Assembly: GCF_001676785.2 (NCBI RefSeq)
Contig: NZ_CP015910.2
Span: 248,001 to 312,000, forward strand
Direction: 5' to 3'
Length of the DNA: 64,000 bases
Source of the DNA: Brachyspira hyodysenteriae ATCC 27164
Lineage (GTDB): Bacteria; Spirochaetota; Brachyspiria; Brachyspirales; Brachyspiraceae
Below, piece after piece: positions 1 through 64,000 of this stretch. Numbering within the stretch: position 1 is the stretch's first letter; the number at the start of each line of letters is the position of its first letter. Below the pieces are notes generated by a model, which saw only the letters and a program-made list of their open reading frames with translations, was not told where the DNA came from and searched no databases. The position numbers and the translations under genes were made by a program.

Positions 1-610
1 TGCCATTACAAACGATATTAATTCTACGCTTTCTAAGAATGCTAAGATTACATTACTTACGCATGTTAAAGAAGAAGCTTGTCCTTTAAGATTAGCTCCT
101 ACTGTAAGCACTACAGCTTCTTTAGCTTTATCTGATGCTTTAGCTACTGCATTAATGGAATTAAGAGGATTCAGAGCAGAAGATTTTGCAGTATTTCATC
201 CTGGCGGAAGTTTAGGAAGACAGCTTGCAAAAGTAAAATCTATTATGCATACTGAAAATTTGCCTATTATTTTTCCTGATACTTCATTGCAGGATGCTTT
301 ATTCAAAATCATAGAATGCAAGCTTGGAATAGCCATTGTTGTTGATGATAAGAACATTTTAAAAGGAATAATAGTAGACGGAGATTTAAAAAGGCTTCTT
401 GTCAAAGACGATGATATAAAAAATATACTTTCTAAAGAAGTTAAATATATTATGAACACTTCTCCTAAAGTCATTTATGAAGATACTCTCATTGGAGAGG
501 CTTTGCATATCATGGAAGGAAAGATCACTAATTTAGTAGTGGTAAACAATAATAATAATCCTATTGGTATAGTACATATACATGATATTTTGAAGATAAA
601 GGCTTTTTAA
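1..610 (+). CDS. kdsD: Arabinose-5-phosphate isomerase KdsD/KpsF, 5' truncated
   Basis: The frame is open from base 2, so the gene begins before the window; about 202 residues are visible of the roughly 320 usual for the family. The first part is the end of a SIS sugar-isomerase domain, ending in the family signature EDFAVFHPGGSLGRQL (about bases 179-226). Two CBS domains follow, at about 270-430 and 450-600. The enzyme converts ribulose-5-phosphate to arabinose-5-phosphate in the cytoplasm, the first step towards Kdo. The methionine codon at 155 lies inside the SIS domain and is not the start. A hairpin terminator follows at 663-702. The family is clear; no other Kdo gene is in view. Confidence 0.93.
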   Translation, partial: AITNDINSTLSKNAKITLLTHVKEEACPLRLAPTVSTTASLALSDALATALMELRGFRAEDFAVFHPGGSLGRQLAKVKSIMHTENLPIIFPDTSLQDALFKIIECKLGIAIVVDDKNILKGIIVDGDLKRLLVKDDDIKNILSKEVKYIMNTSPKVIYEDTLIGEALHIMEGKITNLVVVNNNNNPIGIVHIHDILKIKAF

Positions 611-662
611 ATTAAAACTTACAAGAAATAAAATTTTAAATATATAATTATTCTTTATTATT

Positions 663-702
663 ATTAAAAATGATAAATGAAAGTTTATTTATCATTTTTA
701 AT
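663..702. terminator. Hairpin terminator after kdsD, probably bidirectional
   Basis: A perfect 16-bp stem (663-678 with 687-702) with an 8-nt loop has an A-run on one side and a T-run on the other. It lies 53 bp after kdsD and before an unrelated gene. Confidence 0.7.
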
Positions 703-826
703 AAATTTCAAATCTAATTAATACCACTATATACTATCATTAAAAATCTATTATAAAAATATTTGCTTGACTTTTTTTATATATATATTATTGTTAAACG
801 CATATCTAAAAATATTTTTTATACAA

Positions 827-1612
827 ATGAAAAAGATTGTTATTTTTATACTATTTAGTTTAATAAGTTTTACTTCCTGTCGTAATTATTCAAATACAAA
901 TAACTCAGAAAATATTGTAACTAATGAAATACAAATGAATAATAATTATTCTAATGAAACATTAAGAGTTGGAATATATATTTATGATTATCCTATGCTT
1001 CATTTAAGTAATGATAATGTAGGCGGATTTGATTATGATTTAATGAAAAAAATAGCTGATATGTCAGGTTTTAAAATACAATTTATTCCAATGCAGTTTG
1101 ATGACCTTATTACAGCACTTCGAATAAAGGATATAGATATTATTATAGCTGCTATGAGCATAACAGAAGAAAGAAAAAAACTTGTAAATTTTTCTGACAG
1201 CTATCTAACAGCTGGTCAAAGTATTGTAGTAAATAAAGAAAATACAAATATAATAACAACTAATGATTTAATAGGGAAAACTGTAGGAGCTATAAAAAAT
1301 ACTGTTTCTGATCTTACAGCATCAAAAATAGAAGGTATTCATAAAGTAGAGAGATTTGATATTGCAGGCAGTGCTTTTCTTTCTTTAAAAACAGGTAAAA
1401 TAGATGCTATGGTAGTTGATAAACTTACCTGTATTAACTATCTTCAATATGATAAAGATTTAAAAATAGTCGAAACTATAGAATTCCCAGAAATTGGCTA
1501 TGGTATAGCTGTAAGAAAAGAGGATAATATTTTACTAAATAAAATTAATAGCGGACTTAAAGAAATAAAGGATAATGGCACTTATCAAAAATTAGTAGAT
1601 AAGTATTTATGA
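827..1612 (+). CDS. Amino-acid ABC transporter substrate-binding lipoprotein (SBP_bac_3 family)
   Basis: From the ATG at 827 the protein has 261 residues and begins MKKIVIFILFSLISFTSC, a lipoprotein signal with Cys18 as the lipidated residue. An ATG at 767 would add 20 residues before this signal and is less likely. The mature part follows the periplasmic family 3 fold: LRVGIYIYDYP, the GGFDYDLMKKIA segment, and a second lobe beginning GKTVGAIKNTVSD. It should bind a polar amino acid or related small molecule at the outer face of the inner membrane. No permease or ATPase gene is adjacent, so it may serve a transporter encoded elsewhere. No strong Shine-Dalgarno is visible. The ligand cannot be told. 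Confidence 0.85.
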   Translation: MKKIVIFILFSLISFTSCRNYSNTNNSENIVTNEIQMNNNYSNETLRVGIYIYDYPMLHLSNDNVGGFDYDLMKKIADMSGFKIQFIPMQFDDLITALRIKDIDIIIAAMSITEERKKLVNFSDSYLTAGQSIVVNKENTNIITTNDLIGKTVGAIKNTVSDLTASKIEGIHKVERFDIAGSAFLSLKTGKIDAMVVDKLTCINYLQYDKDLKIVETIEFPEIGYGIAVRKEDNILLNKINSGLKEIKDNGTYQKLVDKYL

Positions 1613-1672
1613 AATTTTGATTACATTTGCCCACTCTTTAGGCTTTTAGTTAATTCTGATGTTTTTGTATTA

Positions 1673-1789
1673 TTATTGTTATGCTCGTCCACCTGTAAAG
1701 GTGCCTACTTGGTATGCCTAAAGGCTTAACTTAATAAATTAAGTTACACGCCTGTGTCCCTGTGGGAAGGGATTCGGCTCGCTTTTTAT
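1673..1789 (+). repeat. Hairpin-rich dispersed repeat (copy 1 of the ATGCTCG...CGGCTCGC family)
   Basis: The block starts TTATGCTCG, contains the palindrome ACTTAATAAATTAAGT followed by TACACGCCTGTGT, and ends TTCGGCTCGC. The same order of words recurs at 62713-62806, 61 kb away. It contains several small hairpins, including CACCTGTAAAGGTG. It fills the space between the binding-protein gene and the repeat at 1848-2076. No coding potential is seen. Confidence 0.75.
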
Positions 1790-1847
1790 ATTTTAATTAT
1801 AGTATTTAAAACTATTATTCTTAAAAATTTTAACAGTTATTTTAGCT

Positions 1848-2076
1848 GACCGCCCAGAATTTTTTTAATTTAAATCTTACTTACCGCACGCATAACAAAA
1901 CTAAAAATATAGAATTATTTGCAATTACAATTTTTGTTATATTTATAGATTAGCTCACCGTGCGTCAAAGAGATTTTCAATTTAATTAACGTTTGGGCGG
2001 GTATGCTTTTTTAATTTAAATGCCAAAATAAATAAATCTGAAATTTCTAATTAAGCTTTAAATTTATAGGGTGGGG
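1848..2076. repeat. Nested-palindrome element A (left outer arm missing)
   Basis: Visible boxes are inner left ACCGCCCA (1849-1856), core left ACCGCACG (1883-1890), core right ACCGTGCGT (1957-1965), inner right TTGGGCGGG (1993-2001) and outer right AGGGTGGGG (2068-2076). The core is 83 bp and the flanking boxes are symmetric about it. The left outer box expected near 1770 is replaced by the repeat at 1673-1789. Together these two repeats fill the 540-bp gap 1613-2154. Confidence 0.85.
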
Positions 2077-2154
2077 TATGTAAATAAAATTTTTATATTA
2101 AAAAACTTGTATTTAATAAATCCCTATTTTATAATATGTTGAGGAGATATAAAT

Positions 2155-2370
2155 ATGATATTAGAATTGCCTTTAACACTTAAGAAAAATATAGAAAATA
2201 TTGCCAAAGAAAAAAATATATCAGAAAATAAATTAATAGAAAATGCTATTATAGAATATTTAGAAGATTATTATGATTATAAAATTATTTTAGAAGCAGA
2301 AGAAAGATTAAAAAATGGCGAAGAAGTATATTCTATTGATGAAGTAAAAAAAGATTTAAATATAAAATGA
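2155..2370 (+). CDS. Antitoxin of a RelBE/ParDE-type toxin-antitoxin pair
   Basis: A 71-residue acidic and basic mixed protein with a short N-terminal ribbon-helix-helix-like stretch (MILELPLTLKKNIENIAKEK, about residues 1-35) and an acidic C-terminal tail ending in EEVYSIDEVKKDLNIK, the usual layout of a DNA-binding antitoxin with a toxin-neutralising tail. A good Shine-Dalgarno (GAGGAG) sits 8 bp before the ATG. The gene overlaps the next ORF by 4 bp (ATGA), which fits translational coupling. It should bind and inhibit the downstream toxin and autoregulate the pair. The exact antitoxin family cannot be fixed by eye. Confidence 0.8.
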   Translation: MILELPLTLKKNIENIAKEKNISENKLIENAIIEYLEDYYDYKIILEAEERLKNGEEVYSIDEVKKDLNIK

Positions 2371-2627
2371 AAGTAAGCATTACAAGAACAGCCAAAAAAT
2401 CATTGGAAAAATTAGATAGAAATATTCAAAAAAGAATATTAGATTTTTTATCTTATTTAGAAACTTTAGAAAACCCTAGAGTAAAAGGCAAATCTTTAAA
2501 AGGTGAATTAAAAGAGTATTGGCGTTATAGAGTTGGAGATTATAGAATTTTGAGTAAAATTATTGATAATGAATTGATTATTTTAGTTATAGATATAGGA
2601 CATAGAAAAGACATTTATGATATTTAA
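2367..2627 (+). CDS. RelE/ParE-superfamily toxin
   Basis: The 86-residue protein shows the RelE/ParE pattern: N-terminal strand MKVSITRTAKKSLEKLD, two helices, then KEYWRYRVGDYRIL and IILVIDIGHRKDIYD. The closing GHRKDIY motif is typical of RelE-type ribonucleases, which cleave mRNA at the ribosome, whereas ParE members poison gyrase. The order antitoxin-toxin and the 4-bp overlap support the assignment. Flanking repeats at 1848-2076 and 2679-2761 have nearly identical cores, so the cassette lies between two direct repeats. RelE-like ribonuclease is the more likely activity because of the conserved basic C-terminus. Confidence 0.85.
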   Translation: MKVSITRTAKKSLEKLDRNIQKRILDFLSYLETLENPRVKGKSLKGELKEYWRYRVGDYRILSKIIDNELIILVIDIGHRKDIYDI

Positions 2628-2678
2628 AATTTGATTTAAATTTTTCAATCCAAGATTTTGTTAATTTATAGCCTATCC

Positions 2679-2761
2679 ACCGCACGCATAATAAAACTAA
2701 AAATACAGAATTATTTGCAATTTAAATTTTTATTATATTTGTAGATTAGCTCACCGTGCGT
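2679..2761. repeat. Nested-palindrome element B (core only)
   Basis: Core boxes ACCGCACG (2679-2686) and ACCGTGCGT (2753-2761) span 83 bp, as in element A. The interior and the following 30 bp match element A almost base for base (for example GAATTATTTGCAATT), much closer than to other copies. The inner right box is degenerate here (AACACTTGTACAAG). It lies 52 bp after the toxin gene. Confidence 0.8.
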
Positions 2762-2967
2762 TAAAGAGATTTCAAATTTAATTAACACTTGTACAAGAAT
2801 ACTATCTGTATCACCAAGCTGAACGGTAAGATTTTTTCTTCCATAATGGTAAATTTAAAAAATATCTTAGTTTATATCTGGCAATAAAAATTAAATATTA
2901 GTTATGCTATAAGTTTTAAATTGATAAACGATCAGCTGATAACTTTAGTTGTCAGATATTTACAAAT

Positions 2968-3023
2968 AAAAAATCGAGTGTCTATCAGCTTTAGCTGATA
3001 GAGATTGTAAAACGAGATTTTTT
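2968..3023 (+). ncRNA. A-tract/hairpin/T-tract structured element, copy H0
   Basis: The outer stem AAAAAATC (2968-2975) pairs with GATTTTTT (3016-3023). It is followed by GAG on the left and preceded by CGA on the right, which allows tandem G-A pairs. Inside is the hairpin TCTATCAGC/GCTGATAGA. The same architecture recurs at 19891, 20000, 20976 and 21082. It could be a terminator, a small RNA or a mobile structured repeat. It lies 145 bp upstream of fabV; the rest of 2762-3167 is AT-rich with only the related hairpin ATCAGCTGAT near 2931-2940. Confidence 0.5.
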
Positions 3024-3167
3024 ATTAATAATAAAAAGTTTATCGCTAGCAATAATAAGAAATTATTATTTCTTTTTAATTGAAAAAAAAACAATTTTAT
3101 TATAAAGTATTACGAAATTAGTTTGAAATATATTTTGAAAATAAAAAATGATAGGAGAATAAACAAT

Positions 3168-4346
3168 ATGGTAGTAGAGCCAAAAATATTAAATAATATA
3201 TGTATAACAGCTCATCCATTAGGCTGTGCTAAAGAAGTAGAAAATCAAATTAATTATGTGAAATCACAGCCAAAAGTAAAATCTAATGTTAAAAATGCTC
3301 TTATATTGGGAGCTTCAGGCGGATACGGACTTGCAAGCAGAATAGCTATAGCTTATGGACTAGGTGCTAAAACTATGAGCGTATCATTTGAAAAAGGAGC
3401 TACAGCAAGAAGAACAGCTACTCCAGGCTGGTATAATAATGAGGCTTTTTCTGCTTTCGCTAAAAAAGACGGAATAGAGGATAAGAATTTAATATTAGAT
3501 GCTTTTTTAAACGCTTCAAAAGAAGAAGTTATTAAAGAAGCTAAAACATTCTTTAACGGTGAAAAAATAGATTTACTTATATATAGTTTGGCAGCTCCAG
3601 TAAGAATGGATGAATCAACAGGAACACTTTACCGTTCATCTTTAAAACCTATAGGAAAAAAATATAATGGTATAGGTGTAGATTTCCTTACAGAGGAGTT
3701 ATTAGAGGTATCTATCGATCCTGCTAATGAAGACGATATAAAATCTACTGTAAAAGTTATGGGCGGAGAAGATTGGAAATTATGGACAGATGCTTTGCTT
3801 AATGCTGATTTATTAGCTGAAAATGCTATTAATGTGGCTTACTCTTATATAGGCCCTGAAATGACAAAAGCAGTGTATAGAGAAGGTACTATTGGAAAAG
3901 CTAAAGACCACTTAGAAGCAACAGCTCATGAGTTGGATAAAGAAATGCAGGAGAAAATCAAAGGACATGCCTATGTATCAGTAAACAAGGCGGTAGTAAC
4001 TAGATCTTCAGCAGTTATCCCTACAGTTCCTCTTTATATAGGTATATTATTTAAAGTAATGAAAAATAAAGGCCTTCATGAGGGCTGTATAGAGCAAATG
4101 TACAGACTTTTAAATGAAAAACTTTATAATGGCGGAGAAGTACCAGTTGACAGCGAAAACAGAATAAGATTAGATGACTGGGAATTAAGAGAAGATGTTC
4201 AAAAAGAAGTTTTGGATTCTTGGAATAAATTAACAAAAGATAATCTAAAAGAAATAGCTGATTTGGAATTATTCAGAAAAGATTATATGAATATGCATGG
4301 CTTTGATGAGGAAGGTATAGATTATAGTCAAGATGTTCAGATATGA
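3168..4346 (+). CDS. fabV: Trans-2-enoyl-CoA/ACP reductase (Ter/FabV family)
   Basis: The protein is 392 residues from the ATG at 3168, which has Shine-Dalgarno AGGAGA 10 bp upstream; an in-frame ATG at 3123 would add 15 residues and is unlikely. It carries the NADH-binding GASGGYGLASR (residues 48-58), a central SxxAPVR region, and the family catalytic pair Tyr237 and Lys246 (Y-x8-K) in AVYREGTIGKAKDHLE. The enzyme reduces enoyl thioesters with NADH. In Treponema denticola the homologue (Ter) makes butyryl-CoA from crotonyl-CoA, and FabV replaces FabI in fatty acid synthesis in other bacteria. Either use is possible here. A terminator follows at 4371-4412. Confidence 0.93.
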   Translation: MVVEPKILNNICITAHPLGCAKEVENQINYVKSQPKVKSNVKNALILGASGGYGLASRIAIAYGLGAKTMSVSFEKGATARRTATPGWYNNEAFSAFAKKDGIEDKNLILDAFLNASKEEVIKEAKTFFNGEKIDLLIYSLAAPVRMDESTGTLYRSSLKPIGKKYNGIGVDFLTEELLEVSIDPANEDDIKSTVKVMGGEDWKLWTDALLNADLLAENAINVAYSYIGPEMTKAVYREGTIGKAKDHLEATAHELDKEMQEKIKGHAYVSVNKAVVTRSSAVIPTVPLYIGILFKVMKNKGLHEGCIEQMYRLLNEKLYNGGEVPVDSENRIRLDDWELREDVQKEVLDSWNKLTKDNLKEIADLELFRKDYMNMHGFDEEGIDYSQDVQI

Positions 4347-4370
4347 TGATTGATTATTAAAATAAGAATT

Positions 4371-4412
4371 AAAGCGAAGTTTTAATATTTTATTAGAGCT
4401 TCGCTTTTTTAT
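4371..4412. terminator. Terminator after fabV
   Basis: The stem AAAGCGAAG/CTTCGCTTT (4371-4379 with 4399-4407) is followed by T6. It lies between convergent genes and could serve both. Confidence 0.8.
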
Positions 4413-4443
4413 TTTAAATTAATTGATATTTTAAATTAGTCAA

Positions 4444-4644
4444 TTAATATGGTTTGCATACTTTACATGCTGTATAACCTTTTTGTTTGGCTTCTGACAA
4501 TGAAATTTTATAGGCTTCTCCTCTTATTGTTCTGCAATTTTGAAGATGGTATTTTTTGCCTGTTTTTGTTATATATACAACATTTTGTGCTATTAAATTA
4601 GCTGATATCATTAATATTATTATAAATGTTATTACTTTTTTCAT
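4444..4644 (-). CDS. Small secreted Cys/His protein (Ada-like zinc-binding motif)
   Basis: The 66-residue protein has an N-terminal signal peptide (MKKVITFIIILMISANLIAQ), then a compact domain TGKKYHLQNCRTIRG ... GYTACKVCKPY. The spacing Y-H-x3-C ... C-x2-C-K-P is that of a family of short exported or nuclease-linked domains resembling the Ada zinc-binding fold. The Cys and His residues would bind a metal. The start has Shine-Dalgarno GAGG. It is a monocistronic gene convergent with fabV. Function is not known. Confidence 0.75.
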   Translation of the reverse strand: MKKVITFIIILMISANLIAQNVVYITKTGKKYHLQNCRTIRGEAYKISLSEAKQKGYTACKVCKPY

Positions 4645-4764
4645 ATTTTGCCTCTTTGTATGGTATAATTATAGATAATATGTAAATTATTGCTTTTTAT
4701 AAACAATTTATATGTGGTTTTTATTGAATTTTTTAAATTATTTTAATTTTTTTAAAATAAGTTC

Positions 4765-4792
4765 TTGACAAAAAAATAAATAGGTATATAAT
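4765..4792 (+). promoter_or_regulatory. Sigma70 promoter for tRNA-Asp and rpsT
   Basis: TTGACA (4765-4770), a 16-bp spacer and TATAAT (4787-4792), both perfect consensus, lie 23 bp before the tRNA. Confidence 0.85.
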
Positions 4793-4815
4793 ACAAACCA
4801 TTCGTTGACTAATTT

Positions 4816-4890
4816 GGAGTTGTAGCTCAGTTTGGTTAGAGCGCCTGCCTGTCACGCAGGAGGCCGCGGGTTCGAGCCCCGTCAACTCCG
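4816..4890 (+). tRNA. tRNA-Asp (anticodon GTC)
   Basis: A 75-nt cloverleaf: acceptor GGAGTTG pairs with CAACTCC, the D-arm contains AGCTCAGTTTGGTTAGAGC, the anticodon stem CCTGC/GCAGG encloses CTGTCAC, and the T-arm is CGGGTTCGAGCCCCG. The discriminator is G4890. CCA is not encoded. rpsT starts 28 bp later with no clear terminator between, so the two are probably one transcript. Confidence 0.97.
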
Positions 4891-4917
4891 CTTTTTATTT
4901 TAACATGGAGAGCGATA

Positions 4918-5181
4918 ATGCCTAATATAGCTTCAGCATCTAAAAGATTAAGACAAAATGAAGTTAGAAATCTTTATAATAGAAAAATTAAAAGTTTCTT
5001 AAATACTCAAAAAAAGAAAGTAATCAAAGCAGTAGACAGCAATGATAAAAATCTTGCTTCAGAAGAATTCAAAAAATATGCTAGCGCTTTAGATAAAGCT
5101 GCTAGAAAATCTGTTATTCATGCTAATAGAGCAGCTGCTAAAAAATCTGATATGATGAAAAAAATTAATGCTATGAATTAA
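4918..5181 (+). CDS. rpsT: 30S ribosomal protein S20
   Basis: 87 residues, highly basic, with the S20 pattern SASKRLRQNEVRNLYNR ... KAARKSVIHANRAAAKKS. S20 binds the 5' domain of 16S rRNA early in 30S assembly. Shine-Dalgarno GGAGAG lies 7 bp before the ATG. The gene follows tRNA-Asp directly and is followed by the terminator at 5208-5240, so it probably shares the promoter at 4765. Confidence 0.96.
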   Translation: MPNIASASKRLRQNEVRNLYNRKIKSFLNTQKKKVIKAVDSNDKNLASEEFKKYASALDKAARKSVIHANRAAAKKSDMMKKINAMN

Positions 5182-5207
5182 TTTTTGTTTATTTATTGAA
5201 AGTTAAT

Positions 5208-5240
5208 AAGGCCTATACGTTATAGTATAGGCCTTTTTTA
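5208..5240 (+). terminator. Terminator after rpsT
   Basis: The stem AAGGCCTATAC/GTATAGGCCTT is followed by T6. Confidence 0.9.
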
Positions 5241-5335
5241 TTGTTTTTTCTATATTTTTTTAAAAAAATTTACATTTTTGTAAAAAAAATATAGATTTTT
5301 TTATTTCCTAATATAAATTTTTTGTTATTATTATA

Positions 5336-5407
5336 ATATACAGTTCAAGGTTATTAAATAATATGTGCTGTTCTGATATTGTTGTTTATATGATTTTAAC
5401 TGTATAT
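5336..5407. other. Inverted repeat upstream of the 46-residue ORF
   Basis: ATATACAGTT (5336-5345) is mirrored by AACTGTATAT (5398-5407) around 52 bp. A TATAAT lies at 5332-5337 but has no matching -35. It could be an operator pair or a leader structure. The preceding A/T-rich hairpin at 5246-5290 is the only other structure in the 296-bp gap. Confidence 0.4.
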
Positions 5408-5477
5408 AAAGGTAAATTATTCCGGATTTTTTGATAATATTATCACAAAAAAATATAATATATGGGGAGGATTTATT

Positions 5478-5618
5478 ATGATGAAATATTTAAATTCTTT
5501 AAATAATAATTATAATGATTCTGTTATATTTAATGATGATGATTATAATTCTTTAATCGAAGAGTATAATGATATTATTAAAAATAATACATCTGAACAA
5601 GAAAATGATAATCTTTAA
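5478..5618 (+). CDS. Small acidic Asn-rich protein, 46 residues, unknown
   Basis: The ORF begins ATGATGAAATATTTAAATTC and has one of the strongest Shine-Dalgarno sequences in the window (GGGGAGG, 7 bp upstream). A terminator follows 12 bp after the stop. The protein (MMKYLNSLNNNYNDSVIF ... SEQENDNL) is acidic and Asn/Asp-rich, with no signal peptide or membrane segment. I recognise no family. Ribosome binding site and terminator make it a credible independent gene, but coding bias cannot be judged in such an AT-rich stretch. Confidence 0.6.
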   Translation: MMKYLNSLNNNYNDSVIFNDDDYNSLIEEYNDIIKNNTSEQENDNL

Positions 5619-5629
5619 ACTATTTTAAT

Positions 5630-5664
5630 AATACCGGTTATAAATTATGTAGCCGGTATTTTCC
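5630..5664 (+). terminator. Terminator after the 46-residue ORF
   Basis: The stem AATACCGG/CCGGTATT (5630-5637 with 5653-5660) is followed by TTT. Confidence 0.75.
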
Positions 5665-5725
5665 TTTGGGAAAAAGGATATAAAAAATTCTAACTTTATA
5701 ATTATAAAATACGAAAATAACTACT

Positions 5726-6190
5726 ATGAAATATTTAAAATTAATTTTGATTATATTGATACTTAATATAAATATATATTCTCAAACTATGACAGAAAAT
5801 TCTCTGCCTTTGAGAGCGAAAAATTTTTTAAATATTAATTTTCCTGGAAATAATATAGAATCAGTTTCATTATATCAAAATGGCGGCGGATATGAAGTTG
5901 ATATAGACTTCGGATATAAATTCATTTTTTATAATACAGGGCTTTGGAAAAAGATATCTATAATCAATGATGAAACTAAAAACATTGGAATACCTAGAAG
6001 CTGCATACATAAATCTATGGTTAATGTTATAGATAATGAGTACCCTCATTCTAAAATAACTGATATAGAGAGAAAGGATAAAAACTTTATTATTAAATTA
6101 GACGATAAATATTTAATAGAAATCAGCGGATATGGTATTATAATAAGTCAGGAAAATTTGGATAATACCCAAACTGATGCAACTAATTAA
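5726..6190 (+). CDS. Exported PepSY-like protein (DUF2874 type)
   Basis: 154 residues with a signal peptide (about 1-19, MKYLKLILIILILNINIYSQ). The mature part contains two copies of the PepSY-like pattern: NFPGNNIESVSLYQNGGGYEVDI ... FYNTGLWKKI, and later EYPHSKITDIERKDKNFIIKL ... GYGIIIS. Such periplasmic domains resemble beta-lactamase-inhibitor-like folds; their role is mostly unknown. No Shine-Dalgarno is obvious. Its 3' end overlaps the convergent TPR gene by 4 bp. Confidence 0.75.
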   Translation: MKYLKLILIILILNINIYSQTMTENSLPLRAKNFLNINFPGNNIESVSLYQNGGGYEVDIDFGYKFIFYNTGLWKKISIINDETKNIGIPRSCIHKSMVNVIDNEYPHSKITDIERKDKNFIIKLDDKYLIEISGYGIIISQENLDNTQTDATN

Positions 6191-7191
6191 GATATTATTT
6201 CCTTAGATTTATTAAATGCTATTATAGATCTTTCTCTATCTCCCATCGCATTATAAGTATTAGCGAGCAATATATAAACTTCTTTATTGTTGTTATCTAA
6301 TTTAATACATTCTTCTAATATATTTACAGCATTATCATAGAGTCCTGCTGAATAATATGAAAGGCCTAAATAATAATAAGAAGATGAATGCCTATTGTTT
6401 ATTTCTATAGATTTATTTAAATATGATATAGCATTTATATAATCTTTAGTTTCATATAAAGAAATACCAAGATAATAGTATAATAAATAATCTTTATCAT
6501 CTATATTTAAAGCATTATTAAAGGCATATACCGCATTATCAAAATCGTTAAGCATAAAAAAACAAAGTCCCATATTAAAATATGCATGATAATTATCTTT
6601 TTCTACTTCTATTACTTTTTTTAATATATCTGCAGATTTTTTATATTCATATTTATCTTTATATGAAATAGCTAGCATATAAAGACTTGTATAATCATAT
6701 TTATTAAGTTCTATAGCTCTTTCAAAAGATTCTATAGCTTCATCTGTTTTTTTCAAATTATATAAAGCTATTCCCAAAGTACGCCAATTAAGATATTCTT
6801 TAGGTGCTATCATAAAAGATTTATTCAATACATCCACTGCATCTTCATATCTTCCAACTTCTGCATAGCATTTTCCAAGCCAATTAAGACTTATATAATC
6901 ATTATTTTCTATTTCATAAGCTTTTTCAAGATGTGTTATGGCATTATGATAATTTTTATCCTTTGTGTATGATATTCCTATAAGTCTCCATATAGAATAA
7001 TCGCTGCTATTTATAGACAGTGCTTCTTTAAAAAGTTCTATGGCATTTTTATGATTTCCTAATTGTGTATAAAATACTCCGAAATCTACCCTTACTTTAT
7101 GATTATTAGGTTCTCTATCACATAGTTCTTTATAGTGTGATATCATGTTATTTACTTTATTTTGAAGACTATCATCTGATGAATTTTCCAT
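6187..7191 (-). CDS. Tetratricopeptide-repeat protein
   Basis: 334 residues made almost entirely of about nine 34-residue TPR units with the usual W/Y-LG/A-Y-A-F-A-P pattern (for example NHKNAIELFKEALSINSSDY, EDAVDVLNKSFMIAPKEY). There is no signal peptide or catalytic domain, so it is probably a cytoplasmic scaffold for protein contacts. It stands alone and overlaps the convergent PepSY-like gene by 4 bp. TPR proteins are common in spirochaetes; the partner is unknown. Confidence 0.9.
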   Translation of the reverse strand: MENSSDDSLQNKVNNMISHYKELCDREPNNHKVRVDFGVFYTQLGNHKNAIELFKEALSINSSDYSIWRLIGISYTKDKNYHNAITHLEKAYEIENNDYISLNWLGKCYAEVGRYEDAVDVLNKSFMIAPKEYLNWRTLGIALYNLKKTDEAIESFERAIELNKYDYTSLYMLAISYKDKYEYKKSADILKKVIEVEKDNYHAYFNMGLCFFMLNDFDNAVYAFNNALNIDDKDYLLYYYLGISLYETKDYINAISYLNKSIEINNRHSSSYYYLGLSYYSAGLYDNAVNILEECIKLDNNNKEVYILLANTYNAMGDRERSIIAFNKSKEIIS

Positions 7192-7362
7192 AATGATTTA
7201 CTTTCCCAAACAATTATTACTTATATAGTATATCTGCAAGTTTATTTTTTTCAACTTTTAATTTTAATATTTATAAAATGTTGATATATACTTTTTAAAA
7301 AATAAAAATATTATTGTAATTTTATAAAAATTTTATTATATTACTTAAATAAACAATAAAAA

Positions 7363-7391
7363 TTGACAAACCTATTATTTTTTAATATACT
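7363..7391 (+). promoter_or_regulatory. Sigma70 promoter of the CoA-disulfide reductase gene
   Basis: TTGACA (7363-7368), a 17-bp spacer, TATACT (7386-7391), then Shine-Dalgarno AAAGGAG before the ATG at 7422. Confidence 0.85.
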
Positions 7392-7421
7392 ACATATAGG
7401 TATATACAAAAGGAGTTAAAA

Positions 7422-8762
7422 ATGAAAAAAGTTATAATAATAGGAGGAGTTGCTGCTGGAATGAGTGCGGCAGCCAAAGCAAGAAGAATAGATAAAGAAG
7501 CTGTAATTACAGTTTATGAAAAGACAGATGTTGTATCTTGGGGAGCATGCGGTATGCCTTATTATGTGGGCGGTTTTTATGAAAGCCCTAATACTATGAT
7601 AGCAAGAAGTGCTGAGGCTACTATAAAATCAGGAATAGATTTGAAAGTAAAACATGAAGTTTTGAAAATAGATGCTCAAAATAAAAAAGTATTAGTTAAA
7701 GATATAGTTAATAATAAAGAGTTTGAAGATAATTATGATTCTCTTCTTATAGCCACAGGAGCAAAATCTATAATTCCTAATATACCAAATATTAATATAG
7801 GAAATGTATCAACTTTAAAAGATTTTAGCGACTCTATTAATATGAGAGAGAAAATGAAAGATACTAATATAAAAAATGTTGTGATATTAGGAGCTGGATT
7901 TATAGCTATTGAGGCAGCTCATGCTTTGAATCATATAGGAAAGAATGTTACTATTATACAGCGTTCAGACAGAGTATTTGGAAATAAATTTGATAAAGAA
8001 TTTTCTGATATGGTGATAGAGCATATAAAAGAAAATGTTGACTTACATCTTAATGAAAAAGTACAATCATTAGAAGCTGATAATAACAATAATGTAAAAG
8101 CAGTTATTACAGATAAAGGAAAGTATGATGCTGATTATGTTGTTGTTGCTATAGGCGTTACACCTAATAATGATTTGGCTAAGGAAGCTGGCATCAAATT
8201 AATGGATAATGGTGCTATATTAGTTGATAGGGAAGGAAAAACAAGCATTGATTCTATATATGCTGCAGGAGATTGTGCGAGCATATATGATAGAGTATTA
8301 GATGATCAGACTTATGCGGCACTTGCTACAGGCGCTAATAAATTAGGAAGAATGGTTGCAAGTAATTTGGTAGGAGGGCATGAAAAGTTTATAGGAAGTT
8401 TAACTAGTGCTTGTATACTTGCATTTGAACTTGAAGCTGCAAGGACTGGAATAACAGAGGAAGAAGCTAAAAAAAGAAATATCAATTACAAAACTGTTAC
8501 TGTAAAAGATTTAGATCATACACATTATTATCCTGGTTATCAGGACTTACATATAAAGCTTATATATTTAGCTGACAGCAGAAAGATAATAGGAGGGCAG
8601 ATATTAGGAAAAAGAGGTGCAGTATTGAGAGCTGATGTTATAGCTGCTTGTATACATGCAGGTCTTACTGTAGATGAATTAGGAATGCTTGATTTATGTT
8701 ATGCTCCTCCTTTTGCAAGGACTTGGGATTCTTTGAATGTTGCTGGAAATGCAGCTAAATAA
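7422..8762 (+). CDS. cdr: CoA-disulfide reductase / NADH oxidase-like flavoprotein
   Basis: 446 residues of the single-cysteine pyridine nucleotide-disulfide oxidoreductase group. It has the FAD motif VIIIGGVAAGMSAAAKARR (residues 4-22), the redox Cys43 in SWGACGMPYY, a second dinucleotide fold NVVILGAGFIAIEAAHALN, and the FAD-binding SIYAAGDCA. The C-terminal dimer domain carries DHTHYYPGY. Family members reduce CoA disulfide or persulfides, or oxidise NADH with oxygen. SWGACGMPYY and the C-terminal tyrosines favour CoA-disulfide reductase. It is not the Brachyspira nox gene, whose sequence around the cysteine differs. It is monocistronic, with promoter 7363 and terminator 8778. Confidence 0.85.
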   Translation: MKKVIIIGGVAAGMSAAAKARRIDKEAVITVYEKTDVVSWGACGMPYYVGGFYESPNTMIARSAEATIKSGIDLKVKHEVLKIDAQNKKVLVKDIVNNKEFEDNYDSLLIATGAKSIIPNIPNINIGNVSTLKDFSDSINMREKMKDTNIKNVVILGAGFIAIEAAHALNHIGKNVTIIQRSDRVFGNKFDKEFSDMVIEHIKENVDLHLNEKVQSLEADNNNNVKAVITDKGKYDADYVVVAIGVTPNNDLAKEAGIKLMDNGAILVDREGKTSIDSIYAAGDCASIYDRVLDDQTYAALATGANKLGRMVASNLVGGHEKFIGSLTSACILAFELEAARTGITEEEAKKRNINYKTVTVKDLDHTHYYPGYQDLHIKLIYLADSRKIIGGQILGKRGAVLRADVIAACIHAGLTVDELGMLDLCYAPPFARTWDSLNVAGNAAK

Positions 8763-8777
8763 ACAATATTAATTCTA

Positions 8778-8812
8778 AACCGTGCTGTTATTAATGCAGC
8801 ATGGTTTTTTAC
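8778..8812 (+). terminator. Terminator after cdr
   Basis: The stem AACCGTGCTG/CAGCATGGTT (8779-8788 with 8798-8807) is followed by a T-run. Confidence 0.85.
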
Positions 8813-8823
8813 TTTATTCTAAT

Positions 8824-9135
8824 TCCCACCCTCCATATTTTTTGATTTATTTTATAATTGTTATATTTCTATTCTTTATTTATTTAATTAGAAAATATAA
8901 TTCCCACCCAAGTTTTTTTATGCGATTATGATGCTATTAACCGCACGCAGAGTAAAGCTATAAATATTAACTAATTTATAATAACATGTTAATTATATAA
9001 AATATTTCGTTCACCGTGCGTTGATAGATTTTTTAAATTTAAATAACACTTGGGCGGGCATGCTTTTTCTTTATACGCATTGAATATATGTAAACTAGAA
9101 ATCTTAGTGGAAACATTGAAACAAAAAGGGCGGGG
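8824..9135. repeat. Nested-palindrome element C (complete, 312 bp)
   Basis: All six boxes are present: CCCACCCT (8824), CCCACCCA (8903), CCGCACG (8941), ACCGTGCGTT (9013-9022), TTGGGCGGG (9050-9058) and GGGCGGGG (9128-9135). The core is 83 bp. The right end continues TATGTAAATAAAATTT, as in elements A and G. It fills most of the 472-bp gap between cdr and rubrerythrin; no ORF is inside. Confidence 0.9.
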
Positions 9136-9234
9136 TATGTAAATAAAATTTTTAATATCCTATTGCAAATAACTCTAATTGTTTATTATATATTATTAAA
9201 ACTTACAATAGGATATTAAATACGATATTGATGA

Positions 9235-9723
9235 TTATTTTTTTATTTTATGCTTACATACAGGACATATAGCAGGGTTTTTACTTTCAGAATCTGTATA
9301 TCCGCATATATCACATTGCCAGCTTGGTATATCTGCTTTACTATCCCTAAGTAAACTTTGGAATTGTTTTTTATGTCCGTCTTCAATCCTTGCCACATTC
9401 ATAAAAGCCATAGCTAATTCATCAAAGCCTTCTTCTTGGGCAGTTTTAGCATAAGAAAGATACATATCTATAGATTCATAATTTTCATTTATTATAGACT
9501 CTTTTAAATTTTCTTCTGTAGTAGGTATGCCATGAAAACTTTCAAACCATATTTTAGCATGCTCCTGTTCATTTCTAGCAAATCTTTCATAAGCAGCAGC
9601 AACATCTTCTTTTCCTTCCTCACGGGCCTTTTCAGCATAATACATATATCTGCATCTAGCCATAGCCTCACCTATAAAAGCATTTCTCAAATTCACCTCG
9701 GTTTTAGATCCTTTTAAATTCAT
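9235..9723 (-). CDS. rbr: Rubrerythrin
   Basis: 162 residues. The N-terminal ferritin-like four-helix domain carries the di-iron ligands in EAMARCRYMYYAEKA, NEQEHAKIW and ARIEDGHKKQF. The C-terminal rubredoxin-like domain has Cys137, Cys140, Cys153 and Cys156 for one iron. Rubrerythrin reduces hydrogen peroxide in the cytoplasm of anaerobes with electrons from NADH via rubredoxin-type carriers. Start at 9723 with Shine-Dalgarno AAGGAG. It is monocistronic. I see no convincing PerR box upstream. Confidence 0.95.
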   Translation of the reverse strand: MNLKGSKTEVNLRNAFIGEAMARCRYMYYAEKAREEGKEDVAAAYERFARNEQEHAKIWFESFHGIPTTEENLKESIINENYESIDMYLSYAKTAQEEGFDELAMAFMNVARIEDGHKKQFQSLLRDSKADIPSWQCDICGYTDSESKNPAICPVCKHKIKK

Positions 9724-10096
9724 AAGATAAGCTCCTTATTAGTAAAAAATTCTAATAAATAATATATTGAATTCGTAAAAAAATACATAGTTATTAAGCA
9801 AAAATGTTATTATTAAATATAACAAATAATAAAAATAAGGATAATAAAAAAAATAAGGAACTTAAAAAATAATTTAAGTTATTGTTTTTAATAGTTTTAT
9901 TTATTAAAAATGATTTTTTATTATTACTATTAAATGTAAATTAATTTATATTTAATAGTAAGTTTATAATATAGAATTTATGTATTTGGTATAAATTATT
10001 TTGCTTTAATATTATTTCAATTGTTTCAGCCACTATTTTTATATTTTTTAATAAATATTAAAAAATATATAATACATAAATATTAATATTAAATAA
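9724..10096. other. AT-rich divergent intergenic region with a 12-bp palindrome
   Basis: The only clear structure is TTACTATTAAAT (9924-9935) mirrored by ATTTAATAGTAA (9950-9961) around a 14-nt loop. It could be an operator or an AT-rich terminator for upstream transcription. The rest is poly-A/T with no coding potential. Confidence 0.45.
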
Positions 10097-10124
10097 TTGA
10101 AATTTAAATATTTTGTGATAAAAT
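10097..10124 (+). promoter_or_regulatory. Candidate promoter of the methyltransferase gene
   Basis: TTGAAA (10097-10102), a 16-bp spacer and TAAAAT (10119-10124) lie 37 bp before the ATG. An AAGGAG Shine-Dalgarno follows. Confidence 0.6.
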
Positions 10125-10161
10125 ATCTAATTATCTACTAAATAATCATAAGGAGCGTTCT

Positions 10162-10905
10162 ATGTATGATAATAAAATATATGAGGATATGTGGAATAGT
10201 TTTGGTGGTGAAATATCGTATAACTCAGCAATGGAAATATTAAATATATTATTTAAATACTATAAACCTTCAAGTGTTATAGATATAGGATGTGGCATAG
10301 GATCATGGTTAAAAGCATTTTCTGATTTAGGTATAAGAAATTATAAAGGACTCGATGGTATTAATATAGATAAGAGGTTAGTCCCAAAAGAAAATATTCA
10401 AATTTGTAATTTTATAGAGCATAAAAATATAGATAATATAAAGTATGATTTGGTAACTTATTTAGAAGTTGCAGAACATATATCCAATGAATATTCTGAA
10501 GATTTTATAAATTTACTTATTAGTTATGGAGATATAATACTTTTTTCTGCTGCTATACCTGGTCAGCCTGGTGTAGATCATAATAATTGCCAGCCTTTAT
10601 TATTTTGGGTTAATATTTTTAATAAAAAAGGATTTGATTGTTTTGATTTTATTAGAAATCAAATTTATTATAATGATAAAGTAGATTATTATTATTCTCA
10701 AAATATTTTACTTTTTGTAAAAAGAGAAAAAACTGATATATTTACAAAACAATCTTTAGAAGTAAATAATTCTCCAATATTTTATTATCATAGCAGACTT
10801 TTTAATCAAGTTGCAATGGAAAGAGATAAATTAAATTCTAAAATAAATAAAATATCTTGGTGGATACCTATAAGAAAATTGAGAGATAAATTTAGGAGTT
10901 TATAA
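10162..10905 (+). CDS. Class I SAM-dependent methyltransferase
   Basis: 247 residues with the Rossmann motif I VIDIGCGIGSWLKAF (residues 39-53), the acidic loop GLDG after the second strand, and motif IV-like YDLVTYLEVAEHI. It resembles methyltransferases from surface polysaccharide clusters (N-terminal MYDNKIYEDMWNSFGGE), but no glycosyltransferase is adjacent, so the substrate is open. The C-terminal end is basic and could touch the membrane. The stop codon lies inside the left arm of a 13-bp hairpin shared with the convergent phoH-like gene. Confidence 0.82.
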   Translation: MYDNKIYEDMWNSFGGEISYNSAMEILNILFKYYKPSSVIDIGCGIGSWLKAFSDLGIRNYKGLDGINIDKRLVPKENIQICNFIEHKNIDNIKYDLVTYLEVAEHISNEYSEDFINLLISYGDIILFSAAIPGQPGVDHNNCQPLLFWVNIFNKKGFDCFDFIRNQIYYNDKVDYYYSQNILLFVKREKTDIFTKQSLEVNNSPIFYYHSRLFNQVAMERDKLNSKINKISWWIPIRKLRDKFRSL

Positions 10906-10937
10906 TAGTGCTATATATTATTTTTATAGCACTATTA
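10903..10937. terminator. Bidirectional terminator between methyltransferase and phoH-like genes
   Basis: A perfect 13-bp stem TAATAGTGCTATA (10903-10915) with TATAGCACTATTA (10925-10937). The left arm begins with the methyltransferase stop codon. Confidence 0.75.
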
Positions 10938-10946
10938 TATGATAAT

Positions 10947-12302
10947 TTATAATACATTAGCAGCAAGTTCTGCAAGCTGTGAACGCTCTCCTTTTTCAAG
11001 TGTTACAGTACCACTTAAAACTTCTCCTTTTGTACGGTCTATTAAATAAGTAAGACCATTGTTTCTTTCATCCAAATAAGGCGTATCTATCTGATGTATA
11101 TCTCCAGTGAAAACTATTTTTGTTCCTTCTCCTGCTCTTGTTATAATAGTTTTTATTTCATGAGGAGTAAGGTTCTGTGCCTCATCTACTATAAAATATA
11201 TTTTGTTCAAACTTCTTCCTCTAATGTAAGCAAGAGGTGAAATTACTATTTTTTCATTTTCAAGCATTTTTTTGATATTCTTACTTTCATCGCTGTCATC
11301 AGAATGAATATGCTGTATAACTGAAAGGTTATCAAATAAAGGCTGCATGTAAGGATCTAATTTGCTATTAACATCGCCTGGTAAGAAACCTAAATCTTTA
11401 TTAGAAAGAGCTACTACAGGACGGGCAAGTAATATTTGTCTGTACTCTCTTCTTTTTGCCAAAGCAGCAGCTAATGCTAAAAGAGTTTTACCTGTTCCTG
11501 CTTTACCCATTATAGTAACTAATGGTATGCTATTATCAAGCAGTACATCTAATGCCATAGCCTGTTCTTCATTTCTAGGTTTTATTCCATAAGCATCTAT
11601 ATTGCTATCAACATGAATTATACTATTAGTGTCTTCTTTATATTTTCCTATTACAGCCTCATCATCTTCTTTTACTCTGTAGCAGAAATATGTATTAGGA
11701 TAAATAGAATGTTCACCTTTAACAGCTATTTCTTTATTTTCACTAAGTTCTTTTATATAGATTTTTGCATTATCTCCTGAAATGCTTTCTATTCCTGTAA
11801 ATAATGAAGATAATTTTTCTATTTTATCAGTATTATAGTCCTGAGTGTCTATTCCTAAACTTCTAGCCTTCATTCTCATATTAATATCTTTAGTTATAAG
11901 AATGACTCTGTGATTTTCGCATTTTATATTATAGGCGCAAGATAGTATTTTATGATCAGGTATATTTCCTGCAAATATTTTTTTGAATTCTTCTCTCTCT
12001 TCATTATTAACATCTATAAATACTTTACTTTTATTATCAAGCAAAGCACCTTTTTTGAATATATCTTTAGTTTTTTGAAGTTCCTCATTTTTTTCTACAA
12101 TAACATCAAGTTCACGTATAAACTCTCTGGCATTGAAATTGATAGTATCACTTCCTTTTTTAAATTTATCAACTTCTTCCAAAACTGTAATAGGTATAAC
12201 TATATTAGTTTCTTCAAAAGAAAATATTGACTTAAAATCATGAAGTATAACATTTGTATCAAATACGAACACTTTCTTATTAGGTATAAAATTCTCTGTC
12301 AT
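10947..12302 (-). CDS. PIN-PhoH ATPase (YlaK/PhoH2 type)
   Basis: 451 residues. The N-terminal PIN nuclease domain (about 8-160) begins KVFVFDTNVILHDF with the first acidic residue at Asp15; later NIPDHKILSCAY and LITKDINMRMKA supply further acidic positions. The C-terminal PhoH helicase/ATPase domain has Walker A GKAGTGKT (266-273), IYFIVDEAQNLTP (Walker B) and FTGDIHQID. PhoH2 proteins are RNA helicase-ribonucleases. It is transcribed alone. The upstream 322-bp gap (12303-12624) holds no gene, only an AT-rich divergent promoter region. The length and both domains are intact. Confidence 0.93.
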   Translation of the reverse strand: MTENFIPNKKVFVFDTNVILHDFKSIFSFEETNIVIPITVLEEVDKFKKGSDTINFNAREFIRELDVIVEKNEELQKTKDIFKKGALLDNKSKVFIDVNNEEREEFKKIFAGNIPDHKILSCAYNIKCENHRVILITKDINMRMKARSLGIDTQDYNTDKIEKLSSLFTGIESISGDNAKIYIKELSENKEIAVKGEHSIYPNTYFCYRVKEDDEAVIGKYKEDTNSIIHVDSNIDAYGIKPRNEEQAMALDVLLDNSIPLVTIMGKAGTGKTLLALAAALAKRREYRQILLARPVVALSNKDLGFLPGDVNSKLDPYMQPLFDNLSVIQHIHSDDSDESKNIKKMLENEKIVISPLAYIRGRSLNKIYFIVDEAQNLTPHEIKTIITRAGEGTKIVFTGDIHQIDTPYLDERNNGLTYLIDRTKGEVLSGTVTLEKGERSQLAELAANVL

Positions 12303-12565
12303 CGCAAATCCTTAAAATGATTTTTAGCAAAAATAAATGCTATATAATAAGTATTGTACAAAAGAAAGGAAAAATCAAATTCATTAAACTCGTTTCATAT
12401 TATAAATATATAATTTTGTTATTAGAGTATATAATATTGTTACTGTACATAACATAATAAAATTATATAAACATTATTATATATAAATAACAATAAAGTC
12501 ATCTATCAAACTTCAAATATAATAATCATACTTTTTAAGTATAAAACTATATAACACATAAATAT

Positions 12566-12593
12566 TTGATATAATTTATTTTTTCTGTAAAAT
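12566..12593 (+). promoter_or_regulatory. Candidate promoter of the acetyltransferase gene
   Basis: TTGATA (12566-12571), a 16-bp spacer and TAAAAT (12588-12593) lie 31 bp before the ATG at 12625, with AAAGGAA in between. Confidence 0.6.
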
Positions 12594-12624
12594 ACAAATA
12601 AATTAAAACAAAGGAATAAATCAA

Positions 12625-13191
12625 ATGAATATAGAAGAGTTTATAAAACACTGTAAGGAAGGCAATCCTATATCAAGCGAAGATAAAGAACTTTCACCGC
12701 TTTTATATGAATGCTCACAAAATGCGATAAAAGTTACAATGGAAATCAATAATTCTTATCATACTACAGATGAGGTAAGAAAATTATTTGAAAAATTGAC
12801 AGGTGAAAAAATAGATGAAAGTTTCACATGTTTTCCTCCATTTTATACAGACTTTGGAAGAAATATAAAAATAGGAAAGAATGTATTTTTTAATACAGGC
12901 TGTTCATTTCAGGACAGAGGCGGAATCACTATAGGGGACAATGTATTTATTGGTATGAATGTAATTATTTCTACACTTAATCATGGAATAGAGATACAAA
13001 ACAGAAGTACAACATATCCGTCAAAAGTAACAATAGGCAATAATGTTTGGATAGGTTCCGGTGCCAATATATTGCCAGGTGTTACAATAGGAGATAATTC
13101 AATAATAGCTGCTGGTACTTTAGTAAATAAAGATATACCTTCTAATGTTATAGTTGGAGGAGTACCTGCCAAAATAATAAGAAATTTATAA
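12625..13191 (+). CDS. Maltose/galactoside O-acetyltransferase-like hexapeptide acetyltransferase
   Basis: 188 residues of left-handed beta-helix repeats ([69 protein letters not shown]). The catalytic His is in STLNHG. The N-terminal half has the Mac domain seen in maltose acetyltransferase and LacA/NodL. It should transfer an acetyl group from acetyl-CoA to a sugar in the cytoplasm; the natural sugar is uncertain. The next gene starts 44 bp later on the same strand with its own Shine-Dalgarno and may be cotranscribed. Confidence 0.88.
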
Positions 13192-13235
13192 TAAAAAAAT
13201 TAACTACAAATATAATTAATGATAAGGAGATTTCT

Positions 13236-14327
13236 ATGAAAAAAATAATATTATCAGCAACTTTAATACTAACTTTTTTAATATCTTGTAGCAATAGCCA
13301 ATCACAAAATAATCAATCTAAAGGAGGAGATAATATGGATACAAGAGTTTTTAAGATTTACACAAATATAGAAATGAAAAAAGTAAGATTTAAAAACCGT
13401 TACGGCATAGAAATAGCAGGGGATTTATATTTACCAGAAAATTATACTAATCAAAAAAATCCTGCAATAGTTGTATCTGGTCCATTCGGAGCAGTTAAAG
13501 AACAAGCTTCAGGATTATATGCTCAGGAAATGGCTACTTATGGTTTTGTTGCTTTAGCATTTGATCCTTCTTTTACTGGTGAAAGCGGCGGAGATGTAAG
13601 AAACACTTCTTCACCTGATATATTCACAGAAGATTACAGTGCTGCTGTAGATTATTTGGGATTACTTGATTATGTAGACAGAAACCGCATCGGTGCAATA
13701 GGTATTTGCGGACTTTCCGGTATGGCTATCACTGCAGCTGGAACTGACACTAGAATAAAAGCTGTTGCAACTCTTTCAATGTATGATATGTCAAGGGATA
13801 TGAGTAAAGGACATCAAGACTATTATACACCTGAACAAAGAAGAAAAATAAGAGAATATTTAAGCGAGCAGCGTTGGAAAGATGCTGAAAGCAAAACTTA
13901 TGCTTTAGGTAATCATGAACCCTATTTTGATGAGAACAATAATTTAATGGCTTCTGCAATGGTTGTACCGGAAGAGCTTCCAGAAAATGCTGATCCTGTA
14001 TTTGCTGCTTTCTACAACTATTATGCTAAAAGAGCTTATCATCCTAGAGCTATAAACTTTGTTACTTCTTGGACTGCCACAATGCCTGTATCATTTTGGA
14101 GCTTTCCTTTAATGGTTAATATTAAAGATGTTTCTCCTACTCCTATACTCTTAATAGCAGGCGACAGAGCACATTCAAGATATTATTCTGAAGATGTTTA
14201 TAAAGAAGCTTTAGAACCAAAAGAATTAGTAATAGTAGAAGATGCTGATCATGTTGATTTATATGACAATATGGAAAAAATTCCTTTTGATAAATTATCT
14301 CAGTTCTTCAAAGATAATTTGAAATAA
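13236..14327 (+). CDS. Alpha/beta hydrolase lipoprotein
   Basis: 363 residues. The signal peptide ends LTFLISC with Cys18 lipidated. The hydrolase fold shows GIEIAGDLYLPENY, an oxyanion strand VVSGPFGAVKEQ, a nucleophile elbow in IGAIGICGLSGMA, an acid in ILLIAGDRAHSR and a histidine in VEDADHVDLY. The elbow matches the dienelactone-hydrolase-like group, where a Cys can be the nucleophile (GxC). The enzyme is expected at the periplasmic face of a membrane. Good Shine-Dalgarno (AAGGAG). The substrate is unknown. The 3' flank holds a weak hairpin (TCCAAGTG/TGCTTGGA, 14363-14391) followed by T-rich DNA that may terminate it. Confidence 0.85.
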   Translation: MKKIILSATLILTFLISCSNSQSQNNQSKGGDNMDTRVFKIYTNIEMKKVRFKNRYGIEIAGDLYLPENYTNQKNPAIVVSGPFGAVKEQASGLYAQEMATYGFVALAFDPSFTGESGGDVRNTSSPDIFTEDYSAAVDYLGLLDYVDRNRIGAIGICGLSGMAITAAGTDTRIKAVATLSMYDMSRDMSKGHQDYYTPEQRRKIREYLSEQRWKDAESKTYALGNHEPYFDENNNLMASAMVVPEELPENADPVFAAFYNYYAKRAYHPRAINFVTSWTATMPVSFWSFPLMVNIKDVSPTPILLIAGDRAHSRYYSEDVYKEALEPKELVIVEDADHVDLYDNMEKIPFDKLSQFFKDNLK

Positions 14328-14414
14328 TCTATTATATTTTTTTATTAATGTTTTCTTTAAATCCAAGTGTTATTTTTATAATGCTTGGATTTTTATTTAT
14401 GGTGATCATCAAAT

Positions 14415-14610
14415 AACGCACGGTAAGCAAAGCCTTAATTATAATATCAATTACAATTACTAATTAATCTAATTTTTATAATTTTACTCATCGTGCGGTA
14501 TGTTAATAATAAATTTAAATAAAGCTTGGGCGGGCTTTATATTTTCAGTATAAACTATAAAGAAATAAAGATAAAAATAACTAATAAAATTAAAAAGTAT
14601 AAAGGGCGGG
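14415..14610. repeat. Nested-palindrome element D (core and right arms)
   Basis: Core left AACGCACGGT (14415-14424), core right ATCGTGCGGT (14490-14499), inner right CTTGGGCGGG (14525-14534), outer right GGGCGGG (14604-14610). The left inner and outer arms are absent, where the hydrolase gene lies. Confidence 0.85.
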
Positions 14611-14644
14611 CATATGTAATTAAATTTTAAAACTTATTTTAACT

Positions 14645-14845
14645 CCCCACCCTCAAGATTTTATAATTTTATTTTGCATTAAAACTTATTTTATATTTTT
14701 TATTTTAATTAGAATTTATTAGCACCCACCCAAGTTTTTTGTAAATTTGTTATGCACTTACCGCACGATTAAATATTTTTTTAATTTATAGAAGTTTTAT
14801 AAAAAGAAAATATATTTATATTATATGATTTGTTTAGCGTGCGTT
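14645..14845. repeat. Nested-palindrome element E (left arms and core)
   Basis: Outer left CCCCACCCT (14645-14653), inner left CACCCACCCA (14723-14732), core left ACCGCACG (14760-14767), core right AGCGTGCGTT (14836-14845). The right arms are absent: the LysR gene begins 5 bp further. With element D it fills the gap 14328-14850. Confidence 0.85.
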
Positions 14846-14850
14846 ATGAA

Positions 14851-15750
14851 TCAAATTTTATTATTAAATTCATTTGTGAGCCTATCTAAAAATATTTTGG
14901 AAGCCCTTGAAAACTCCTGATTCTTCTTCCAAACTATATTAAGCCCAGATTCTAATTTGGGCTTTAAAGGTATAAAACAAATATTTTCATTATGCATGTT
15001 GTCTATTAATTTGTCCAAACTTAAAGCATACCCCATTCCTTCCTTAACCATAATCAATGCATTGTAAAGTAAGTTATATGTAGCTGCTATATTAAGTTTA
15101 TCAAAACTATCACCAAACCATCTTATAAAATCATTGTCGTTTAATTTATTTTCTATAGCCTGCCTAGACATAATTAAAGGTAAATCTAATAAATCAGTTT
15201 TGGTTATATACTTCTTTTTTGCAAGTTCTGAATCTTTTCTCATAATTACACCCCAAGTATCTTTAGCAGGTATTTTTAAATAATCATACTTTGACAAATC
15301 TGCCGGATCTATTAATACACCAAAATCTAATAATCCTTTATCAAGTTTTTCTGTGATATCATTAAAATTCCCGCTGTAAATATTGTATCTTATATGAGGA
15401 TAAACACTTTGCATCTCTTTCATAACAGAAGCAAGCAAACTCATAGCCCAAGTTTCACCCGCACCAATAAAAATATCACCTGCTATAACTTCATCTGTAA
15501 AATTAAACTCCGCTCTGGTTTTTTCTATCATATCTATTATTTCTTCGGCTCTCTTTTTTAACAAAATACCTTCAGGAGTGAGAACTATATTATTATGCTT
15601 TCTTTCAAATAGTTTATGCCCTATATCTCTTTCAAGTATATTTATCTGTCTTGATAAATTTGGCTGAGTAAGATTAAGATATTTAGCCGCCTTTGTAATA
15701 TTGCCTTCTCTTACAGTTGTTAAAAAATATTTTAAAGCCCTTATTTCCAT
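14851..15750 (-). CDS. LysR-family transcriptional regulator
   Basis: 299 residues. The winged helix-turn-helix (residues 1-60) reads ALKYFLTTVREGNITKAAKY then LNLTQPNLSRQINILERDIG. The effector-binding domain begins EVIAGDIFIGAGETWAMSLL. It should bind DNA as a tetramer and respond to a small ligand. It is transcribed away from the dual-specificity phosphatase gene across a 175-bp divergent region; LysR regulators often control such a neighbour, so the phosphatase is a possible target. The stop lies 5 bp from element E. Confidence 0.92.
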   Translation of the reverse strand: MEIRALKYFLTTVREGNITKAAKYLNLTQPNLSRQINILERDIGHKLFERKHNNIVLTPEGILLKKRAEEIIDMIEKTRAEFNFTDEVIAGDIFIGAGETWAMSLLASVMKEMQSVYPHIRYNIYSGNFNDITEKLDKGLLDFGVLIDPADLSKYDYLKIPAKDTWGVIMRKDSELAKKKYITKTDLLDLPLIMSRQAIENKLNDNDFIRWFGDSFDKLNIAATYNLLYNALIMVKEGMGYALSLDKLIDNMHNENICFIPLKPKLESGLNIVWKKNQEFSRASKIFLDRLTNEFNNKI

Positions 15751-15874
15751 ATACTCTCCAAAATTGCATAAACTTTTTATATTCTATAATAATGCTATAA
15801 TAATGTAAACAATTAGTTAATGAATATTAATTTTACTATTATTTGTTATATTTAATTTATATATAAAACTAAAA

Positions 15875-15902
15875 TTGACAATTTGAATTATTTAATTATA
15901 AT
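15875..15902 (+). promoter_or_regulatory. Sigma70 promoter of the phosphatase gene
   Basis: TTGACA (15875-15880), a 16-bp spacer and TATAAT (15897-15902). Confidence 0.8.
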
Positions 15903-15925
15903 GTAGAAATTATTGGAGTTTTATT

Positions 15926-16378
15926 ATGAAGCAAATATATAAGAATCTATATGTAGGTGATGATAGAGATTGTGCTGAGTTTAAAGGGGCTATAGTTCAT
16001 GCTTGCCAAAGTTGTTTTGTCAGAGGTGTAAGAGGAAATATAGGAGATAGAAAAGTTTATCAAAGTAATAATGATTTGTATTTGAATTTACTTGATATAA
16101 GCAGTTTATCTTTTGAATATGCTTTTCCTATGATAAAGATATCTATGGAGTTTATAGATGAACATATAAATGATATGGGAGTATTGGTGCATTGTAATTT
16201 CGGTATGTCAAGATCTCCATCTATAGCACTTCTTTATATGGCAAGAAAAGGATATATAGATAATACTTCTTTTAAAGATGCTTTAAGGGATTTTCATGAA
16301 ATATACACTTACTATTCGCCTGGAATGGGAATGTATAGATACTTCGATAATTATTGGTACGAAATAATGAGTTTTTAG
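15926..16378 (+). CDS. Dual-specificity protein phosphatase family protein
   Basis: 150 residues with the catalytic P-loop VLVHCNFGMSRSPSIALLY: Cys90 nucleophile and Arg96, and Asp57 (LNLLDISS) as a plausible general acid. Such small enzymes remove phosphate from tyrosine, serine or threonine, or from phosphorylated lipids or nucleotides. It is cytoplasmic (no signal). Shine-Dalgarno GGAG at 15914-15917. No cognate kinase is nearby. The next gene belongs to the separate riboflavin operon, which has its own promoter. Confidence 0.85.
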   Translation: MKQIYKNLYVGDDRDCAEFKGAIVHACQSCFVRGVRGNIGDRKVYQSNNDLYLNLLDISSLSFEYAFPMIKISMEFIDEHINDMGVLVHCNFGMSRSPSIALLYMARKGYIDNTSFKDALRDFHEIYTYYSPGMGMYRYFDNYWYEIMSF

Positions 16379-16394
16379 CATTATAGCTAAATAC

Positions 16395-16423
16395 TTGACA
16401 ATATAAAATATTTGTATTATACT
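16395..16423 (+). promoter_or_regulatory. Sigma70 promoter of the riboflavin operon
   Basis: TTGACA (16395-16400), a 17-bp spacer and TATACT (16418-16423) put the transcription start near 16430, just before the riboswitch. Confidence 0.88.
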
Positions 16424-16434
16424 ATTAAATATAA

Positions 16435-16566
16435 ATCTTCGGGGCTAGGTGAAATTCCATACCGGCGGTAAAGTCCGCGAGCCTTTTTGATGTTCCTTAT
16501 TCAAAAATGGCAGATTTGGTGCGATTCCAAAACCGACAGTTAAAGTCTGGATGGTAGAAGATGAAA
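16435..16566 (+). promoter_or_regulatory. FMN riboswitch (RFN element)
   Basis: The conserved RFN words are present in order: ATCTTCGGGGC, AGGTGAAATTCC, ACCGGCGGTAAAGTCCGCGA, a variable hairpin, GGTGCGATTCC, AACCGACAGTTAAAGTCTGG and ATGGTAGAAGAT. It binds FMN in the nascent RNA. A terminator hairpin at 16595-16630 follows, so FMN probably causes premature termination of the rib operon. Confidence 0.96.
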
Positions 16567-16594
16567 TTAATGTAAACTACTACATGAAATAATG

Positions 16595-16630
16595 GCTCTA
16601 ATTGTTATTTTTAACATTTAGAGTTTTTTT
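16595..16630 (+). terminator. Riboswitch expression-platform terminator
   Basis: CTCTAA and TGTTA pair with TAACA and TTAGAG, followed by T7. An outer pairing TGTAAAC (16571-16577) with GTTTACA (16631-16637) brackets it and could take part in the alternative fold. Confidence 0.8.
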
Positions 16631-16705
16631 GTTTACAAGTCAAAAAATCCGCCACTTAAAAACCCAAAGATTAATAAAAAATATTTTTTTAAGAGTATTA
16701 GCATT

Positions 16706-17815
16706 ATGCACAACAACATGCATGAAAAGTACATGAAAATGGCTATAGAGGAAGCTAAAAAAGGAGAAGGTTTTACAAGTCCTAATCCTTTGGTTGGTGC
16801 TGTTATAGTGAAAGACGGAAAAGTTATAGGCATTGGATACCATAAAAAATGCGGTGAAAATCATGCAGAGATTAATGCTTTCTTAGATGCTAAAGAAAAA
16901 GGCGAAAATGTTGAAGATGCTGATATATATGTAACTTTAGAGCCTTGTTCTCATTATGGAAAAACTCCTCCTTGTGCTGATGCTATTATAAAAAATAAAT
17001 TAAAAAGAGTGATTATAGGATGTGTTGATTCTAATCCTAAAGTTGCAGGAAATGGTATAAAAAAATTAAAAGATGCTGGTATTGAAGTTATAGTAAATGT
17101 GCTTGAAGAAGAATGCAGAAAATTAAATGAGGTTTTCTTCTATTATATAGCTAATAAAAGACCATTCATTGTTATGAAATACGCTATGACTATTGATGGT
17201 AAAATAGCTACTGTAAGCGGTAAATCAAAATGGATAACTTCAGAAAAAACTAGAGAGCATTCTCATAGATTTAGAAATAAATACTCTGCTATAATGGTTG
17301 GAATAAATACTGTAATAGAAGATAATCCTACACTTAATTGCAGACTTCCAAATACTAGAAATCCTATAAGAATAATTTTGGATAGTTCATTAAAAATAGA
17401 TTTGGATTCTAATATTTGTAAAACTGCAAAAGAAATAAAAACGTTTATAGCTACTATTAGCAATGATGGAAAAAAAATAAAAGAACTTGAAAGTTTGGGT
17501 ATAGAGATAATAAAAATAGAAAATGATAATGGCAAAGTAAGTTTAAAAGATTTGATGAGAATACTTGGAGAAGAAAAAAATATTGACAGTGTGTATGTTG
17601 AAGGCGGTGCTGCTTTACATGCTAGTTTATTAAAAGAAAAGCTAGTAAATAAGGCTTTGATTTATATAGCACCAAAAATATTTGGAGGTTTTGAAGCAAA
17701 AGGCCCTATAGGAGGCGAAGGGATAGATGATCCTAATGATGCTGTTAAACTTGTTGAAGGCAGCATAACAAAAATAGAAGACGATTTGTTTTTGGAGTAT
17801 TATTTAAAATATTAA
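16706..17815 (+). CDS. ribD: Bifunctional riboflavin deaminase-reductase
   Basis: 369 residues. The N-terminal deaminase domain has the zinc ligands in HAE (His53, Glu55) and PCSHYGKTPPC (Cys81, Cys90). The C-terminal NADPH-dependent reductase domain starts about residue 150 (RPFIVMKYAMTIDGKIAT) and ends VYVEGGAALHASLL. It deaminates and reduces the pyrimidine made by GTP cyclohydrolase II. First gene of the rib operon under the FMN riboswitch. No strong Shine-Dalgarno is seen before the ATG at 16706 (AAGAG, 10 bp away); the ATG at 16718 is an alternative that keeps the domain intact. Confidence 0.95.
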   Translation: MHNNMHEKYMKMAIEEAKKGEGFTSPNPLVGAVIVKDGKVIGIGYHKKCGENHAEINAFLDAKEKGENVEDADIYVTLEPCSHYGKTPPCADAIIKNKLKRVIIGCVDSNPKVAGNGIKKLKDAGIEVIVNVLEEECRKLNEVFFYYIANKRPFIVMKYAMTIDGKIATVSGKSKWITSEKTREHSHRFRNKYSAIMVGINTVIEDNPTLNCRLPNTRNPIRIILDSSLKIDLDSNICKTAKEIKTFIATISNDGKKIKELESLGIEIIKIENDNGKVSLKDLMRILGEEKNIDSVYVEGGAALHASLLKEKLVNKALIYIAPKIFGGFEAKGPIGGEGIDDPNDAVKLVEGSITKIEDDLFLEYYLKY

Positions 17816-17836
17816 TTTATATAATATTTAATTATT

Positions 17837-17897
17837 GGGGACTAGTCCCCAAACCCCTACTTCTTTTGGTGGCCCAAAGAAGCAAAAGGACTGCATT
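17837..17897 (+). repeat. GGGGACTAGTCCCC hairpin module, copy 1
   Basis: A perfect 14-bp palindrome GGGGACTAGTCCCC, then ACCCCTACTTCTTTTGG/CCAAAGAAG, which forms a hairpin, then CAAAAGGACTGCATTT. The same 60 bp recurs at 22741-22802 with few changes. Here it separates ribD from ribE. Confidence 0.85.
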
Positions 17898-17956
17898 TAT
17901 ACCATTTTGCATTCAATGACATCAAAAAAAGATTATAATTATAGGATTATACAATA

Positions 17957-18598
17957 ATGTTTACTGGTATAGTTGAAGAAATAGGAACTGTTAAATCTGT
18001 ACAAAGCAAAGTTATTACAATAGAAGCTAGCAAAATATTTGATGATTTGCATTTGGGTGATAGTGTTGCTGTTAATGGTACTTGTTTAACTGTATCTAGT
18101 TTTGATAATAAAATATTTAATGCAGATGTTACTCAAGAAACTTTGAACCGTACTAATTTAGGAAGTTTAAAAAACGGAAGTAAAGTTAATCTTGAAAGAG
18201 CTATGACTTTAAGTGGAAGATTCGGCGGTCATATAGTAAGCGGACATATTGACGGCGTGGGAAGCATTAAGTCTATGAAGAAAGATGACAATGCTATAAT
18301 ACTCACTATTGAAGTGCCTAAACACTTAATGAAATATATAGTAGAAAAAGGTTCTGTTGCTGTTGACGGCATAAGTTTAACAGTGGCAAGTTTAACTGAT
18401 AATACTTTTTCTATAGCAGTTATTCCTCATACATTAAAGAAAACTGTACTTTATTATAAAAAAGAAGGTGATAAGGTTAATATTGAAAATGATGTTATAG
18501 GCAAATATGTAGAAAGGCTTTTGACATTTAAAGAAGATAATAATGATAGTAAAAAATCCAATATAACAATGGAATTTTTACTTAAAAATGGTTTTTAA
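17957..18598 (+). CDS. ribE: Riboflavin synthase, alpha subunit
   Basis: 213 residues made of two lumazine-binding barrels: the first starts MFTGIVEEIGTVKSV and has AVNGTCLTV; the second starts GGHIVSGHIDGVGSI and has AVDGISLTV. The enzyme dismutates two 6,7-dimethyl-8-ribityllumazine molecules to riboflavin as a trimer. The last 15 or so residues, after RLLTFKE, are a short extension. It lies 141 bp after ribD across the hairpin repeat and is the second gene of the rib operon. Confidence 0.95.
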   Translation: MFTGIVEEIGTVKSVQSKVITIEASKIFDDLHLGDSVAVNGTCLTVSSFDNKIFNADVTQETLNRTNLGSLKNGSKVNLERAMTLSGRFGGHIVSGHIDGVGSIKSMKKDDNAIILTIEVPKHLMKYIVEKGSVAVDGISLTVASLTDNTFSIAVIPHTLKKTVLYYKKEGDKVNIENDVIGKYVERLLTFKEDNNDSKKSNITMEFLLKNGF

Positions 18599-18680
18599 TA
18601 ATTATGCACTTTTTACAGCTTTTTACAGCTAATAAATATTAGGAAAAAGTTGAATAAAAAATAAAAATGGAGCATTAAAA

Positions 18681-19880
18681 ATGGAAAATGTTTACAGCAC
18701 TATCGATGAAGCTTTAGAGGATTTAAGAAACGGAAAAATTATAGTTGTTTCTGATGATGAAGATAGAGAAAATGAGGGCGATTTAATCTGTGCGGCAGAA
18801 TTTGCTACTACAGAAAATATCAACTTTATGGCTACTTATGCTAAGGGTTTGATATGTATGCCTATGAGTAAAGAGATTACAAATAGATTAAATTTAAATC
18901 AAATGGTTACAAAAAATACTGATAATCATGAAACAGCTTTCACAGTATCTATTGACCATGTTGAAACTACAACAGGAATATCAGCTGTTGAAAGATCTAT
19001 CACAGCTTTAAAAGTTATTGATGAGAATGCTAAACCTGAAGATTTTAGACGTCCTGGTCATATGTTCCCATTACTTGCAAAAGAAGGCGGAGTATTGGTT
19101 AGAATGGGACATACTGAAGCTACTGTTGATTTGATGAGATTAGCAGGTTTAAAAGAATGCGGTTTATGCTGTGAGATTATGAGAGATGACGGCGATATGA
19201 TGAGAAGAGATGATTTGATTGATTTCGCTAAAAAACATAATCTTAAAATGATCACTGTTTCTGATTTGATTGATTATAGAAAAAAGAATGAAGATTTAAT
19301 GGAGCTTTACGCTAAGGCTAAAATGCCTACTAAATACGGTGAGTTTGAAATACTTACTTTCGTAAATAAAATCACAAAAGAACATCATGTAGTTTTAACT
19401 ATGGGAGATATTTCAAGCGGAGAAGATGTACTTTGCAGAGTTCATTCTGAATGTTTAACAGGTGATGCATTAGGCTCTAAAAGATGCGATTGCGGTGAGC
19501 AGTATGATTATGCTATGAGAAAAATTGCAGAGGAAGGCAGGGGCATAATGGTTTATATGCGTCAGGAAGGAAGAGGAATAGGACTTGTTAATAAATTAAG
19601 AGCCTATGAACTTCAGGACAGCGGACTTGATACAGTTGATGCTAATATAGCTTTGGGTTTCAGAGATGATATGCGTGAATATTATGAGGCTTATCAAATG
19701 CTTAAAAATTTGGGAGTAAAAAGCATAAAAATAATGACTAATAACCCAGATAAAATAAAGTATTTGAATAATTACGGCTTAGAGATAAAAGACAGAGTAC
19801 CTATACAGATAGAAGCTTCAGAGTATGATGCATTTTATCTAAAAACTAAGAAGGAAAGAATGGGCCATATATTAGATTAA
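18681..19880 (+). CDS. ribBA: Bifunctional DHBP synthase / GTP cyclohydrolase II
   Basis: 399 residues. The DHBP synthase domain (about 1-205) has [29 protein letters not shown] and GHTEATVDL. The GTP cyclohydrolase II domain (about 206-399) has the three zinc cysteines in [20 protein letters not shown] and RQEGRGIGL. It supplies both precursors of the lumazine. All key residues are intact. The last codons (MGHILD) and the following bases are repeated twice more downstream, at 19969 and 21051. Shine-Dalgarno GGAG lies 8 bp before the ATG. Confidence 0.96.
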
Positions 19881-19890
19881 ATTAAAAAAT

Positions 19891-19952
19891 AAAAAACTTG
19901 TGAGTGCCTGACATTTGCAAAATGTCAGGGCTTATCAACGAACAAGTTTTTT
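19891..19952 (+). ncRNA. Structured hairpin element U1
   Basis: Outer stem AAAAAACTTGT/ACAAGTTTTTT is perfect over 11 bp. GAG follows on the left and CGA precedes on the right. Inner hairpin CCTGACATTT/AAATGTCAGG has a 3-nt loop. The A6/T6 flanks could make it a bidirectional terminator after ribBA. Confidence 0.55.
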
Positions 19953-19999
19953 ATATATAATAAAGCGTATGGGCCATATATTAGATTAAATATAAAAAT

Positions 20000-20082
20000 A
20001 AAAAATTACTAGCCTCCGGCAACTGACAAAGGAAGTTGCCAGAGCTTATTGCTATAGACAGAAAGCAAGCTAGTAATTTTTT
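20000..20082 (+). ncRNA. Structured hairpin element U2
   Basis: Outer stem AAAAAATTACTAGC/GCTAGTAATTTTTT is perfect over 14 bp. The inner arm is CTCCGGCAACT/AGTTGCCAGAG with one mismatch, and a small third arm TTGCT/AGCAA gives a three-way junction. The sequence differs from U1 but the plan is the same. Confidence 0.55.
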
Positions 20083-20100
20083 ATGATATAGACTAGCATT

Positions 20101-20128
20101 TTGACATTTATATTAATTTTATTATAAT
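20101..20128 (+). promoter_or_regulatory. Sigma70 promoter of the Rpn gene, implying a leaderless mRNA
   Basis: TTGACA (20101-20106), a 16-bp spacer and TATAAT (20123-20128). The ATG is only 9 nt after the -10, so the expected transcript starts at or next to the start codon. No Shine-Dalgarno is present. Confidence 0.78.
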
Positions 20129-20137
20129 GTTTGTATT

Positions 20138-20986
20138 ATGGATAATGTAAAATATTTTAATACATTGAATGATTATTTTGTGAGATATCTTTTATCTGAT
20201 AGAGGAAGTGAAGCAATATTGTTGGATTTTATTAATTCAATAATGCTTGACTCCAATATGAAGACATTTAGAAGTGTTGAAATATTAACTCCATTTAATT
20301 ATAAAGAAAATTATGAAGATAAAGAAACAATTACAGATGTAAAATGTATAACTCAAAATGGTTCAGTTGTTATAATAGAGATTCAGCTTCAAGGAAATTC
20401 AAGGTTTCCAGAGAGAATACTTTATTATTGGGCTTCTAATTACAGCAAACTTTTAAAGCAGGGTGAAAAATATGATGCTCTAACTCCTGTAATTAGTATT
20501 AATCTTCTTAATTTTAATTTAGATGATTCAGAAAATATTCATTCTTGTTATATGATTTATGATACAGGTAATCAAAGATTATTAACTGATCATTTACAAA
20601 TACACATAATTGAAGTAAAAAAATTTAAATACAATTTATTAAAACCTGATTTAAATTGCTGGCTTAAATTTTTTACTATAAAGGAAAGTGATAATAAGGA
20701 GGTTATAATGTCAGAATTAGTAAAAGAAAAGCCTATAATGGAAGAAGTACAAAGAAGATATAATAACTTCATTAAAGATAGATTGATGATGAATGAATAT
20801 GATAAAAGACAAGCATATTTATATGGTAATCAAATAATGCTTGAAGAAGAGCGAAGACTAGGAATTGAAGAAGGTAAAAAAGAACAGCAAATATCTATAG
20901 CTAGAAACTTTAAAAAAGCTGGCATAGATATAAAAATAATTAGTGAAAATACAGGTTTGAGTATAGAAGAAATAGAAAACTTGTGA
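20138..20986 (+). CDS. Rpn-family PD-(D/E)XK nuclease / putative transposase (T. denticola type)
   Basis: 282 residues. The PD-(D/E)XK core is seen as Asp67 (TITDVKC) and Glu81-x-Gln83 (VVIIEIQLQGN). The N-terminal FNTLNDYFVRYLLSD and the C-terminal helical tail EEGKKEQQISIARNFKKAGI are typical of this family, long annotated as putative transposase. Characterised Rpn proteins from E. coli are DNA endonucleases that promote recombination. The last codons and stop (AACTTGTGA) belong to the downstream copy of the flanking direct repeat. It splits the riboflavin operon between ribBA and ribH and has its own promoter (20101). Confidence 0.88.
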   Translation: MDNVKYFNTLNDYFVRYLLSDRGSEAILLDFINSIMLDSNMKTFRSVEILTPFNYKENYEDKETITDVKCITQNGSVVIIEIQLQGNSRFPERILYYWASNYSKLLKQGEKYDALTPVISINLLNFNLDDSENIHSCYMIYDTGNQRLLTDHLQIHIIEVKKFKYNLLKPDLNCWLKFFTIKESDNKEVIMSELVKEKPIMEEVQRRYNNFIKDRLMMNEYDKRQAYLYGNQIMLEEERRLGIEEGKKEQQISIARNFKKAGIDIKIISENTGLSIEEIENL

Positions 20987-21036
20987 GTATCTGATATTTA
21001 TAAGAATGTTAGAACTTATGAATAAACAAGTTTTTT
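20976..21036 (+). ncRNA. Structured hairpin element U3a (counterpart of U1)
   Basis: Outer stem AAAACTTGT/ACAAGTTTT. The inner stem TCTGATATT/AATGTTAGA pairs fully with two G-U pairs; compared with U1 one C-G pair has become U-A. The stem overlaps the end of the Rpn gene, whose stop TGA is at 20984-20986. Confidence 0.55.
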
Positions 21037-21081
21037 ATATATATAAAAGAATGGGTCATATATTAGATTGAATTTAAAAAT

Positions 21082-21147
21082 AAAAAATTACGAGCCTCTT
21101 GCAACTGACAAAGGAAGTTGCAAGAGCTTATTAGCGAGTAATTTTTT
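21082..21147 (+). ncRNA. Structured hairpin element U3b (counterpart of U2)
   Basis: Outer stem AAAAAATTAC/GTAATTTTTT, GAG on the left and CGA on the right, inner stem CTCTTGCAACT/AGTTGCAAGAG perfect over 11 bp. Against U2, one G-C pair is replaced by U-A and one mismatch is repaired. A third ribBA-tail copy precedes it at 21051-21072. Confidence 0.55.
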
Positions 21148-21186
21148 ATATATAATAAAAAATATAATTAAGGAATTAATACGATC

Positions 21187-21657
21187 ATGAAAACTTTTGA
21201 AGGAAAACTCGTTAGTGAAAAACCAATTAAAATCGGTATAGTGTGTGCTAGATTCAATGAATTCATTGTTTCTAAACTTTTGGGCGGTGCTTTAGATGCT
21301 TTATCTCGTCATAATATAAAAGACGATGATATTACTGTAGCTTGGGTACCTGGTGCTTTTGAGATACCTCTTATTGCTTCTAAAATGGCTAAATCTAAAA
21401 AGTATGATGCAGTTGTTTGTTTGGGTGCTGTTATAAGAGGCTCTACTACTCATTATGATTATGTTTGTGCTGAAGTATCAAAAGGTATTGCTAATGTTTC
21501 TCTTAATTCTGATATACCTGTAATGTTTGGTGTGCTTACTACTGAAAATATTGAACAGGCTATTGAAAGAGCTGGAACTAAAGCAGGAAACAAAGGTTTT
21601 GATTCTGCTATGGCTGCTATTGAAATGGTTAACTTAATCAGAGAAATAGAAAAATAA
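21187..21657 (+). CDS. ribH: 6,7-dimethyl-8-ribityllumazine synthase
   Basis: 156 residues with the family motifs [53 protein letters not shown] (His in the active site) and [11 protein letters not shown]. It condenses the ribitylaminopyrimidine with DHBP and usually forms 60-subunit capsids. It is the last rib gene, but lies 1.3 kb after ribBA behind the Rpn gene and four hairpin elements, so FMN control may be weakened. Shine-Dalgarno AAGGAA is 12 bp before the ATG at 21187. Terminator at 21697. Confidence 0.95.
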
Positions 21658-21696
21658 AATATCTATTAATAATATTATTTGTCATTTAGTTTTATT

Positions 21697-21740
21697 AAAG
21701 CATAAAGAGCATGGATATAAAATGTTCTTTATGCTTTTTT
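21697..21740 (+). terminator. Terminator after ribH
   Basis: A long stem AAAGCATAAAGAGCAT/ATGTTCTTTATGCTTT (with one G-T pair) is followed by T-rich DNA. Confidence 0.88.
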
Positions 21741-21876
21741 AGTTTAAGTAAAAAATATAGTTTTTGATTAAAATAGTTATTTTTATAGTAGTTTTATTTA
21801 CTACTTATTATAATTAAAAACTTGATAAATATAGTCTAAATTATATAATTGCAATCAAAAATAATTTGTAAATATT

Positions 21877-22296
21877 ATGTCAGAGAATATTCGCTGGAAA
21901 CAGAGATTTAAGAATTTTGAAAAAGCATTTAATTTACTAAAAAGTGTATTTGAATAAAAAGAAATAAATGAATTATCATTATTAGAGCAGGAAGGTGTTG
22001 TTAAAAGATTTGAATATACTTATGAATTAGCTTGGAAAACTTTGAAAGATTATTTAAAATATAATGGAAGTTTAAACAATATAGATATATCCCCAAGAAA
22101 TATTTTTAAAGAAGGATATTCAGCAAAGATTATTAATAGTCAAGATGATTTTATTGATATGATGCTTAGACGTAATTTACTTTCACATACTTATGATTTT
22201 GTGAAGTTTAAAGAGATTATTAAACGAATAGAAAATAATTATTTGAAAATACTTAATGAATTATATAGTTTCTTTTTGGAAAAAATAAATGATTAA
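21877..22296 (+). pseudogene. HEPN-domain protein (HI0074 type) with an in-frame stop
   Basis: The frame from the ATG at 21877 reads MSENIRWKQRFKNFEKAFNL, then meets TAA at 21955-21957 after 26 codons, and continues in the same frame to 22296 with the rest of the HI0074-type helical domain (EQEGVVKRFEYTYELAWKTL, RNLLSHTYDF). The RNLLSHTY motif corresponds to the R-x4-6-H signature of HEPN toxins. The remaining part without the first helix could only start at a TTG (22042). A single base change would restore the gene. Its partner MNT gene follows 13 bp later and is intact. Sequencing error and suppression are alternatives. Confidence 0.8.
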
Positions 22297-22309
22297 AGGA
22301 TAAATATTA

Positions 22310-22600
22310 ATGCTTGATGAAAAGATAAAAGAAGGTATAAAAAATATATGCAGTTCTTATGAGAATATAGAACATGTTATACTGTTTGGTTCTAGGGCAA
22401 TGGATAGAGAAAAATATAATTCGGATATAGATTTGGCTGTAATAGGAAAGTTTGATTTACTATTTTGCGAAAGACTAAAAGAAGAATTATCAGAGCTTCC
22501 TACTCTTTTAAAATTCGATGTTATTTCTTATAATGATATAGAAAATCAAGAATTAATAAATGATATAAAAAATCATGGAAAAATTATTTATAAAAAATAG
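22310..22600 (+). CDS. MNT nucleotidyltransferase antitoxin (HI0073 type)
   Basis: 96 residues of the minimal nucleotidyltransferase fold: ILFGSRAMDREKYNSDIDLA, with Gly27-Ser28 and the metal-binding Asp39 and Asp41. In HEPN/MNT toxin-antitoxin pairs this protein neutralises the HEPN ribonuclease, often by adding AMP to it. Here the HEPN partner just upstream is interrupted by a stop codon, so this antitoxin may be a remnant or act on another HEPN protein. Shine-Dalgarno AAAGGA lies 10 bp before the ATG. Confidence 0.85.
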   Translation: MLDEKIKEGIKNICSSYENIEHVILFGSRAMDREKYNSDIDLAVIGKFDLLFCERLKEELSELPTLLKFDVISYNDIENQELINDIKNHGKIIYKK

Positions 22601-22681
22601 TATTAATGATATTTGATGAATAATGTATCATTATAGCAGGAAAATATTTCCTCATTAATATATTCTATAATCAAGTTTATT

Positions 22682-23195
22682 TATATATACTAAAAATTTT
22701 TAAGTTTGTCAAAATTAGTTTTTATATTGCTATTATTTTTGGGGACTAGTCCCCGAACCCCTACTTCTTTTGGTGACCCAAAGAAGCAAAAGGACTGCAT
22801 TTTTGACACAAATCTTGGTTTTACTTCACATTTAAAACAAAACTTAATAATATTTTATACTATTAATAAATAAAAATTACATTTACCAAAAGTAAAAATT
22901 GACAAAGTATAGTTGTTTAGGTATATACTAAGAATTTTTAAGTTTCTCAATTGATCCACTTTATATAAATTTTATCTACTTTTTTGCAGCAACACTCTGC
23001 GGACTTCGTCAAAGTTTTTATCCTTCTGATACGCTTCACGAAAGGCTATATTTTAGATTAAATTTAATGTTTTATCTTACATGTAAAACAAAATTAGTAT
23101 TATTTAGTACTAATTTAATACTTTCAGTTTTTGCAACTTTTTGCTGGGGAAAAGTTGAATAAAAAAATGACAAACTTAAAAATTTTCAGTATATA
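22682..23195. repeat. Composite outward-promoter repeat, two units
   Basis: The left end, read leftwards, is TTGACA-17-TATATA (22682-22712). The right end is TGACA-17-TATATA pointing right (23168-23195). In the middle (22899-22950) a right end and a left end are fused: TTGACA-17-TATATACT, then a reverse -35-like TCTCAA. Inside are copy 2 of the GGGGACTAGTCCCC module (22741-22802), an ACTCTGCGGACTTCGTCAAAG module, and TTTTTGCAACTTT...AAAAGTTG. It fills the gap between the MNT and ankyrin genes; no protein is encoded. Confidence 0.75.
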
Positions 23196-23204
23196 TTAAA
23201 AGTA

Positions 23205-24191
23205 TTAATTATATTTTTCAAGAAGCTCAACTATATCTTCATAATTTTCTGATTTTGCCAAATCAAGTGCAGTATAACCATCTTCATCAGTTATAGAAGT
23301 ATCAGCATTATTTTCTAAAAGTACTTTTGCAGCTTCAAATTGATTAAAACTTGCTGCATACATTAAAGCAGTCATTCCATAATCAGTGGTATAATTAATA
23401 TCAGCACCATTTTCTAATAACATATTGATTATATTAGTGTTTCCTTTATAAGCGGCATTCATTAAAGGAGTAGGCGATATCTCAATATGTTCATTTTTTA
23501 TTTCGCATACTGTATTGGCGTCAGCTCCCTTTTCAAGTAAAAATTTTACCATCTCTTCATTATTGAAAGAAGCAGCATAAACTAAAGCATTAATGCCGTC
23601 ATCATCTTTTGCTTCAATGTCCGCACCTTTTTCAATTAAAAGCTCTGTTATAGCAATATTATGAAGGCTAGCCATAAGAGGAGTAAAGCCTGTAAGTTCA
23701 GCAGGTAAATTGACATCAGCTCCTAAATCTATAAGTTTACGAACAAGTTCTTCATCATACATAGCTTCTGTTAATGGAGTAGAATATCCTAAAGTTAAAT
23801 TAACATCTGCATTATTTTCTAATAAATAATTTATGATATCAGTTTGCTTATATTTTATAGCTTGTATTAAAGGCGTTGACTTAGAATATTCATCTATCTC
23901 TAAGTTATAATTAATATCTAAACTTTTTGATTCAATTAATTTTTTGATTGTTTGAAAATCTCCTGATTCTATAAAAGATACAATTTCTTTATCTGTGTAT
24001 GAATAATATGTTGTTTCTTCTGTTTGATTTGTATTTATTGATGAATTATTTGATTGTTCTGTTTTATTTATATTATTATCTGTACTGTCATCTAAATTTA
24101 TAGTTACTTTATCTGCATTATTATTGTTTGATTCTTTGCTATCACAAGAAAATATAATTATAGAAAGTAAAAAAATTAATAAATATTTCAT
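23205..24191 (-). CDS. Ankyrin-repeat lipoprotein 1
   Basis: 328 residues from the ATG at 24191 (MKYLLIFLLSIIIFSC), with Cys16 lipidated; a start two codons earlier is possible. An Asn/Thr/Ser-rich linker (about 17-65) is followed by roughly eight ankyrin repeats such as STPLIQAIKYKQTDIINYLL and GMTALMYAASFNQFEAAKVL. It should be anchored in a membrane with the repeats binding another protein. It is a close paralogue of the next gene upstream (24633-25961), including promoter and 3' flank. A promoter lies upstream on the minus strand (TTGAAA-16-TATACT, about 24251-24224). Confidence 0.9.
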   Translation of the reverse strand: MKYLLIFLLSIIIFSCDSKESNNNNADKVTINLDDSTDNNINKTEQSNNSSINTNQTEETTYYSYTDKEIVSFIESGDFQTIKKLIESKSLDINYNLEIDEYSKSTPLIQAIKYKQTDIINYLLENNADVNLTLGYSTPLTEAMYDEELVRKLIDLGADVNLPAELTGFTPLMASLHNIAITELLIEKGADIEAKDDDGINALVYAASFNNEEMVKFLLEKGADANTVCEIKNEHIEISPTPLMNAAYKGNTNIINMLLENGADINYTTDYGMTALMYAASFNQFEAAKVLLENNADTSITDEDGYTALDLAKSENYEDIVELLEKYN

Positions 24192-24317
24192 AAACAATAT
24201 ATCCTATAGTCAAGTTTTTTATTAGTATATAATAAAAATGTATTTTTTCAAGTTTTATATTAAATCCCTATAGGGTATATTTTTATTAAAATTCAATCAT
24301 AAAAATTTATTTTAAAA

Positions 24318-24376
24318 CCCCACCCTTTATGTTTATTGTTTTATACTTGAATATTAACTTTATTTGTTTTTCAGTT
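24318..24376. repeat. Left outer arm of a nested-palindrome element (fragment)
   Basis: CCCCACCCTTTATG followed by TTTATTGTTTTATACTTGAA matches element F (26085 onward) almost exactly but stops at 24376, where an outward-promoter repeat begins. It is the truncated product of the ankyrin-region duplication. Confidence 0.75.
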
Positions 24377-24625
24377 TATACTTAAAATTTTTAAGTTTGT
24401 CAATTTTTATGTTGTTCTTTTTCCAGCCGCACGCTACAGTGGCAATACCATACCTACACTTACAGTGGATTTCGTCAGGTACTCCTTTCAGTCGCAGTAC
24501 TTCCTTCGGTCGCAAAAGAAGTGGGGTGTTACGAAGTACGCAGAGCGGCACGTCTGTGTGCCATCACAAATAATAAAATTTAAAAAACTAGAATTGACAA
24601 AATATATTTGTTTAGGTATATATTA
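24377..24625. repeat. Outward-promoter repeat with GC-rich core
   Basis: The left end, read leftwards, is TTGACA-17-TA-rich (24377-24403). The right end is TTGACA (24594-24599), a 17-bp spacer and TATATA, pointing at the 3' end of the second ankyrin gene. The GC-rich core has GCAGTACTTCCTTCGGTCGC, AAAAGAAGTGGGGTGTTACG and AAGTACGCAGAGCG, shared with 61620-61675. Confidence 0.75.
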
Positions 24626-24632
24626 AAAAGTA

Positions 24633-25961
24633 TTAATTATATTTTTCAAGAAGCTTAACTATATCATTATTATATTTCTTATTATCTTTTGATTTTGCCA
24701 TATCAAGTGCAGTCCTACCATCTTTATCAGTTATAGAAGTATCAGCATTATTTTCTAAAAGTATTTTTACTGCTTCAAATTGATTATAACTTGCTGCATA
24801 CATTGAATTTGCTGCATACATTAAAGCAGTCATTCCATAATCATTGGTATAATTAATATCAGCACCATTTTCTAATAACACATTTATTATATTAGTGTTT
24901 CCGTTATTAGCAGCATGCATTAAAGCAGTATCACCATCTTCATCAGTTATAGAAATATCAGCATTATTTTCTAAAAGTATTTTTGCAGCTTCAAATTGAT
25001 TAAAACTTGCTGCATACATTAAAGCAGTCATTCCATAATCATTGGTATAATTAATATCAACACCATTTTCTAATAACGTATTTATTATATTAGTGTTTCC
25101 TTTATAAGCAGCATAAATTAAAGGAGTCATTTCATCAGTGGTATAATTAATATCAGCACCATTTTCCAATAACATATTTATTATATTAGTGTTTCCGTTA
25201 TAAACAGCATTCATTAAAGGAGTAGGCGATATATCAATATGTTCATTTTCTATTTCGCATACTGTATTGGCGTCAGCTCCCTTTTCAAGTAAAAATTTTA
25301 CCATCTCTTCATTTTCATCACTTGAGGCATAAACTAAAGCATTAATGCCATAATCATCTTTAGCTTCAATGTCCGCACCTTTTTCAATTAAAAGCTCTGC
25401 TATAGCAATATTATTATGGCTAGCCATAAGAGGAGTAAATCCTGACTGAGCAGGTAAATTGACATCGGCTCCTAAATCTATAAGTTTACGAACAAGTTCT
25501 TCATCATACATAGCTTCTGTTAATGGAGTAGAATATCCTAAAGTTAAATTAACATCTGCATTATTTTCTAATAAATAATTTATAATATCAGTTTGCTTAT
25601 ATTCTATAGCTTTTATTAAAGGGGTTGACTTGGAATATTCATCTATCTCTAAGTTATAATTAACATCTAAACTTTTTGATTCAATTAATTTTTTGATTGT
25701 TTCCAAATCTCCTGATTCTATAAAAGATACAATTTCTTCATCTGTGTATGAATAATATGTTGTTTCTTCTGTTTCATTTGTATTTATTGATGAATTATTT
25801 GATTTATTATCTTTATCATCTGTATTTGATTGTTCTGTTTTATTTATGTTATCTGTACTATCATCTATGTTTATAGTCGATTTATCTGTATTATTATTTT
25901 GTTCCTTGGTATTGCAAGAAAATACTAGAATAGAAAGAAAAAAAATTAATAAATATTTCAT
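24633..25961 (-). CDS. Ankyrin-repeat lipoprotein 2
   Basis: 442 residues, start at 25961, signal MKYLLIFFLSILVFSC with Cys16 lipidated. After an Asn/Asp/Ser-rich linker there are about eleven ankyrin repeats. Compared with its paralogue it has about three extra, near-identical internal repeats (GNTNIIN-LLENG-DINYT, then YGMTALMYAASFNQFEAAKI), so it has grown by in-frame duplication. A small extra duplication gives MYAANSMYAAS in the last part. The 5' flank is also shared with ankyrin gene 1. Role unknown beyond protein binding at a membrane. Confidence 0.9.
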   Translation of the reverse strand: MKYLLIFFLSILVFSCNTKEQNNNTDKSTINIDDSTDNINKTEQSNTDDKDNKSNNSSINTNETEETTYYSYTDEEIVSFIESGDLETIKKLIESKSLDVNYNLEIDEYSKSTPLIKAIEYKQTDIINYLLENNADVNLTLGYSTPLTEAMYDEELVRKLIDLGADVNLPAQSGFTPLMASHNNIAIAELLIEKGADIEAKDDYGINALVYASSDENEEMVKFLLEKGADANTVCEIENEHIDISPTPLMNAVYNGNTNIINMLLENGADINYTTDEMTPLIYAAYKGNTNIINTLLENGVDINYTNDYGMTALMYAASFNQFEAAKILLENNADISITDEDGDTALMHAANNGNTNIINVLLENGADINYTNDYGMTALMYAANSMYAASYNQFEAVKILLENNADTSITDKDGRTALDMAKSKDNKKYNNDIVKLLEKYN

Positions 25962-26084
25962 AATAATATATCCTATAATTAAGTTTTCATTAGTATATTA
26001 TAAAAATATTTTTTGCAAGTTTTTAATTAAATCCCTGTGGGGTATATTTTTATTAAAATTCAATCTTAAAAATTTATTTTAAAT

Positions 26085-26395
26085 CCCCGCCCTTTATGTT
26101 TATTGTTTTATACTTGAATATTAACTTTATTTGTTTTTTAGTTTAAATCAGAAATTAGAGCACCCGCCCAAGTGTTTATTAAATTTAGAATCTCTTTAAC
26201 GCACGGTAAATCAATTTTATAATATTGTATAATTTGAATTTTAAACAAATCTATATTTTTAGACTCATTCACCGTGCGGTTATGGGGCTATAAGTTTAAA
26301 TAACACTTTGGGTGGGCAGCTAAAATAACTGTTTAAGTTTTTAAAGAAAAAAAATATAGAAATAGGAGAAAAATATAAAAAGGATAGAGGGTGGG
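26085..26395. repeat. Nested-palindrome element F (complete, 311 bp)
   Basis: CCCCGCCCT (26085-26093), CACCCGCCCA (26161-26170), AACGCACGGT (26198-26207), ACCGTGCGGT (26271-26280), TTGGGTGGG (26308-26316), AGGGTGGG (26388-26395). Gaps are symmetric: 67 and about 71 bp outside, 27 and 27 bp inside. The core is 83 bp. The rest of 25962-26503 is the ankyrin promoter region and AT-rich DNA before the DUF5682 gene. Confidence 0.92.
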
Positions 26396-26503
26396 ATTTA
26401 GAATGAAACTTTATAATAATTTATGTATTTAGGTAATATTTGTAATTATTGCATTATGCTCTTTTTATAGTAAAATACTTTTCATTGTTAAGGATTTTTA
26501 ATA

Positions 26504-29047
26504 ATGAAAAAAGCGGATAAAATAAATAAAGATAGTATAAAAGATAATAATAATTTTGATGAGTGTTTTAAAGAAAGCATAAAAGATAATGTAATATTCT
26601 TTCCTATAAGACACCATTCGCCAGCATGCTCATATCATTTGAAGAAAATTTTTGAGAGTTTTAAGCCTGACGCTGTACTTATAGAAGGTCCAAGCGATTG
26701 TAATGATTTGATGAAGTATATGATTGAAGAGGATACTAAAGCACCTTTTTGTATTTATTCAAGCTATGTTGATGGTAATAATGAAAAATACAGATGTTAT
26801 TATCCTTTTTTGGATTATTCTCCAGAGTTTACCGCTATAAGAGAATCATTAAAAAATAATATTCATTGCAGTTTTATTGATATGAATTATGCCTTTATGA
26901 TAGAAAATTCCAAAAAAGATTCAGAACCTGAAAAAGAAAATAATAATAATAATAATAATGAAGAAAATTCAGAAGATATAGATAGTAATAAAGAAAATGA
27001 TAGTGAAGATAAAAAAAAGAAATTAATATCTATTTATGATAATGATGATAATAAATTCAATGTTAATGCTTATACTGTAGAGCTTACAAAAAAGGCAGGA
27101 CTTAGAACTTTTGCCGAGCTTTGGGAAAGAGATTTCGAGATAAATGGAATACTTAAAGAAAGTAAGGAGTTTATAAAAAGTGTTTATGCATTAGGCTATT
27201 ATATGCGTTTGATAGAAGATGAGGATTTTGAAACTAGAAACAGAGAATATGTAATGGCTTTGAATGTTAAAGAGGCATTAGAAAAATATAATAGAGTTTT
27301 GGTAGTTACAGGAAGTTTTCATACTAAAGGTATAATAGATAAATTAAAAGAAGATGAAAAAGATAATAAAAAATTAAATAAAGAATATAAAAATTTAAAA
27401 GAATATATAATTTCAAATACAGCAAACTATTTGATACCATATTCATTTGAAGATGCTGATGCAAGAAAAGGATACAGAGCAGGAATAGAGTTTCCGGCAT
27501 TTTATAATTTAGTTTATAAAGAGCTTGAAAATTACAGCAGTAAAAATGATACAGATAATATTGGAAATATGTATTTAGATGTTGTTATGTCATTTATAAT
27601 AAAGGCTTCAAATATAGACAGACATAATCATAATGTAAGCATACCAGATTGTATTAATGCTTATTATATGGCAGTTAATCTTGCAAAATTAAGAGGCAAG
27701 CATTCTGCGGGAGTTTATGAACTTATAGATGCTGCTAAAAGTGCATTTGTTAAAGGTGATATATCTTTAGAGAATACAAGCAATCTTGATTTAATGATGA
27801 AGCTTCTTTCAGGTATGGCAAATGGTCAGGTATCATCAAAAAGTATAGTTCCTCCTGTTGTTATAGATTTTAGAAATAAATGCAAAGAATATAGAATAAA
27901 AACTGATAAAACAGAAGAAAAAGAATCTAAATTAGATATAGTAAAAGATAAAAGTCATTTTGAAAAAAGTAAATTTTTCCATAAGATGAAATTTTTAGAT
28001 ACAGGATTTTGCAAATTAGAAAAAGGTCCTGACTATGTTAATAAAGTAAATAAGAATTTAGCTAGAGAAATTTGGAAATATGAATATAAAACTGCTGTAG
28101 AGGCGGCTTTAATAGATAAATCTGTTTATGGTGTAACAATAGAAGAGTTAGCATCAAATTTAATAGTTGAAAGACTTAATGCTCATATAGATGCTAGTGA
28201 AGTTTCAAAACTTTTAATAGAAGCTAATGTTATGGGATTATACAGTTTTTTTTATGACAACTATAATAAAATAGAAGAAACTGTACTTAATGATAATAAT
28301 TTTGTTAGTCTTTGCTATTGTCTTAATAATTTATCATATTTAGCCAATATGGAAGCTATTAATGATAATTTATCAAAAGAGAGAGAATCTTTATTTGATA
28401 ATTATGATATAATATCTGTTATAGAGGCATTGGCTAAGCAGGTATTTATACTTGCTGTTATAAATATGGATTCTATGAAGAATTTAAATGAAGAGGAAGC
28501 ATTAAAAAATTCACATTATATAAAAAATCTTTATTCTTTTACATTAGAAAATCCTAATTGGTGCGATATGGATATGTTTAATGATAAGATAGATTTAATG
28601 CTTGATAATACATTCGGAAGTTCTCATATATATGCAGTTTGCTTGGCTTTAAAATACAAATCTGGAAGACTGAGTGCTGATGAATTTTCTGCTATAGTAT
28701 CTTCATTTATGGAATCTTCTGATATAGAAGCCGCATCATATTTTTTGAATGGAATACTTCTTGCTGCCAGAGATATATTATTTATTAATGAAAATATAAT
28801 CAGCAGTATAGATTCAGCAATAAAAAAATTAGATGATGAAAAATTTATGGAGGTACTTCCTAATTTCAGATATGCCTTTTCAAATTTAAGTCCTATAGAA
28901 ATAGAACGTTTATCAGCAATCATAGCTGAGAGATATAATATTAATAAAAATAAAATATTAATTGATGTTAATTTATCTATAGAAGAAATTCAATTGGCTT
29001 CGCAAATAGATAATGAAGTTTTTGAATTGATAAGAAAAACTTTATGA
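26504..29047 (+). CDS. DUF5682 family protein
   Basis: 847 residues. The N-terminus FFPIRHHSPACSYHLKKIFE ... KPDAVLIEGPSDCNDL ... YYPFLDYSPEF is the hallmark of DUF5682, a family distantly like TraB/ChaN-type proteins with conserved His and Glu residues that may be catalytic. An Asn/Glu/Asp-rich low-complexity insert lies at about residues 145-175. Later VLVVTGSFHTKGI supplies another conserved His. The C-terminal half is helical. DUF5682 genes usually sit with MoxR ATPase, VWA and SWIM-domain genes; none is next to this one. Own transcription unit. No strong Shine-Dalgarno (AAGGA at 26491). Confidence 0.8.
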   Translation: MKKADKINKDSIKDNNNFDECFKESIKDNVIFFPIRHHSPACSYHLKKIFESFKPDAVLIEGPSDCNDLMKYMIEEDTKAPFCIYSSYVDGNNEKYRCYYPFLDYSPEFTAIRESLKNNIHCSFIDMNYAFMIENSKKDSEPEKENNNNNNNEENSEDIDSNKENDSEDKKKKLISIYDNDDNKFNVNAYTVELTKKAGLRTFAELWERDFEINGILKESKEFIKSVYALGYYMRLIEDEDFETRNREYVMALNVKEALEKYNRVLVVTGSFHTKGIIDKLKEDEKDNKKLNKEYKNLKEYIISNTANYLIPYSFEDADARKGYRAGIEFPAFYNLVYKELENYSSKNDTDNIGNMYLDVVMSFIIKASNIDRHNHNVSIPDCINAYYMAVNLAKLRGKHSAGVYELIDAAKSAFVKGDISLENTSNLDLMMKLLSGMANGQVSSKSIVPPVVIDFRNKCKEYRIKTDKTEEKESKLDIVKDKSHFEKSKFFHKMKFLDTGFCKLEKGPDYVNKVNKNLAREIWKYEYKTAVEAALIDKSVYGVTIEELASNLIVERLNAHIDASEVSKLLIEANVMGLYSFFYDNYNKIEETVLNDNNFVSLCYCLNNLSYLANMEAINDNLSKERESLFDNYDIISVIEALAKQVFILAVINMDSMKNLNEEEALKNSHYIKNLYSFTLENPNWCDMDMFNDKIDLMLDNTFGSSHIYAVCLALKYKSGRLSADEFSAIVSSFMESSDIEAASYFLNGILLAARDILFINENIISSIDSAIKKLDDEKFMEVLPNFRYAFSNLSPIEIERLSAIIAERYNINKNKILIDVNLSIEEIQLASQIDNEVFELIRKTL

Positions 29048-29290
29048 AAAAATCATAAAATGAACATATAATAATTAAATTTGTAGTATATGTAGAAAAT
29101 CAATTTTTATTTTATTATTATTTATTTATATTTCTTATTTATTGAGAAAAAATATAAATAAAAGCATTGTAAATATAGTTTACAATATTATAATTTATTT
29201 GTTTATAAATTTATAAAGATATCAGGAACTATTTTTAAATTTATTCGTCTAATAAATAGAAAGTTTATATATATTATGCTATATAATAAC

Positions 29291-29318
29291 TTGATATTTT
29301 TTATTCTAAGTTTATAAT
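29291..29318 (+). promoter_or_regulatory. Sigma70 promoter of the RND efflux operon
   Basis: TTGATA (29291-29296), a 16-bp spacer and TATAAT (29313-29318). The rest of the 330-bp gap 29048-29377 is AT-rich, and I see no clear operator in it. Confidence 0.72.
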
Positions 29319-29377
29319 ATACAAATTTATAATTATAAAACTTCATAATTATGATAAATTTATATTAGGAGCTGACG

Positions 29378-30775
29378 GTGAAATTTTATGTTACTCTGGT
29401 TTTAACTTTAATATTAAGTCTGTCTTTATACTCTCAAGATACAAATTTAACCGATGATATTACAAATGATGCAAATGTATCAAATGAATCCCCAGAGATA
29501 AATAAAATCTCTATAACTTTAGAAGATGCCTTGATGATGGCTTTTGATGCTAGTAAAACATTAAAACAGGCCGAATATGATGTACGTATAGCACAAGTTC
29601 AAAAAGATGCTACTTTTTCTGATTTATTTATGCCTTCTTTAAGTGTAAGCGGCGGATTGAATTTGGCAGAATCCAAAGAATATTCTATTAATGAGGTGAA
29701 TACAGGTATTTATTCTAGTCCAGATACTTGGTCTGCTTCTGCTACTTTATCCAAAACATTATTTACAGGATTTAGAAATTGGAATTCAGATAGAGCAAAA
29801 GATGTTAATTTAAAAATGAAAAAAGATACATATTATGATGAAAGACTTAATGTAGATCTTAATACAAAATTAAATTTTTATAATACATTTGTGGCTCAAG
29901 AAAATTACAGAGTATATTTACAGCAGCAGCTCAATTACAGTAATAGAATGAGAGAGTCATACATAAAATATAGAAATGGACAAGTTTCAGAATATGAATA
30001 TTTAAATGCCAAAGTACAATATGAAACTACAAAGCCTCAGGTTATAACTTTAAGCAATCAATATCAAAGTTTGAAACTTACATTTATAAGACAAATAGGA
30101 CTTACAAATGTTGCTGATGAAGTAGATTTAGTTGGAAATATACTAGATGCCACTAATATAGCATTGCCGGATATGGCTTATGATGATTTGCTTACTATTA
30201 TAATGAATAATAATATAGAATTAAAAAATATGGCTAGTAATTTAGAAATGTTAGAGTATAATAGAAAAGTAGCAAGAAGTTATTTATGGCCTACTTTATC
30301 AGCAAATGCTAATGTAGGAATTACTACAGTAGATAAAATAAAAATGGAGAATGGTACATTTAAGAAAAATAGGGAAGGAGAATTCAACTGGGGAGTTGGT
30401 TTTTCTCTCAACTATAGTCTTGATTCACTTTTGCCTTTTTCTTCTACAGCAAAGGGTGCTGAGGAAATTGAGCTTAGCATAAAGCAAATGGAAGTAACTT
30501 ATGATGAATTAAGAGATACCATAGAAATAAATAGCAGAGATTTAATTTCTACTGCAAGGTCCCAAGCGGTGAATTTACAGTCGCAGGCAGAAAATGCCAG
30601 AACAGCAGCTTATGCTTTACAAATGGCACAAAGGCAGTACCGCGGAGGAACAATATCCACACTTGAACTTAATGATGCCGAAATTACATATTTGAATGCC
30701 CAGCTTGCATATTTACAGGCTATATATGATTATTTTTCAAGCACTTTACAAATATTAAAGCTTTTAGGTGCTTAA
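29378..30775 (+). CDS. TolC-like outer-membrane efflux protein
   Basis: 465 residues from a GTG at 29378, with Shine-Dalgarno TTAGGAG 7 bp upstream. Signal peptide about 1-19. Two structural repeats of the outer-membrane efflux family are seen: ITLEDALMMAFDASKTLKQA (near residue 48) and a long alpha-helical region ending AYALQMAQRQYRGGTISTLE. It should form the trimeric outer-membrane channel of the tripartite pump encoded here with the adaptor and RND permease. The stop overlaps the Shine-Dalgarno of the adaptor gene. Confidence 0.92.
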   Translation: MKFYVTLVLTLILSLSLYSQDTNLTDDITNDANVSNESPEINKISITLEDALMMAFDASKTLKQAEYDVRIAQVQKDATFSDLFMPSLSVSGGLNLAESKEYSINEVNTGIYSSPDTWSASATLSKTLFTGFRNWNSDRAKDVNLKMKKDTYYDERLNVDLNTKLNFYNTFVAQENYRVYLQQQLNYSNRMRESYIKYRNGQVSEYEYLNAKVQYETTKPQVITLSNQYQSLKLTFIRQIGLTNVADEVDLVGNILDATNIALPDMAYDDLLTIIMNNNIELKNMASNLEMLEYNRKVARSYLWPTLSANANVGITTVDKIKMENGTFKKNREGEFNWGVGFSLNYSLDSLLPFSSTAKGAEEIELSIKQMEVTYDELRDTIEINSRDLISTARSQAVNLQSQAENARTAAYALQMAQRQYRGGTISTLELNDAEITYLNAQLAYLQAIYDYFSSTLQILKLLGA

Positions 30776-30782
30776 GGAGATT

Positions 30783-32042
30783 ATGATGAGAAGAGTAAGT
30801 ATTATAATATTATCATTTGTTTTAATTTTATCCGTTTTATCTATTTCATGTAAAAAAGCTGCAGTAGATCTAAAGAAAAAAGAAAATCCTATAAGTGTAT
30901 TGGTGGCAGCACCTATAAAGCAGCCTTTAGAGGAGTATTTAGATTTATCAGCTGAGATTAAGGCTATAAAAGAGGTAGAGATATCCTCTGATGTACCTGG
31001 AAAAATTGCTAATATATTAAAATATGAAGGAAGTTTTGTTAATAAAGGCGATACAATAGCATTAATAGACAGATTCGTAATAGGTGCAAATTATGCCTAT
31101 GCTCCTGCAAGAACTCCTATTTCTGGATATGTTACAACTACATATATGGCAGTAGGTGCTTCAATAGCTGCTTCTACTCCTATAGCAAATGTTGCTGATA
31201 TTAGCCAATTGGAAGTGGAAATACAAGTTCCTGAACGTTCTATCGCAGGAATCGAATTAGGACAAAAAGTAATTATAAGAGTTCCTTCAGCACCTAATAA
31301 AGAAATAGAAGCTACTATCACTAAAAGAGATTATGCAGTTAATCCTTCAACTCGTACTTTAATGGTAAAAGCTTTGATAGATAATAAAGAAAGACTTCTT
31401 TTACCTGGAATGTTTTCTGATGTATCAATACTTTTAAACTCTGCTGATAATGTATTTGTTATACCAAACAGTGCTATGTTCAGCGATGATTTAGGTAAGA
31501 ATTATATATATGTTGTTAAAGAAGATACTTCAAACAACCCTCCATCAGAAGTAAAAGCGGCAAATTCAACTAATGCTCAATATAGAGCATATACAAGAGA
31601 AGTTAATGTATTATTTACTTCTAAAGATAAAGTGGCTTTAAGCGGAGGACTTGAAGAGGGAGAAGAAGTTGTAATGTTCGGACGTGAATTCTTGAAAAAC
31701 GGATCATTAGTTAATAGAATAGAAAATGACCCTACTATTTTGGAATATATTACGCCTCCTACTGCAGTTGCTTCAGCTGATACTAATATAATAAATAATA
31801 CTGCTGCAGCAAAACCTGCTACTACAAAACCAGCAGCAAATACAAATACTACTGTAAAAAATAATACAACAACTCAAAAACCAGCTGCTGTAGCAAAACC
31901 TACTACTACAAAACCAGCAGCTACTGTAAGAAACAATACTCCTGCTGCTGAAAAACCTAATACAACAACTACAGTAGAAAAACCAAAAGAACCAGAAACA
32001 AATACTTCTAATAATGATACTATATACTCAGTTGGAGGTTGA
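30783..32042 (+). CDS. RND periplasmic adaptor lipoprotein without alpha-hairpin
   Basis: 419 residues from the ATG at 30783 (AAGGAG 4-5 bp before it). Signal ends VLSISC with Cys23 lipidated. The barrel-sandwich halves are EVEISSDVPGKIANILKYEG (about 65-84) and ARTPISGYVTTTYMAVGASI (about 109-128), separated by only a dozen residues (RFVIGANYAYAP), so the usual alpha-helical hairpin is absent, as known for Borrelia BesA. A beta-barrel and membrane-proximal domain follow. The last 90 or so residues are a Pro/Ala/Thr/Asn/Lys-rich tail (KPATTKPAANTNTT) not expected in adaptors. Confidence 0.9.
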   Translation: MMRRVSIIILSFVLILSVLSISCKKAAVDLKKKENPISVLVAAPIKQPLEEYLDLSAEIKAIKEVEISSDVPGKIANILKYEGSFVNKGDTIALIDRFVIGANYAYAPARTPISGYVTTTYMAVGASIAASTPIANVADISQLEVEIQVPERSIAGIELGQKVIIRVPSAPNKEIEATITKRDYAVNPSTRTLMVKALIDNKERLLLPGMFSDVSILLNSADNVFVIPNSAMFSDDLGKNYIYVVKEDTSNNPPSEVKAANSTNAQYRAYTREVNVLFTSKDKVALSGGLEEGEEVVMFGREFLKNGSLVNRIENDPTILEYITPPTAVASADTNIINNTAAAKPATTKPAANTNTTVKNNTTTQKPAAVAKPTTTKPAATVRNNTPAAEKPNTTTTVEKPKEPETNTSNNDTIYSVGG

Positions 32043-32087
32043 TTTTTTCTTATTATGATTATAGTTTAAATTAAATAAGGAGCAATT

Positions 32088-35000
32088 ATGAGAAGTTTTA
32101 TTGAATTAATAGTAAAAAGACCCGTAGCCGTTTTTATGGGTATAGTTGCTGTTGTTATACTTGGTGCTGTTAGTCTTTCAAGGCTTCCTGTCGACTTTTT
32201 GCCTGACATGGAATTGCCTTTTATTAGTATTAGGACAACTTATGATAATGCAGGTCCTGAGGAAGTAGAAAAATCTGTTTCTAGGATTATAGAATCCGCT
32301 GTTTCTTCAGTTAATAATATTAAAGAGGTAAGTTCATCTTCAGAAGAGGAAGAATCAAGAGTTTTTATAGAATTTAACTGGGGAAGTGATTTAGCTTCTG
32401 CAACAGCTGATATCAGAGAGGCAATAGATAGAATAAGAAAATCTTTGCCTGATGATGCTGAAAGCCCTGCCGTTTATAAGTTCTCTACTGATAATATTCC
32501 AGTTATGGAAATATCTTTCTATGGTACAGACAATTTATCCGCTTTATATAATTTAGTTGATAATCAGATATTAACTAGTATAGAGCAGGTCGGCGGTGTT
32601 GCTATGGCTGAGATTAGAGGAGGACTTAAAACTCAGATTAAAGTTGATGTTGATATGAACAGACTTCAGGCTTACGGACTTGATATTAACTCTATAGTAA
32701 GCACATTAGCTATGGAGAATCAGAATATATCAGGCGGTGAAACTTATGAAGGTGTTTATAAATATACTCTAAGAACTACAGGTGAGTTCAAAACAGTTAA
32801 TGATATAGGAAATGTTGTTGTGGCATTGAAAACAAACAGCACTCCTATAAGACTTAGAGAATTAGCTACAATTTATGAAGGTTATGATGAAGACGGCGAT
32901 GTAATGAAAGTAAATGGTACTCCTGCCGTTAACGTTTCTATAAATAAAGAATCCGGAGCAAATACTGTTGCTGTTTCTGATGCTATAAAGAAAAGATTAG
33001 ATTCTCTTAATTTACCTGAGGGAATAAAATATGAAGTATTATTTAATAGTGCTGATAATGTTAATAATGCCATAAAAGGGGTTCTTGATACTGCTTGGCA
33101 GGGAGGTTTATTTGCTGTTATAATACTTATGCTTTATTTATGGAATGTAAGAACTGTACTTATAATAGCTATATCCATTCCTATGTCTATAATCGTTACA
33201 TTTACTTTGATGTATTTCTTTGGTACTACTTTGAATATTATATCACTTTCAGGACTTGTACTTGGTATTGGTATGATGGTTGATAACTCCATTGTTGTAC
33301 TTGAAAATATATTCTTCTATAGGAATAATGGTTATGGTAAATATTCATCTGCTATAGACGGTACTTCTACTGTAGCACTTGCTATATCTGCTTCTACTCT
33401 TACTACAATAGCAGTATTTTTACCTTTCCTTTTTGTTGAAGGTCAAACTGGACAGATGTTCAGAGACTTATGTATAACAGTTACTGTTTCTATGATAGCT
33501 TCTTTAGCTGTTGCTTTGACAGTTGTTCCTATGCTTGGTGCAAGACTTGTAACTACTAAGAAATCTAAATTCTTATCTAGATTTGAGAATTTCTTTGATA
33601 AATATTTCCATTCTAAAGTTAATTACATATATGAAAAAATATTAACTTTTTCTGTTCATCATAAAAACAGAGTATTAATTCCTGTTATAACTATAGTATT
33701 TGCTGTTATAGTAGTAGGATTAATGCTTATAGGTAAAGAAGGATTCCCTGAATCTGATGAAGGTCAGTTAATGGCAAGTATTACTATGCCTGTAGGTACT
33801 AGAAAAGAGCAGACAGGTGCTTTCATTGACAGAATGAGAAAAGATATGCAAGATGTTATAGGAAAGGATTTAAGCAGAATACAATCAAGAGCTAGATCCG
33901 GTTCTGATGCTAATAAAGGACAAATAAGAGCAAAACTTATAGATAAATCAGCAGGAAGAACTACTGAAACAGAAGAATATGTTGAGCTTGTAAGAAAAAG
34001 ATTGGCAAGTTATCCTGCTACTATAAATGTTGACTCTGTAACTAGTATGAAAGGCGGCGGAAATAGCGATTCAAGCGGAATAGATATAGATATAGTTGGT
34101 GAAGATTTGGTAAGAGCTAGAGAATTAGCTAACAATGTAATAGCTGCATTACAAGATGTTCCTGGACTTAGAGATGTTCGTTTGAAAAAAAGTGATGCAA
34201 GCCCTGAGCTTAATGTTGTAATTAACAGAGATTTAGCTTCAAAAATGGGACTTAATATAAATACTGTTGCTAATTCTATTAAAACAAGTTTCGGCGGTAC
34301 TACTGCTACAAGAATGACTCCTGATAATTCAGATGTAACTGATATTGATGTTATAGTTAGACTTAATGAAAGAGACAGAATAAATATAGAAGATGTAAAA
34401 AGAATGCTTATCCCAACTCCAAGCGGCATGGTTCCTATATCAGCCGTTGCAAGTGTAGATAAAAATTTTGCTCCTACAGAAATAACAAGAAAAAATGACA
34501 GCAGAATAACTTCTATCACTGCGGCAGGTTATGGAAGACCTATGAATCAGATAATGAATGATGTACAGGCTGCTATCAATCAAAAAGTTTTTGTACCTTC
34601 AGGATTTACTATAGTTTATTCCGGAGATTATGAAGACATGCAGGAAGCATTCGGACAGCTTATACAGGCTTTATTCTTGGCTTTGGTATTAGTTTATGCT
34701 ATTATGGCAAGTCAGTTTGAATCTTATATAGCTCCTTTTGTTATTGCTCTTGCTATACCATTTGGATTTGCCGGATCTCTTTTCTTACTTCTTATTACAG
34801 GTCAGACTTTGAGTGTATATAGCGGTATAGGAGTAATAGTTCTTATAGGTATTGTAGTTAATAATGGTATTGTACTGATAGACTATATGAATCAGCTTAT
34901 GCATGAGAAAAAAATTAATGGTGATAAAGCAGCTTTGATTGCAGGTCCTAGAAGATTAAGACCGGTTTTAATGACTTCTCTTACTACTATATTGGGTCTT

Positions 35001-35228
35001 CTTCCTATGGCTTTATCAAGCGGTGAAGGTAATGAGATGTATCAGCCTTTATCATTAGCAGTTCTTGGAGGATTGACAGTTTCTACTATGTTTACTCTTG
35101 TTATAGTACCTACTGTTTATGCTGCTATTAGAAATAGAATACCTCTTAAAGATTATGATGCTAAAGATTTGGCTAGTGTTGAAACTGGTACTGGTATAGA
35201 TGATGCTTTGAGTACTCCTGGTAAATAA
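32088..35228 (+). CDS. RND efflux permease (AcrB/HAE1-like)
   Basis: 1046 residues, the normal length. It has the N-terminal membrane helix and RPVAVFMGIVAVVILGAVSL, two large periplasmic loops, and the central helices with GIGMMVDNSIVVLENI, where the proton-relay Asp is present and the second Asp of AcrB is Asn. The second half repeats the pattern (IGVIVLIGIVVNNGIVLIDY, RLRPVLMTSLTTILGLLPMA). It uses the proton gradient to export drugs, detergents or lipids through the TolC-like partner. It is the third gene of the operon, with Shine-Dalgarno AAGGAG. Terminator at 35245. Confidence 0.95.
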   Translation: MRSFIELIVKRPVAVFMGIVAVVILGAVSLSRLPVDFLPDMELPFISIRTTYDNAGPEEVEKSVSRIIESAVSSVNNIKEVSSSSEEEESRVFIEFNWGSDLASATADIREAIDRIRKSLPDDAESPAVYKFSTDNIPVMEISFYGTDNLSALYNLVDNQILTSIEQVGGVAMAEIRGGLKTQIKVDVDMNRLQAYGLDINSIVSTLAMENQNISGGETYEGVYKYTLRTTGEFKTVNDIGNVVVALKTNSTPIRLRELATIYEGYDEDGDVMKVNGTPAVNVSINKESGANTVAVSDAIKKRLDSLNLPEGIKYEVLFNSADNVNNAIKGVLDTAWQGGLFAVIILMLYLWNVRTVLIIAISIPMSIIVTFTLMYFFGTTLNIISLSGLVLGIGMMVDNSIVVLENIFFYRNNGYGKYSSAIDGTSTVALAISASTLTTIAVFLPFLFVEGQTGQMFRDLCITVTVSMIASLAVALTVVPMLGARLVTTKKSKFLSRFENFFDKYFHSKVNYIYEKILTFSVHHKNRVLIPVITIVFAVIVVGLMLIGKEGFPESDEGQLMASITMPVGTRKEQTGAFIDRMRKDMQDVIGKDLSRIQSRARSGSDANKGQIRAKLIDKSAGRTTETEEYVELVRKRLASYPATINVDSVTSMKGGGNSDSSGIDIDIVGEDLVRARELANNVIAALQDVPGLRDVRLKKSDASPELNVVINRDLASKMGLNINTVANSIKTSFGGTTATRMTPDNSDVTDIDVIVRLNERDRINIEDVKRMLIPTPSGMVPISAVASVDKNFAPTEITRKNDSRITSITAAGYGRPMNQIMNDVQAAINQKVFVPSGFTIVYSGDYEDMQEAFGQLIQALFLALVLVYAIMASQFESYIAPFVIALAIPFGFAGSLFLLLITGQTLSVYSGIGVIVLIGIVVNNGIVLIDYMNQLMHEKKINGDKAALIAGPRRLRPVLMTSLTTILGLLPMALSSGEGNEMYQPLSLAVLGGLTVSTMFTLVIVPTVYAAIRNRIPLKDYDAKDLASVETGTGIDDALSTPGK

Positions 35229-35244
35229 TAGATAACATAAATAA

Positions 35245-35285
35245 AATAAGGGGCTTGAGTTAATACTTAAGCCCCTTATTTTTAT
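35245..35285 (+). terminator. Terminator after the RND operon
   Basis: The stem AATAAGGGGCTT/AAGCCCCTTATT is followed by a T-run. Confidence 0.9.
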
Positions 35286-35289
35286 AATA

Positions 35290-35320
35290 AAAAAGGATGC
35301 ATTTCTTTATGCATCCTTTT
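35290..35320 (-). terminator. Terminator after outer-membrane protein 1
   Basis: AAAAGGATGCAT/ATGCATCCTTTT gives a 12-bp stem with T-runs on both strands; placed to stop the minus-strand gene at 35338. Confidence 0.85.
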
Positions 35321-35337
35321 ATTTAAATAAAATTATT

Positions 35338-35979
35338 TTAAAATCTTATTCCAATCTGAGCACCTAAATCAACACTTGATAATTTAAAGTCATGAGTTTT
35401 ACTTTCCATAAATGGAATATCATAAGCAACATAAATACCAGCAGTTAAATTAAGAGGTAAAATGAAATCGAGTGTAACTTTTACATAAGGTATAAAAGGC
35501 TTATTGAATTCTTTATATATTGTTTTTGTATCATACATGCTAGCTTGACCTATGCTGTCGCTGCTTTCTTTACTATACATAAGTCCTGCTATAGGGAATT
35601 TAAATCCTCCGCCTACACCTATTGATATGAAAGCCAAATCTATTCTAGGAAGCAAACCAAGATTAAAACTATCAAAAGAAGCTCCGTATCTTCCTTTTTC
35701 TCCTTTTAATCCGAAAGCAAATACATCTTTTTGATAACCTATATCAAGACCTATTCCTAAAGCTATATTACTTATTCCGAAATAATATCCAGGTATAACA
35801 TGAATACCAAATTCAAAACCAGCATCAGCTTTAGTATATTTAGACGCATCCGTTCCAGTATATGTTCCTAAACTTAAACCGAAAGGAAATAATACATTAA
35901 CCTCAAATCCTGTTTTTGCCATCAAATTTCCGCTTAATGCAATGATTAATAAGCATGAGATTGTTATTATTTTTTTCAT
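35338..35979 (-). CDS. Outer-membrane beta-barrel protein 1
   Basis: 213 residues. Signal peptide about 1-21 (ALSGNLMA). The mature part alternates hydrophobic and polar residues and has many Gly and aromatic residues (FPFGLSLGTYTG, ISIGVGGGFKFPI) and ends with Phe (GAQIGIRF), the usual C-terminus of an outer-membrane barrel recognised by BamA. It is about 40% identical by eye to the next gene (36129-36773). Probable surface or structural porin-like protein; function not known. Confidence 0.8.
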   Translation of the reverse strand: MKKIITISCLLIIALSGNLMAKTGFEVNVLFPFGLSLGTYTGTDASKYTKADAGFEFGIHVIPGYYFGISNIALGIGLDIGYQKDVFAFGLKGEKGRYGASFDSFNLGLLPRIDLAFISIGVGGGFKFPIAGLMYSKESSDSIGQASMYDTKTIYKEFNKPFIPYVKVTLDFILPLNLTAGIYVAYDIPFMESKTHDFKLSSVDLGAQIGIRF

Positions 35980-36079
35980 TATTTTCTATCCTTATATTTA
36001 ATTATATAATAGATAATCGACAATGAGAATAATATATTTATAAATAAAAATACTGTATTTATGTAGTTATCAAAAAAAA

Positions 36080-36109
36080 TGGGAATGCTTTTATATACAA
36101 GCATTCCCA
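36080..36109 (-). terminator. Terminator after outer-membrane protein 2
   Basis: TGGGAATGCTT (36080-36090) pairs with AAGCATTCCCA (36099-36109), with A- and T-runs on either side. Confidence 0.85.
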
Positions 36110-36128
36110 AAATATTATTTTATATTAA

Positions 36129-36773
36129 TTAGAATCTTAAACCAATCTCTGCACCCAAATCAAAAGCTGAAAGTTTTGTATGGAAGCTAGGGTTTTTAGT
36201 TTCTATTAAAGGTATATCATAAGAGAAATAAGCTCCTACAACTATATTATAAGGTAATAAGAAATCAACAACAGCTTTAACATAAGGTATATAAGGATTT
36301 TTGAAATTTTCCCCTATTTTTTTGAAATCATATCCTTGAGAAGTATAACCACCGTCACTTTCTCTAAAATAGCTGCTTCCTGCTAAAGGTATTTTTACTC
36401 CTGCACCTACACCTATAGATACAAAAGCAATATCTATTCTAGGTAAAACACCTATCATTAAACTATCAAAAGCTATTCCTCCCTTTGATTTTTCATCAAT
36501 AACTGCTTTGAAAGCAAATACATCTCTGTTATATCCTAAGTCTAAACCTAATCCAAATGATAAGTATTCAAATCCAAAATAATAAGCAGGCTGAACATGT
36601 ATACCGAATTCAAATCCAGCATCAGATTTTATATGCTGAGCATCATTTCCGCTGAAACTGCTGAAACTTGCACCAATAGGAATAAGTAATCCTAAACTAA
36701 ATCCTGTTTTTGCCATAAGTCCGCTGCTTAGACTCATTACCAATATACTTGTTATTATAATTAATTTTTTCAT
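36129..36773 (-). CDS. Outer-membrane beta-barrel protein 2
   Basis: 214 residues, paralogue of the preceding gene: shared AKTGF at the start of the mature chain, DAGFEFGIHV, LPRIDIAFVSIGVG, PYIPYVKAVVDFLLP and the C-terminal GAEIGLRF. Signal peptide about 1-21. The two genes are in tandem on the minus strand, each with its own terminator, so they may be expressed separately. The 720-bp upstream space is unusually long. Confidence 0.8.
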   Translation of the reverse strand: MKKLIIITSILVMSLSSGLMAKTGFSLGLLIPIGASFSSFSGNDAQHIKSDAGFEFGIHVQPAYYFGFEYLSFGLGLDLGYNRDVFAFKAVIDEKSKGGIAFDSLMIGVLPRIDIAFVSIGVGAGVKIPLAGSSYFRESDGGYTSQGYDFKKIGENFKNPYIPYVKAVVDFLLPYNIVVGAYFSYDIPLIETKNPSFHTKLSAFDLGAEIGLRF

Positions 36774-37495
36774 TTATTTTCTCCTAAAATCATTTTTTAT
36801 ATCTATAGTAAATTATAGTTATAAAAAAAATAAACTATATATAGTTTGTTTTTTGTTTATTTATTCTATATGCTATAATGTAATTTGAATTATTTATTAT
36901 ATAGGAATTGTAAGTATAATCTAACTTTTTTCAAGTGTTTTTTATGTATTTTTAATTTTCGACCAAATGGTTAAAATGTACAAAATTAGATATAAAATTA
37001 ATATTATTTATTAAATAAAACGCTTTAATAATTGTTATTAATTAATTTTTTATTTAATTATTTTTCATCAAAAACAATATCTGTTAATATTTCTATATTG
37101 ATTTACAGATTATAGATAAAATCAATATATTTTTCTTCTATAAATATATAAATAGCATACTATATAGTTCTTTATCAAATTCACTGCTTTTGGAATTATA
37201 TTTACAATATAGTTTTATAATGTTATCAGATTATAACTTAAATACAATGTTTAATTTTATTATTTTTCTATACTAATGTAATATTATTTAAGGTATATAA
37301 AAATATCTTATCACTTTATTCTGTTTTTATATGTACAGAAAATTAAACTTTCGACTAAATTGTTAAAACATACAAAAGTTATAAAACACCATTGCAATAA
37401 ATAAAAAATAGTTATATGTTTCTTTAACTAGTCATTTTAATTTTTGTTTAAAATCTAATAATTAGATAAAAAATCTAATAAGGACTTAAAGAAAT
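36774..37495. other. Long AT-rich divergent intergenic region with direct and inverted repeats
   Basis: No ORF of note. Structures seen are a 16-bp palindrome AAACTATATATAGTTT (36828-36843), a hairpin ATATTGATTT/AAATCAATAT (37095-37128), and a degenerate direct repeat: TTTCGACCAAATGGTTAAAA near 36957 and TTTCGACTAAATTGTTAAAA near 37349, 392 bp apart. These could be binding sites for a regulator of the decarboxylase operon or the barrel genes. Confidence 0.5.
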
Positions 37496-39040
37496 ATGCA
37501 AGAAAAAATCAATGAATTAAGAAAAAGAAAAGAAAAAATAGAAGAAGGTGGCGGTAAAGAAAAAAATGAAGAACGCCATAAAAAAGGTAAATTAACAGCA
37601 AGAGAGCGTATATTACAGCTTTTAGATGAAGGCACTTTCTGCGAGATAGATGCTTTTATAGAGCATAGATGCAGTGATTTCGGAATGGAAAAAAATAAAG
37701 TTGCCGGAGAGGGTGTAGTTACAGGATACGGTAAAATAAACGGCAGACAGGTATGTATATATGCTCAGGACTTTACTGTTATAGGCGGTTCTTTAGGACA
37801 GATGCATGCTGCTAAAATTTGTAAGGTACAGGATATGGCTATAAAATTAGGATGTCCTTGTATTGGTATTAATGATTCAGGCGGAGCTAGAATACAAGAG
37901 GGTATTGATTCATTAAGAGGTTATGGAGATATATTCTATAGAAATGTTCAGGCTTCAGGAGTTATACCTCAGATATGTGTTATAATGGGACCTTGTGCTG
38001 GAGGTGCAGTTTATTCTCCTGCATTGATGGACTTTATATTCATGACTGATAAAAGTTCAAATATGTTTATAACAGGACCTCAGGTAGTAAAAGCTGTAAC
38101 AGGAGAACAGGTTTCTGCTGAAGAGCTTGGAGGAGCTTTCGTTCATAGTAAAACTTCAGGTGTTGCTTCTTTGATGTTCCCTGATGAAGTTTCAACTTTA
38201 GAGGGTGTTAAAAAATTATTATCTTATATACCTCAGAATAATTTGGAAGATGTGCCTTTTGATAACACAGATGATGATCCTAACAGATCTGATGAAGAAT
38301 TATCATTTATACTTCCAGACAGCCCTAATAAACCTTATGATATAAAAGAGATTATAAAAAGAGTTGTAGATAACGGAGAGTTTTTTGAACTTCAGCCTTT
38401 ATTTGCTACTAATATAGTTATATGTTTTGCACGCCTTGACGGAAAATCAGTTGGTATAATAGCTAATCAGCCTAATTCTATGGCAGGAGTATTAGATATC
38501 AATGCTGCAGATAAAGCTGCAAGATTTATTCGTTTCTGCGACAGCTTTAATATTCCATTGGTTACATTAGTTGATACTGCAGGATATTTACCTGGAGTAG
38601 GACAGGAGCATAATGGAGTTATAAGACATGGTGCTAAACTTTTATATGCTTATTCAGAGGCTACTGCACCAAAAATCACTCTTATTATAAGGAAGTCTTA
38701 TGGAGGAGCTTATATAGCTATGTGTTCTAAGCATTTGGGTGCTGATATGGTTTATGCTTGGCCTTCTGCTGAGATTGCTGTTATGGGACCGGATGGAGCT
38801 GCTAATATCATATTCAAAAAAGAAATAGATAATGCTCAGGATCCTAAAAAAGTAAGAGCTGAAAAAATAGAAGAGTATAAAAAAGAATTTGCTAATCCTT
38901 ACAGAGCTGCTGTCAGAGGTTATGTAGATGATGTAATAGAGCCTGAATATACTAGAAGCTATTTGATCAATGCATTGCATCTTTTAGCAAGCAAGAGAGA
39001 AACTAGACTTCCTAGAAAACATGGCAATATACCTCTATAA
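37496..39040 (+). CDS. mmdA: Methylmalonyl-CoA decarboxylase-type carboxyltransferase, alpha subunit
   Basis: 514 residues, the usual length of MmdA/PccB-type carboxyltransferases. It has the N-terminal half GKLTARERILQLLDEGTF and INDSGGARIQEG, GPCAGGAVYSPAL, and the C-terminal half FCDSFNIPLVTLVDTAGYLP and RKSYGGAYIAMCSKHLGADM. It transfers CO2 from an acyl-CoA to biotin on the carrier protein. The following genes encode gamma, biotin-carrier and beta subunits, so this is a sodium-pumping decarboxylase. Methylmalonyl-CoA is the likely substrate; glutaconyl-CoA is less likely because of length. Shine-Dalgarno AAGGA is 14 bp before the ATG. Confidence 0.9.
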   Translation: MQEKINELRKRKEKIEEGGGKEKNEERHKKGKLTARERILQLLDEGTFCEIDAFIEHRCSDFGMEKNKVAGEGVVTGYGKINGRQVCIYAQDFTVIGGSLGQMHAAKICKVQDMAIKLGCPCIGINDSGGARIQEGIDSLRGYGDIFYRNVQASGVIPQICVIMGPCAGGAVYSPALMDFIFMTDKSSNMFITGPQVVKAVTGEQVSAEELGGAFVHSKTSGVASLMFPDEVSTLEGVKKLLSYIPQNNLEDVPFDNTDDDPNRSDEELSFILPDSPNKPYDIKEIIKRVVDNGEFFELQPLFATNIVICFARLDGKSVGIIANQPNSMAGVLDINAADKAARFIRFCDSFNIPLVTLVDTAGYLPGVGQEHNGVIRHGAKLLYAYSEATAPKITLIIRKSYGGAYIAMCSKHLGADMVYAWPSAEIAVMGPDGAANIIFKKEIDNAQDPKKVRAEKIEEYKKEFANPYRAAVRGYVDDVIEPEYTRSYLINALHLLASKRETRLPRKHGNIPL

Positions 39041-39070
39041 AATTTAATTTTTAATTAAAAGGAGAATTGA

Positions 39071-39391
39071 ATGGAACATAATGCAGCTATTACCATATTT
39101 GGTATAATGTCTGTTTTTATAGTTGCTTTAGTTTTTTATATATTGTCTTTAGTTTTGGGAATGATTTTTAAAACTAGGAATATAAAGAAAGAAGAAGAAA
39201 TTATAAAAGTAGTAGAGGAAAGTAAAACTAAAGAAGAGGATTTAATAGATGATACTGAACTTGTAGCAGTGATTACAGCTTCAATATCAGCTTATACAGG
39301 TATGTCAGGTAATAAATTTATTATTACATCTATTAAAGAATCTAAGACTCCTATATGGGGAATGGTAGACAGAGTAAATAAATTAAAATAA
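39071..39391 (+). CDS. Decarboxylase gamma/delta subunit (OadG-like membrane anchor)
   Basis: 106 residues with one membrane helix near the N-terminus (about 8-32, TIFGIMSVFIVALVFYILSLV) and a Glu/Lys-rich cytoplasmic part. The C-terminal portion (VAVITASISAYTG) matches the OadG/MmdD family. Such subunits hold the carboxyltransferase to the membrane pump. It lies 30 bp after mmdA with its own AAGGAG, in the same operon. Confidence 0.85.
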   Translation: MEHNAAITIFGIMSVFIVALVFYILSLVLGMIFKTRNIKKEEEIIKVVEESKTKEEDLIDDTELVAVITASISAYTGMSGNKFIITSIKESKTPIWGMVDRVNKLK

Positions 39392-39501
39392 TATTTTTTG
39401 TGAGAAATAATAAATTAAAAAATTAAGCATCTATTAAATTTATTTGCGGTATTTTTTAATATAAATAATGAAATAAAGAAATTTTTTTGGAGAATAATAT
39501 T

Positions 39502-39900
39502 ATGACTAAGCAATATAAAATCACAGTTAATGGAAAAACTTATGATGTATCAGTAGAGGAGATAAAATCTGTAGATTCACGTAAAGCGGTATCTACTATA
39601 GTTAATACCCCAGTAAATACACCAAAACCAGCAGCAACTGCAGCACCAAAACAAGCAGCAGCTCCTGCAGTTCCAATAGATGAGAATGCTATATCAGTAA
39701 AGGCAACTATGCCTGGTACTATATTATCATTTAGTGTAGCAGTAGGAGATAAAGTACAGGAAGGTCAGGTTGTAGCTATATTAGAAGCTATGAAGATGGA
39801 AAATGAAATTACTGCTCCTGCATCAGGTGAAGTAAAATCTATACATGTTGAAAAAGGTTCTTCAGTTGTAGAAGGTCAAGTTATATTACAAATTAAGTAA
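39502..39900 (+). CDS. Biotin carboxyl carrier subunit
   Basis: 132 residues from the ATG at 39502 (GGAGA 12 bp upstream); a TTG at 39487 is unlikely. An N-terminal segment (YKITVNGKTYDVSVEEI) is followed by a Pro/Ala-rich swivel linker (about 36-58) and the biotinyl domain with the modified Lys98 in EAMKMEN. It carries CO2 from the carboxyltransferase to the membrane decarboxylase. Lys98 would be biotinylated by BirA, encoded at 57666-58649. Confidence 0.95.
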   Translation: MTKQYKITVNGKTYDVSVEEIKSVDSRKAVSTIVNTPVNTPKPAATAAPKQAAAPAVPIDENAISVKATMPGTILSFSVAVGDKVQEGQVVAILEAMKMENEITAPASGEVKSIHVEKGSSVVEGQVILQIK

Positions 39901-39915
39901 TATAAAGGGGTGAAT

Positions 39916-41043
39916 ATGAATAAAGCTTTAGGTTTGGATTTTAACAATTTACTTACAGGTTTCTATCCGCCGACTGTAGCCCAAATCATAATGATGCTTT
40001 TAGGAGCATATCTTATATATATGTCTATATATTATAAGAAAAAGCCTTTGCTTCTTCTTCCTATGGGAGTTGCTATATTAGCTGCTAATATGCCTCTTCC
40101 TAAGATGACAGAAGATGTAGTAAATGGTTTTTTGGGTTTAATGCATAGCGGTGCAGATAGCGGTGTTTATCCTGTATTAGTATTTTTTGCAGTTGGTACT
40201 ATGATAGATTTGGGACTTGTTCTTGCAGATCCTAAAAATTTCTTTATAGGTGCTAGTTCTCAGATTGGAATACTTATAGTATTTTATATTATGAGTTCTT
40301 TAAATTTGGGAGAAGGATTATCTGCTGCTACTGCAATTATAGGTGCTGCTGACGGAGCTTTGGCTATGTATATGACTTCTTTGATTACAGAGCCTAAATA
40401 TTTTGCTGCTATTGTTATGGCTGCTTATCTTTATATGGAATTCCTTCCTTTGCTTCAGTCAGGGCTTACAAAAGTTTTAACTACTTCAAAAGAAAGAAAA
40501 ATTCCTATGAATTATTTAAGACAGGTTTCAAGAGGAGAGAAGATTATATTTGCTGTTATTGCTATGGGGCTTTGCGGTATATTTTTAGCAAACTCTTTTC
40601 CTCTTATAGCTGCTCTTTTATTCGGAAGTATTTTGAGAGAATCAGATATCATAAAGAATTTCTCAGTTAATTTGCAGAAATCTTTAACAGGAATACTTAC
40701 AATGCTTATAGGAATAGCAATAGGTTCTTCTGCTTCTGCTGATTATTTTATGACATTAAATACTGTTATAATATTTGCTTTCGGATTAGTATCTTTAATA
40801 TTAAGTACTACTATAGGTATTATAGCTGCTAAAGTCATCAATATATTATCAGGCGGAAAAGTTAATCCTATAATAGGTTCTGCTGGTTTAAGTGCTTTTC
40901 CTATCCCTGCTTGGGGAGCGCATGTTTATGGTCAGGAAAATAGTTCTTCTAACTGTCTTTTACTTCATGCAATGGCAGTTAATATTTCAGGTATAATATC
41001 CGGTGCTATAATTATGGGTATACTTCTTACATTCTTCCATTAA
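39916..41043 (+). CDS. Sodium-pumping decarboxylase beta subunit (OadB/MmdB)
   Basis: 375 residues with about nine to eleven membrane helices, from the ATG at 39916 (AAAGGGG upstream; the GTG at 39910 is less likely). It contains GFLGLMHSGADSGVYPVLVFFAVGTMIDLG, IIGAADGALAMYMTS, and the C-terminal SAFPIPAWGAHVYGQENS with conserved residues for sodium transport. It removes CO2 from carboxybiotin and pumps Na+ out across the inner membrane, so decarboxylation stores energy. It is the last gene of the operon, followed by the terminator at 41065. Confidence 0.92.
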   Translation: MNKALGLDFNNLLTGFYPPTVAQIIMMLLGAYLIYMSIYYKKKPLLLLPMGVAILAANMPLPKMTEDVVNGFLGLMHSGADSGVYPVLVFFAVGTMIDLGLVLADPKNFFIGASSQIGILIVFYIMSSLNLGEGLSAATAIIGAADGALAMYMTSLITEPKYFAAIVMAAYLYMEFLPLLQSGLTKVLTTSKERKIPMNYLRQVSRGEKIIFAVIAMGLCGIFLANSFPLIAALLFGSILRESDIIKNFSVNLQKSLTGILTMLIGIAIGSSASADYFMTLNTVIIFAFGLVSLILSTTIGIIAAKVINILSGGKVNPIIGSAGLSAFPIPAWGAHVYGQENSSSNCLLLHAMAVNISGIISGAIIMGILLTFFH

Positions 41044-41064
41044 GATAATAAATATATTAATGAT

Positions 41065-41097
41065 AACCCTATTTATTAATTTAAATAGGGTTTTTTT
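41065..41097 (+). terminator. Terminator after the decarboxylase operon
   Basis: AACCCTATTTA (41065-41075) pairs with TAAATAGGGTT (41082-41092), followed by T7. Confidence 0.9.
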
Positions 41098-41197
41098 ATA
41101 TAAAAATCATTAGTATTATATTTTATGTGTTACACTGTCGAAAATTATAAAATTAATATATAATAATTTTAGTATAAAAAATATTTATGGAAAAAAT

Positions 41198-42463
41198 ATG
41201 GTAAAAAGATTAACCTTAAAAAATGGAACAAGAGTTGTTTTAGAAAAGATGCCTATGCTGGATACTGTATCTATAGGTTTTATATTTTTAACAGGAAGTG
41301 CTAATGAGAAAAAAGAAGAAAATGGATATACTCATTTCATAGAGCATATGCTTTTTAAAGGCACTGACAAAATTAGTGCAAAAGAGCTTATTAGAAATAT
41401 TGAAGGTGTAGGCGGTATATTTAATGCATTTACTTCAAGACATTTAACTTCTTTTTATATCAATATAATATCTAAATATTTTGACAGAGCTGTTAATGCT
41501 TTAGAAAATATCATGCTTCATTCTGCATTCAGAGAAGATGATATAAACAGAGAAAAAAAAGTTATTATCGAAGAGCTTAAAATGTCAAATGATACTCCTG
41601 AAGAAATATCAGCTAATCAATTTTTTGCTGCTGCTTATAAAGGTACTTCTATGAGCTTCCCTATAGGAGGAAATATTAACAATATAAAAAAAATAAGCAG
41701 AGATAAAATTTATTCTTATTTTAAAGAACATTTTAATTCTAATAATTTAATCATATCAATAGCTGGAAATTTTGATATTGATTATGCTGTTGAAAGATTA
41801 GAAAAAATAAAATTAGAAAAAAGAAATAAAACAGTTAATGATGATCTTCCTTTTTATTATAAAACTATAACTAAAGAAAAGCAGGAAATTAATCAGGTTT
41901 ATTTTTCTCTTGTAACACCTTCATATAATGCATGCGATAATAAAAAAAGATACGCTATGAATATAGTTAATGATATATTCGGAGGAAGTTCCTATTCAAG
42001 ATTATTTCAGTCAATAAGAGAAAATAAAGGACTTTGTTATAATATATATAGTTATAATTCTAGTTTTATAAACGGCGGTACATTTGAGATACATGGTTCT
42101 ACTAGTTTGGATAGATATGCAGAAACAATAGAAAGCATATATTGTGAAATAGAAAAATTGGTTAATGAAAGAATATCTGAAGAAGAAATTGAAGAAGCTA
42201 AAGAGAGTTATAAAGGTTCTATGGCATTTAGTAAATTTAGTGCAGAATTTATAATGAATAAAAATGCAAGGCATGAATTATATTTATCTAAATATGTTTC
42301 ATTTAAAGAGCTTTACAATATAATAGATAAAATAGATTTAAAACTTGTTAATGAAGTTATAGACGAAAAATTGATGAATAAAAAATTCTTTTTAACATCT
42401 GTAGGAGCAAGCGGTACTAAGGATATAAGCAAGTCTTTAAGCAGTAAACTTAAATTGAATTGA
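41198..42463 (+). CDS. M16-family zinc metallopeptidase
   Basis: 421 residues. The inverted zinc motif HxxEH is seen as His46-x-x-Glu49-His50 in THFIEHMLFKGT; the third ligand is in the REKKVIIEELKMSNDTPEE segment. The second domain has IFGGSSYSRLFQSIRENKGLCYNIYSY, typical of the non-catalytic half. Such peptidases form a clamshell that degrades short peptides, with PqqL/YmxG-type members in bacteria. No signal peptide is visible, so it is probably cytoplasmic. It is monocistronic by spacing (127 bp before ffh). Confidence 0.92.
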   Translation: MVKRLTLKNGTRVVLEKMPMLDTVSIGFIFLTGSANEKKEENGYTHFIEHMLFKGTDKISAKELIRNIEGVGGIFNAFTSRHLTSFYINIISKYFDRAVNALENIMLHSAFREDDINREKKVIIEELKMSNDTPEEISANQFFAAAYKGTSMSFPIGGNINNIKKISRDKIYSYFKEHFNSNNLIISIAGNFDIDYAVERLEKIKLEKRNKTVNDDLPFYYKTITKEKQEINQVYFSLVTPSYNACDNKKRYAMNIVNDIFGGSSYSRLFQSIRENKGLCYNIYSYNSSFINGGTFEIHGSTSLDRYAETIESIYCEIEKLVNERISEEEIEEAKESYKGSMAFSKFSAEFIMNKNARHELYLSKYVSFKELYNIIDKIDLKLVNEVIDEKLMNKKFFLTSVGASGTKDISKSLSSKLKLN

Positions 42464-42524
42464 TAATAATGTTTGAAATGTATTGAATAATTCTATTGTT
42501 ATTATATATAATTTTTTGTAAATA

Positions 42525-42552
42525 TTGACTTTTTAAATATATTATGTATAAT
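42525..42552 (+). promoter_or_regulatory. Sigma70 promoter of the ffh operon
   Basis: TTGACT (42525-42530), a 16-bp spacer and TATAAT (42547-42552), 38 bp before the GTG of ffh. Confidence 0.8.
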
Positions 42553-42590
42553 ATGACTTGGAAATAATATGTTTATAAGGTTGTTTTTTA

Positions 42591-43946
42591 GTGTTTGGTA
42601 ATTTAACTAAATCTATATCTAATGTATTCTCTAAAATACAAGGAAAAAAAGTCCTAACAGATAAGGATATAACAGATAGTCTATTAACTATAAAAGAAGC
42701 ACTCTTGTCTGCGGATGTATCTTTAGAAGCTGCTGATAAGTTTCTTGAAGAAGCTACTAACAGAGCTATAGGAAAAGAAAAATTAGAAGGTGTAGAGCCT
42801 GCTAATCAATTCGTAGCTGATGTTCATGATACTTTAGTTAATATGATAGGCGAGGGTGAAAGCGGTTTAAAATTAGAGCCTGTTGAAAAAACAACTATAA
42901 CTTTGCTTTTCGGACTTCAGGGTTCTGGTAAAACTACTACTTCTGCTAAATTGGCTAAATATTATAAAGATAAAAGACGTGTTATGCTTGTTGGACTTGA
43001 CGTTCACAGACCTGCAGCTATGGAGCAGCTTGCTGTTTTGGCAAGAGAAGTGGGCGTACCTTATCATATAGACACTAAAGAGAAAAAAGCTTATAAAATA
43101 CTTAAAAAAGCACTTTCAATTGCTAAGAAAGAGCAGTATAATATGATATTAGTGGATACTGCAGGACGTTTAGAGATAGATGAAGAAATGATGCTTGAAC
43201 TAAGACGTGTTGTAAACTCTGCTAATGTTACAGAAAAATTATTGGTTGTGGATTCTACAGCAGGTCAGAGTGTTTATGATGTTGCTAAAAGTTTCCAGAA
43301 CAATATTGGAATAAATGGCGTAATACTTACAAAATTTGATTCCGGAGTTAGAGGCGGTGCTGCTTTATCATTAAAATATGCTACAGGTTCATCTGTTAAG
43401 TTTGTCGGAGTAGGTGAGCATTTAGATGATATAGATGTATTTGATGCTAAGAGAGTAGCAGGACAAATACTTGGTATGGGTGATATAGTAAAATTGGTAG
43501 AAAAAGCCCGTGCCGCTATAAGTGAAAAAGAAGCTCAGGAAATGCTTCAGAAAGTTATAGAAAATAATTTCGACTATAATGATTTCTTGAAGCAGATAGA
43601 AGCCACTGCTAAAATGGGCGGACTTAGTAAGATGACATCTATGATTCCTGGTATGGCTAATGTAGATACTGAACTTCTAAGCCGTGAAGAAGAAAAATTT
43701 AAAAAGTATAAAGCTATTATACAGTCAATGACTAAAAAAGAAAGATTAGCCCTATTTCCTTTGAATAACTCAAGAAAGATGAGAATATCTAAAGGAAGCG
43801 GTCAAAGTGTTTATGATGTAAATCAGCTTATAAAGCAATTTACTATGATGAAAAACATGATGGGCAGTACTAAAAAGATGGATAAGCTCGCAAAGTCCCT
43901 AGAGGGTATGGGTATGTCTATAGATGATTTAAACAAATTAATGTAA
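42591..43946 (+). CDS. ffh: Signal recognition particle GTPase Ffh
   Basis: 451 residues from a GTG at 42591 (AAGG 12 bp upstream). The N domain is followed by the GTPase G domain: G1 FGLQGSGKTTTSAKLA, G3 LVDTAGR, G4 TKFD. The C-terminal M domain is Met-rich (MTSMIPGM, KQFTMMKNMMG) and binds signal sequences and 4.5S RNA. It targets nascent membrane proteins. Operon ffh-rpsP-khpA-rimM: rpsP begins 22 bp later. Confidence 0.97.
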   Translation: MFGNLTKSISNVFSKIQGKKVLTDKDITDSLLTIKEALLSADVSLEAADKFLEEATNRAIGKEKLEGVEPANQFVADVHDTLVNMIGEGESGLKLEPVEKTTITLLFGLQGSGKTTTSAKLAKYYKDKRRVMLVGLDVHRPAAMEQLAVLAREVGVPYHIDTKEKKAYKILKKALSIAKKEQYNMILVDTAGRLEIDEEMMLELRRVVNSANVTEKLLVVDSTAGQSVYDVAKSFQNNIGINGVILTKFDSGVRGGAALSLKYATGSSVKFVGVGEHLDDIDVFDAKRVAGQILGMGDIVKLVEKARAAISEKEAQEMLQKVIENNFDYNDFLKQIEATAKMGGLSKMTSMIPGMANVDTELLSREEEKFKKYKAIIQSMTKKERLALFPLNNSRKMRISKGSGQSVYDVNQLIKQFTMMKNMMGSTKKMDKLAKSLEGMGMSIDDLNKLM

Positions 43947-43968
43947 ATAAACTTGGAGGAAAAGAAAG

Positions 43969-44328
43969 GTGGTAAAATTAAGATTAAAACGTATAGGTCG
44001 CAAACATGAGCCTCATTATCGTATTGTAGCTGCAGATGCTCGTTTCCCACGCGATGGTCGTTTTATTGAAGAGCTAGGTTGGTTTAATCCTAAAGCTAAA
44101 GATGTATTATATAAGTTGAATGTAGAAGGTTTGAAAAAATGGCTTTCTAACGGTGCACAACCAACTTATGTAGTAAAAAGTATTCTTGTTAAAGAAGGTT
44201 TGATGGAAAAAGATAAAGGTGCTCCTATTGAAAGAAAGAAAAAAAGAGCATTGAAAAATCCTGAAAAAAGGCGCAAACATCGTAAACAAGCTAAGCCTGA
44301 ATCTGCTGAGGAGAAGAGCGAAGCTTAA
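43969..44328 (+). CDS. rpsP: 30S ribosomal protein S16
   Basis: 119 residues from a GTG at 43969, with Shine-Dalgarno GGAGGA. Conserved [20 protein letters not shown] and [18 protein letters not shown]. The C-terminal 40 residues are a charged tail ([20 protein letters not shown] ... EEKSEA), longer than in E. coli. S16 is an early 30S assembly protein. Confidence 0.96.
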
Positions 44329-44360
44329 TTTACGTCTTATAATATATAAAGGAGTGTGCT

Positions 44361-44603
44361 ATGACGGAAGAAAAAGAGCTTATTGAGTATTTGGCTAAAA
44401 AGTTAGTGGATGAGCCTGAGGGTGTTAGTGTTAAGGTTATTGAAGGTGAAAAGAGTACGATTCTGGAATTGAAAGTAAACCAAAGCGACATAGGTAAAAT
44501 TATAGGTAAAAGAGGTCGTATTGCTCATGCATTACGTACTATTCTTTTTGCAGCTTCCATGAAAAGTGGTAAACGTGTAATGCTTGAGATTATTGACAAT
44601 TGA
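44361..44603 (+). CDS. khpA: KH-domain RNA-binding protein KhpA
   Basis: 80 residues, a single type II KH domain with the GxxG loop in IGKIIGKRGRIAHALRTIL. KhpA (YlqC) proteins bind RNA, often with KhpB/Jag. The position between rpsP and rimM is the conserved one in many bacteria. Shine-Dalgarno AAAGGAG. The stop TGA overlaps the rimM start by one base. Confidence 0.92.
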   Translation: MTEEKELIEYLAKKLVDEPEGVSVKVIEGEKSTILELKVNQSDIGKIIGKRGRIAHALRTILFAASMKSGKRVMLEIIDN

Positions 44604-45109
44604 TGATTTTTTATGCCAAAATCACAGGGTTACATGGTTTAAAAGGAGAGGTAGAAATGGCTTTTACCGATAAAAGTTATTTCACCTCTCTTCCTGTTTT
44701 AAGTAAAAATACACCTGTTATCATTAACAATCAAACATTTACTTTATTAAATGTTAAAAAGAAAAATAAATCTTTTGTATTCCAGTTAAAAGATATCAAT
44801 ACTATAGATCAGGCTGAAAAATTGATAGGTCTGGATATATTTATTGATTCTTCACACTTACCTATATTAGATGATGATACTTTTTATGAGGCTGAATTAA
44901 TCGGATATAAAATCATAGATACTGATAATAATATTTATGGTGAAATAACAGATGTATATAGCCTTCCTTCCAATTATGTATTTGAAATTAAATTAAAAGA
45001 AAACAATAATATAGTTTCAATACCATTCGTTAAGGCATATTTTGGGGATTCTGATAAAATAAATAAAACAATATGCATAATACAGAAACCTATATTTGAT
45101 GAGGATTAA
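44603..45109 (+). CDS. rimM: 16S rRNA processing protein RimM
   Basis: 168 residues from the ATG at 44603, overlapping the khpA stop (TGATG); a TTG one codon earlier is less likely. It starts IFYAKITGLHGLKGEVEM, then the RimM barrel, and the PRC-barrel domain ending FVKAYFGDSDKINKTICI. RimM helps assemble the 30S head near S19. In many bacteria trmD and rplS follow; here a DUF305 lipoprotein gene follows, so the operon ends at rimM. Confidence 0.92.
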   Translation: MIFYAKITGLHGLKGEVEMAFTDKSYFTSLPVLSKNTPVIINNQTFTLLNVKKKNKSFVFQLKDINTIDQAEKLIGLDIFIDSSHLPILDDDTFYEAELIGYKIIDTDNNIYGEITDVYSLPSNYVFEIKLKENNNIVSIPFVKAYFGDSDKINKTICIIQKPIFDED

Positions 45110-45235
45110 TATTTCTTAATTATTAATTGTTTTAATTACATTTTCTAATAAATTAAATTTTTTACTTTTTTTATATTGTTATAGTTATTAGATTGAATAA
45201 AAATCAATGATAAAAAATAAATAAAAGGATGGAAA

Positions 45236-45907
45236 ATGAATAAAATAAAAACAATTATAACAATATTTATTATTTCAGTTGCTTCTTTATTAATTATATC
45301 TTGCTCAGAGAAAAATGCTTCTGCATCTGCTGAAGAAGCTAACAATATGGATCATTCAGCTCATACAGCCCATAAAGCTGGTTCTGAGATTGTAGATTTA
45401 ATGCATCAGCCTATGATGGAGCAGCCTTTTCAAAAAACTGCTAATATAGATGCTGATTTTTTATTTAATATGATTCCTCATCATAAAGGAGCTATATTAT
45501 CTTCTCAAAAATTATTAGAAACTACTAAAAATGAAAAGTTAATAGAGCTAGCTAATAATATAATAGCTGAACAGGATAAAGAGGTTTTAGAGTTTGATGA
45601 ATTGATTAAAGAATTGAATACTAAAAACACAGATTACAGCGATGTAGATACTGAAGCTATAGGAAATGATATGCAGCTTATTATGGATAATATGATGGCT
45701 GATATGTCTTCTATTGAAATTACAGGTGATAATGATATAGATTTTATTAGAGGTATGATACCTCATCATCAGGCAGCTATTGATGTTTCTAAAAAAATAT
45801 TAGAATATACTAAAGATGAAAAAATAAAAGAAATAGCAAACAGAATAATAACAGCACAGGAAAAAGAAATAGAAGATATGAATAACATGATTAATTCTAT
45901 GATCTAA
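45236..45907 (+). CDS. DUF305 lipoprotein with two ferritin-like repeats
   Basis: 223 residues. Signal MNKIKTIITIFIISVASLL ending LIISC, with the lipidated Cys at 23. Two copies of the DUF305 pattern: DADFLFNMIPHHKGAILSSQ and DIDFIRGMIPHHQAAIDVSK, each with the M-I-P-H-H motif likely to bind a metal. A His/Met-rich N-terminal stretch (MDHSAHTAHKAG, LMHQPMMEQP) also suggests copper or another metal. Exported, membrane-anchored. Shine-Dalgarno AAAGGA. Terminator at 45922. Function is not established for the family. Confidence 0.88.
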   Translation: MNKIKTIITIFIISVASLLIISCSEKNASASAEEANNMDHSAHTAHKAGSEIVDLMHQPMMEQPFQKTANIDADFLFNMIPHHKGAILSSQKLLETTKNEKLIELANNIIAEQDKEVLEFDELIKELNTKNTDYSDVDTEAIGNDMQLIMDNMMADMSSIEITGDNDIDFIRGMIPHHQAAIDVSKKILEYTKDEKIKEIANRIITAQEKEIEDMNNMINSMI

Positions 45908-45921
45908 TATCTATAAAATAT

Positions 45922-45957
45922 GAGCTGGATTGAAAAAATCCGGCTCTTCTTTTATTT
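45922..45957 (+). terminator. Terminator after the DUF305 gene
   Basis: GAGCTGGATT (45922-45931) pairs with AATCCGGCTC (45937-45946), with one G-T pair, then T-rich DNA. Confidence 0.82.
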
Positions 45958-45965
45958 ATGAATAA

Positions 45966-45993
45966 TTGACAAATTGATTTATTTTTGTATAAT
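45966..45993 (+). promoter_or_regulatory. Sigma70 promoter of smpB
   Basis: TTGACA (45966-45971), a 16-bp spacer and TATAAT (45988-45993), 28 bp before the ATG. No Shine-Dalgarno is visible in the short leader. Confidence 0.83.
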
Positions 45994-46021
45994 CTATATA
46001 CTTAAATTATGGTAATGTATT

Positions 46022-46507
46022 ATGGCTAGTAAAAAGGATAAAAAATCAGGCAGCAATACTATTTCTTCTGGTGAGATAGTAAAAAATAAAAAGGCTTTAT
46101 TCAATTATGAGCTTGTAGAGAAGTTTGAGGCAGGTATTGTTTTGCTTGGTACAGAGGTAAAATCCCTAAGAGAAAGAAGCGTTAATATGTCTGATAGTTA
46201 TGCCTCTTTTAAAAAGGGGGAGCTTTTTATAGTTAATATGCATATATCCCCTTATCATTTTGGAAATAGAAATAATCATGAACCATTAAGAGAAAGAAAA
46301 CTTTTAATGAAAAAAAGGGAATTAAGAAGATTATACGGAAAAATCAAAGAACAAGGTCTTACTTTGATACCGGTTAAATTATATTTTTCTAGAGGAAAAG
46401 TTAAAGTAGAATTAGCATTGGCTAAAGGTAAGAAACTTCATGATAAAAGAGAAACTTTAAAAAGAAAGACTTTAGACAGAGAAATGGAAAGATATATTAA
46501 AAGATAA
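46022..46507 (+). CDS. smpB: SsrA (tmRNA)-binding protein SmpB
   Basis: 161 residues. It has KNKKALFNYELVEKFEAGIV, LLGTEVKSLRERSVNMSDSY, HISPYHFGNRNNHEP, RERKLLMKKREL and the C-terminal tail GKKLHDKRETLKRKTLDREM. SmpB brings tmRNA to stalled ribosomes. The first ~20 residues are a Lys-rich extension. The tmRNA gene is not in this window. Confidence 0.97.
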   Translation: MASKKDKKSGSNTISSGEIVKNKKALFNYELVEKFEAGIVLLGTEVKSLRERSVNMSDSYASFKKGELFIVNMHISPYHFGNRNNHEPLRERKLLMKKRELRRLYGKIKEQGLTLIPVKLYFSRGKVKVELALAKGKKLHDKRETLKRKTLDREMERYIKR

Positions 46508-46512
46508 TATAT

Positions 46513-46794
46513 TTATTTCTCATAAGATAAAGCATTTCTTATATAAAATTCTAATTTACTAATATTGTCTGATACTTCTTTTATATTTCTTTTTTTATCT
46601 TCATCTGTTTTGTATTTTTTTAGTGAGTCTATAAATTCAATTAATAAATCTTTTATATTATTCATAGAAGTTTTTTCAAATTGTTTTGCCATAACTTCTA
46701 TTTTTTCTATGGTACTGTAATCTATATTGTTTATGCCGCTGAAAATTATATCGGATAAAAGTATTTCCAAATCTCTTATTAAAGCGAAAATCAT
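46513..46794 (-). CDS. Hypothetical protein, 93 residues
   Basis: A short, charged, mostly helical protein (MIFALIRDLEILLSDIIFSG ... KYKTDEDKKRNIKEVSDN) with no recognised domain or signal peptide. Its start lies 3 bp after the stop of the membrane-protein gene upstream on the same strand (46798-48024), which suggests cotranscription and perhaps a shared role. No family recognised. Confidence 0.65.
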   Translation of the reverse strand: MIFALIRDLEILLSDIIFSGINNIDYSTIEKIEVMAKQFEKTSMNNIKDLLIEFIDSLKKYKTDEDKKRNIKEVSDNISKLEFYIRNALSYEK

Positions 46795-46797
46795 ATA

Positions 46798-48024
46798 TTA
46801 CCTGTTATTGTCTTTTATTTTTAATAAATTAAGTCTGTATAAGAAAGGTATATCCTTTTTTACTTTAACAATATAAAGAGCAGAAGCTGCAAATATTCCG
46901 ATTAAAGCAGTTACTAGAGATAAATTATTCATAACAAAAACAGTTTGATATAAAATTAATATACATATAGGTATATATATCCCGCCTGCTAATGCTGTAA
47001 GTATCAAAAATAAGAAGAATACAAATACTGGATTACCCATAACTGCATTATCGAATATATATTCTGTACCCATATGAGTAGAAAATGTTTCAAGATATAA
47101 ATATATTGTAGAAATGCATGCCAGTATAAAAAATGCTATAGCATATATTTTTTCTCTTTTTACTAAGAATCCTGCTATGAAAAATGCTATAAGTATAACA
47201 GAAAAAATATAACTATCTAAAAGCAGAAAACAAGCCACTATTAATAACTCTGTCAATATTATAAATATCATAAGAGCAAAATTCTTTTTGATAGATGCAA
47301 AGCCGAAGAATGTATATATTATTATTTTAGATTTACTGTTTCTATATTCTTCATATATATGTTTGAAATAACTTATAAATATTAATGCAATAGATACCAA
47401 AAATAGAGATGGAAATAGGGTTGATGTTATTAATATAGAGCTTTTAATATTTACATTATCACCATCTCCTATTATTAATGAAGATATTTTATTTCCTTTT
47501 TCTTCTTTTATATTTACATAAGCATATTCTTCATAAGATATATTTGTATTTCCTGTTGAGCCTACATAAAGTATATGCATAAGTACAACGCCATTTCCAG
47601 GATTTTTTAAATTTATCTTAGCCTTTGCTATTCCATTTTCATCTGTAGGAACAACATATACATTACTATAGAGATTAACAGATTCATTAGTATTTAATGC
47701 TGTTTCTTCACTTTCATCTATTTCTTTTAAAAGTATTTCTTCTTTTTGGTTTTCATCTATTTCAAAGTCAAACATATCAGGATGTAATGATGTGAATCTT
47801 ACCAATCTATTAACAAGAGGAAATCCTCTTCTTTCAAGCATTATAGATACTTCATTTTGTGTATTTGTCGAATCTGATTCATTAACTTCATTTGATTCAT
47901 TATATATGATAAAATTATTTTCTTTTTCGTAAGTAAATTTATATTCAGGATCTTTATTTGTTGTATTATCTTGAGCATATACTATATTTAATATTGCAAG
48001 AAATATTATAAAATATTTTAGCAT
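46798..48024 (-). CDS. Membrane protein with exported N-terminal domain, unknown
   Basis: 408 residues. A signal peptide (1-17, MLKYFIIFLAILNIVYAQ) is followed by an exported region of about 170 residues rich in Glu, Asn and Ser that includes TDENGIAKAKINLKNPGNGV, which resembles a beta-sandwich of the carboxypeptidase-regulatory type. From about residue 195 to 390 there are roughly seven hydrophobic helices, then a short basic tail. This layout suggests an envelope sensor or transporter-associated protein, but I recognise no family. First gene of a two-gene unit. Confidence 0.7.
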   Translation of the reverse strand: MLKYFIIFLAILNIVYAQDNTTNKDPEYKFTYEKENNFIIYNESNEVNESDSTNTQNEVSIMLERRGFPLVNRLVRFTSLHPDMFDFEIDENQKEEILLKEIDESEETALNTNESVNLYSNVYVVPTDENGIAKAKINLKNPGNGVVLMHILYVGSTGNTNISYEEYAYVNIKEEKGNKISSLIIGDGDNVNIKSSILITSTLFPSLFLVSIALIFISYFKHIYEEYRNSKSKIIIYTFFGFASIKKNFALMIFIILTELLIVACFLLLDSYIFSVILIAFFIAGFLVKREKIYAIAFFILACISTIYLYLETFSTHMGTEYIFDNAVMGNPVFVFFLFLILTALAGGIYIPICILILYQTVFVMNNLSLVTALIGIFAASALYIVKVKKDIPFLYRLNLLKIKDNNR

Positions 48025-48194
48025 TTATAAAAATCTCCTGATTAAAGAAACGAAATTAATGATTGTTATTAATTATCGAACAAATTAATAAAATTAAATA
48101 ATATAATTTTATATTATTTAACCTTATTAATTCTTTATGATACGAAAAAGTTTTATTAACAATTATATAAACTGCTAAAAAACCCAATTAGTAA

Positions 48195-48238
48195 AAAAGA
48201 ACACCATCTTTTTTTAAGATTAGTGTTCTTTATTTTTT
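48195..48238. terminator. Terminator after groES
   Basis: AAAGAACAC pairs with GTGTTCTTT around an inner ATCTT/AAGAT arm, with A- and T-runs on both sides. Confidence 0.75.
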
Positions 48239-48255
48239 ATTTGTATAGCTATTAA

Positions 48256-48522
48256 TTATTTTATAAGAGCAACTATCTCTTCATTTTTTACTATTAAGTA
48301 TTCAGTATCTCCTTCTTTAATTTGAATACCTGCATATTTATCATATATAACTATATCGCCTTTTTTCACTTTTATATCTTCGCTGTCTCCTACTTCTACA
48401 ACTTCTGCTTTCTGAGTTTTTTCTTTAGCTGTATCTGGAAGAAGTATTCCGCTTGAAGTTTTTTCTTCTTGTTCTAATACTTTTAAAAGAACTCTATCTG
48501 CTAATGGTTTAATAGATGGCAT
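48256..48522 (-). CDS. groES: Co-chaperonin GroES
   Basis: 88 residues, slightly short. PLADRVLLKVLEQEEKTSSG, ILLPDTAKEKTQKAEVVEVG, KKGDIVIYDKYAGIQIK are typical, and the mobile loop (EEKTSSGILL) is present. It caps the GroEL chamber. No groEL gene is adjacent. Shine-Dalgarno AAGGAG before the ATG at 48522. Confidence 0.95.
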   Translation of the reverse strand: MPSIKPLADRVLLKVLEQEEKTSSGILLPDTAKEKTQKAEVVEVGDSEDIKVKKGDIVIYDKYAGIQIKEGDTEYLIVKNEEIVALIK

Positions 48523-48635
48523 ATTTTATATCTCCTTAAAATGTATTTATTTCGATAATTTTTTTTAATAATTTTTGCTATATTCTATAATAAAAAAACT
48601 TAAAAGTCAATAACTGATTAAATACTAATATTTAT

Positions 48636-49148
48636 TTAGTATTCTATAAGAACATTAACAGGATATTTTTCTATTTCTTTTCTTCCATTTAATTCTTTTA
48701 ATTCTATTAAAAAAGAAGAACCTACAACTATGCCCTCTAATTTTTCAACCATTTTTATCATAGCTAGAGCTGTTCCGCCTGTAGCTATTAAATCATCTAC
48801 TATTAAAACTCTTTCTCCTTTTTTAATAGCATCTTCATGCATATATAAAGTATCTGTACCGTACTCTAAAGCATATTCTTCTGAAATAGTTTTGTAAGGT
48901 AATTTACCTTTTTTTCTTACTGGTATAAATCCGCAGTTTAGTTTATAAGCTAATGCTGAACCTATTAAAAATCCTCTGCTTTCTGCTCCAACTATATAAT
49001 CTATTTTTTCACTGCTTATTTGTTCAGCCATTTTATCTATTGCATATTTGAATGCATCTTTATTTTGTAGTAAAGTAGTGATGTCTCTAAAAAGTATGCC
49101 TTTTTTAGGATAATCTTGAATATTTCTTATATAGTCTTTTAACTCCAT
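48636..49148 (-). CDS. apt: Adenine phosphoribosyltransferase
   Basis: 170 residues with the PRPP-binding motif VLIVDDLIATGGTA, the hood YPKKGILFRDITTLLQNKDA and DYIVGAESRGFLIGSALAYK. It salvages adenine to AMP. It lies 114 bp upstream of groES on the same strand. The start at 49148 has GAGGTG 6 bp upstream. Confidence 0.96.
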   Translation of the reverse strand: MELKDYIRNIQDYPKKGILFRDITTLLQNKDAFKYAIDKMAEQISSEKIDYIVGAESRGFLIGSALAYKLNCGFIPVRKKGKLPYKTISEEYALEYGTDTLYMHEDAIKKGERVLIVDDLIATGGTALAMIKMVEKLEGIVVGSSFLIELKELNGRKEIEKYPVNVLIEY

Positions 49149-49291
49149 ATAACACCTCGTTTTTATTTAAAAAATAGTTATGTAAACCATAACACAGTTT
49201 TTGATTATAATACTTTTGTAAAAAAAATCAATAAAAAATACTGCTTTTAATAAACTAATTTTAATATATTATAAAAGAGTAGGAGAATATT

Positions 49292-50809
49292 ATGAATTAT
49301 TATATTGGTATAGATTTAGGAACTTCATCGGTAAAGGCTTTAATAATGTCGGAAAATGGAAAAATAGCAGCATTATCTCAAAAAGATTATGATTTTGATA
49401 AGCCTTATTATGATTTTGCTGAGCAGGATGTTAATGTATGGTGGCAAAGCACTGTATTCACAATAAAAGATTCTTTAAATCAATTAAGGAAAATAGATTC
49501 AAATTATAAAATATCAGGATTAAGTTTTTCAGGACAAATGCATGGACTTGTGGCTTTAGATAAAAACGGAAATGTTTTAAGAAAAGCTATATTATGGTGC
49601 GATTCAAGAAGCGTTAAAGAGCTTGATTATATAAATAATATAGTAGGTTTAGAAAAAATAATGCAGATAAATCATAGTCCGGAAGCTGTTGGATTTTTAC
49701 TTCCTTCTTTGCTTTGGATAAAAAATAATGAACCTAATATATATGAAAAGATTTATAAAGTAATTCTTCCTAAAGATTATATAAGATACAAATTAACTGA
49801 TATAATTGCTTCTGACATAACTGATGCTGCTGCTACAGGAGTTTTTGACAGTGATAATTCTTCTTGGTCTGATTATATAATAGAAAAACTTAATTTAGAA
49901 AGAAATATTTTTCCAGATATTTTTTATCCTTATGAGATATCCGGATCTATTACAGAGAAAGCAAGCAAAGAAACAGGTTTAGAAATAGGGGTGAAGGTCT
50001 CTTATGGAGGAGCTGATCAAGTTATGCAGGCTATAGGCAACGGCATAATAAATACAAATACTGCCTCTATTACTATAGGAACAGGCGGACAGATTTTAAT
50101 GCCTATAGATAAGCCTATTTATGATAAAAAGAATATGGCTTCTCATACCTTCAATTTTTTATTTCCTAATACTTGGTATTATTTAGGTGCTGCATTATCT
50201 TCCGGTTTAGCATTGAAATGGGCTAAGAATAATTTTGGAAATGAAAATGAAACTTTTAAGAATATAGATTTTAAAGTAAAAGATATAAATCCAGGAAGTA
50301 ATGGTATAATATTTCTTCCTTATTTAGCTGGTGAGAGAACTCCTCATATGAACAGTGATGCTTCTGCTATGTTTTTGGGATTAACTTTAAATCATGATAG
50401 ATATCATATTTTAAGAGCTGTTATGGAGGGAGTTGTATATTCTTTAAAATACTGCTTTATGATTTTAACTGATGATTTAAATATGAAATGCAATAGATTA
50501 ATAGCTTCTGGCGGAGGTTCTTATAGTGATGTATGGCTTCAGATTCAGGCTGATATTTTAAATATAGAAATTTATGTTTCAAGAACTAAGGAGCAGGCTG
50601 CATTAGGAGCGGCCATAACTTCTGCTGTTGCTAATAAAGAGTATTCAGGTTATGAAGAGGCTGTAAAAAAAATTGTATCTTATGATGATAGACCTATAGT
50701 TCCGATAAATGAGAATGCTAAAGTTTATAATGAATACTATCAGATATTTAGAGAATGTTATAAAAGAAATTTTGAATTGATGAGTAAGTTAAAAAATATA
50801 ACTTATTAA
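49292..50809 (+). CDS. xylB: Xylulokinase
   Basis: 505 residues of the FGGY kinase family: YYIGIDLGTSSVKALIMSENG, SFSGQMHGLVALDKNG, LWCDSRS, then the catalytic Asp in SYGGADQVMQAIGNG, TIGTGGQILMP and LIASGGGSYSDVWLQIQADI. The QMHG motif marks xylulokinase over other FGGY members. It phosphorylates D-xylulose for the pentose phosphate pathway. No xylose isomerase or transporter is adjacent. Shine-Dalgarno TAGGAG. Element G begins 8 bp after the stop. Confidence 0.93.
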   Translation: MNYYIGIDLGTSSVKALIMSENGKIAALSQKDYDFDKPYYDFAEQDVNVWWQSTVFTIKDSLNQLRKIDSNYKISGLSFSGQMHGLVALDKNGNVLRKAILWCDSRSVKELDYINNIVGLEKIMQINHSPEAVGFLLPSLLWIKNNEPNIYEKIYKVILPKDYIRYKLTDIIASDITDAAATGVFDSDNSSWSDYIIEKLNLERNIFPDIFYPYEISGSITEKASKETGLEIGVKVSYGGADQVMQAIGNGIINTNTASITIGTGGQILMPIDKPIYDKKNMASHTFNFLFPNTWYYLGAALSSGLALKWAKNNFGNENETFKNIDFKVKDINPGSNGIIFLPYLAGERTPHMNSDASAMFLGLTLNHDRYHILRAVMEGVVYSLKYCFMILTDDLNMKCNRLIASGGGSYSDVWLQIQADILNIEIYVSRTKEQAALGAAITSAVANKEYSGYEEAVKKIVSYDDRPIVPINENAKVYNEYYQIFRECYKRNFELMSKLKNITY

Positions 50810-50817
50810 ATTATATT

Positions 50818-51015
50818 ACGCACGCATAGAAGATTATATAAATATAATAAGATTGTACTATAAAATTAATCTCAATTTATAATGAAGTTAATCGTGCGTT
50901 GATAAGCACAAAAAATTTAATTAACATTTAGGGCGGGTGTTAGAATAACAGTTAAAAGTAAAAAAGAAAAATAATACAAAAATTACTTATTATTGTAAAA
51001 AGCCTAGAGGGCGGG
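50818..51015. repeat. Nested-palindrome element G (core and right arms)
   Basis: Core left ACGCACG (50818-50824), core right AATCGTGCGTT (50890-50900), inner right GGGCGGG (50931-50937), outer right AGGGCGGG (51008-51015), followed by AATTGTAAATAAAATT. The left arms are missing because xylB ends there. It occupies most of the gap 50810-51158. Confidence 0.85.
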
Positions 51016-51158
51016 CAATTGTAAATAAAATTCAAAAACTTGATATAAATCTAAAATAATTTTATTAGATTTCAGAATTTATTTATACTTGTCAAAATAT
51101 TTTACAATATATAAATGTATATGTTTATAATTTTATTATAATAGGAGATGATTTTAAT

Positions 51159-51797
51159 ATGAATTTTCAGAGAAAAATACTTTTTATATTAGCATTATTA
51201 ATATTATTTTCTTTTAATCTTTTTGCTAATTTTAAGTTTGGAATAAGTCCAAGACTTGGAGCTGATATAAATATAGCTAAATCCGAAAATTATAGCAGTG
51301 CATTGTTAGATCCAAGATTAGATTTAAATTTTCAAATAGGATACGGATTTAAATTAAATAATATAAATTTATTAAGCGGTATAGATCTTTTATTTGATTT
51401 TGGAATTAATGAACATATGGTATCTGTAATTGACAGTGGTACTTCTTTAATTAATAGAGTAACAGCATTTGGAATATATACAGGAGTAGCTTTAAAATTC
51501 GATTTAACTAAAAATAATCAAAATCTTCTTGTAGGAATATCTGCCGGAGTGCAGTTTAATCCTTTATTAGGTGTGGATTATAAATCAGTTCCTATATCTC
51601 CTTATGTAAGATTATCATTAGAAAGAAAATTCTTTGATACTGAAAAAATAGATTTTATTGCAGGCGTTCATTTGTCTTATGAGAATATGATTTTTAATTC
51701 CGATGATATGAATAATATATTTGCCTATAATAGTGTTAATCAATATCATTCTGTAGGTTTGATGTTTAGCTTTGGATTTTTCTTCGAGAATAGATAA
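51159..51797 (+). CDS. Probable outer-membrane beta-barrel protein 3
   Basis: 212 residues. Signal peptide about 1-24 (LILFSFNLFA). The mature protein has alternating amphipathic strands (FKFGISPRLGADINIA, LNFQIGYGFKLNN, ISAGVQFNPLLGVDY, VGLMFSFGFFF) and ends in aromatic residues followed by ENR. It is similar in size to the barrel pair at 35338-36773 but not a close paralogue. Shine-Dalgarno AGGAGATG. It stands alone between elements G and H. Surface location and function are inferred only. Confidence 0.72.
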   Translation: MNFQRKILFILALLILFSFNLFANFKFGISPRLGADINIAKSENYSSALLDPRLDLNFQIGYGFKLNNINLLSGIDLLFDFGINEHMVSVIDSGTSLINRVTAFGIYTGVALKFDLTKNNQNLLVGISAGVQFNPLLGVDYKSVPISPYVRLSLERKFFDTEKIDFIAGVHLSYENMIFNSDDMNNIFAYNSVNQYHSVGLMFSFGFFFENR

Positions 51798-51956
51798 AAG
51801 TTTTAAACAAGCTTATAACTGATAATTTATTTTATATGTTATTAACTATTTTAATATAAATTTGGCTAAGAATAATGCGTGCTTTTGCAACTTTTACGAA
51901 GTCCTGGAAAAGTTGATATAAAAATAAATAATATAATTTTTTAACTATATTTAAAA

Positions 51957-52153
51957 CCCCGCCCTTTATTCCTTTTTATCTAATTTAAAATTTTAACTTT
52001 CATTATCTTTATAGCTTATTTAGAAATTTTAGCACCCGCCCAAAATTTTATTAGATTTAAGGAATTATTTAACGCACGATAAACTGAATTTTAATTATGA
52101 AGCTGCTTTTAAATATAACTTTAATTATATATAAAAATTCACTTACCGTGCGT
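51957..52153. repeat. Nested-palindrome element H (left arms and core)
   Basis: Outer left CCCCGCCCT (51957-51965), inner left CACCCGCCCA (52033-52042), core left AACGCACG (52071-52078), core right ACCGTGCGT (52145-52153). Right arms are missing where the oppA-like gene ends. The TTTTGCAACTTTTACGAAGT ... AAAAGTTGAT module lies just before it (51892-51918). Confidence 0.87.
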
Positions 52154-52170
52154 CTGGGAAATAAATAAAA

Positions 52171-53769
52171 CTACTCTAAATATGCATTAAAAAATCTATA
52201 TAAACCTTGAGAATCATATTCTACTCCTTTTAATTTAGGAGATACTAAAAGTGCTTCAGAATAAAAATATATAGGTATTATAGCATTATCTTTCATAAAA
52301 ACATTCTCTGCCAAATGAAGTGCATGCATTCTTATCTGATTGTTTTTGTTTGTAGAGGCTATATCAATGTAATCATCAAATGCTTTATTTGAATATGAGC
52401 CGTAATTGTTTGGAGCATCACTTTTGAAAATATTTAAAAAGTTTATAGGATCATTATAATCGGCATACCATAAATAAACAGCTAAATCAAAATTTCTGTC
52501 ATACATATTTTGTAAGTATGAAGCCCATTCATGCTTAACTATTCTTACATCGATGTTTAAATTCTCTTTAAGCATGCTCTGAACAGCATCGGCAATATTT
52601 ATGTCAAACTCCCTTGTAGCTATAAGCAAATCAATTACAGGAAAATTTCTTCCATTTTTGTATCCTGCTTGTGATAATAATTTTTTAGCTTCTTCTATAT
52701 TTTTCTGATAGTTTGAAGATATTATATATTCTCCAGCTTTAGTTCTGAAATCTCCGTTTATGTCATTAATGCCATAAGGAACTAAACTTCCAGCAGGACG
52801 CTCTCCGCATCTTGTGATTGATTTTACTATATAATCTCTGTCAATTGCTAAAGATATGGCTCTTCTTACCTTTTCATTTTTTAAAACTTCTTTGTTCAGA
52901 TTGAATCTGTAATAATATGATGCAGCCACTGGTACAATATGAACTATTCCTTTTTGCTTTAGGTTTTCAATATCATTTCTAGGAAAAGGCTTTGCAAAAT
53001 GAATTGAATTATTAAGTACACCAGCAAGCGAAGTATTAGGCTCTTCCATCAAAAGAAAAGTTAATTTGTTTGGCTTTATATTTTCATTGTTCCAATAGTT
53101 GGTATTTCTTTCTAGTATTATGCTTTTATCAAAATTCCTTTCAGTCATTTTTAAAGCACCGTTACCAATATATGTTGCAGGCTTTAGAGTCCAATCATCT
53201 CCGTATTCATTTATTATATCTTCGCGAACAGGATAAAAAGGAGGATAGGCAGCAAGCTCTAAAAAGTATGCAGTAGGGCTGTTTAATTCCACTTCAAATG
53301 TATAATCGTCTATTGCTCTTACTCCAAGCTCTTCTATAGTTTTTTCGCCGCTTATAACTTCTTTGGCATTTTTTATCACTTCAAAATAATAGCTGTACTT
53401 ATTGGCAGTTTTTGGATCAACGGCTCTCCTCCAAGTATAAACAAAGTCTTGTGCTTTAACTTCTTTACCGTCGCTCCATTTAGCATTGGTTCTCAAATGA
53501 AAAGTGTAGATATTGCCTGCTTTATTAATATCCCAGCTTTCAGCAGCTCCGCCTATTATTTTATTGTTGGCATCTTTTTTTGTAAGCCCTTCAAAAGCAT
53601 GAAGAATATATATCATAGTAAGATTGTCTGTGTTTAAAGTGGGATCCATAGTTAAAGGTTCCGGAGCAAGATTTATAATTATATCATTATTACTCATTTC
53701 TTTTTTTGAACAAGATACGAATACAATTAACAGCATTAATAAATTGAAAGTAATTATTTTTTTGAACAT
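52171..53769 (-). CDS. Oligopeptide-binding lipoprotein (OppA, SBP_bac_5 family)
   Basis: 532 residues. Signal MFKKIITFNLLMLLIVFVSC with Cys20 lipidated. The mature chain follows OppA: INLAPEPLTMDPTLNTDNL, GAAESWDINKAGNIYTFHLR, AKWSDGKEVKAQDFVYTWRR, AYYWNN-type strands and a C-terminal lobe with NVFMKDNAIIPIYFYSEALL. It should capture peptides for an ABC importer; the permease and ATPase genes are not adjacent. The gene ends 18 bp from element H. Confidence 0.93.
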   Translation of the reverse strand: MFKKIITFNLLMLLIVFVSCSKKEMSNNDIIINLAPEPLTMDPTLNTDNLTMIYILHAFEGLTKKDANNKIIGGAAESWDINKAGNIYTFHLRTNAKWSDGKEVKAQDFVYTWRRAVDPKTANKYSYYFEVIKNAKEVISGEKTIEELGVRAIDDYTFEVELNSPTAYFLELAAYPPFYPVREDIINEYGDDWTLKPATYIGNGALKMTERNFDKSIILERNTNYWNNENIKPNKLTFLLMEEPNTSLAGVLNNSIHFAKPFPRNDIENLKQKGIVHIVPVAASYYYRFNLNKEVLKNEKVRRAISLAIDRDYIVKSITRCGERPAGSLVPYGINDINGDFRTKAGEYIISSNYQKNIEEAKKLLSQAGYKNGRNFPVIDLLIATREFDINIADAVQSMLKENLNIDVRIVKHEWASYLQNMYDRNFDLAVYLWYADYNDPINFLNIFKSDAPNNYGSYSNKAFDDYIDIASTNKNNQIRMHALHLAENVFMKDNAIIPIYFYSEALLVSPKLKGVEYDSQGLYRFFNAYLE

Positions 53770-53914
53770 TTGTTTTTCCTTTGCATTAATTTTATATTTC
53801 TATATTTTTGGTATATTACTATACTAATAAAAAATAATAGGTTTGATAATCATAATTTTTTAATTAATGTATAGCTAACAACTATATTTTGTAAATTTTG
53901 ATATTTTTGCAGAT

Positions 53915-54482
53915 GTATTATCAACTTTTTGCCGCACACTCTGCTAGCTTTACCTATGTCATACCTGAAGTTATTTCTTTAGGTTGAAAAATAACTGGGG
54001 CTGACACTATGTTATAGTACCCACAAATAATATAAATTTAAAATTGTGTTTATTAATTTTTATATTGTTCTTTTTCCCGCCGCATACGCTCTGCAGACTT
54101 CGTCAAAGAACCTTATATCCTCGATAAACTCGGATACGCTTCGCGAAAGTGCAAGTATAAAATTAGTACTAAATCATACTAAAATACTCTTGCATGTAAG
54201 ATAAATTATTAATTTAAGCACACCTTGCCAAATGCACGTAGAGCGAAGGTGGGATTCATCAAATATAGCCTTTCGCCGTAGGCGGGCTGTGCCTGCTTCT
54301 CGCCGTAGGCGTACTTCGTATGTGGCAATACCACAGGCACTTCCTTCGGTCGCAAAAGAAGTGGGGGTTGCCGAAGGCACGCACAGCGGGGGCAAAGCCC
54401 CATATATAAAAACAAAAATTAAATTTATTTTTGACAAAATATAGTTGTTTAGGTATATACTAAAAATTTTAAGTTTATAAAA
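53915..54482. repeat. Mosaic of GC-rich hairpin modules ending in a bidirectional promoter
   Basis: Between oppA and bioA (53770-54559) there is no gene but a string of repeated modules: TATCAACTTTTTGCCGCACA (53919-53938), CGCTCTGCAGACTTCGTCAA, TCGATAAACTCGGATACGCT, TTCGCCGTAGGCGGGCTGTG, CTTCCTTCGGTCGCAAAAGA, and finally TTGACA-17-TATATACT fused to a leftward half-site (54431-54482). Related words occur at 22.9-23.2, 24.4-24.6, 60.15-60.37 and 61.4-61.74 kb. The GC content is far above the surroundings. Frames through it are not convincing genes. Confidence 0.75.
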
Positions 54483-54559
54483 TAAAGTTTATACTGTAAT
54501 GAATTTACTATATGCTTTTTTACTCATAAATAATACTTTATTATTATTTATAAAATTAA

Positions 54560-55900
54560 TCATTTCAGTATATCATTTATAGAAGATACACATAAATCAA
54601 CAGCCTTATCTATTTCATCTTCATTTATAATTAAAGGCGGATTAAAATAAATTACATTTCCCAAAGGTCTTAATAGAAGTCCTCTTTGAAGTGCCTTTTT
54701 ATATATTTGATAACCCATTCTAAGTTTAGAGTCAAATCCTTCTTTTGTATTTTTATCAGTGACTAATTCCATAGCATTGATAAGCCCTATATTTCTAATC
54801 TCTCCTATATTTTTATGATCAAGTAATTTTTCTTTTAATTTATTATTTAAATATTTTGCTCTTACTTGTGCCTTATTTATAATATCATCCTCCCTTAAAA
54901 CTTTTTGTACAGCCAAAGCAGCAGAACAGCCAAGAGGATTTCCGCTGTAAGTATGACTATGCATGAAAGCTTTTCCTTCATTATAGTCAGCATAAAATGC
55001 ATCGTATATTTTGTCGGTGGTTATTGTTATTGCCATAGGCATGTATCCGCCTGTTAAGCCTTTTGAAATACACATTATATCTGGGCTTATATTAGCATGA
55101 TCGCATGCAAACATTTTTCCTGTGCGTCCAAAATTTGTAGCTATCTCATCAACTATAAAAACTACATTGTATTTATCGCAAAGCTCTCTTAATTTTTTCA
55201 AGTATAGGGGAGGATATATTCTCATTCCAGCAGAAGCCTGAAGTAAAGGTTCTACTATAACGGCACAAGTTTCTTCTCCGTATTCTTCAAACTTTTTTTC
55301 AGCATCTTCAAAACATTCGCATTTGCAAGTTTCTCTGTTTTGGCAGTATTTGCATCTATAACAATCTGGTGCTTCTATATGTATAGTATCCATTAACATA
55401 GGCTTGTATATTTTTGCATATAAGTCCAAGCTTCCAACGGATAATGCACCGATAGTTTCACCATGATAACCGTCAGTAAAGCACATAAATTTTATTTTTT
55501 TAGTGTTGCCTGTTTGATGCTGATATTGAAAAGCCATTTTTAATGCAGCTTCTACAGATGAAGAACCATTATCAGAAAAATTGAATTTAGTAAGTCCATT
55601 AGGAATTATTTTTATAAGCTCTTCGCATAATTTAATAGCTCCTTCATGAGAGAAGTTTGCAAATATTACATGCTCTAATCTGTCAAGCTGTGCTTTGATA
55701 TTTGCATTTATTTTTTCATTGCAATGCCCAAGTAAATTGCACCACCAAGAACTTACAATATCAATATACTCTTTTCCGTCTTTATCGTATAAATAAATTC
55801 CTTTTCCTCTGTCTATAATGATTGGAGGAAGTTCTTCATAATCTTTCATCTGCGAGCAAGGATGCCAAATATATTTTAAATCTTTTTCTTCTAATGTCAT
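54560..55900 (-). CDS. bioA: Adenosylmethionine-8-amino-7-oxononanoate aminotransferase
   Basis: 446 residues from the ATG at 55900 (AAAGGA upstream); an upstream ATG at 55954 would overlap bioD and add 18 residues. Class III aminotransferase: YIWHPCSQMKDYE near the start, WWCNLLGHC, the PLP lysine in CISKGLTGGYMP and DEIATNFGRTGKMFACDHAN. It converts KAPA to DAPA with SAM as amino donor in biotin synthesis. Last gene of the birA-bioB-bioD-bioA operon, 46 bp after bioD. Confidence 0.94.
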   Translation of the reverse strand: MTLEEKDLKYIWHPCSQMKDYEELPPIIIDRGKGIYLYDKDGKEYIDIVSSWWCNLLGHCNEKINANIKAQLDRLEHVIFANFSHEGAIKLCEELIKIIPNGLTKFNFSDNGSSSVEAALKMAFQYQHQTGNTKKIKFMCFTDGYHGETIGALSVGSLDLYAKIYKPMLMDTIHIEAPDCYRCKYCQNRETCKCECFEDAEKKFEEYGEETCAVIVEPLLQASAGMRIYPPLYLKKLRELCDKYNVVFIVDEIATNFGRTGKMFACDHANISPDIMCISKGLTGGYMPMAITITTDKIYDAFYADYNEGKAFMHSHTYSGNPLGCSAALAVQKVLREDDIINKAQVRAKYLNNKLKEKLLDHKNIGEIRNIGLINAMELVTDKNTKEGFDSKLRMGYQIYKKALQRGLLLRPLGNVIYFNPPLIINEDEIDKAVDLCVSSINDILK

Positions 55901-55946
55901 AATGAGTCCTTTATTAAGTGGATATATTGAAGTAAAAAATATTATT

Positions 55947-56612
55947 CTATTCAAATAGAGTTTCTATATTTTTTTCATCTAGTTTTAAAATACCGTCTAT
56001 AACAATGCCTATAATTTTTACTCCCGTCATCTCCTCTATCATTTTTTTATTATCATCATGCATTTCATTTGCCATTTCAAATCTATTTAATATCACACCA
56101 TTAACTTTTAGATTTTTACTTCTCATATATTCTATAGTTAGAACAGCAGAATTAATTGTTCCAAGTCCTGCATCTGCTATTATAAGAGAAGGTATATTTA
56201 ATTCTTTTATGATATCTTCTAAAAATATTTTTTGATTATTATCATAACGAATAGGGCATATTATACCGCCGCTTCCTTCCACTATCATATAATCATGTTT
56301 TTTATTTATATTTTCATAAGCATTTTTTATAACCTTTATATCCGGAGGATTCCCCTCAATTTGTGCTGCCAAATGAGGGGAATAGGCATGCTTGTAAGTG
56401 TATGACACCATTTCATCATAAGAATCTAATAAATCGGCTTGCTGTTTTACATACCAAGCATCGCTGTCTGTTATGTCAAGACTTCCGCTTAATGCTGCTT
56501 TATAGTATCCGATATTCAATCCTTTATCTTTCATATGTTTTGCAATTAATCCTGATACATAAGTTTTACCTATATCAGTACCTGTTGCTGTTATAAAAAT
56601 AGCCTTAGCCAT
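55947..56612 (-). CDS. bioD: Dethiobiotin synthetase
   Basis: 221 residues with the P-loop ATGTDIGKTYVSGLIAKH (about 8-25), YYKAALSGS for the second substrate-binding segment and IVEGSGGIICPI. It closes the ureido ring of dethiobiotin from DAPA, CO2 and ATP. Between bioB (35 bp) and bioA on the minus strand. The start at 56612 is supported by the P-loop position. Confidence 0.94.
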   Translation of the reverse strand: MAKAIFITATGTDIGKTYVSGLIAKHMKDKGLNIGYYKAALSGSLDITDSDAWYVKQQADLLDSYDEMVSYTYKHAYSPHLAAQIEGNPPDIKVIKNAYENINKKHDYMIVEGSGGIICPIRYDNNQKIFLEDIIKELNIPSLIIADAGLGTINSAVLTIEYMRSKNLKVNGVILNRFEMANEMHDDNKKMIEEMTGVKIIGIVIDGILKLDEKNIETLFE

Positions 56613-56646
56613 AAATATTTCCTAATAAATTAATCTTTATTATAAA

Positions 56647-57648
56647 TTAGTCTTCTTTTAACTCTATTTTATATCCTAATTCTTCAACCATTTTTTTATC
56701 TGTTTCTATTGAAATGCCTGCAGTTGTGAGCATATCGCCTGTTATAGCTGCATTAGCTCCGGATAAAAAGCATGATTTTCCTTTATCTTTCATAAGTCCT
56801 CTTCCGCCTGCAAGTCTTATGAATGCTCTAGGATTAATGAATCTGTATATTGCAACAATTCTTCTCATATCATCTTCAGTAAGAGGTTCAATATTTTCAA
56901 AAGGAGTGCTTGCTATAGGATTAAGCATATTAACAGGTATTGACATTATGCCAAGCTCTCTAAGCTCTATTGCCATATCAATCCTGTCTTCCCAAGTTTC
57001 GCCCATTCCCATAATACCGCCGCTGCATACCACCATTCCAGCTTTTTGTGCTGCTTTTATAGCATTGATTTTATCATCATAAGTATGAGTAGTGCATACT
57101 TTACTAAAGAAATTTCTTGAAGCTTCTAAATTGTTATGAACTCTTTTAAGTTCGGCATTCTTCATTTTGTTGAATCCTTCCTCATCAAGTAAGCCTAGAG
57201 ATGCACATATATATCCGTCAGTCTCTTTATTAAGTGTTTCTATTGCATCATAAACTTCATCAATCTCTTTTCCATATAAAGCTCTTCCTGATGTTACTAT
57301 AGAGTATCTTAAAACACCTTTATTAAAATCGCTTTTTCCTTGTTCTAATATTTTTTCTTTATCTAGAATATCATATTCATCGCATTTTGTATCATAATGA
57401 GATGACTGTGCACAGAATTTACAGTTTTCTGAGCATTTTCCGCTTTTAGCATTGATTATTGAACACATATCGAATGTATTAGAGCAGAAATATTTTCTTA
57501 TTCCATTAGCCACAGAGCATAAATCTTCTAATGGTGCTTCTACCAATTTCATGGCTTCTTCTTTTGTTATATCATAACCTTTTATTATTTTCTCTCTTAA
57601 TTCATCTAATGATATTTCTTTTTTTATAATTAAATCTATATTGCTCAT
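56647..57648 (-). CDS. bioB: Biotin synthase
   Basis: 333 residues. The radical-SAM cluster motif CxxxCxxC is in GKCSENCKFCAQSSHY; later HNLEASRNFF, GGIMGMGE and GGRGLMKDKGKSCFLSGANA complete the family. It inserts sulfur into dethiobiotin. Excellent Shine-Dalgarno AGGAGG before the ATG. Directly after birA (17 bp). Confidence 0.96.
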   Translation of the reverse strand: MSNIDLIIKKEISLDELREKIIKGYDITKEEAMKLVEAPLEDLCSVANGIRKYFCSNTFDMCSIINAKSGKCSENCKFCAQSSHYDTKCDEYDILDKEKILEQGKSDFNKGVLRYSIVTSGRALYGKEIDEVYDAIETLNKETDGYICASLGLLDEEGFNKMKNAELKRVHNNLEASRNFFSKVCTTHTYDDKINAIKAAQKAGMVVCSGGIMGMGETWEDRIDMAIELRELGIMSIPVNMLNPIASTPFENIEPLTEDDMRRIVAIYRFINPRAFIRLAGGRGLMKDKGKSCFLSGANAAITGDMLTTAGISIETDKKMVEELGYKIELKED

Positions 57649-57665
57649 ATATTATAACCTCCTAT

Positions 57666-58649
57666 TTATGATACTCTATGATTTACACTCCCTGAAACTA
57701 TTCTATCAATTTTACCGTCCTGAAATTCCGCTACAAGAGCAAAGGTTTTATCTATATCCAATACTTTTACTATATGCTCTTCATTGTCTATATTAAGCGA
57801 AACTTTTCTTCCTATTAAAAAAGAACGTTTTCTGTATTCTTCATAGAATGCCACATTATTAAAATAGTATTCATACATTCTTTCTAATATCTTAGCTATT
57901 AAAATATTTCTTATATCTCTGTTATTTTGTATTTTATTTATTGAAACAGCTATATTATTAATTTCTTCAGGAAAACCATTTTTAGGGAAATTAACATTTA
58001 TACCTATTCCTATAACAGCATAATCCAATTTACCGTCTTCAAAACTGAAAGCTCCTTCTGTAAGTATTCCGCATACTTTTTTATCATTTATAAATACATC
58101 ATTAACCCATTTAATCTGTGTATTTTCATTTGAAATTTCTTCTATAGATTTTGACACAGCCATAGCGGCAGCAGTAGTGATGAATGAACTATTAAAAATC
58201 TTTTTCTCTTTTTTTAGATTGAGTATAATGCTCATATATATGCCTGTACCATAAGGCGAGAAAAAAGATTTTCCGTTTCTTCCGTATCCGCTTGTTTGTT
58301 CTTCTGCAATTACTACGGTTCCGCTGTCAGCTCCGTTCATTGCCATGCCTCTTGCTACAATATTTGTAGATTCTACAGTTTTATATATTACAAGGCTGAA
58401 TTTATCTCTATATTTGGGCATATTATCTTTTATTATTTTTGATGATAACATGTCTGTTTCTTTTGATAGAGCATAGCCTTTATTTGATACAGAAAGAATA
58501 TCATAACCTTCATTTTTCAAAGATTTTATAACTTTCCAAACGGCAGCCCTGCTTACATTCAAATCATTTGCTAGTTTTTCGCCTGATATGAATAAGCCCT
58601 TATTTGATTCTAGTATTGATATTATATTTTCTTTTAAATTTTTTCCCAT
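57666..58649 (-). CDS. birA: Biotin ligase and biotin operon repressor BirA
   Basis: 327 residues from the ATG at 58649 (MGKNLKENIISILES); 12 further codons upstream are open but overlap the promoter. The winged helix (about 5-60) has ISGEKLANDLNVSRAAVWKV. The ligase domain has SGYGRNGKSFFSPYGTGIYM, the biotin loop, and IKWVNDVFINDKKVCGIL. The C-terminal SH3-like domain follows. It biotinylates the carrier protein (39502-39900) and, with biotinyl-AMP, represses this operon through the operator at 58678-58711. Confidence 0.94.
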   Translation of the reverse strand: MGKNLKENIISILESNKGLFISGEKLANDLNVSRAAVWKVIKSLKNEGYDILSVSNKGYALSKETDMLSSKIIKDNMPKYRDKFSLVIYKTVESTNIVARGMAMNGADSGTVVIAEEQTSGYGRNGKSFFSPYGTGIYMSIILNLKKEKKIFNSSFITTAAAMAVSKSIEEISNENTQIKWVNDVFINDKKVCGILTEGAFSFEDGKLDYAVIGIGINVNFPKNGFPEEINNIAVSINKIQNNRDIRNILIAKILERMYEYYFNNVAFYEEYRKRSFLIGRKVSLNIDNEEHIVKVLDIDKTFALVAEFQDGKIDRIVSGSVNHRVS

Positions 58650-58657
58650 AATTGAGA

Positions 58658-58685
58658 ATAATAACATAACAATCATAATTGTCAA
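58658..58685 (-). promoter_or_regulatory. Promoter of the biotin operon (leaderless or near-leaderless)
   Basis: On the minus strand TTGACA (58685-58680), a 16-bp spacer and TATTAT (58663-58658). The start codon of birA at 58649 is 8 nt after the -10, and no Shine-Dalgarno is seen. The -35 lies inside the BirA operator. Confidence 0.7.
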
Positions 58686-58711
58686 CTTTAAAAATAATTT
58701 AAGTTTACAAT
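58678..58711. promoter_or_regulatory. BirA operator
   Basis: TTGTCAAC (58679-58686), a 16-bp spacer, GTTTACAA (58703-58710): the BirA dyad with 10 of 11 mirrored positions in each arm (ATTGTCAACTT and AAGTTTACAAT). It overlaps the -35 of the biotin operon promoter. Confidence 0.9.
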
Positions 58712-58911
58712 TTTTATTTAAATTGTATATACTATGAACATTTATTTTTGATTAGGTATCATATCGTATAATTGATATACATACTAGAAAAATTTAATGT
58801 ATTAATATTGTACATATTTTATAATTTACATAGTCTATATACTGACTTAATTATTAATAGTGTTTTATAAATATACAATACTTTAAAAATAATTGGTATA
58901 TTTCTTGCATA

Positions 58912-59008
58912 TATAATAGTGTAAGCGATGATGACTCGGTGAGAGTTAAAACAAATGATAGTTAATCGCTGATTAAATTTAGAAATATAAAAGTTTACAT
59001 AAAAGGAG
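58912..59008 (+). promoter_or_regulatory. Hsp20 operon -10 element, leader hairpin and ribosome-binding site
   Basis: TATAAT at 58912-58917 has no good -35. The leader near 58926 forms a hairpin AGCGATGACT-like / AGTTAATCGCT (58926-58931 with 58967-58972 and flanking pairs), with CTC...GAG inside, then Shine-Dalgarno AAAAGGAG (59001-59008). It could be a heat-responsive structure, but no CIRCE element is seen. The remaining 58712-58911 is AT-rich DNA without a gene. Confidence 0.45.
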
Positions 59009-59015
59009 TTTAATT

Positions 59016-59471
59016 ATGACTAAAAGATTATTTTTCCCAGCTTTACATACTATGTTAGATGATTTTAGAAGTTTTGACGAGGCATTCGGCAATTTATATA
59101 ACAATGATGAGGTTAGAAAATTATCTCATTACAATATAGAAGAAGATGATAAAAGTTACATTATAGAAATGGATATGCCGGGTGTAAGAAAAGAAGATTT
59201 AGAAATAGGTATAAAAGAAAATGTACTTTCTATATATGCTGAAAGAAAGAGAGTTAATAAACAAAAACTTATTGAAGCTCCAGCAGAAAATAGCGAGAAC
59301 AAAGAAAATGATAATGAAGTGGTTGTTTCTAAATATGAACAAAGCTTTAATATCAGCACAAAAGGAATAGATGTTGAGAACATTGAAGCTAATTTGACAG
59401 ACGGGGTTTTAAAAATAGTTCTTCCTAAAAAAGAGGAAGTAAAATATGAGAAAAAAATTAATATAGGTTAA
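59016..59471 (+). CDS. Small heat-shock protein Hsp20, copy 1
   Basis: 151 residues. The alpha-crystallin domain runs from NIEEDDKSYIIEMDMPGVRK (about 34) to DGVLKIVLPKKEEVKYEKKI. The GVL motif and the acidic loop with Glu-rich insert are normal. Hsp20 oligomers hold unfolding proteins in the cytoplasm. It is the first of two tandem paralogues, 91 bp apart. Shine-Dalgarno AAAAGGAG. Confidence 0.94.
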   Translation: MTKRLFFPALHTMLDDFRSFDEAFGNLYNNDEVRKLSHYNIEEDDKSYIIEMDMPGVRKEDLEIGIKENVLSIYAERKRVNKQKLIEAPAENSENKENDNEVVVSKYEQSFNISTKGIDVENIEANLTDGVLKIVLPKKEEVKYEKKINIG

Positions 59472-59562
59472 TTGTTATTAATTAAATGAAGGCTATAAAA
59501 TATAGAGGTTTATGGAAAATTAAAAATAAGAGATAAGTTAATATAAATTAAGGAGTTTTAAT

Positions 59563-60009
59563 ATGTCAAGAAGAATATTTGTACCAACTTTACATTCAAT
59601 TTTTTCAAATGCTAATAGATGTAATTCAACAGGAAGCTGCGGTCATTATAATGGCTACAATGCTTATAATGATTATCATAATAGAGTATCAAATTACAGA
59701 ATAGAGGAAGATGATAAAAATTACACTATAGAAATGGATATGCCGGGTGTAAAAAAAGAGGATTTAGAAATAGGAATAAAAGAGAATATACTTTCCATAT
59801 CTGCTAAAAGGAAAAAAACTTTCAAATCAGAAAATGGAGAGTCAAAAGAGGAAGTTGTTTCAAGCTATGAGCAAAGCTTTAATATCAGCACAAAAGGAAT
59901 TGATGTTGAAAATATAGCTGCCAATTTGAATAACGGCGTACTTATGGTAACACTTCCAAAGAAAGAAGAGCTTAAATACGAGAAAAAAATAGAAATAAAA
60001 GGAGAATAA
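59563..60009 (+). CDS. Small heat-shock protein Hsp20, copy 2
   Basis: 148 residues. Very similar to copy 1 in the alpha-crystallin domain (YRIEEDDKNYTIEMDMPGVK, YEQSFNISTKGIDVENI, EKKI end) but with a different N-terminal arm rich in Asn, Tyr and Ser (NSTGSCGHYNGYNAYNDYHN). The near-identical stretches point to a recent tandem duplication. Shine-Dalgarno AAGGAG. Terminator at 60059. Confidence 0.94.
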   Translation: MSRRIFVPTLHSIFSNANRCNSTGSCGHYNGYNAYNDYHNRVSNYRIEEDDKNYTIEMDMPGVKKEDLEIGIKENILSISAKRKKTFKSENGESKEEVVSSYEQSFNISTKGIDVENIAANLNNGVLMVTLPKKEELKYEKKIEIKGE

Positions 60010-60058
60010 TTAAAGCCTATATGTAAATTCAATTCATAAGATATAATCCATAATAATA

Positions 60059-60100
60059 GGGACACAGGGTAGATAAAATATCCTGTGTCTTTTTTATTTT
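60059..60100 (+). terminator. Terminator after the Hsp20 pair
   Basis: GACACAGG (60061-60068) pairs with CCTGTGTC (60082-60089), then T6. Confidence 0.9.
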
Positions 60101-60149
60101 TTTTATTAAAAATTTTTATGTAAAACAGTTGGATTTATTTAGTTTTCAT

Positions 60150-60339
60150 TATATCCTCGATAAACTTGGATACGCTTTGCGAAAGACTGCATTTTTAACT
60201 TGAATTTTAGGTATTATCACATATTTAATAGATATTGTAATAATATGAGGTTTCAGCATTTGCGTTTTTTGCAACTTTGGCGAAGCCCGCAGAGCGTGAG
60301 CGACAAAAAAGTTGATAATATATTTAGAAAATATAGAAA
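60150..60339 (+). repeat. Dispersed hairpin modules before the hydroxyacid dehydrogenase gene
   Basis: TATCCTCGATAAACTTGGAT with ACGCTTTGCGAAAGACTGCA (60152-60191) resembles 54116-54150; then TTTTTTGCAACTTTGGCGAA, GCCCGCAGAGCGTGAGCGAC and AAAAAAGTTGATAATA (60265-60320), a TTGCAACTTT/AAAGTTG hairpin also seen at 23125-23155 and 51892-51918. The last part is the repeat-borne promoter at 60340. Confidence 0.7.
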
Positions 60340-60368
60340 TTGACAAAATATAGTTATTTAGGTATATA
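60340..60368 (+). promoter_or_regulatory. Repeat-borne sigma70 promoter of the hydroxyacid dehydrogenase gene
   Basis: TTGACA (60340-60345), a 17-bp spacer, TATATA (60363-60368). The whole word TTGACAAAATATAGTTATTT with GGTATATACT matches the right ends at 22899, 24594, 54431 and 61710. Here it stands in a proper position, 31 bp before the ATG at 60400. Confidence 0.8.
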
Positions 60369-60399
60369 CTATAGATAAAAACTATAAAAGGAATTAAAC

Positions 60400-61356
60400 A
60401 TGAATAAACCAAAAATAGTAGTGCTTGACGGATTTATATTGAACCCGGGTGATATATCTTGGGGAGAAATAGAAAGCATATCGGATTTAACTGTTTATGA
60501 TAGAACCGATTATAATAAAGTGTATGAAGCAGCTAAAGATGCTTGGGGAATATTAAACAGTAAAGTTGTTATAGATAGAAAATTAATGCAGTCGCTTCCA
60601 AATTTAAAATATATAGGAATGCTTGCTACAGGATATAATGTTGTGGATATTGAAGCTGCCAAAGAATTAGGAATTACTGTTACTAATGTAAGAGGATACG
60701 GCCCTCAGTCTGTGGCTCAGCTTGTAATGGCTTTTGTATTATCTCTTTCTTTTAGGATAGTTGAACATAATAATCAGGTTCATAATGGCGATTGGATAAA
60801 ATGCAAAGATTATTCTTTTAGTTCTTATCCTTTAATGGAGATAGAAAATAAAACTATGGGTATATTTGGATTTGGAGATATAGGAAAAGAAGTTGCAAAA
60901 ATGTCTGAGGCAATGGGAATGAAAGTTTTAGTTTATTCAAGAAGTAAAAAAGAAAATGTTGAAAATGCTTCTAGTATAGATGAACTTTTTGAGAGATCCG
61001 ATTTTTTATCTCTTAATGCTCCTTTAAATAAAGAAACAGAAAATATTGTTAATATAGATTTGCTTTCAAAGATGAAGAAAACAGCATTTTTAATTAATAC
61101 TTCAAGGGGCGGAGTGATAGTTGAAAAAGATTTGGCTTATGCTTTGAATAATGATATTATAGCAGGTGCCGCTTTAGATGTGCTTTCAAAAGAGCCTCCT
61201 ACAGAAGATAATCCTTTGCTTACTGCTAAGAATTGTTATATAACTCCGCATTTTGCAGGCAATACCTTAGAGGCTAGAACTAGACTTATGCATAAAGTTT
61301 ATGAGAATATAAAAGCATTTTTGGAAGGAAACCCTATAAATGTTTTAACTAAATAA
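60400..61356 (+). CDS. D-2-hydroxyacid dehydrogenase (NAD-dependent)
   Basis: 318 residues. NAD-binding domain GIFGFGDIGKEVAKMSEAMG; catalytic Arg in LINTSRGGVIVEKDLA, Glu in the DVLSKEPPTEDNPLL segment, and His in YITPHFAGNT. The N-terminal domain has YIGMLATGYNVVDIEAAKE and the region GPQSVAQLVMAF. It reduces a 2-keto acid (hydroxypyruvate or glyoxylate are possible) to the D-hydroxyacid. Promoter from a dispersed repeat at 60340. Shine-Dalgarno AAAGGAA. Substrate uncertain. Confidence 0.92.
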   Translation: MNKPKIVVLDGFILNPGDISWGEIESISDLTVYDRTDYNKVYEAAKDAWGILNSKVVIDRKLMQSLPNLKYIGMLATGYNVVDIEAAKELGITVTNVRGYGPQSVAQLVMAFVLSLSFRIVEHNNQVHNGDWIKCKDYSFSSYPLMEIENKTMGIFGFGDIGKEVAKMSEAMGMKVLVYSRSKKENVENASSIDELFERSDFLSLNAPLNKETENIVNIDLLSKMKKTAFLINTSRGGVIVEKDLAYALNNDIIAGAALDVLSKEPPTEDNPLLTAKNCYITPHFAGNTLEARTRLMHKVYENIKAFLEGNPINVLTK

Positions 61357-61363
61357 TATTTAT

Positions 61364-61740
61364 TATATATTAAAAATTTTTAAGTTTGTAAATTTTTTGT
61401 TGTTCTTTTTCCCGCCGCAAAAAGAACCAAAAAGTGCAAGGATAAAATTAGTACTAAATGATACTAAAATTTTCTAAATGTAAGGTAATTCATTAATTTA
61501 AGATAAAATATAGCCTTTAGCGAAGCGTATCCGAGCCTGTCGAGAGGATATAGCTTCTCGCCTGCCGTAGGTACACTTCGTGAGGCGGCAATACTATACC
61601 TAAAGGTACTCTTTTCAGTCGCAGTACTTCCTTCGGACGCAAAAGAAGTGTGGGTGTTACGAAGTACGCAGAGCGGTGTGGCTAGTCTCCACAAATAATA
61701 AAATAATTTTTTACAAAATATAGTTGTTTAGGTATATATT
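61364..61740. repeat. Outward-promoter repeat with GC-rich core (377 bp)
   Basis: Left end read leftwards TTTACA-17-TATATA (61392-61364); right end TTACAA with TATAGTTGTTTAGGTATATA (61711-61740) pointing right. The core has TTGTTGTTCTTTTTCCCGCC, AGCGAAGCGTATCCGAGCCT, CAGTACTTCCTTCGGACGCA and TTACGAAGTACGCAGAGCG. The left promoter points antisense into the dehydrogenase gene, the right one antisense into the aminotransferase-like gene. No gene inside. Confidence 0.78.
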
Positions 61741-62711
61741 ATGTCTTTTAACTCATTCAAAAACATGTTATTTATTTTATGAGTTGATACTGTAACCCTT
61801 AGAAAGTTAGCTAGTATGTTTTCTTTATCATATTTTTTTACGAATATATTTCTTTTTATAAGTTCTTCGTATATATAATCAGATGTTTTATTTACATGTT
61901 TTATTAAAAGGAAATTCGCTCTTGAAGGCACTACTATAAAACCTTCTTTGCTTAAGAGTGTATCCAATCTTTCTCTCTCTAAAACTATATCGAATATATT
62001 ATTATACGAAGTTTTTTCATCTCTCAAAGCGGCAAGCGTTATAGTTTCGGATATTTTATTTATTCCATATTTCTGTCTTAATTTTGACATGTTTTCTATA
62101 TTTTCTGAATTGGAGATTATAAAGTTAATATTAAGTCCTGATAAAGAATGAGAATGTGCAATGGATCTTATTATAATTAAATTTTTATATTCATTGATTA
62201 ATTTTATAGCACTTTCTCCTGCAAAGTTTATATATGATTCATCTATGACATATATTCCTTCATAATGTTTTAGAAACTCTTCTATTTCTTTTATATTGAT
62301 GAACATTCCTGTTTCAGCATTAGGATTGCTTGCTATTATTATAGAATTTTTATTTTTTATATGTTTTTTTAGACAAATATTATAATCTTCTCCAGCTTCA
62401 ATCACATCATAATGCATTTTATAATAGAGAAAAATTTTAGTATATAAATCTCTGTAAGGCTCTTGAATAAATATTTTGTATTTATCATAAGAGTTGATAA
62501 TGCAAGCAAAAGCTTCATACATACCATTAACAGAAATTATATTATTATTTTCTACATTAAGATATTTAGACATTTCTTCATCTAATTGCTGAGGGCTATA
62601 CTCAGGAAAGAATATTAGAGAATCAATATCAAATTTTTCAAGCTCTTTAATAATATTTTTGGACGGCTTGTATGGATTTTCATTTTTGTCTAAAAAAATT
62701 TCTTTGTTCAT
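61728..62711 (-). CDS. HisC-like class I/II aminotransferase without the PLP lysine
   Basis: 327 residues. Most of the histidinol-phosphate/threonine-phosphate aminotransferase motifs are present: DKNENPYKPSKN, SNPNAETGMF, YVIDESYINF and the C-terminal Arg in NFLRVTVST. But the segment that holds the PLP lysine (usually R-T-x-S-K-A-x-G-L-x-G-L-R-x-G) reads RSIAHSHSLSGLNIN here: the lysine position is His186 and the phosphate-binding Arg position is Asn194. It is therefore probably not a normal transaminase. No frameshift is seen. The 3' end overlaps the outward-promoter repeat. Confidence 0.85.
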   Translation of the reverse strand: MNKEIFLDKNENPYKPSKNIIKELEKFDIDSLIFFPEYSPQQLDEEMSKYLNVENNNIISVNGMYEAFACIINSYDKYKIFIQEPYRDLYTKIFLYYKMHYDVIEAGEDYNICLKKHIKNKNSIIIASNPNAETGMFINIKEIEEFLKHYEGIYVIDESYINFAGESAIKLINEYKNLIIIRSIAHSHSLSGLNINFIISNSENIENMSKLRQKYGINKISETITLAALRDEKTSYNNIFDIVLERERLDTLLSKEGFIVVPSRANFLLIKHVNKTSDYIYEELIKRNIFVKKYDKENILANFLRVTVSTHKINNMFLNELKDIIYT

Positions 62712-62712
62712 T

Positions 62713-62992
62713 ATTGTTATGCTCGCCTACGCCTAAAGGCTTTACTTAATAAATTAAGTTACACGCCTGTGTACCTTCGGTAATGTCTTCGGCTCGCTTA
62801 TTTATTGCTATGCTCGCCTACATCTAAAGAATTGATTTAATAAATTAAACCAATTTCTTCAGCTTGCTTTATTACTGCTATGCTCACATACGTATAATAA
62901 ATTAATTCACATATCCGTGCATTTGTTTTATTATTGCTAATAAAAATTGTGTTTATATAGTTAAACGTATTTTACAATTTTTATGTTTAGCA
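62713..62992. repeat. Tandem hairpin repeats before the xer gene
   Basis: Three related units, 62713-62806, 62807-62870 and 62871-62933, each have ATGCTCGCCTAC-like (ATGCTCACATAC in the third), a hairpin around TTAATAAATTAA and, in the first two, TTCGGCTCGCTT-like endings. Unit 1 matches 1673-1789. They are followed by a long hairpin TGCTAATAAAAATTGT/ACAATTTTTATGTTTAGCA (62934-62992). No gene. The rest, 62993-63203, is AT-rich with a hairpin GTTGATT/AATCAAC (63142-63161) near the xer promoter. Confidence 0.7.
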
Positions 62993-63203
62993 TTCTAATA
63001 TAAAAAATTATCATTTATAATTATCTTATTATTTTTAAATTAGTTTACACTTTTAAATTTTATATTTAGTTAATGTAATATTTTTATTAAGTAATGTATT
63101 ATGTTTAAATAAATGGCAAATCTTGTCGATAATTATTTTAGGTTGATTATTCACAATCAACTCAATTTTGTATATTATATCTTAAATTAAGAGGCAGATT
63201 TCA

Positions 63204-64000
63204 ATGTCAGTTAAACAGGTTTCCGATCAAGAAATATTATCAATGTATTTAAATTATGAAGCAGTAGAGAAGGGCTTATCTTCAAATACTTTAGAATCAT
63301 ATAAAAGAGATATTGTGATATATCTTGATTTTTTAAGCAGAAATAAAAAATCTATTTTAAAAGCTACAAGAAAAGATATTGAAAAATTTTTAAGCGAAAG
63401 AAAGGAGCAAGGTTCAAAATCAAGAACTGTGGCTAGAAACAAAGTAAGTATAGTTAATCTTTATAAGTTTTTAGTAATGGAGAATTATATTTCTAAAAAT
63501 CCTACAGATAATTTAGAAGTTATAAGATTAAAAAGAGTATTGCCTGAATCTCTTACAGATACAGAGGTAGATGATTTGCTTGCAGTTCATAATGAAAAAA
63601 CAGATAAGGGATTAAGAGATAAAGCTATATTTGAACTTATGTATTCTTCAGGACTTAGAGTTAGTGAAATTTGTTCTTTAAAAATTGATGATATATTTTT
63701 TGAAGGTAAGTATTTAAAGATATGCGGTAAGGGTAAGAGAGAGAGAATAGTACCTATAAATGACAGAGCTTTAGATATTCTGCAAAGATATATTCAGACA
63801 AGCAGAGTTATAATGGTGAAGGGTAAAAAGACTTCCGAATTATTTTTAAACTTCAGAGGCGATAAGATTTCAAGAGTAGGTATTTGGAAAATAGTTAAAG
63901 AAGCTATGAAGAAAAGTAAAATAGAAAAAAATATTTATCCTCATACTTTAAGGCATAGTTTTGCAACACATCTTATACAGCATGGTGCAGATTTAAGAGC
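63204..64000 (+). CDS. Tyrosine recombinase XerC/XerD, 3' truncated by window end
   Basis: 265 residues are visible of about 300. The N-terminal SAM-like domain runs VSDQEILSMYLNYEAVEKGL. The catalytic domain has Arg in MYSSGLRVSEICSL, Lys in CGKGKRERIVPI and the H-x-L-R-H box in PHTLRHSFATHLIQHGADLR. The final His and Tyr lie beyond the window. Such enzymes resolve chromosome dimers at dif; XerD-like wording fits best. ATG at 63204 with Shine-Dalgarno AGAGG 8 bp upstream. No dif site was recognised here. Confidence 0.92.
   Translation, partial: MSVKQVSDQEILSMYLNYEAVEKGLSSNTLESYKRDIVIYLDFLSRNKKSILKATRKDIEKFLSERKEQGSKSRTVARNKVSIVNLYKFLVMENYISKNPTDNLEVIRLKRVLPESLTDTEVDDLLAVHNEKTDKGLRDKAIFELMYSSGLRVSEICSLKIDDIFFEGKYLKICGKGKRERIVPINDRALDILQRYIQTSRVIMVKGKKTSELFLNFRGDKISRVGIWKIVKEAMKKSKIEKNIYPHTLRHSFATHLIQHGADLR

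Follow-up and report, generated by a model that had tools for sequence, protein, structure and literature searches.

The window analysed here is the whole 64,000-bp stretch at positions 248001-312000 of the 3.04-Mb contig of Brachyspira hyodysenteriae ATCC 27164 (genome GC content 28%), and it carries two complete copies of a palindromic intergenic element together with shortened and rearranged ones. The first complete copy (8805..9158, minus strand, limits set by recurrent BLAST ends, boxes at 8825, 8903, 8941, 9015, 9052 and 9128) lies between convergent oxidoreductase and rubrerythrin genes and has an orthologous copy in at least seven other species, while the second (26060..26415, plus strand, outer-to-outer boxes 26086-26395, edges approximate) lies upstream of a DUF5682 gene within a divergent gene pair; both have the order arm-core-arm, referred to as layout 1. 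At 1848..2105 a core is followed by the right inner and outer boxes, the left inner box being degenerate and the left outer box missing, and at 2649..2800, downstream of a small gene pair (a DUF6290 protein and an 86-aa ORF), the copy is shortened to a core with degenerate inner boxes. What had been described as two partial copies at 14415 and 14645 is one unit with the order core-arm-arm-core, or layout 2 (14414..14849; core at 14415, inner box at 14528, outer box at 14604, about 36 bp, outer box at 14646, inner box at 14725, core at 14760-14846), which is situated between convergent genes and begins at the same edge as matches elsewhere in the genus. The partial copy expected at 24318 is present as a single left-arm fragment (24300..24370, plus strand) that has only the outer box at 24319 and is a copy of 26070-26137 made by local duplication (24243-24389 versus 26010-26156). 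Two one-armed copies on the plus strand complete the set: in 50813..51045 (core, right inner box 50931, outer box 51009) the core starts 9 bp past the stop codon of an FGGY kinase gene, and in 51940..52160 (left outer box 51958, inner box 52035, core 52071-52154; the orientation margin is weak, 2 bits) the core adjoins the stop codon of an SBP_bac_5 gene. These two look like a layout-2 unit with one gene (51159-51797) in between. All nine copies named by the original prediction lie at the positions it had given.

The window contains further repeats and one known RNA element. A local direct duplication (23205-25961) comprises two adjacent reading frames of 330 and 442 aa, the second encoding an ankyrin-repeat protein; a portion of the element's left arm was copied with it (24318 versus 26085). 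Another, unrelated short palindromic intergenic repeat at 2883-3085 has several matches of 81-90% identity in four other Brachyspira genomes, and TTGACAAAATATAGTTGTTTAGGTATATACTA and CTTCCTTCGGTCGCAAAAGAAGTGGGG mark one more dispersed repeat, which occurs in both orientations at 22660-24660, 54030-54500 and 61350-61780. In an Rfam scan of the window only an FMN riboswitch (RF00050, 114 bits, 16431-16566) and tRNA were detected, and the copies of the element gave no match.

One copy measures about 350 bp and has a direction: its left arm, core and right arm carry six GC-rich boxes as inverted pairs (outer AAAGGGYGGG, inner CTTGGGYGGG, core CGTGCG). In complete copies the outer CCCRCCC comes first, then after about 77 bp the inner CCCRCCCAAG, after about 37 bp more the core box CGCACG and after about 67 bp CGTGCG, and the mirror image follows. 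Measured start to start on 135 half-copies of the ATCC 27164 genome, the offset between the two core boxes is 72-76 bp in all but one case (mode 73-74), which gives a core of about 81-86 bp instead of the invariable 83 bp originally proposed; the core-inner spacing is mostly 35-39 bp (mode 36-37) and the inner-outer spacing mostly 74-79 bp (mode 77-78). The spacing is tight even across copies that are otherwise very different in sequence. The element extends 20-35 bp past the outer boxes and has sharp borders, as BLAST matches end recurrently at 8805 and about 9158 and likewise at 14414. Hence the initial description of nested inverted repeats of about 310 bp stands for the inverted box pairs but fails for the size and for the equivalence of the two halves: the two strands score a median of 42 bits apart against an oriented profile, and once copies are oriented, CCCGCCC predominates in the left boxes and GGGTGGG in the right ones, around a core of the form CGCACGGT...TGCGTGCG. 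Left and right arm are inverted repeats of each other, though imperfect ones, and their boxes pair, so that terminal inverted repeats are present. At the middle position of paired inner boxes, G-T occurs in 49 cases, A-C in 17, A-T in eight and G-C in none, a pattern whose simplest cause would be inherited left/right polarity combined with AT-biased drift; the A-C class may stem from cores that are inverted relative to their arms.

Layout 2 is recurrent, and in 14 of 15 such pairs the core centres lie 330-346 bp apart and in 13 of 15 the copies are co-oriented, the element forming head-to-tail arrays with a period of about 340 bp. Relatives have two to three layout-2 units in tandem. At one locus (L176) a relative has two cores and right arms where ATCC 27164 has one, and at another (L208) only a left arm and core are found at a site where ATCC 27164 has layout 2; comparison with relatives therefore shows that units are gained or lost beside an existing unit. 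The longest case is a seven-core tandem array in genome G010 (L381, 8034-9652), flanked by genes for an acyl-transferase and a STAS-domain protein, with six of its cores in a 234-bp unit of left arm plus core. This array is a recent local expansion. A centromere-like function was considered for the arrays of genomes G010, G004 and G009 and was rejected, with no partition gene among the scanned neighbours of the G010 and G004 arrays.

The element constitutes a Brachyspira-specific family of dispersed intergenic DNA that is larger than the nine copies of the window. The exact core pattern CGCACG-N62-74-CGTGCG has 95 matches in the ATCC 27164 genome and 27-145 matches per genome in 22 other Brachyspira species, with none for the reversed control pattern in any of them, in agreement with the expectation that the box spacing is kept outside the window. 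A half-element model (core plus one arm up to the inner box, built on sequence without structure from 11 training half-copies) finds at least 150 matches in the ATCC 27164 genome, the weakest among the matches listed having E=1.2e-10. It recovers the window copies at E=1e-28 to 1e-20, but since these were its training sequences, the independent evidence is the genome-wide result. Two Brachyspira genomes (G001 and G003) have no match to the core pattern, and the two pattern matches of G019 were dismissed because both appear to be coding. Outside the genus, no match at E<=1e-6 was obtained among the 247 spirochaete genomes sampled, 221 of which are not Brachyspira. When the arm pattern was run against GTDB genomes, the matches listed comprised Brachyspira and four single matches in other taxa that we take as chance. 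A phage or plasmid origin was likewise rejected, as the element has no match in phages or plasmids; one pattern match to a viral contig exists. In the literature on Brachyspira we found no paper on such repeats, and a word search of four Brachyspira genome papers (PMC2650404, PMC3163572, PMC2897892, PMC3532143) retrieved no mention of such a family.

An indication of function comes from the way orthologous copies diverge. At three sites, in 22 pairwise comparisons with relatives retrieved through the similarity of their genes instead of their boxes, the G/C letters of the boxes differ at 31 of 775 positions (4.0%) and those of the spacers of the same elements at 324 of 808 (40.1%). Box letters are kept about ten times better than spacer G/C between species at 88-93% overall identity. 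Over a broader set of 17 comparisons, some of them selected by pattern so that the set is biased, the figures are 3.4% versus 42%. The comparisons share ancestry, and box definition relied on perfect matches in the ATCC 27164 copy, which may lower the box figure somewhat but not tenfold; for indel rates in the spacers, alignments of such AT-rich DNA are unreliable. Without the middle letter, differences amount to 2.9% in outer, 1.3% in inner and 1.7% in core boxes, while the middle letter of GGGYGGG differs at 17.5-20.5% and is therefore free. Judged from these substitution counts, purifying selection evidently acts on all six boxes, apart from the free middle letter of GGGYGGG, and the spacers drift, as the original prediction had anticipated when it argued for selection on the boxes beyond recent copying. 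Some individual boxes decay (for example at L280, L284, L315 and L316), so single copies are dispensable.

Comparison of gene borders across the genus shows that the element inserted into or was lost from them on the timescale of species, and also that it multiplies locally in head-to-tail arrays. At 385662-386022, an element of 350-366 bp lies exactly between two convergent stop codons in ATCC 27164 and six relatives; this site (385836) is also occupied, with further rearrangement, in G008 and G005 and is filled in at least eight species, whereas in G002, G017, G018, G020 and G021 it is empty, the same two genes ending 5-15 bp apart. G014 has a 573-bp variant there that begins with a core. 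At site 2705199 the element is absent in one relative (L169), which instead has a terminator-like hairpin after the stop codon. Such features are typical of a MITE: the element is short (about 350 bp), non-coding and dispersed in many copies (95 exact cores), and has terminal inverted repeats as well as occupied and empty sites in relatives. The suggestion of a non-autonomous transposon is supported in part by the empty sites and sharp ends, but not by a target-site duplication (shared flank words 7.57 versus 7.48 +- 0.19 for swapped flanks, with exact ends uncertain in AT-rich DNA) or by a transposase or other mobilising enzyme among the 30 neighbouring proteins scanned. One could suppose that the family is nothing but a MITE, its boxes being sites at which the transposase of an extinct or rare autonomous element binds, and its copies being without host function. 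Dispersed intergenic copies, polar inverted-repeat arms, sharp ends and an occupied/empty site would all be expected, and boxes that outlast spacers between copies would be as well. This is nevertheless rather unlikely given the tenfold better preservation of box letters in orthologous copies, since a dead copy should lose its GC-rich boxes first under AT-biased mutation, and the missing duplication signal and the lack of a transposase in the neighbouring genes scanned count against it too.

With respect to genes, 45 of 100 cores lie between convergent genes, 46 between tandem and nine between divergent ones, against a background of 41 convergent pairs among 298 in the sampled DNA (mechanical ORF calls); copies favour convergent gene pairs. 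The edges of armless cores are typically 4-40 bp from a stop codon and rarely less than 60 bp from a start codon, and several complete copies begin directly past terminator-like hairpins. Relative to tandem transcription the orientation shows no bias (23 of 46), at odds with the proposal of a strand-specific 3'-end element. With about one tenth of the copies at divergent and almost half at tandem genes, a role at convergent ends cannot explain them all. On the scale of the chromosome, three of the four genomes tested have their copies concentrated around the replication origin: in ATCC 27164 their mean position is 34 kb and GC skew changes sign near the contig start, in G004 the mean is 1.61 Mb, near the place expected from synteny, and in G009 it is 1.69 Mb, near a noisy GC-skew switch, while the copies of G010 have no chromosomal clustering. 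The GC-skew evidence comes from sampled stretches, in which intergenic space does not account for the clustering; Brachyspira origins have previously been placed by GC skew rather than by dnaA (PMC3163572). A chromosome-organising role is compatible with this distribution.

The preference for convergent genes together with the lack of orientation bias could also be accommodated by a bidirectional terminator or roadblock, in which C-rich boxes serve as Rho loading sites or a box-bound protein halts polymerase. Transcripts entering a layout-1 copy from either side meet CCCRCCC boxes first, and at site 2705199 the copy stands in place of the terminator-like hairpin of the element-free relative. 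However, transcripts entering layout 2 meet the G-rich strand first, some copies lie beyond complete intrinsic terminators, and a spacing fixed within 1-2 bp as well as the specific flanking letters (CTT, AAA) exceed what a Rho site needs, which makes this role unlikely.

Another possibility is that the copies are a platform for homologous recombination, direct repeats allowing gene modules between them to be gained or lost. Neighbours 480-2500 bp apart are co-oriented in 11 of 14 cases, and no such agreement is seen at larger distances; counted together with layout-2 pairs, neighbours less than 2.5 kb apart are co-oriented in 24 of 29. One to two extra units differ between species, and at a locus near 501 kb (L053, G000:C1:500458-501490) a small gene pair that by eye resembles hicBA accompanies an extra left arm; in three relatives the element stands there without these genes. 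Even so, most copies stand alone between ordinary host genes, and recombination alone would leave the box-specific conservation unexplained, so that we regard this as quite improbable. Gene cassettes between copies were rejected as a general feature, the genes between close copies being ordinary host genes, and are occasional at best.

As to the form in which the element acts, the 26085 copy folds as RNA far better than its shuffles on both strands (z=-6.8 and -5.3), as any inverted repeat would. Among 43 oriented, non-redundant copies there is no compensatory pairing, as own arms fit each other no better than swapped arms, and the outer-inner spacers of own arms fit slightly worse. A selected RNA or cruciform hairpin is unlikely: compensation between own arms is missing, the box letters are anti-complementary and there is no strand preference. 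The lack of arm compensation and of strand bias argues for double-stranded DNA as the working form. The absence of G-C and the frequency of A-C in the middle of paired inner boxes, together with the uncompensated arms and the lack of an Rfam match, also set the element apart from structured RNAs. An RNA element whose transcribed arms form a long hairpin for 3'-end processing, stability or termination is thus highly improbable in spite of the strong fold on both strands and the many armless core edges near stop codons, since orientation ignores transcription, own arm pairs fold no better than swapped ones, paired inner boxes never show G-C in the middle and some complete copies lie beyond terminator-like hairpins. 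Of the two uses once envisaged for the boxes, the fold is not upheld, and protein binding appears the more likely.

The reading that we favour, as probable though by no means secure, is that of an old insertion family of MITE/BIME-like kind, with boxes that are under selection as putative binding sites of one or more host proteins. The element would have originated as a small non-autonomous insertion element that spread long ago, and one or several DNA-binding proteins of the host would contact its boxes sequence-specifically; they may read the three box types at their fixed spacing and assemble a spaced nucleoprotein complex on each copy. If such a complex forms on each copy, bound copies would act as boundaries that keep convergent transcription units apart or give structure to the chromosome near the origin. 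Any particular role of the bound sites is less probable than the protein-site reading as a whole. Only tentatively do we propose the full picture of genus-specific nucleoprotein sites, derived from an insertion element and selected at dozens to more than 100 fixed loci, with a putative protein that uses the origin-proximal and convergent-gene sites as transcription or chromosome boundaries. In a genome of 28% GC, purifying selection confined to GC-rich boxes is a rare indication, open to direct test, that a repeat family has a function. Were a protein to bind the sites, they would constitute a spirochaete system of a new kind for chromosome structuring or transcription boundaries, and their exact box grammar would be a ready probe for finding that protein. 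Moreover, the elements could serve as strain-typing markers and could explain some gene gain and loss.

Several known systems share part of this design. The REP/BIME sequences of enterobacteria are dispersed intergenic palindromic units, often at the 3' ends of genes, that are bound by host proteins, alternate as units of 35-40 bp in arrays and have a genus-specific sequence. The Brachyspira element is likewise a dispersed, intergenic, genus-specific palindromic unit that occurs singly or in arrays, and the purifying selection confined to its boxes is an indirect sign of host-protein binding. It differs in its unit of about 350 bp with three kinds of boxes at fixed long spacing and in its arrays, which are head-to-tail direct repeats of about 340 bp instead of alternating units of 35-40 bp; the two would not be expected to be related in sequence. 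Integron attC sites have R'/R'' boxes (GTTRRRY / RYYYAAC) and lie in cassette arrays with an integrase; by eye, the Brachyspira element differs in conserving CGCACG/CGTGCG and GGGYGGG and in having ordinary host genes as neighbours. Pneumococcal BOX elements have a modular build. BOX, RUP and SPRITE of pneumococcus are small interspersed repeats with many copies (PMC3049150), and the Brachyspira element resembles them in being small, interspersed and multi-copy but not in size and modules. A further comparison is with the first MITE to be described in bacteria, the Correia repeat enclosed elements of Neisseria, which have more than 100 intergenic, non-coding copies per genome, inverted-repeat ends, empty sites and an internal IHF site, make promoters and are cut as RNA by RNase III (PMC10969869). 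Copy number, intergenic place, inverted-repeat ends, lack of coding capacity and empty sites are shared by the Brachyspira element, whereas it shows no strand preference or pairing constraint, conserves its boxes between orthologous copies and prefers convergent gene pairs. With its long, three-box, direction-coded and box-selected design, it is a distinct variant among small interspersed repeats such as REP/BIME, Correia and BOX.
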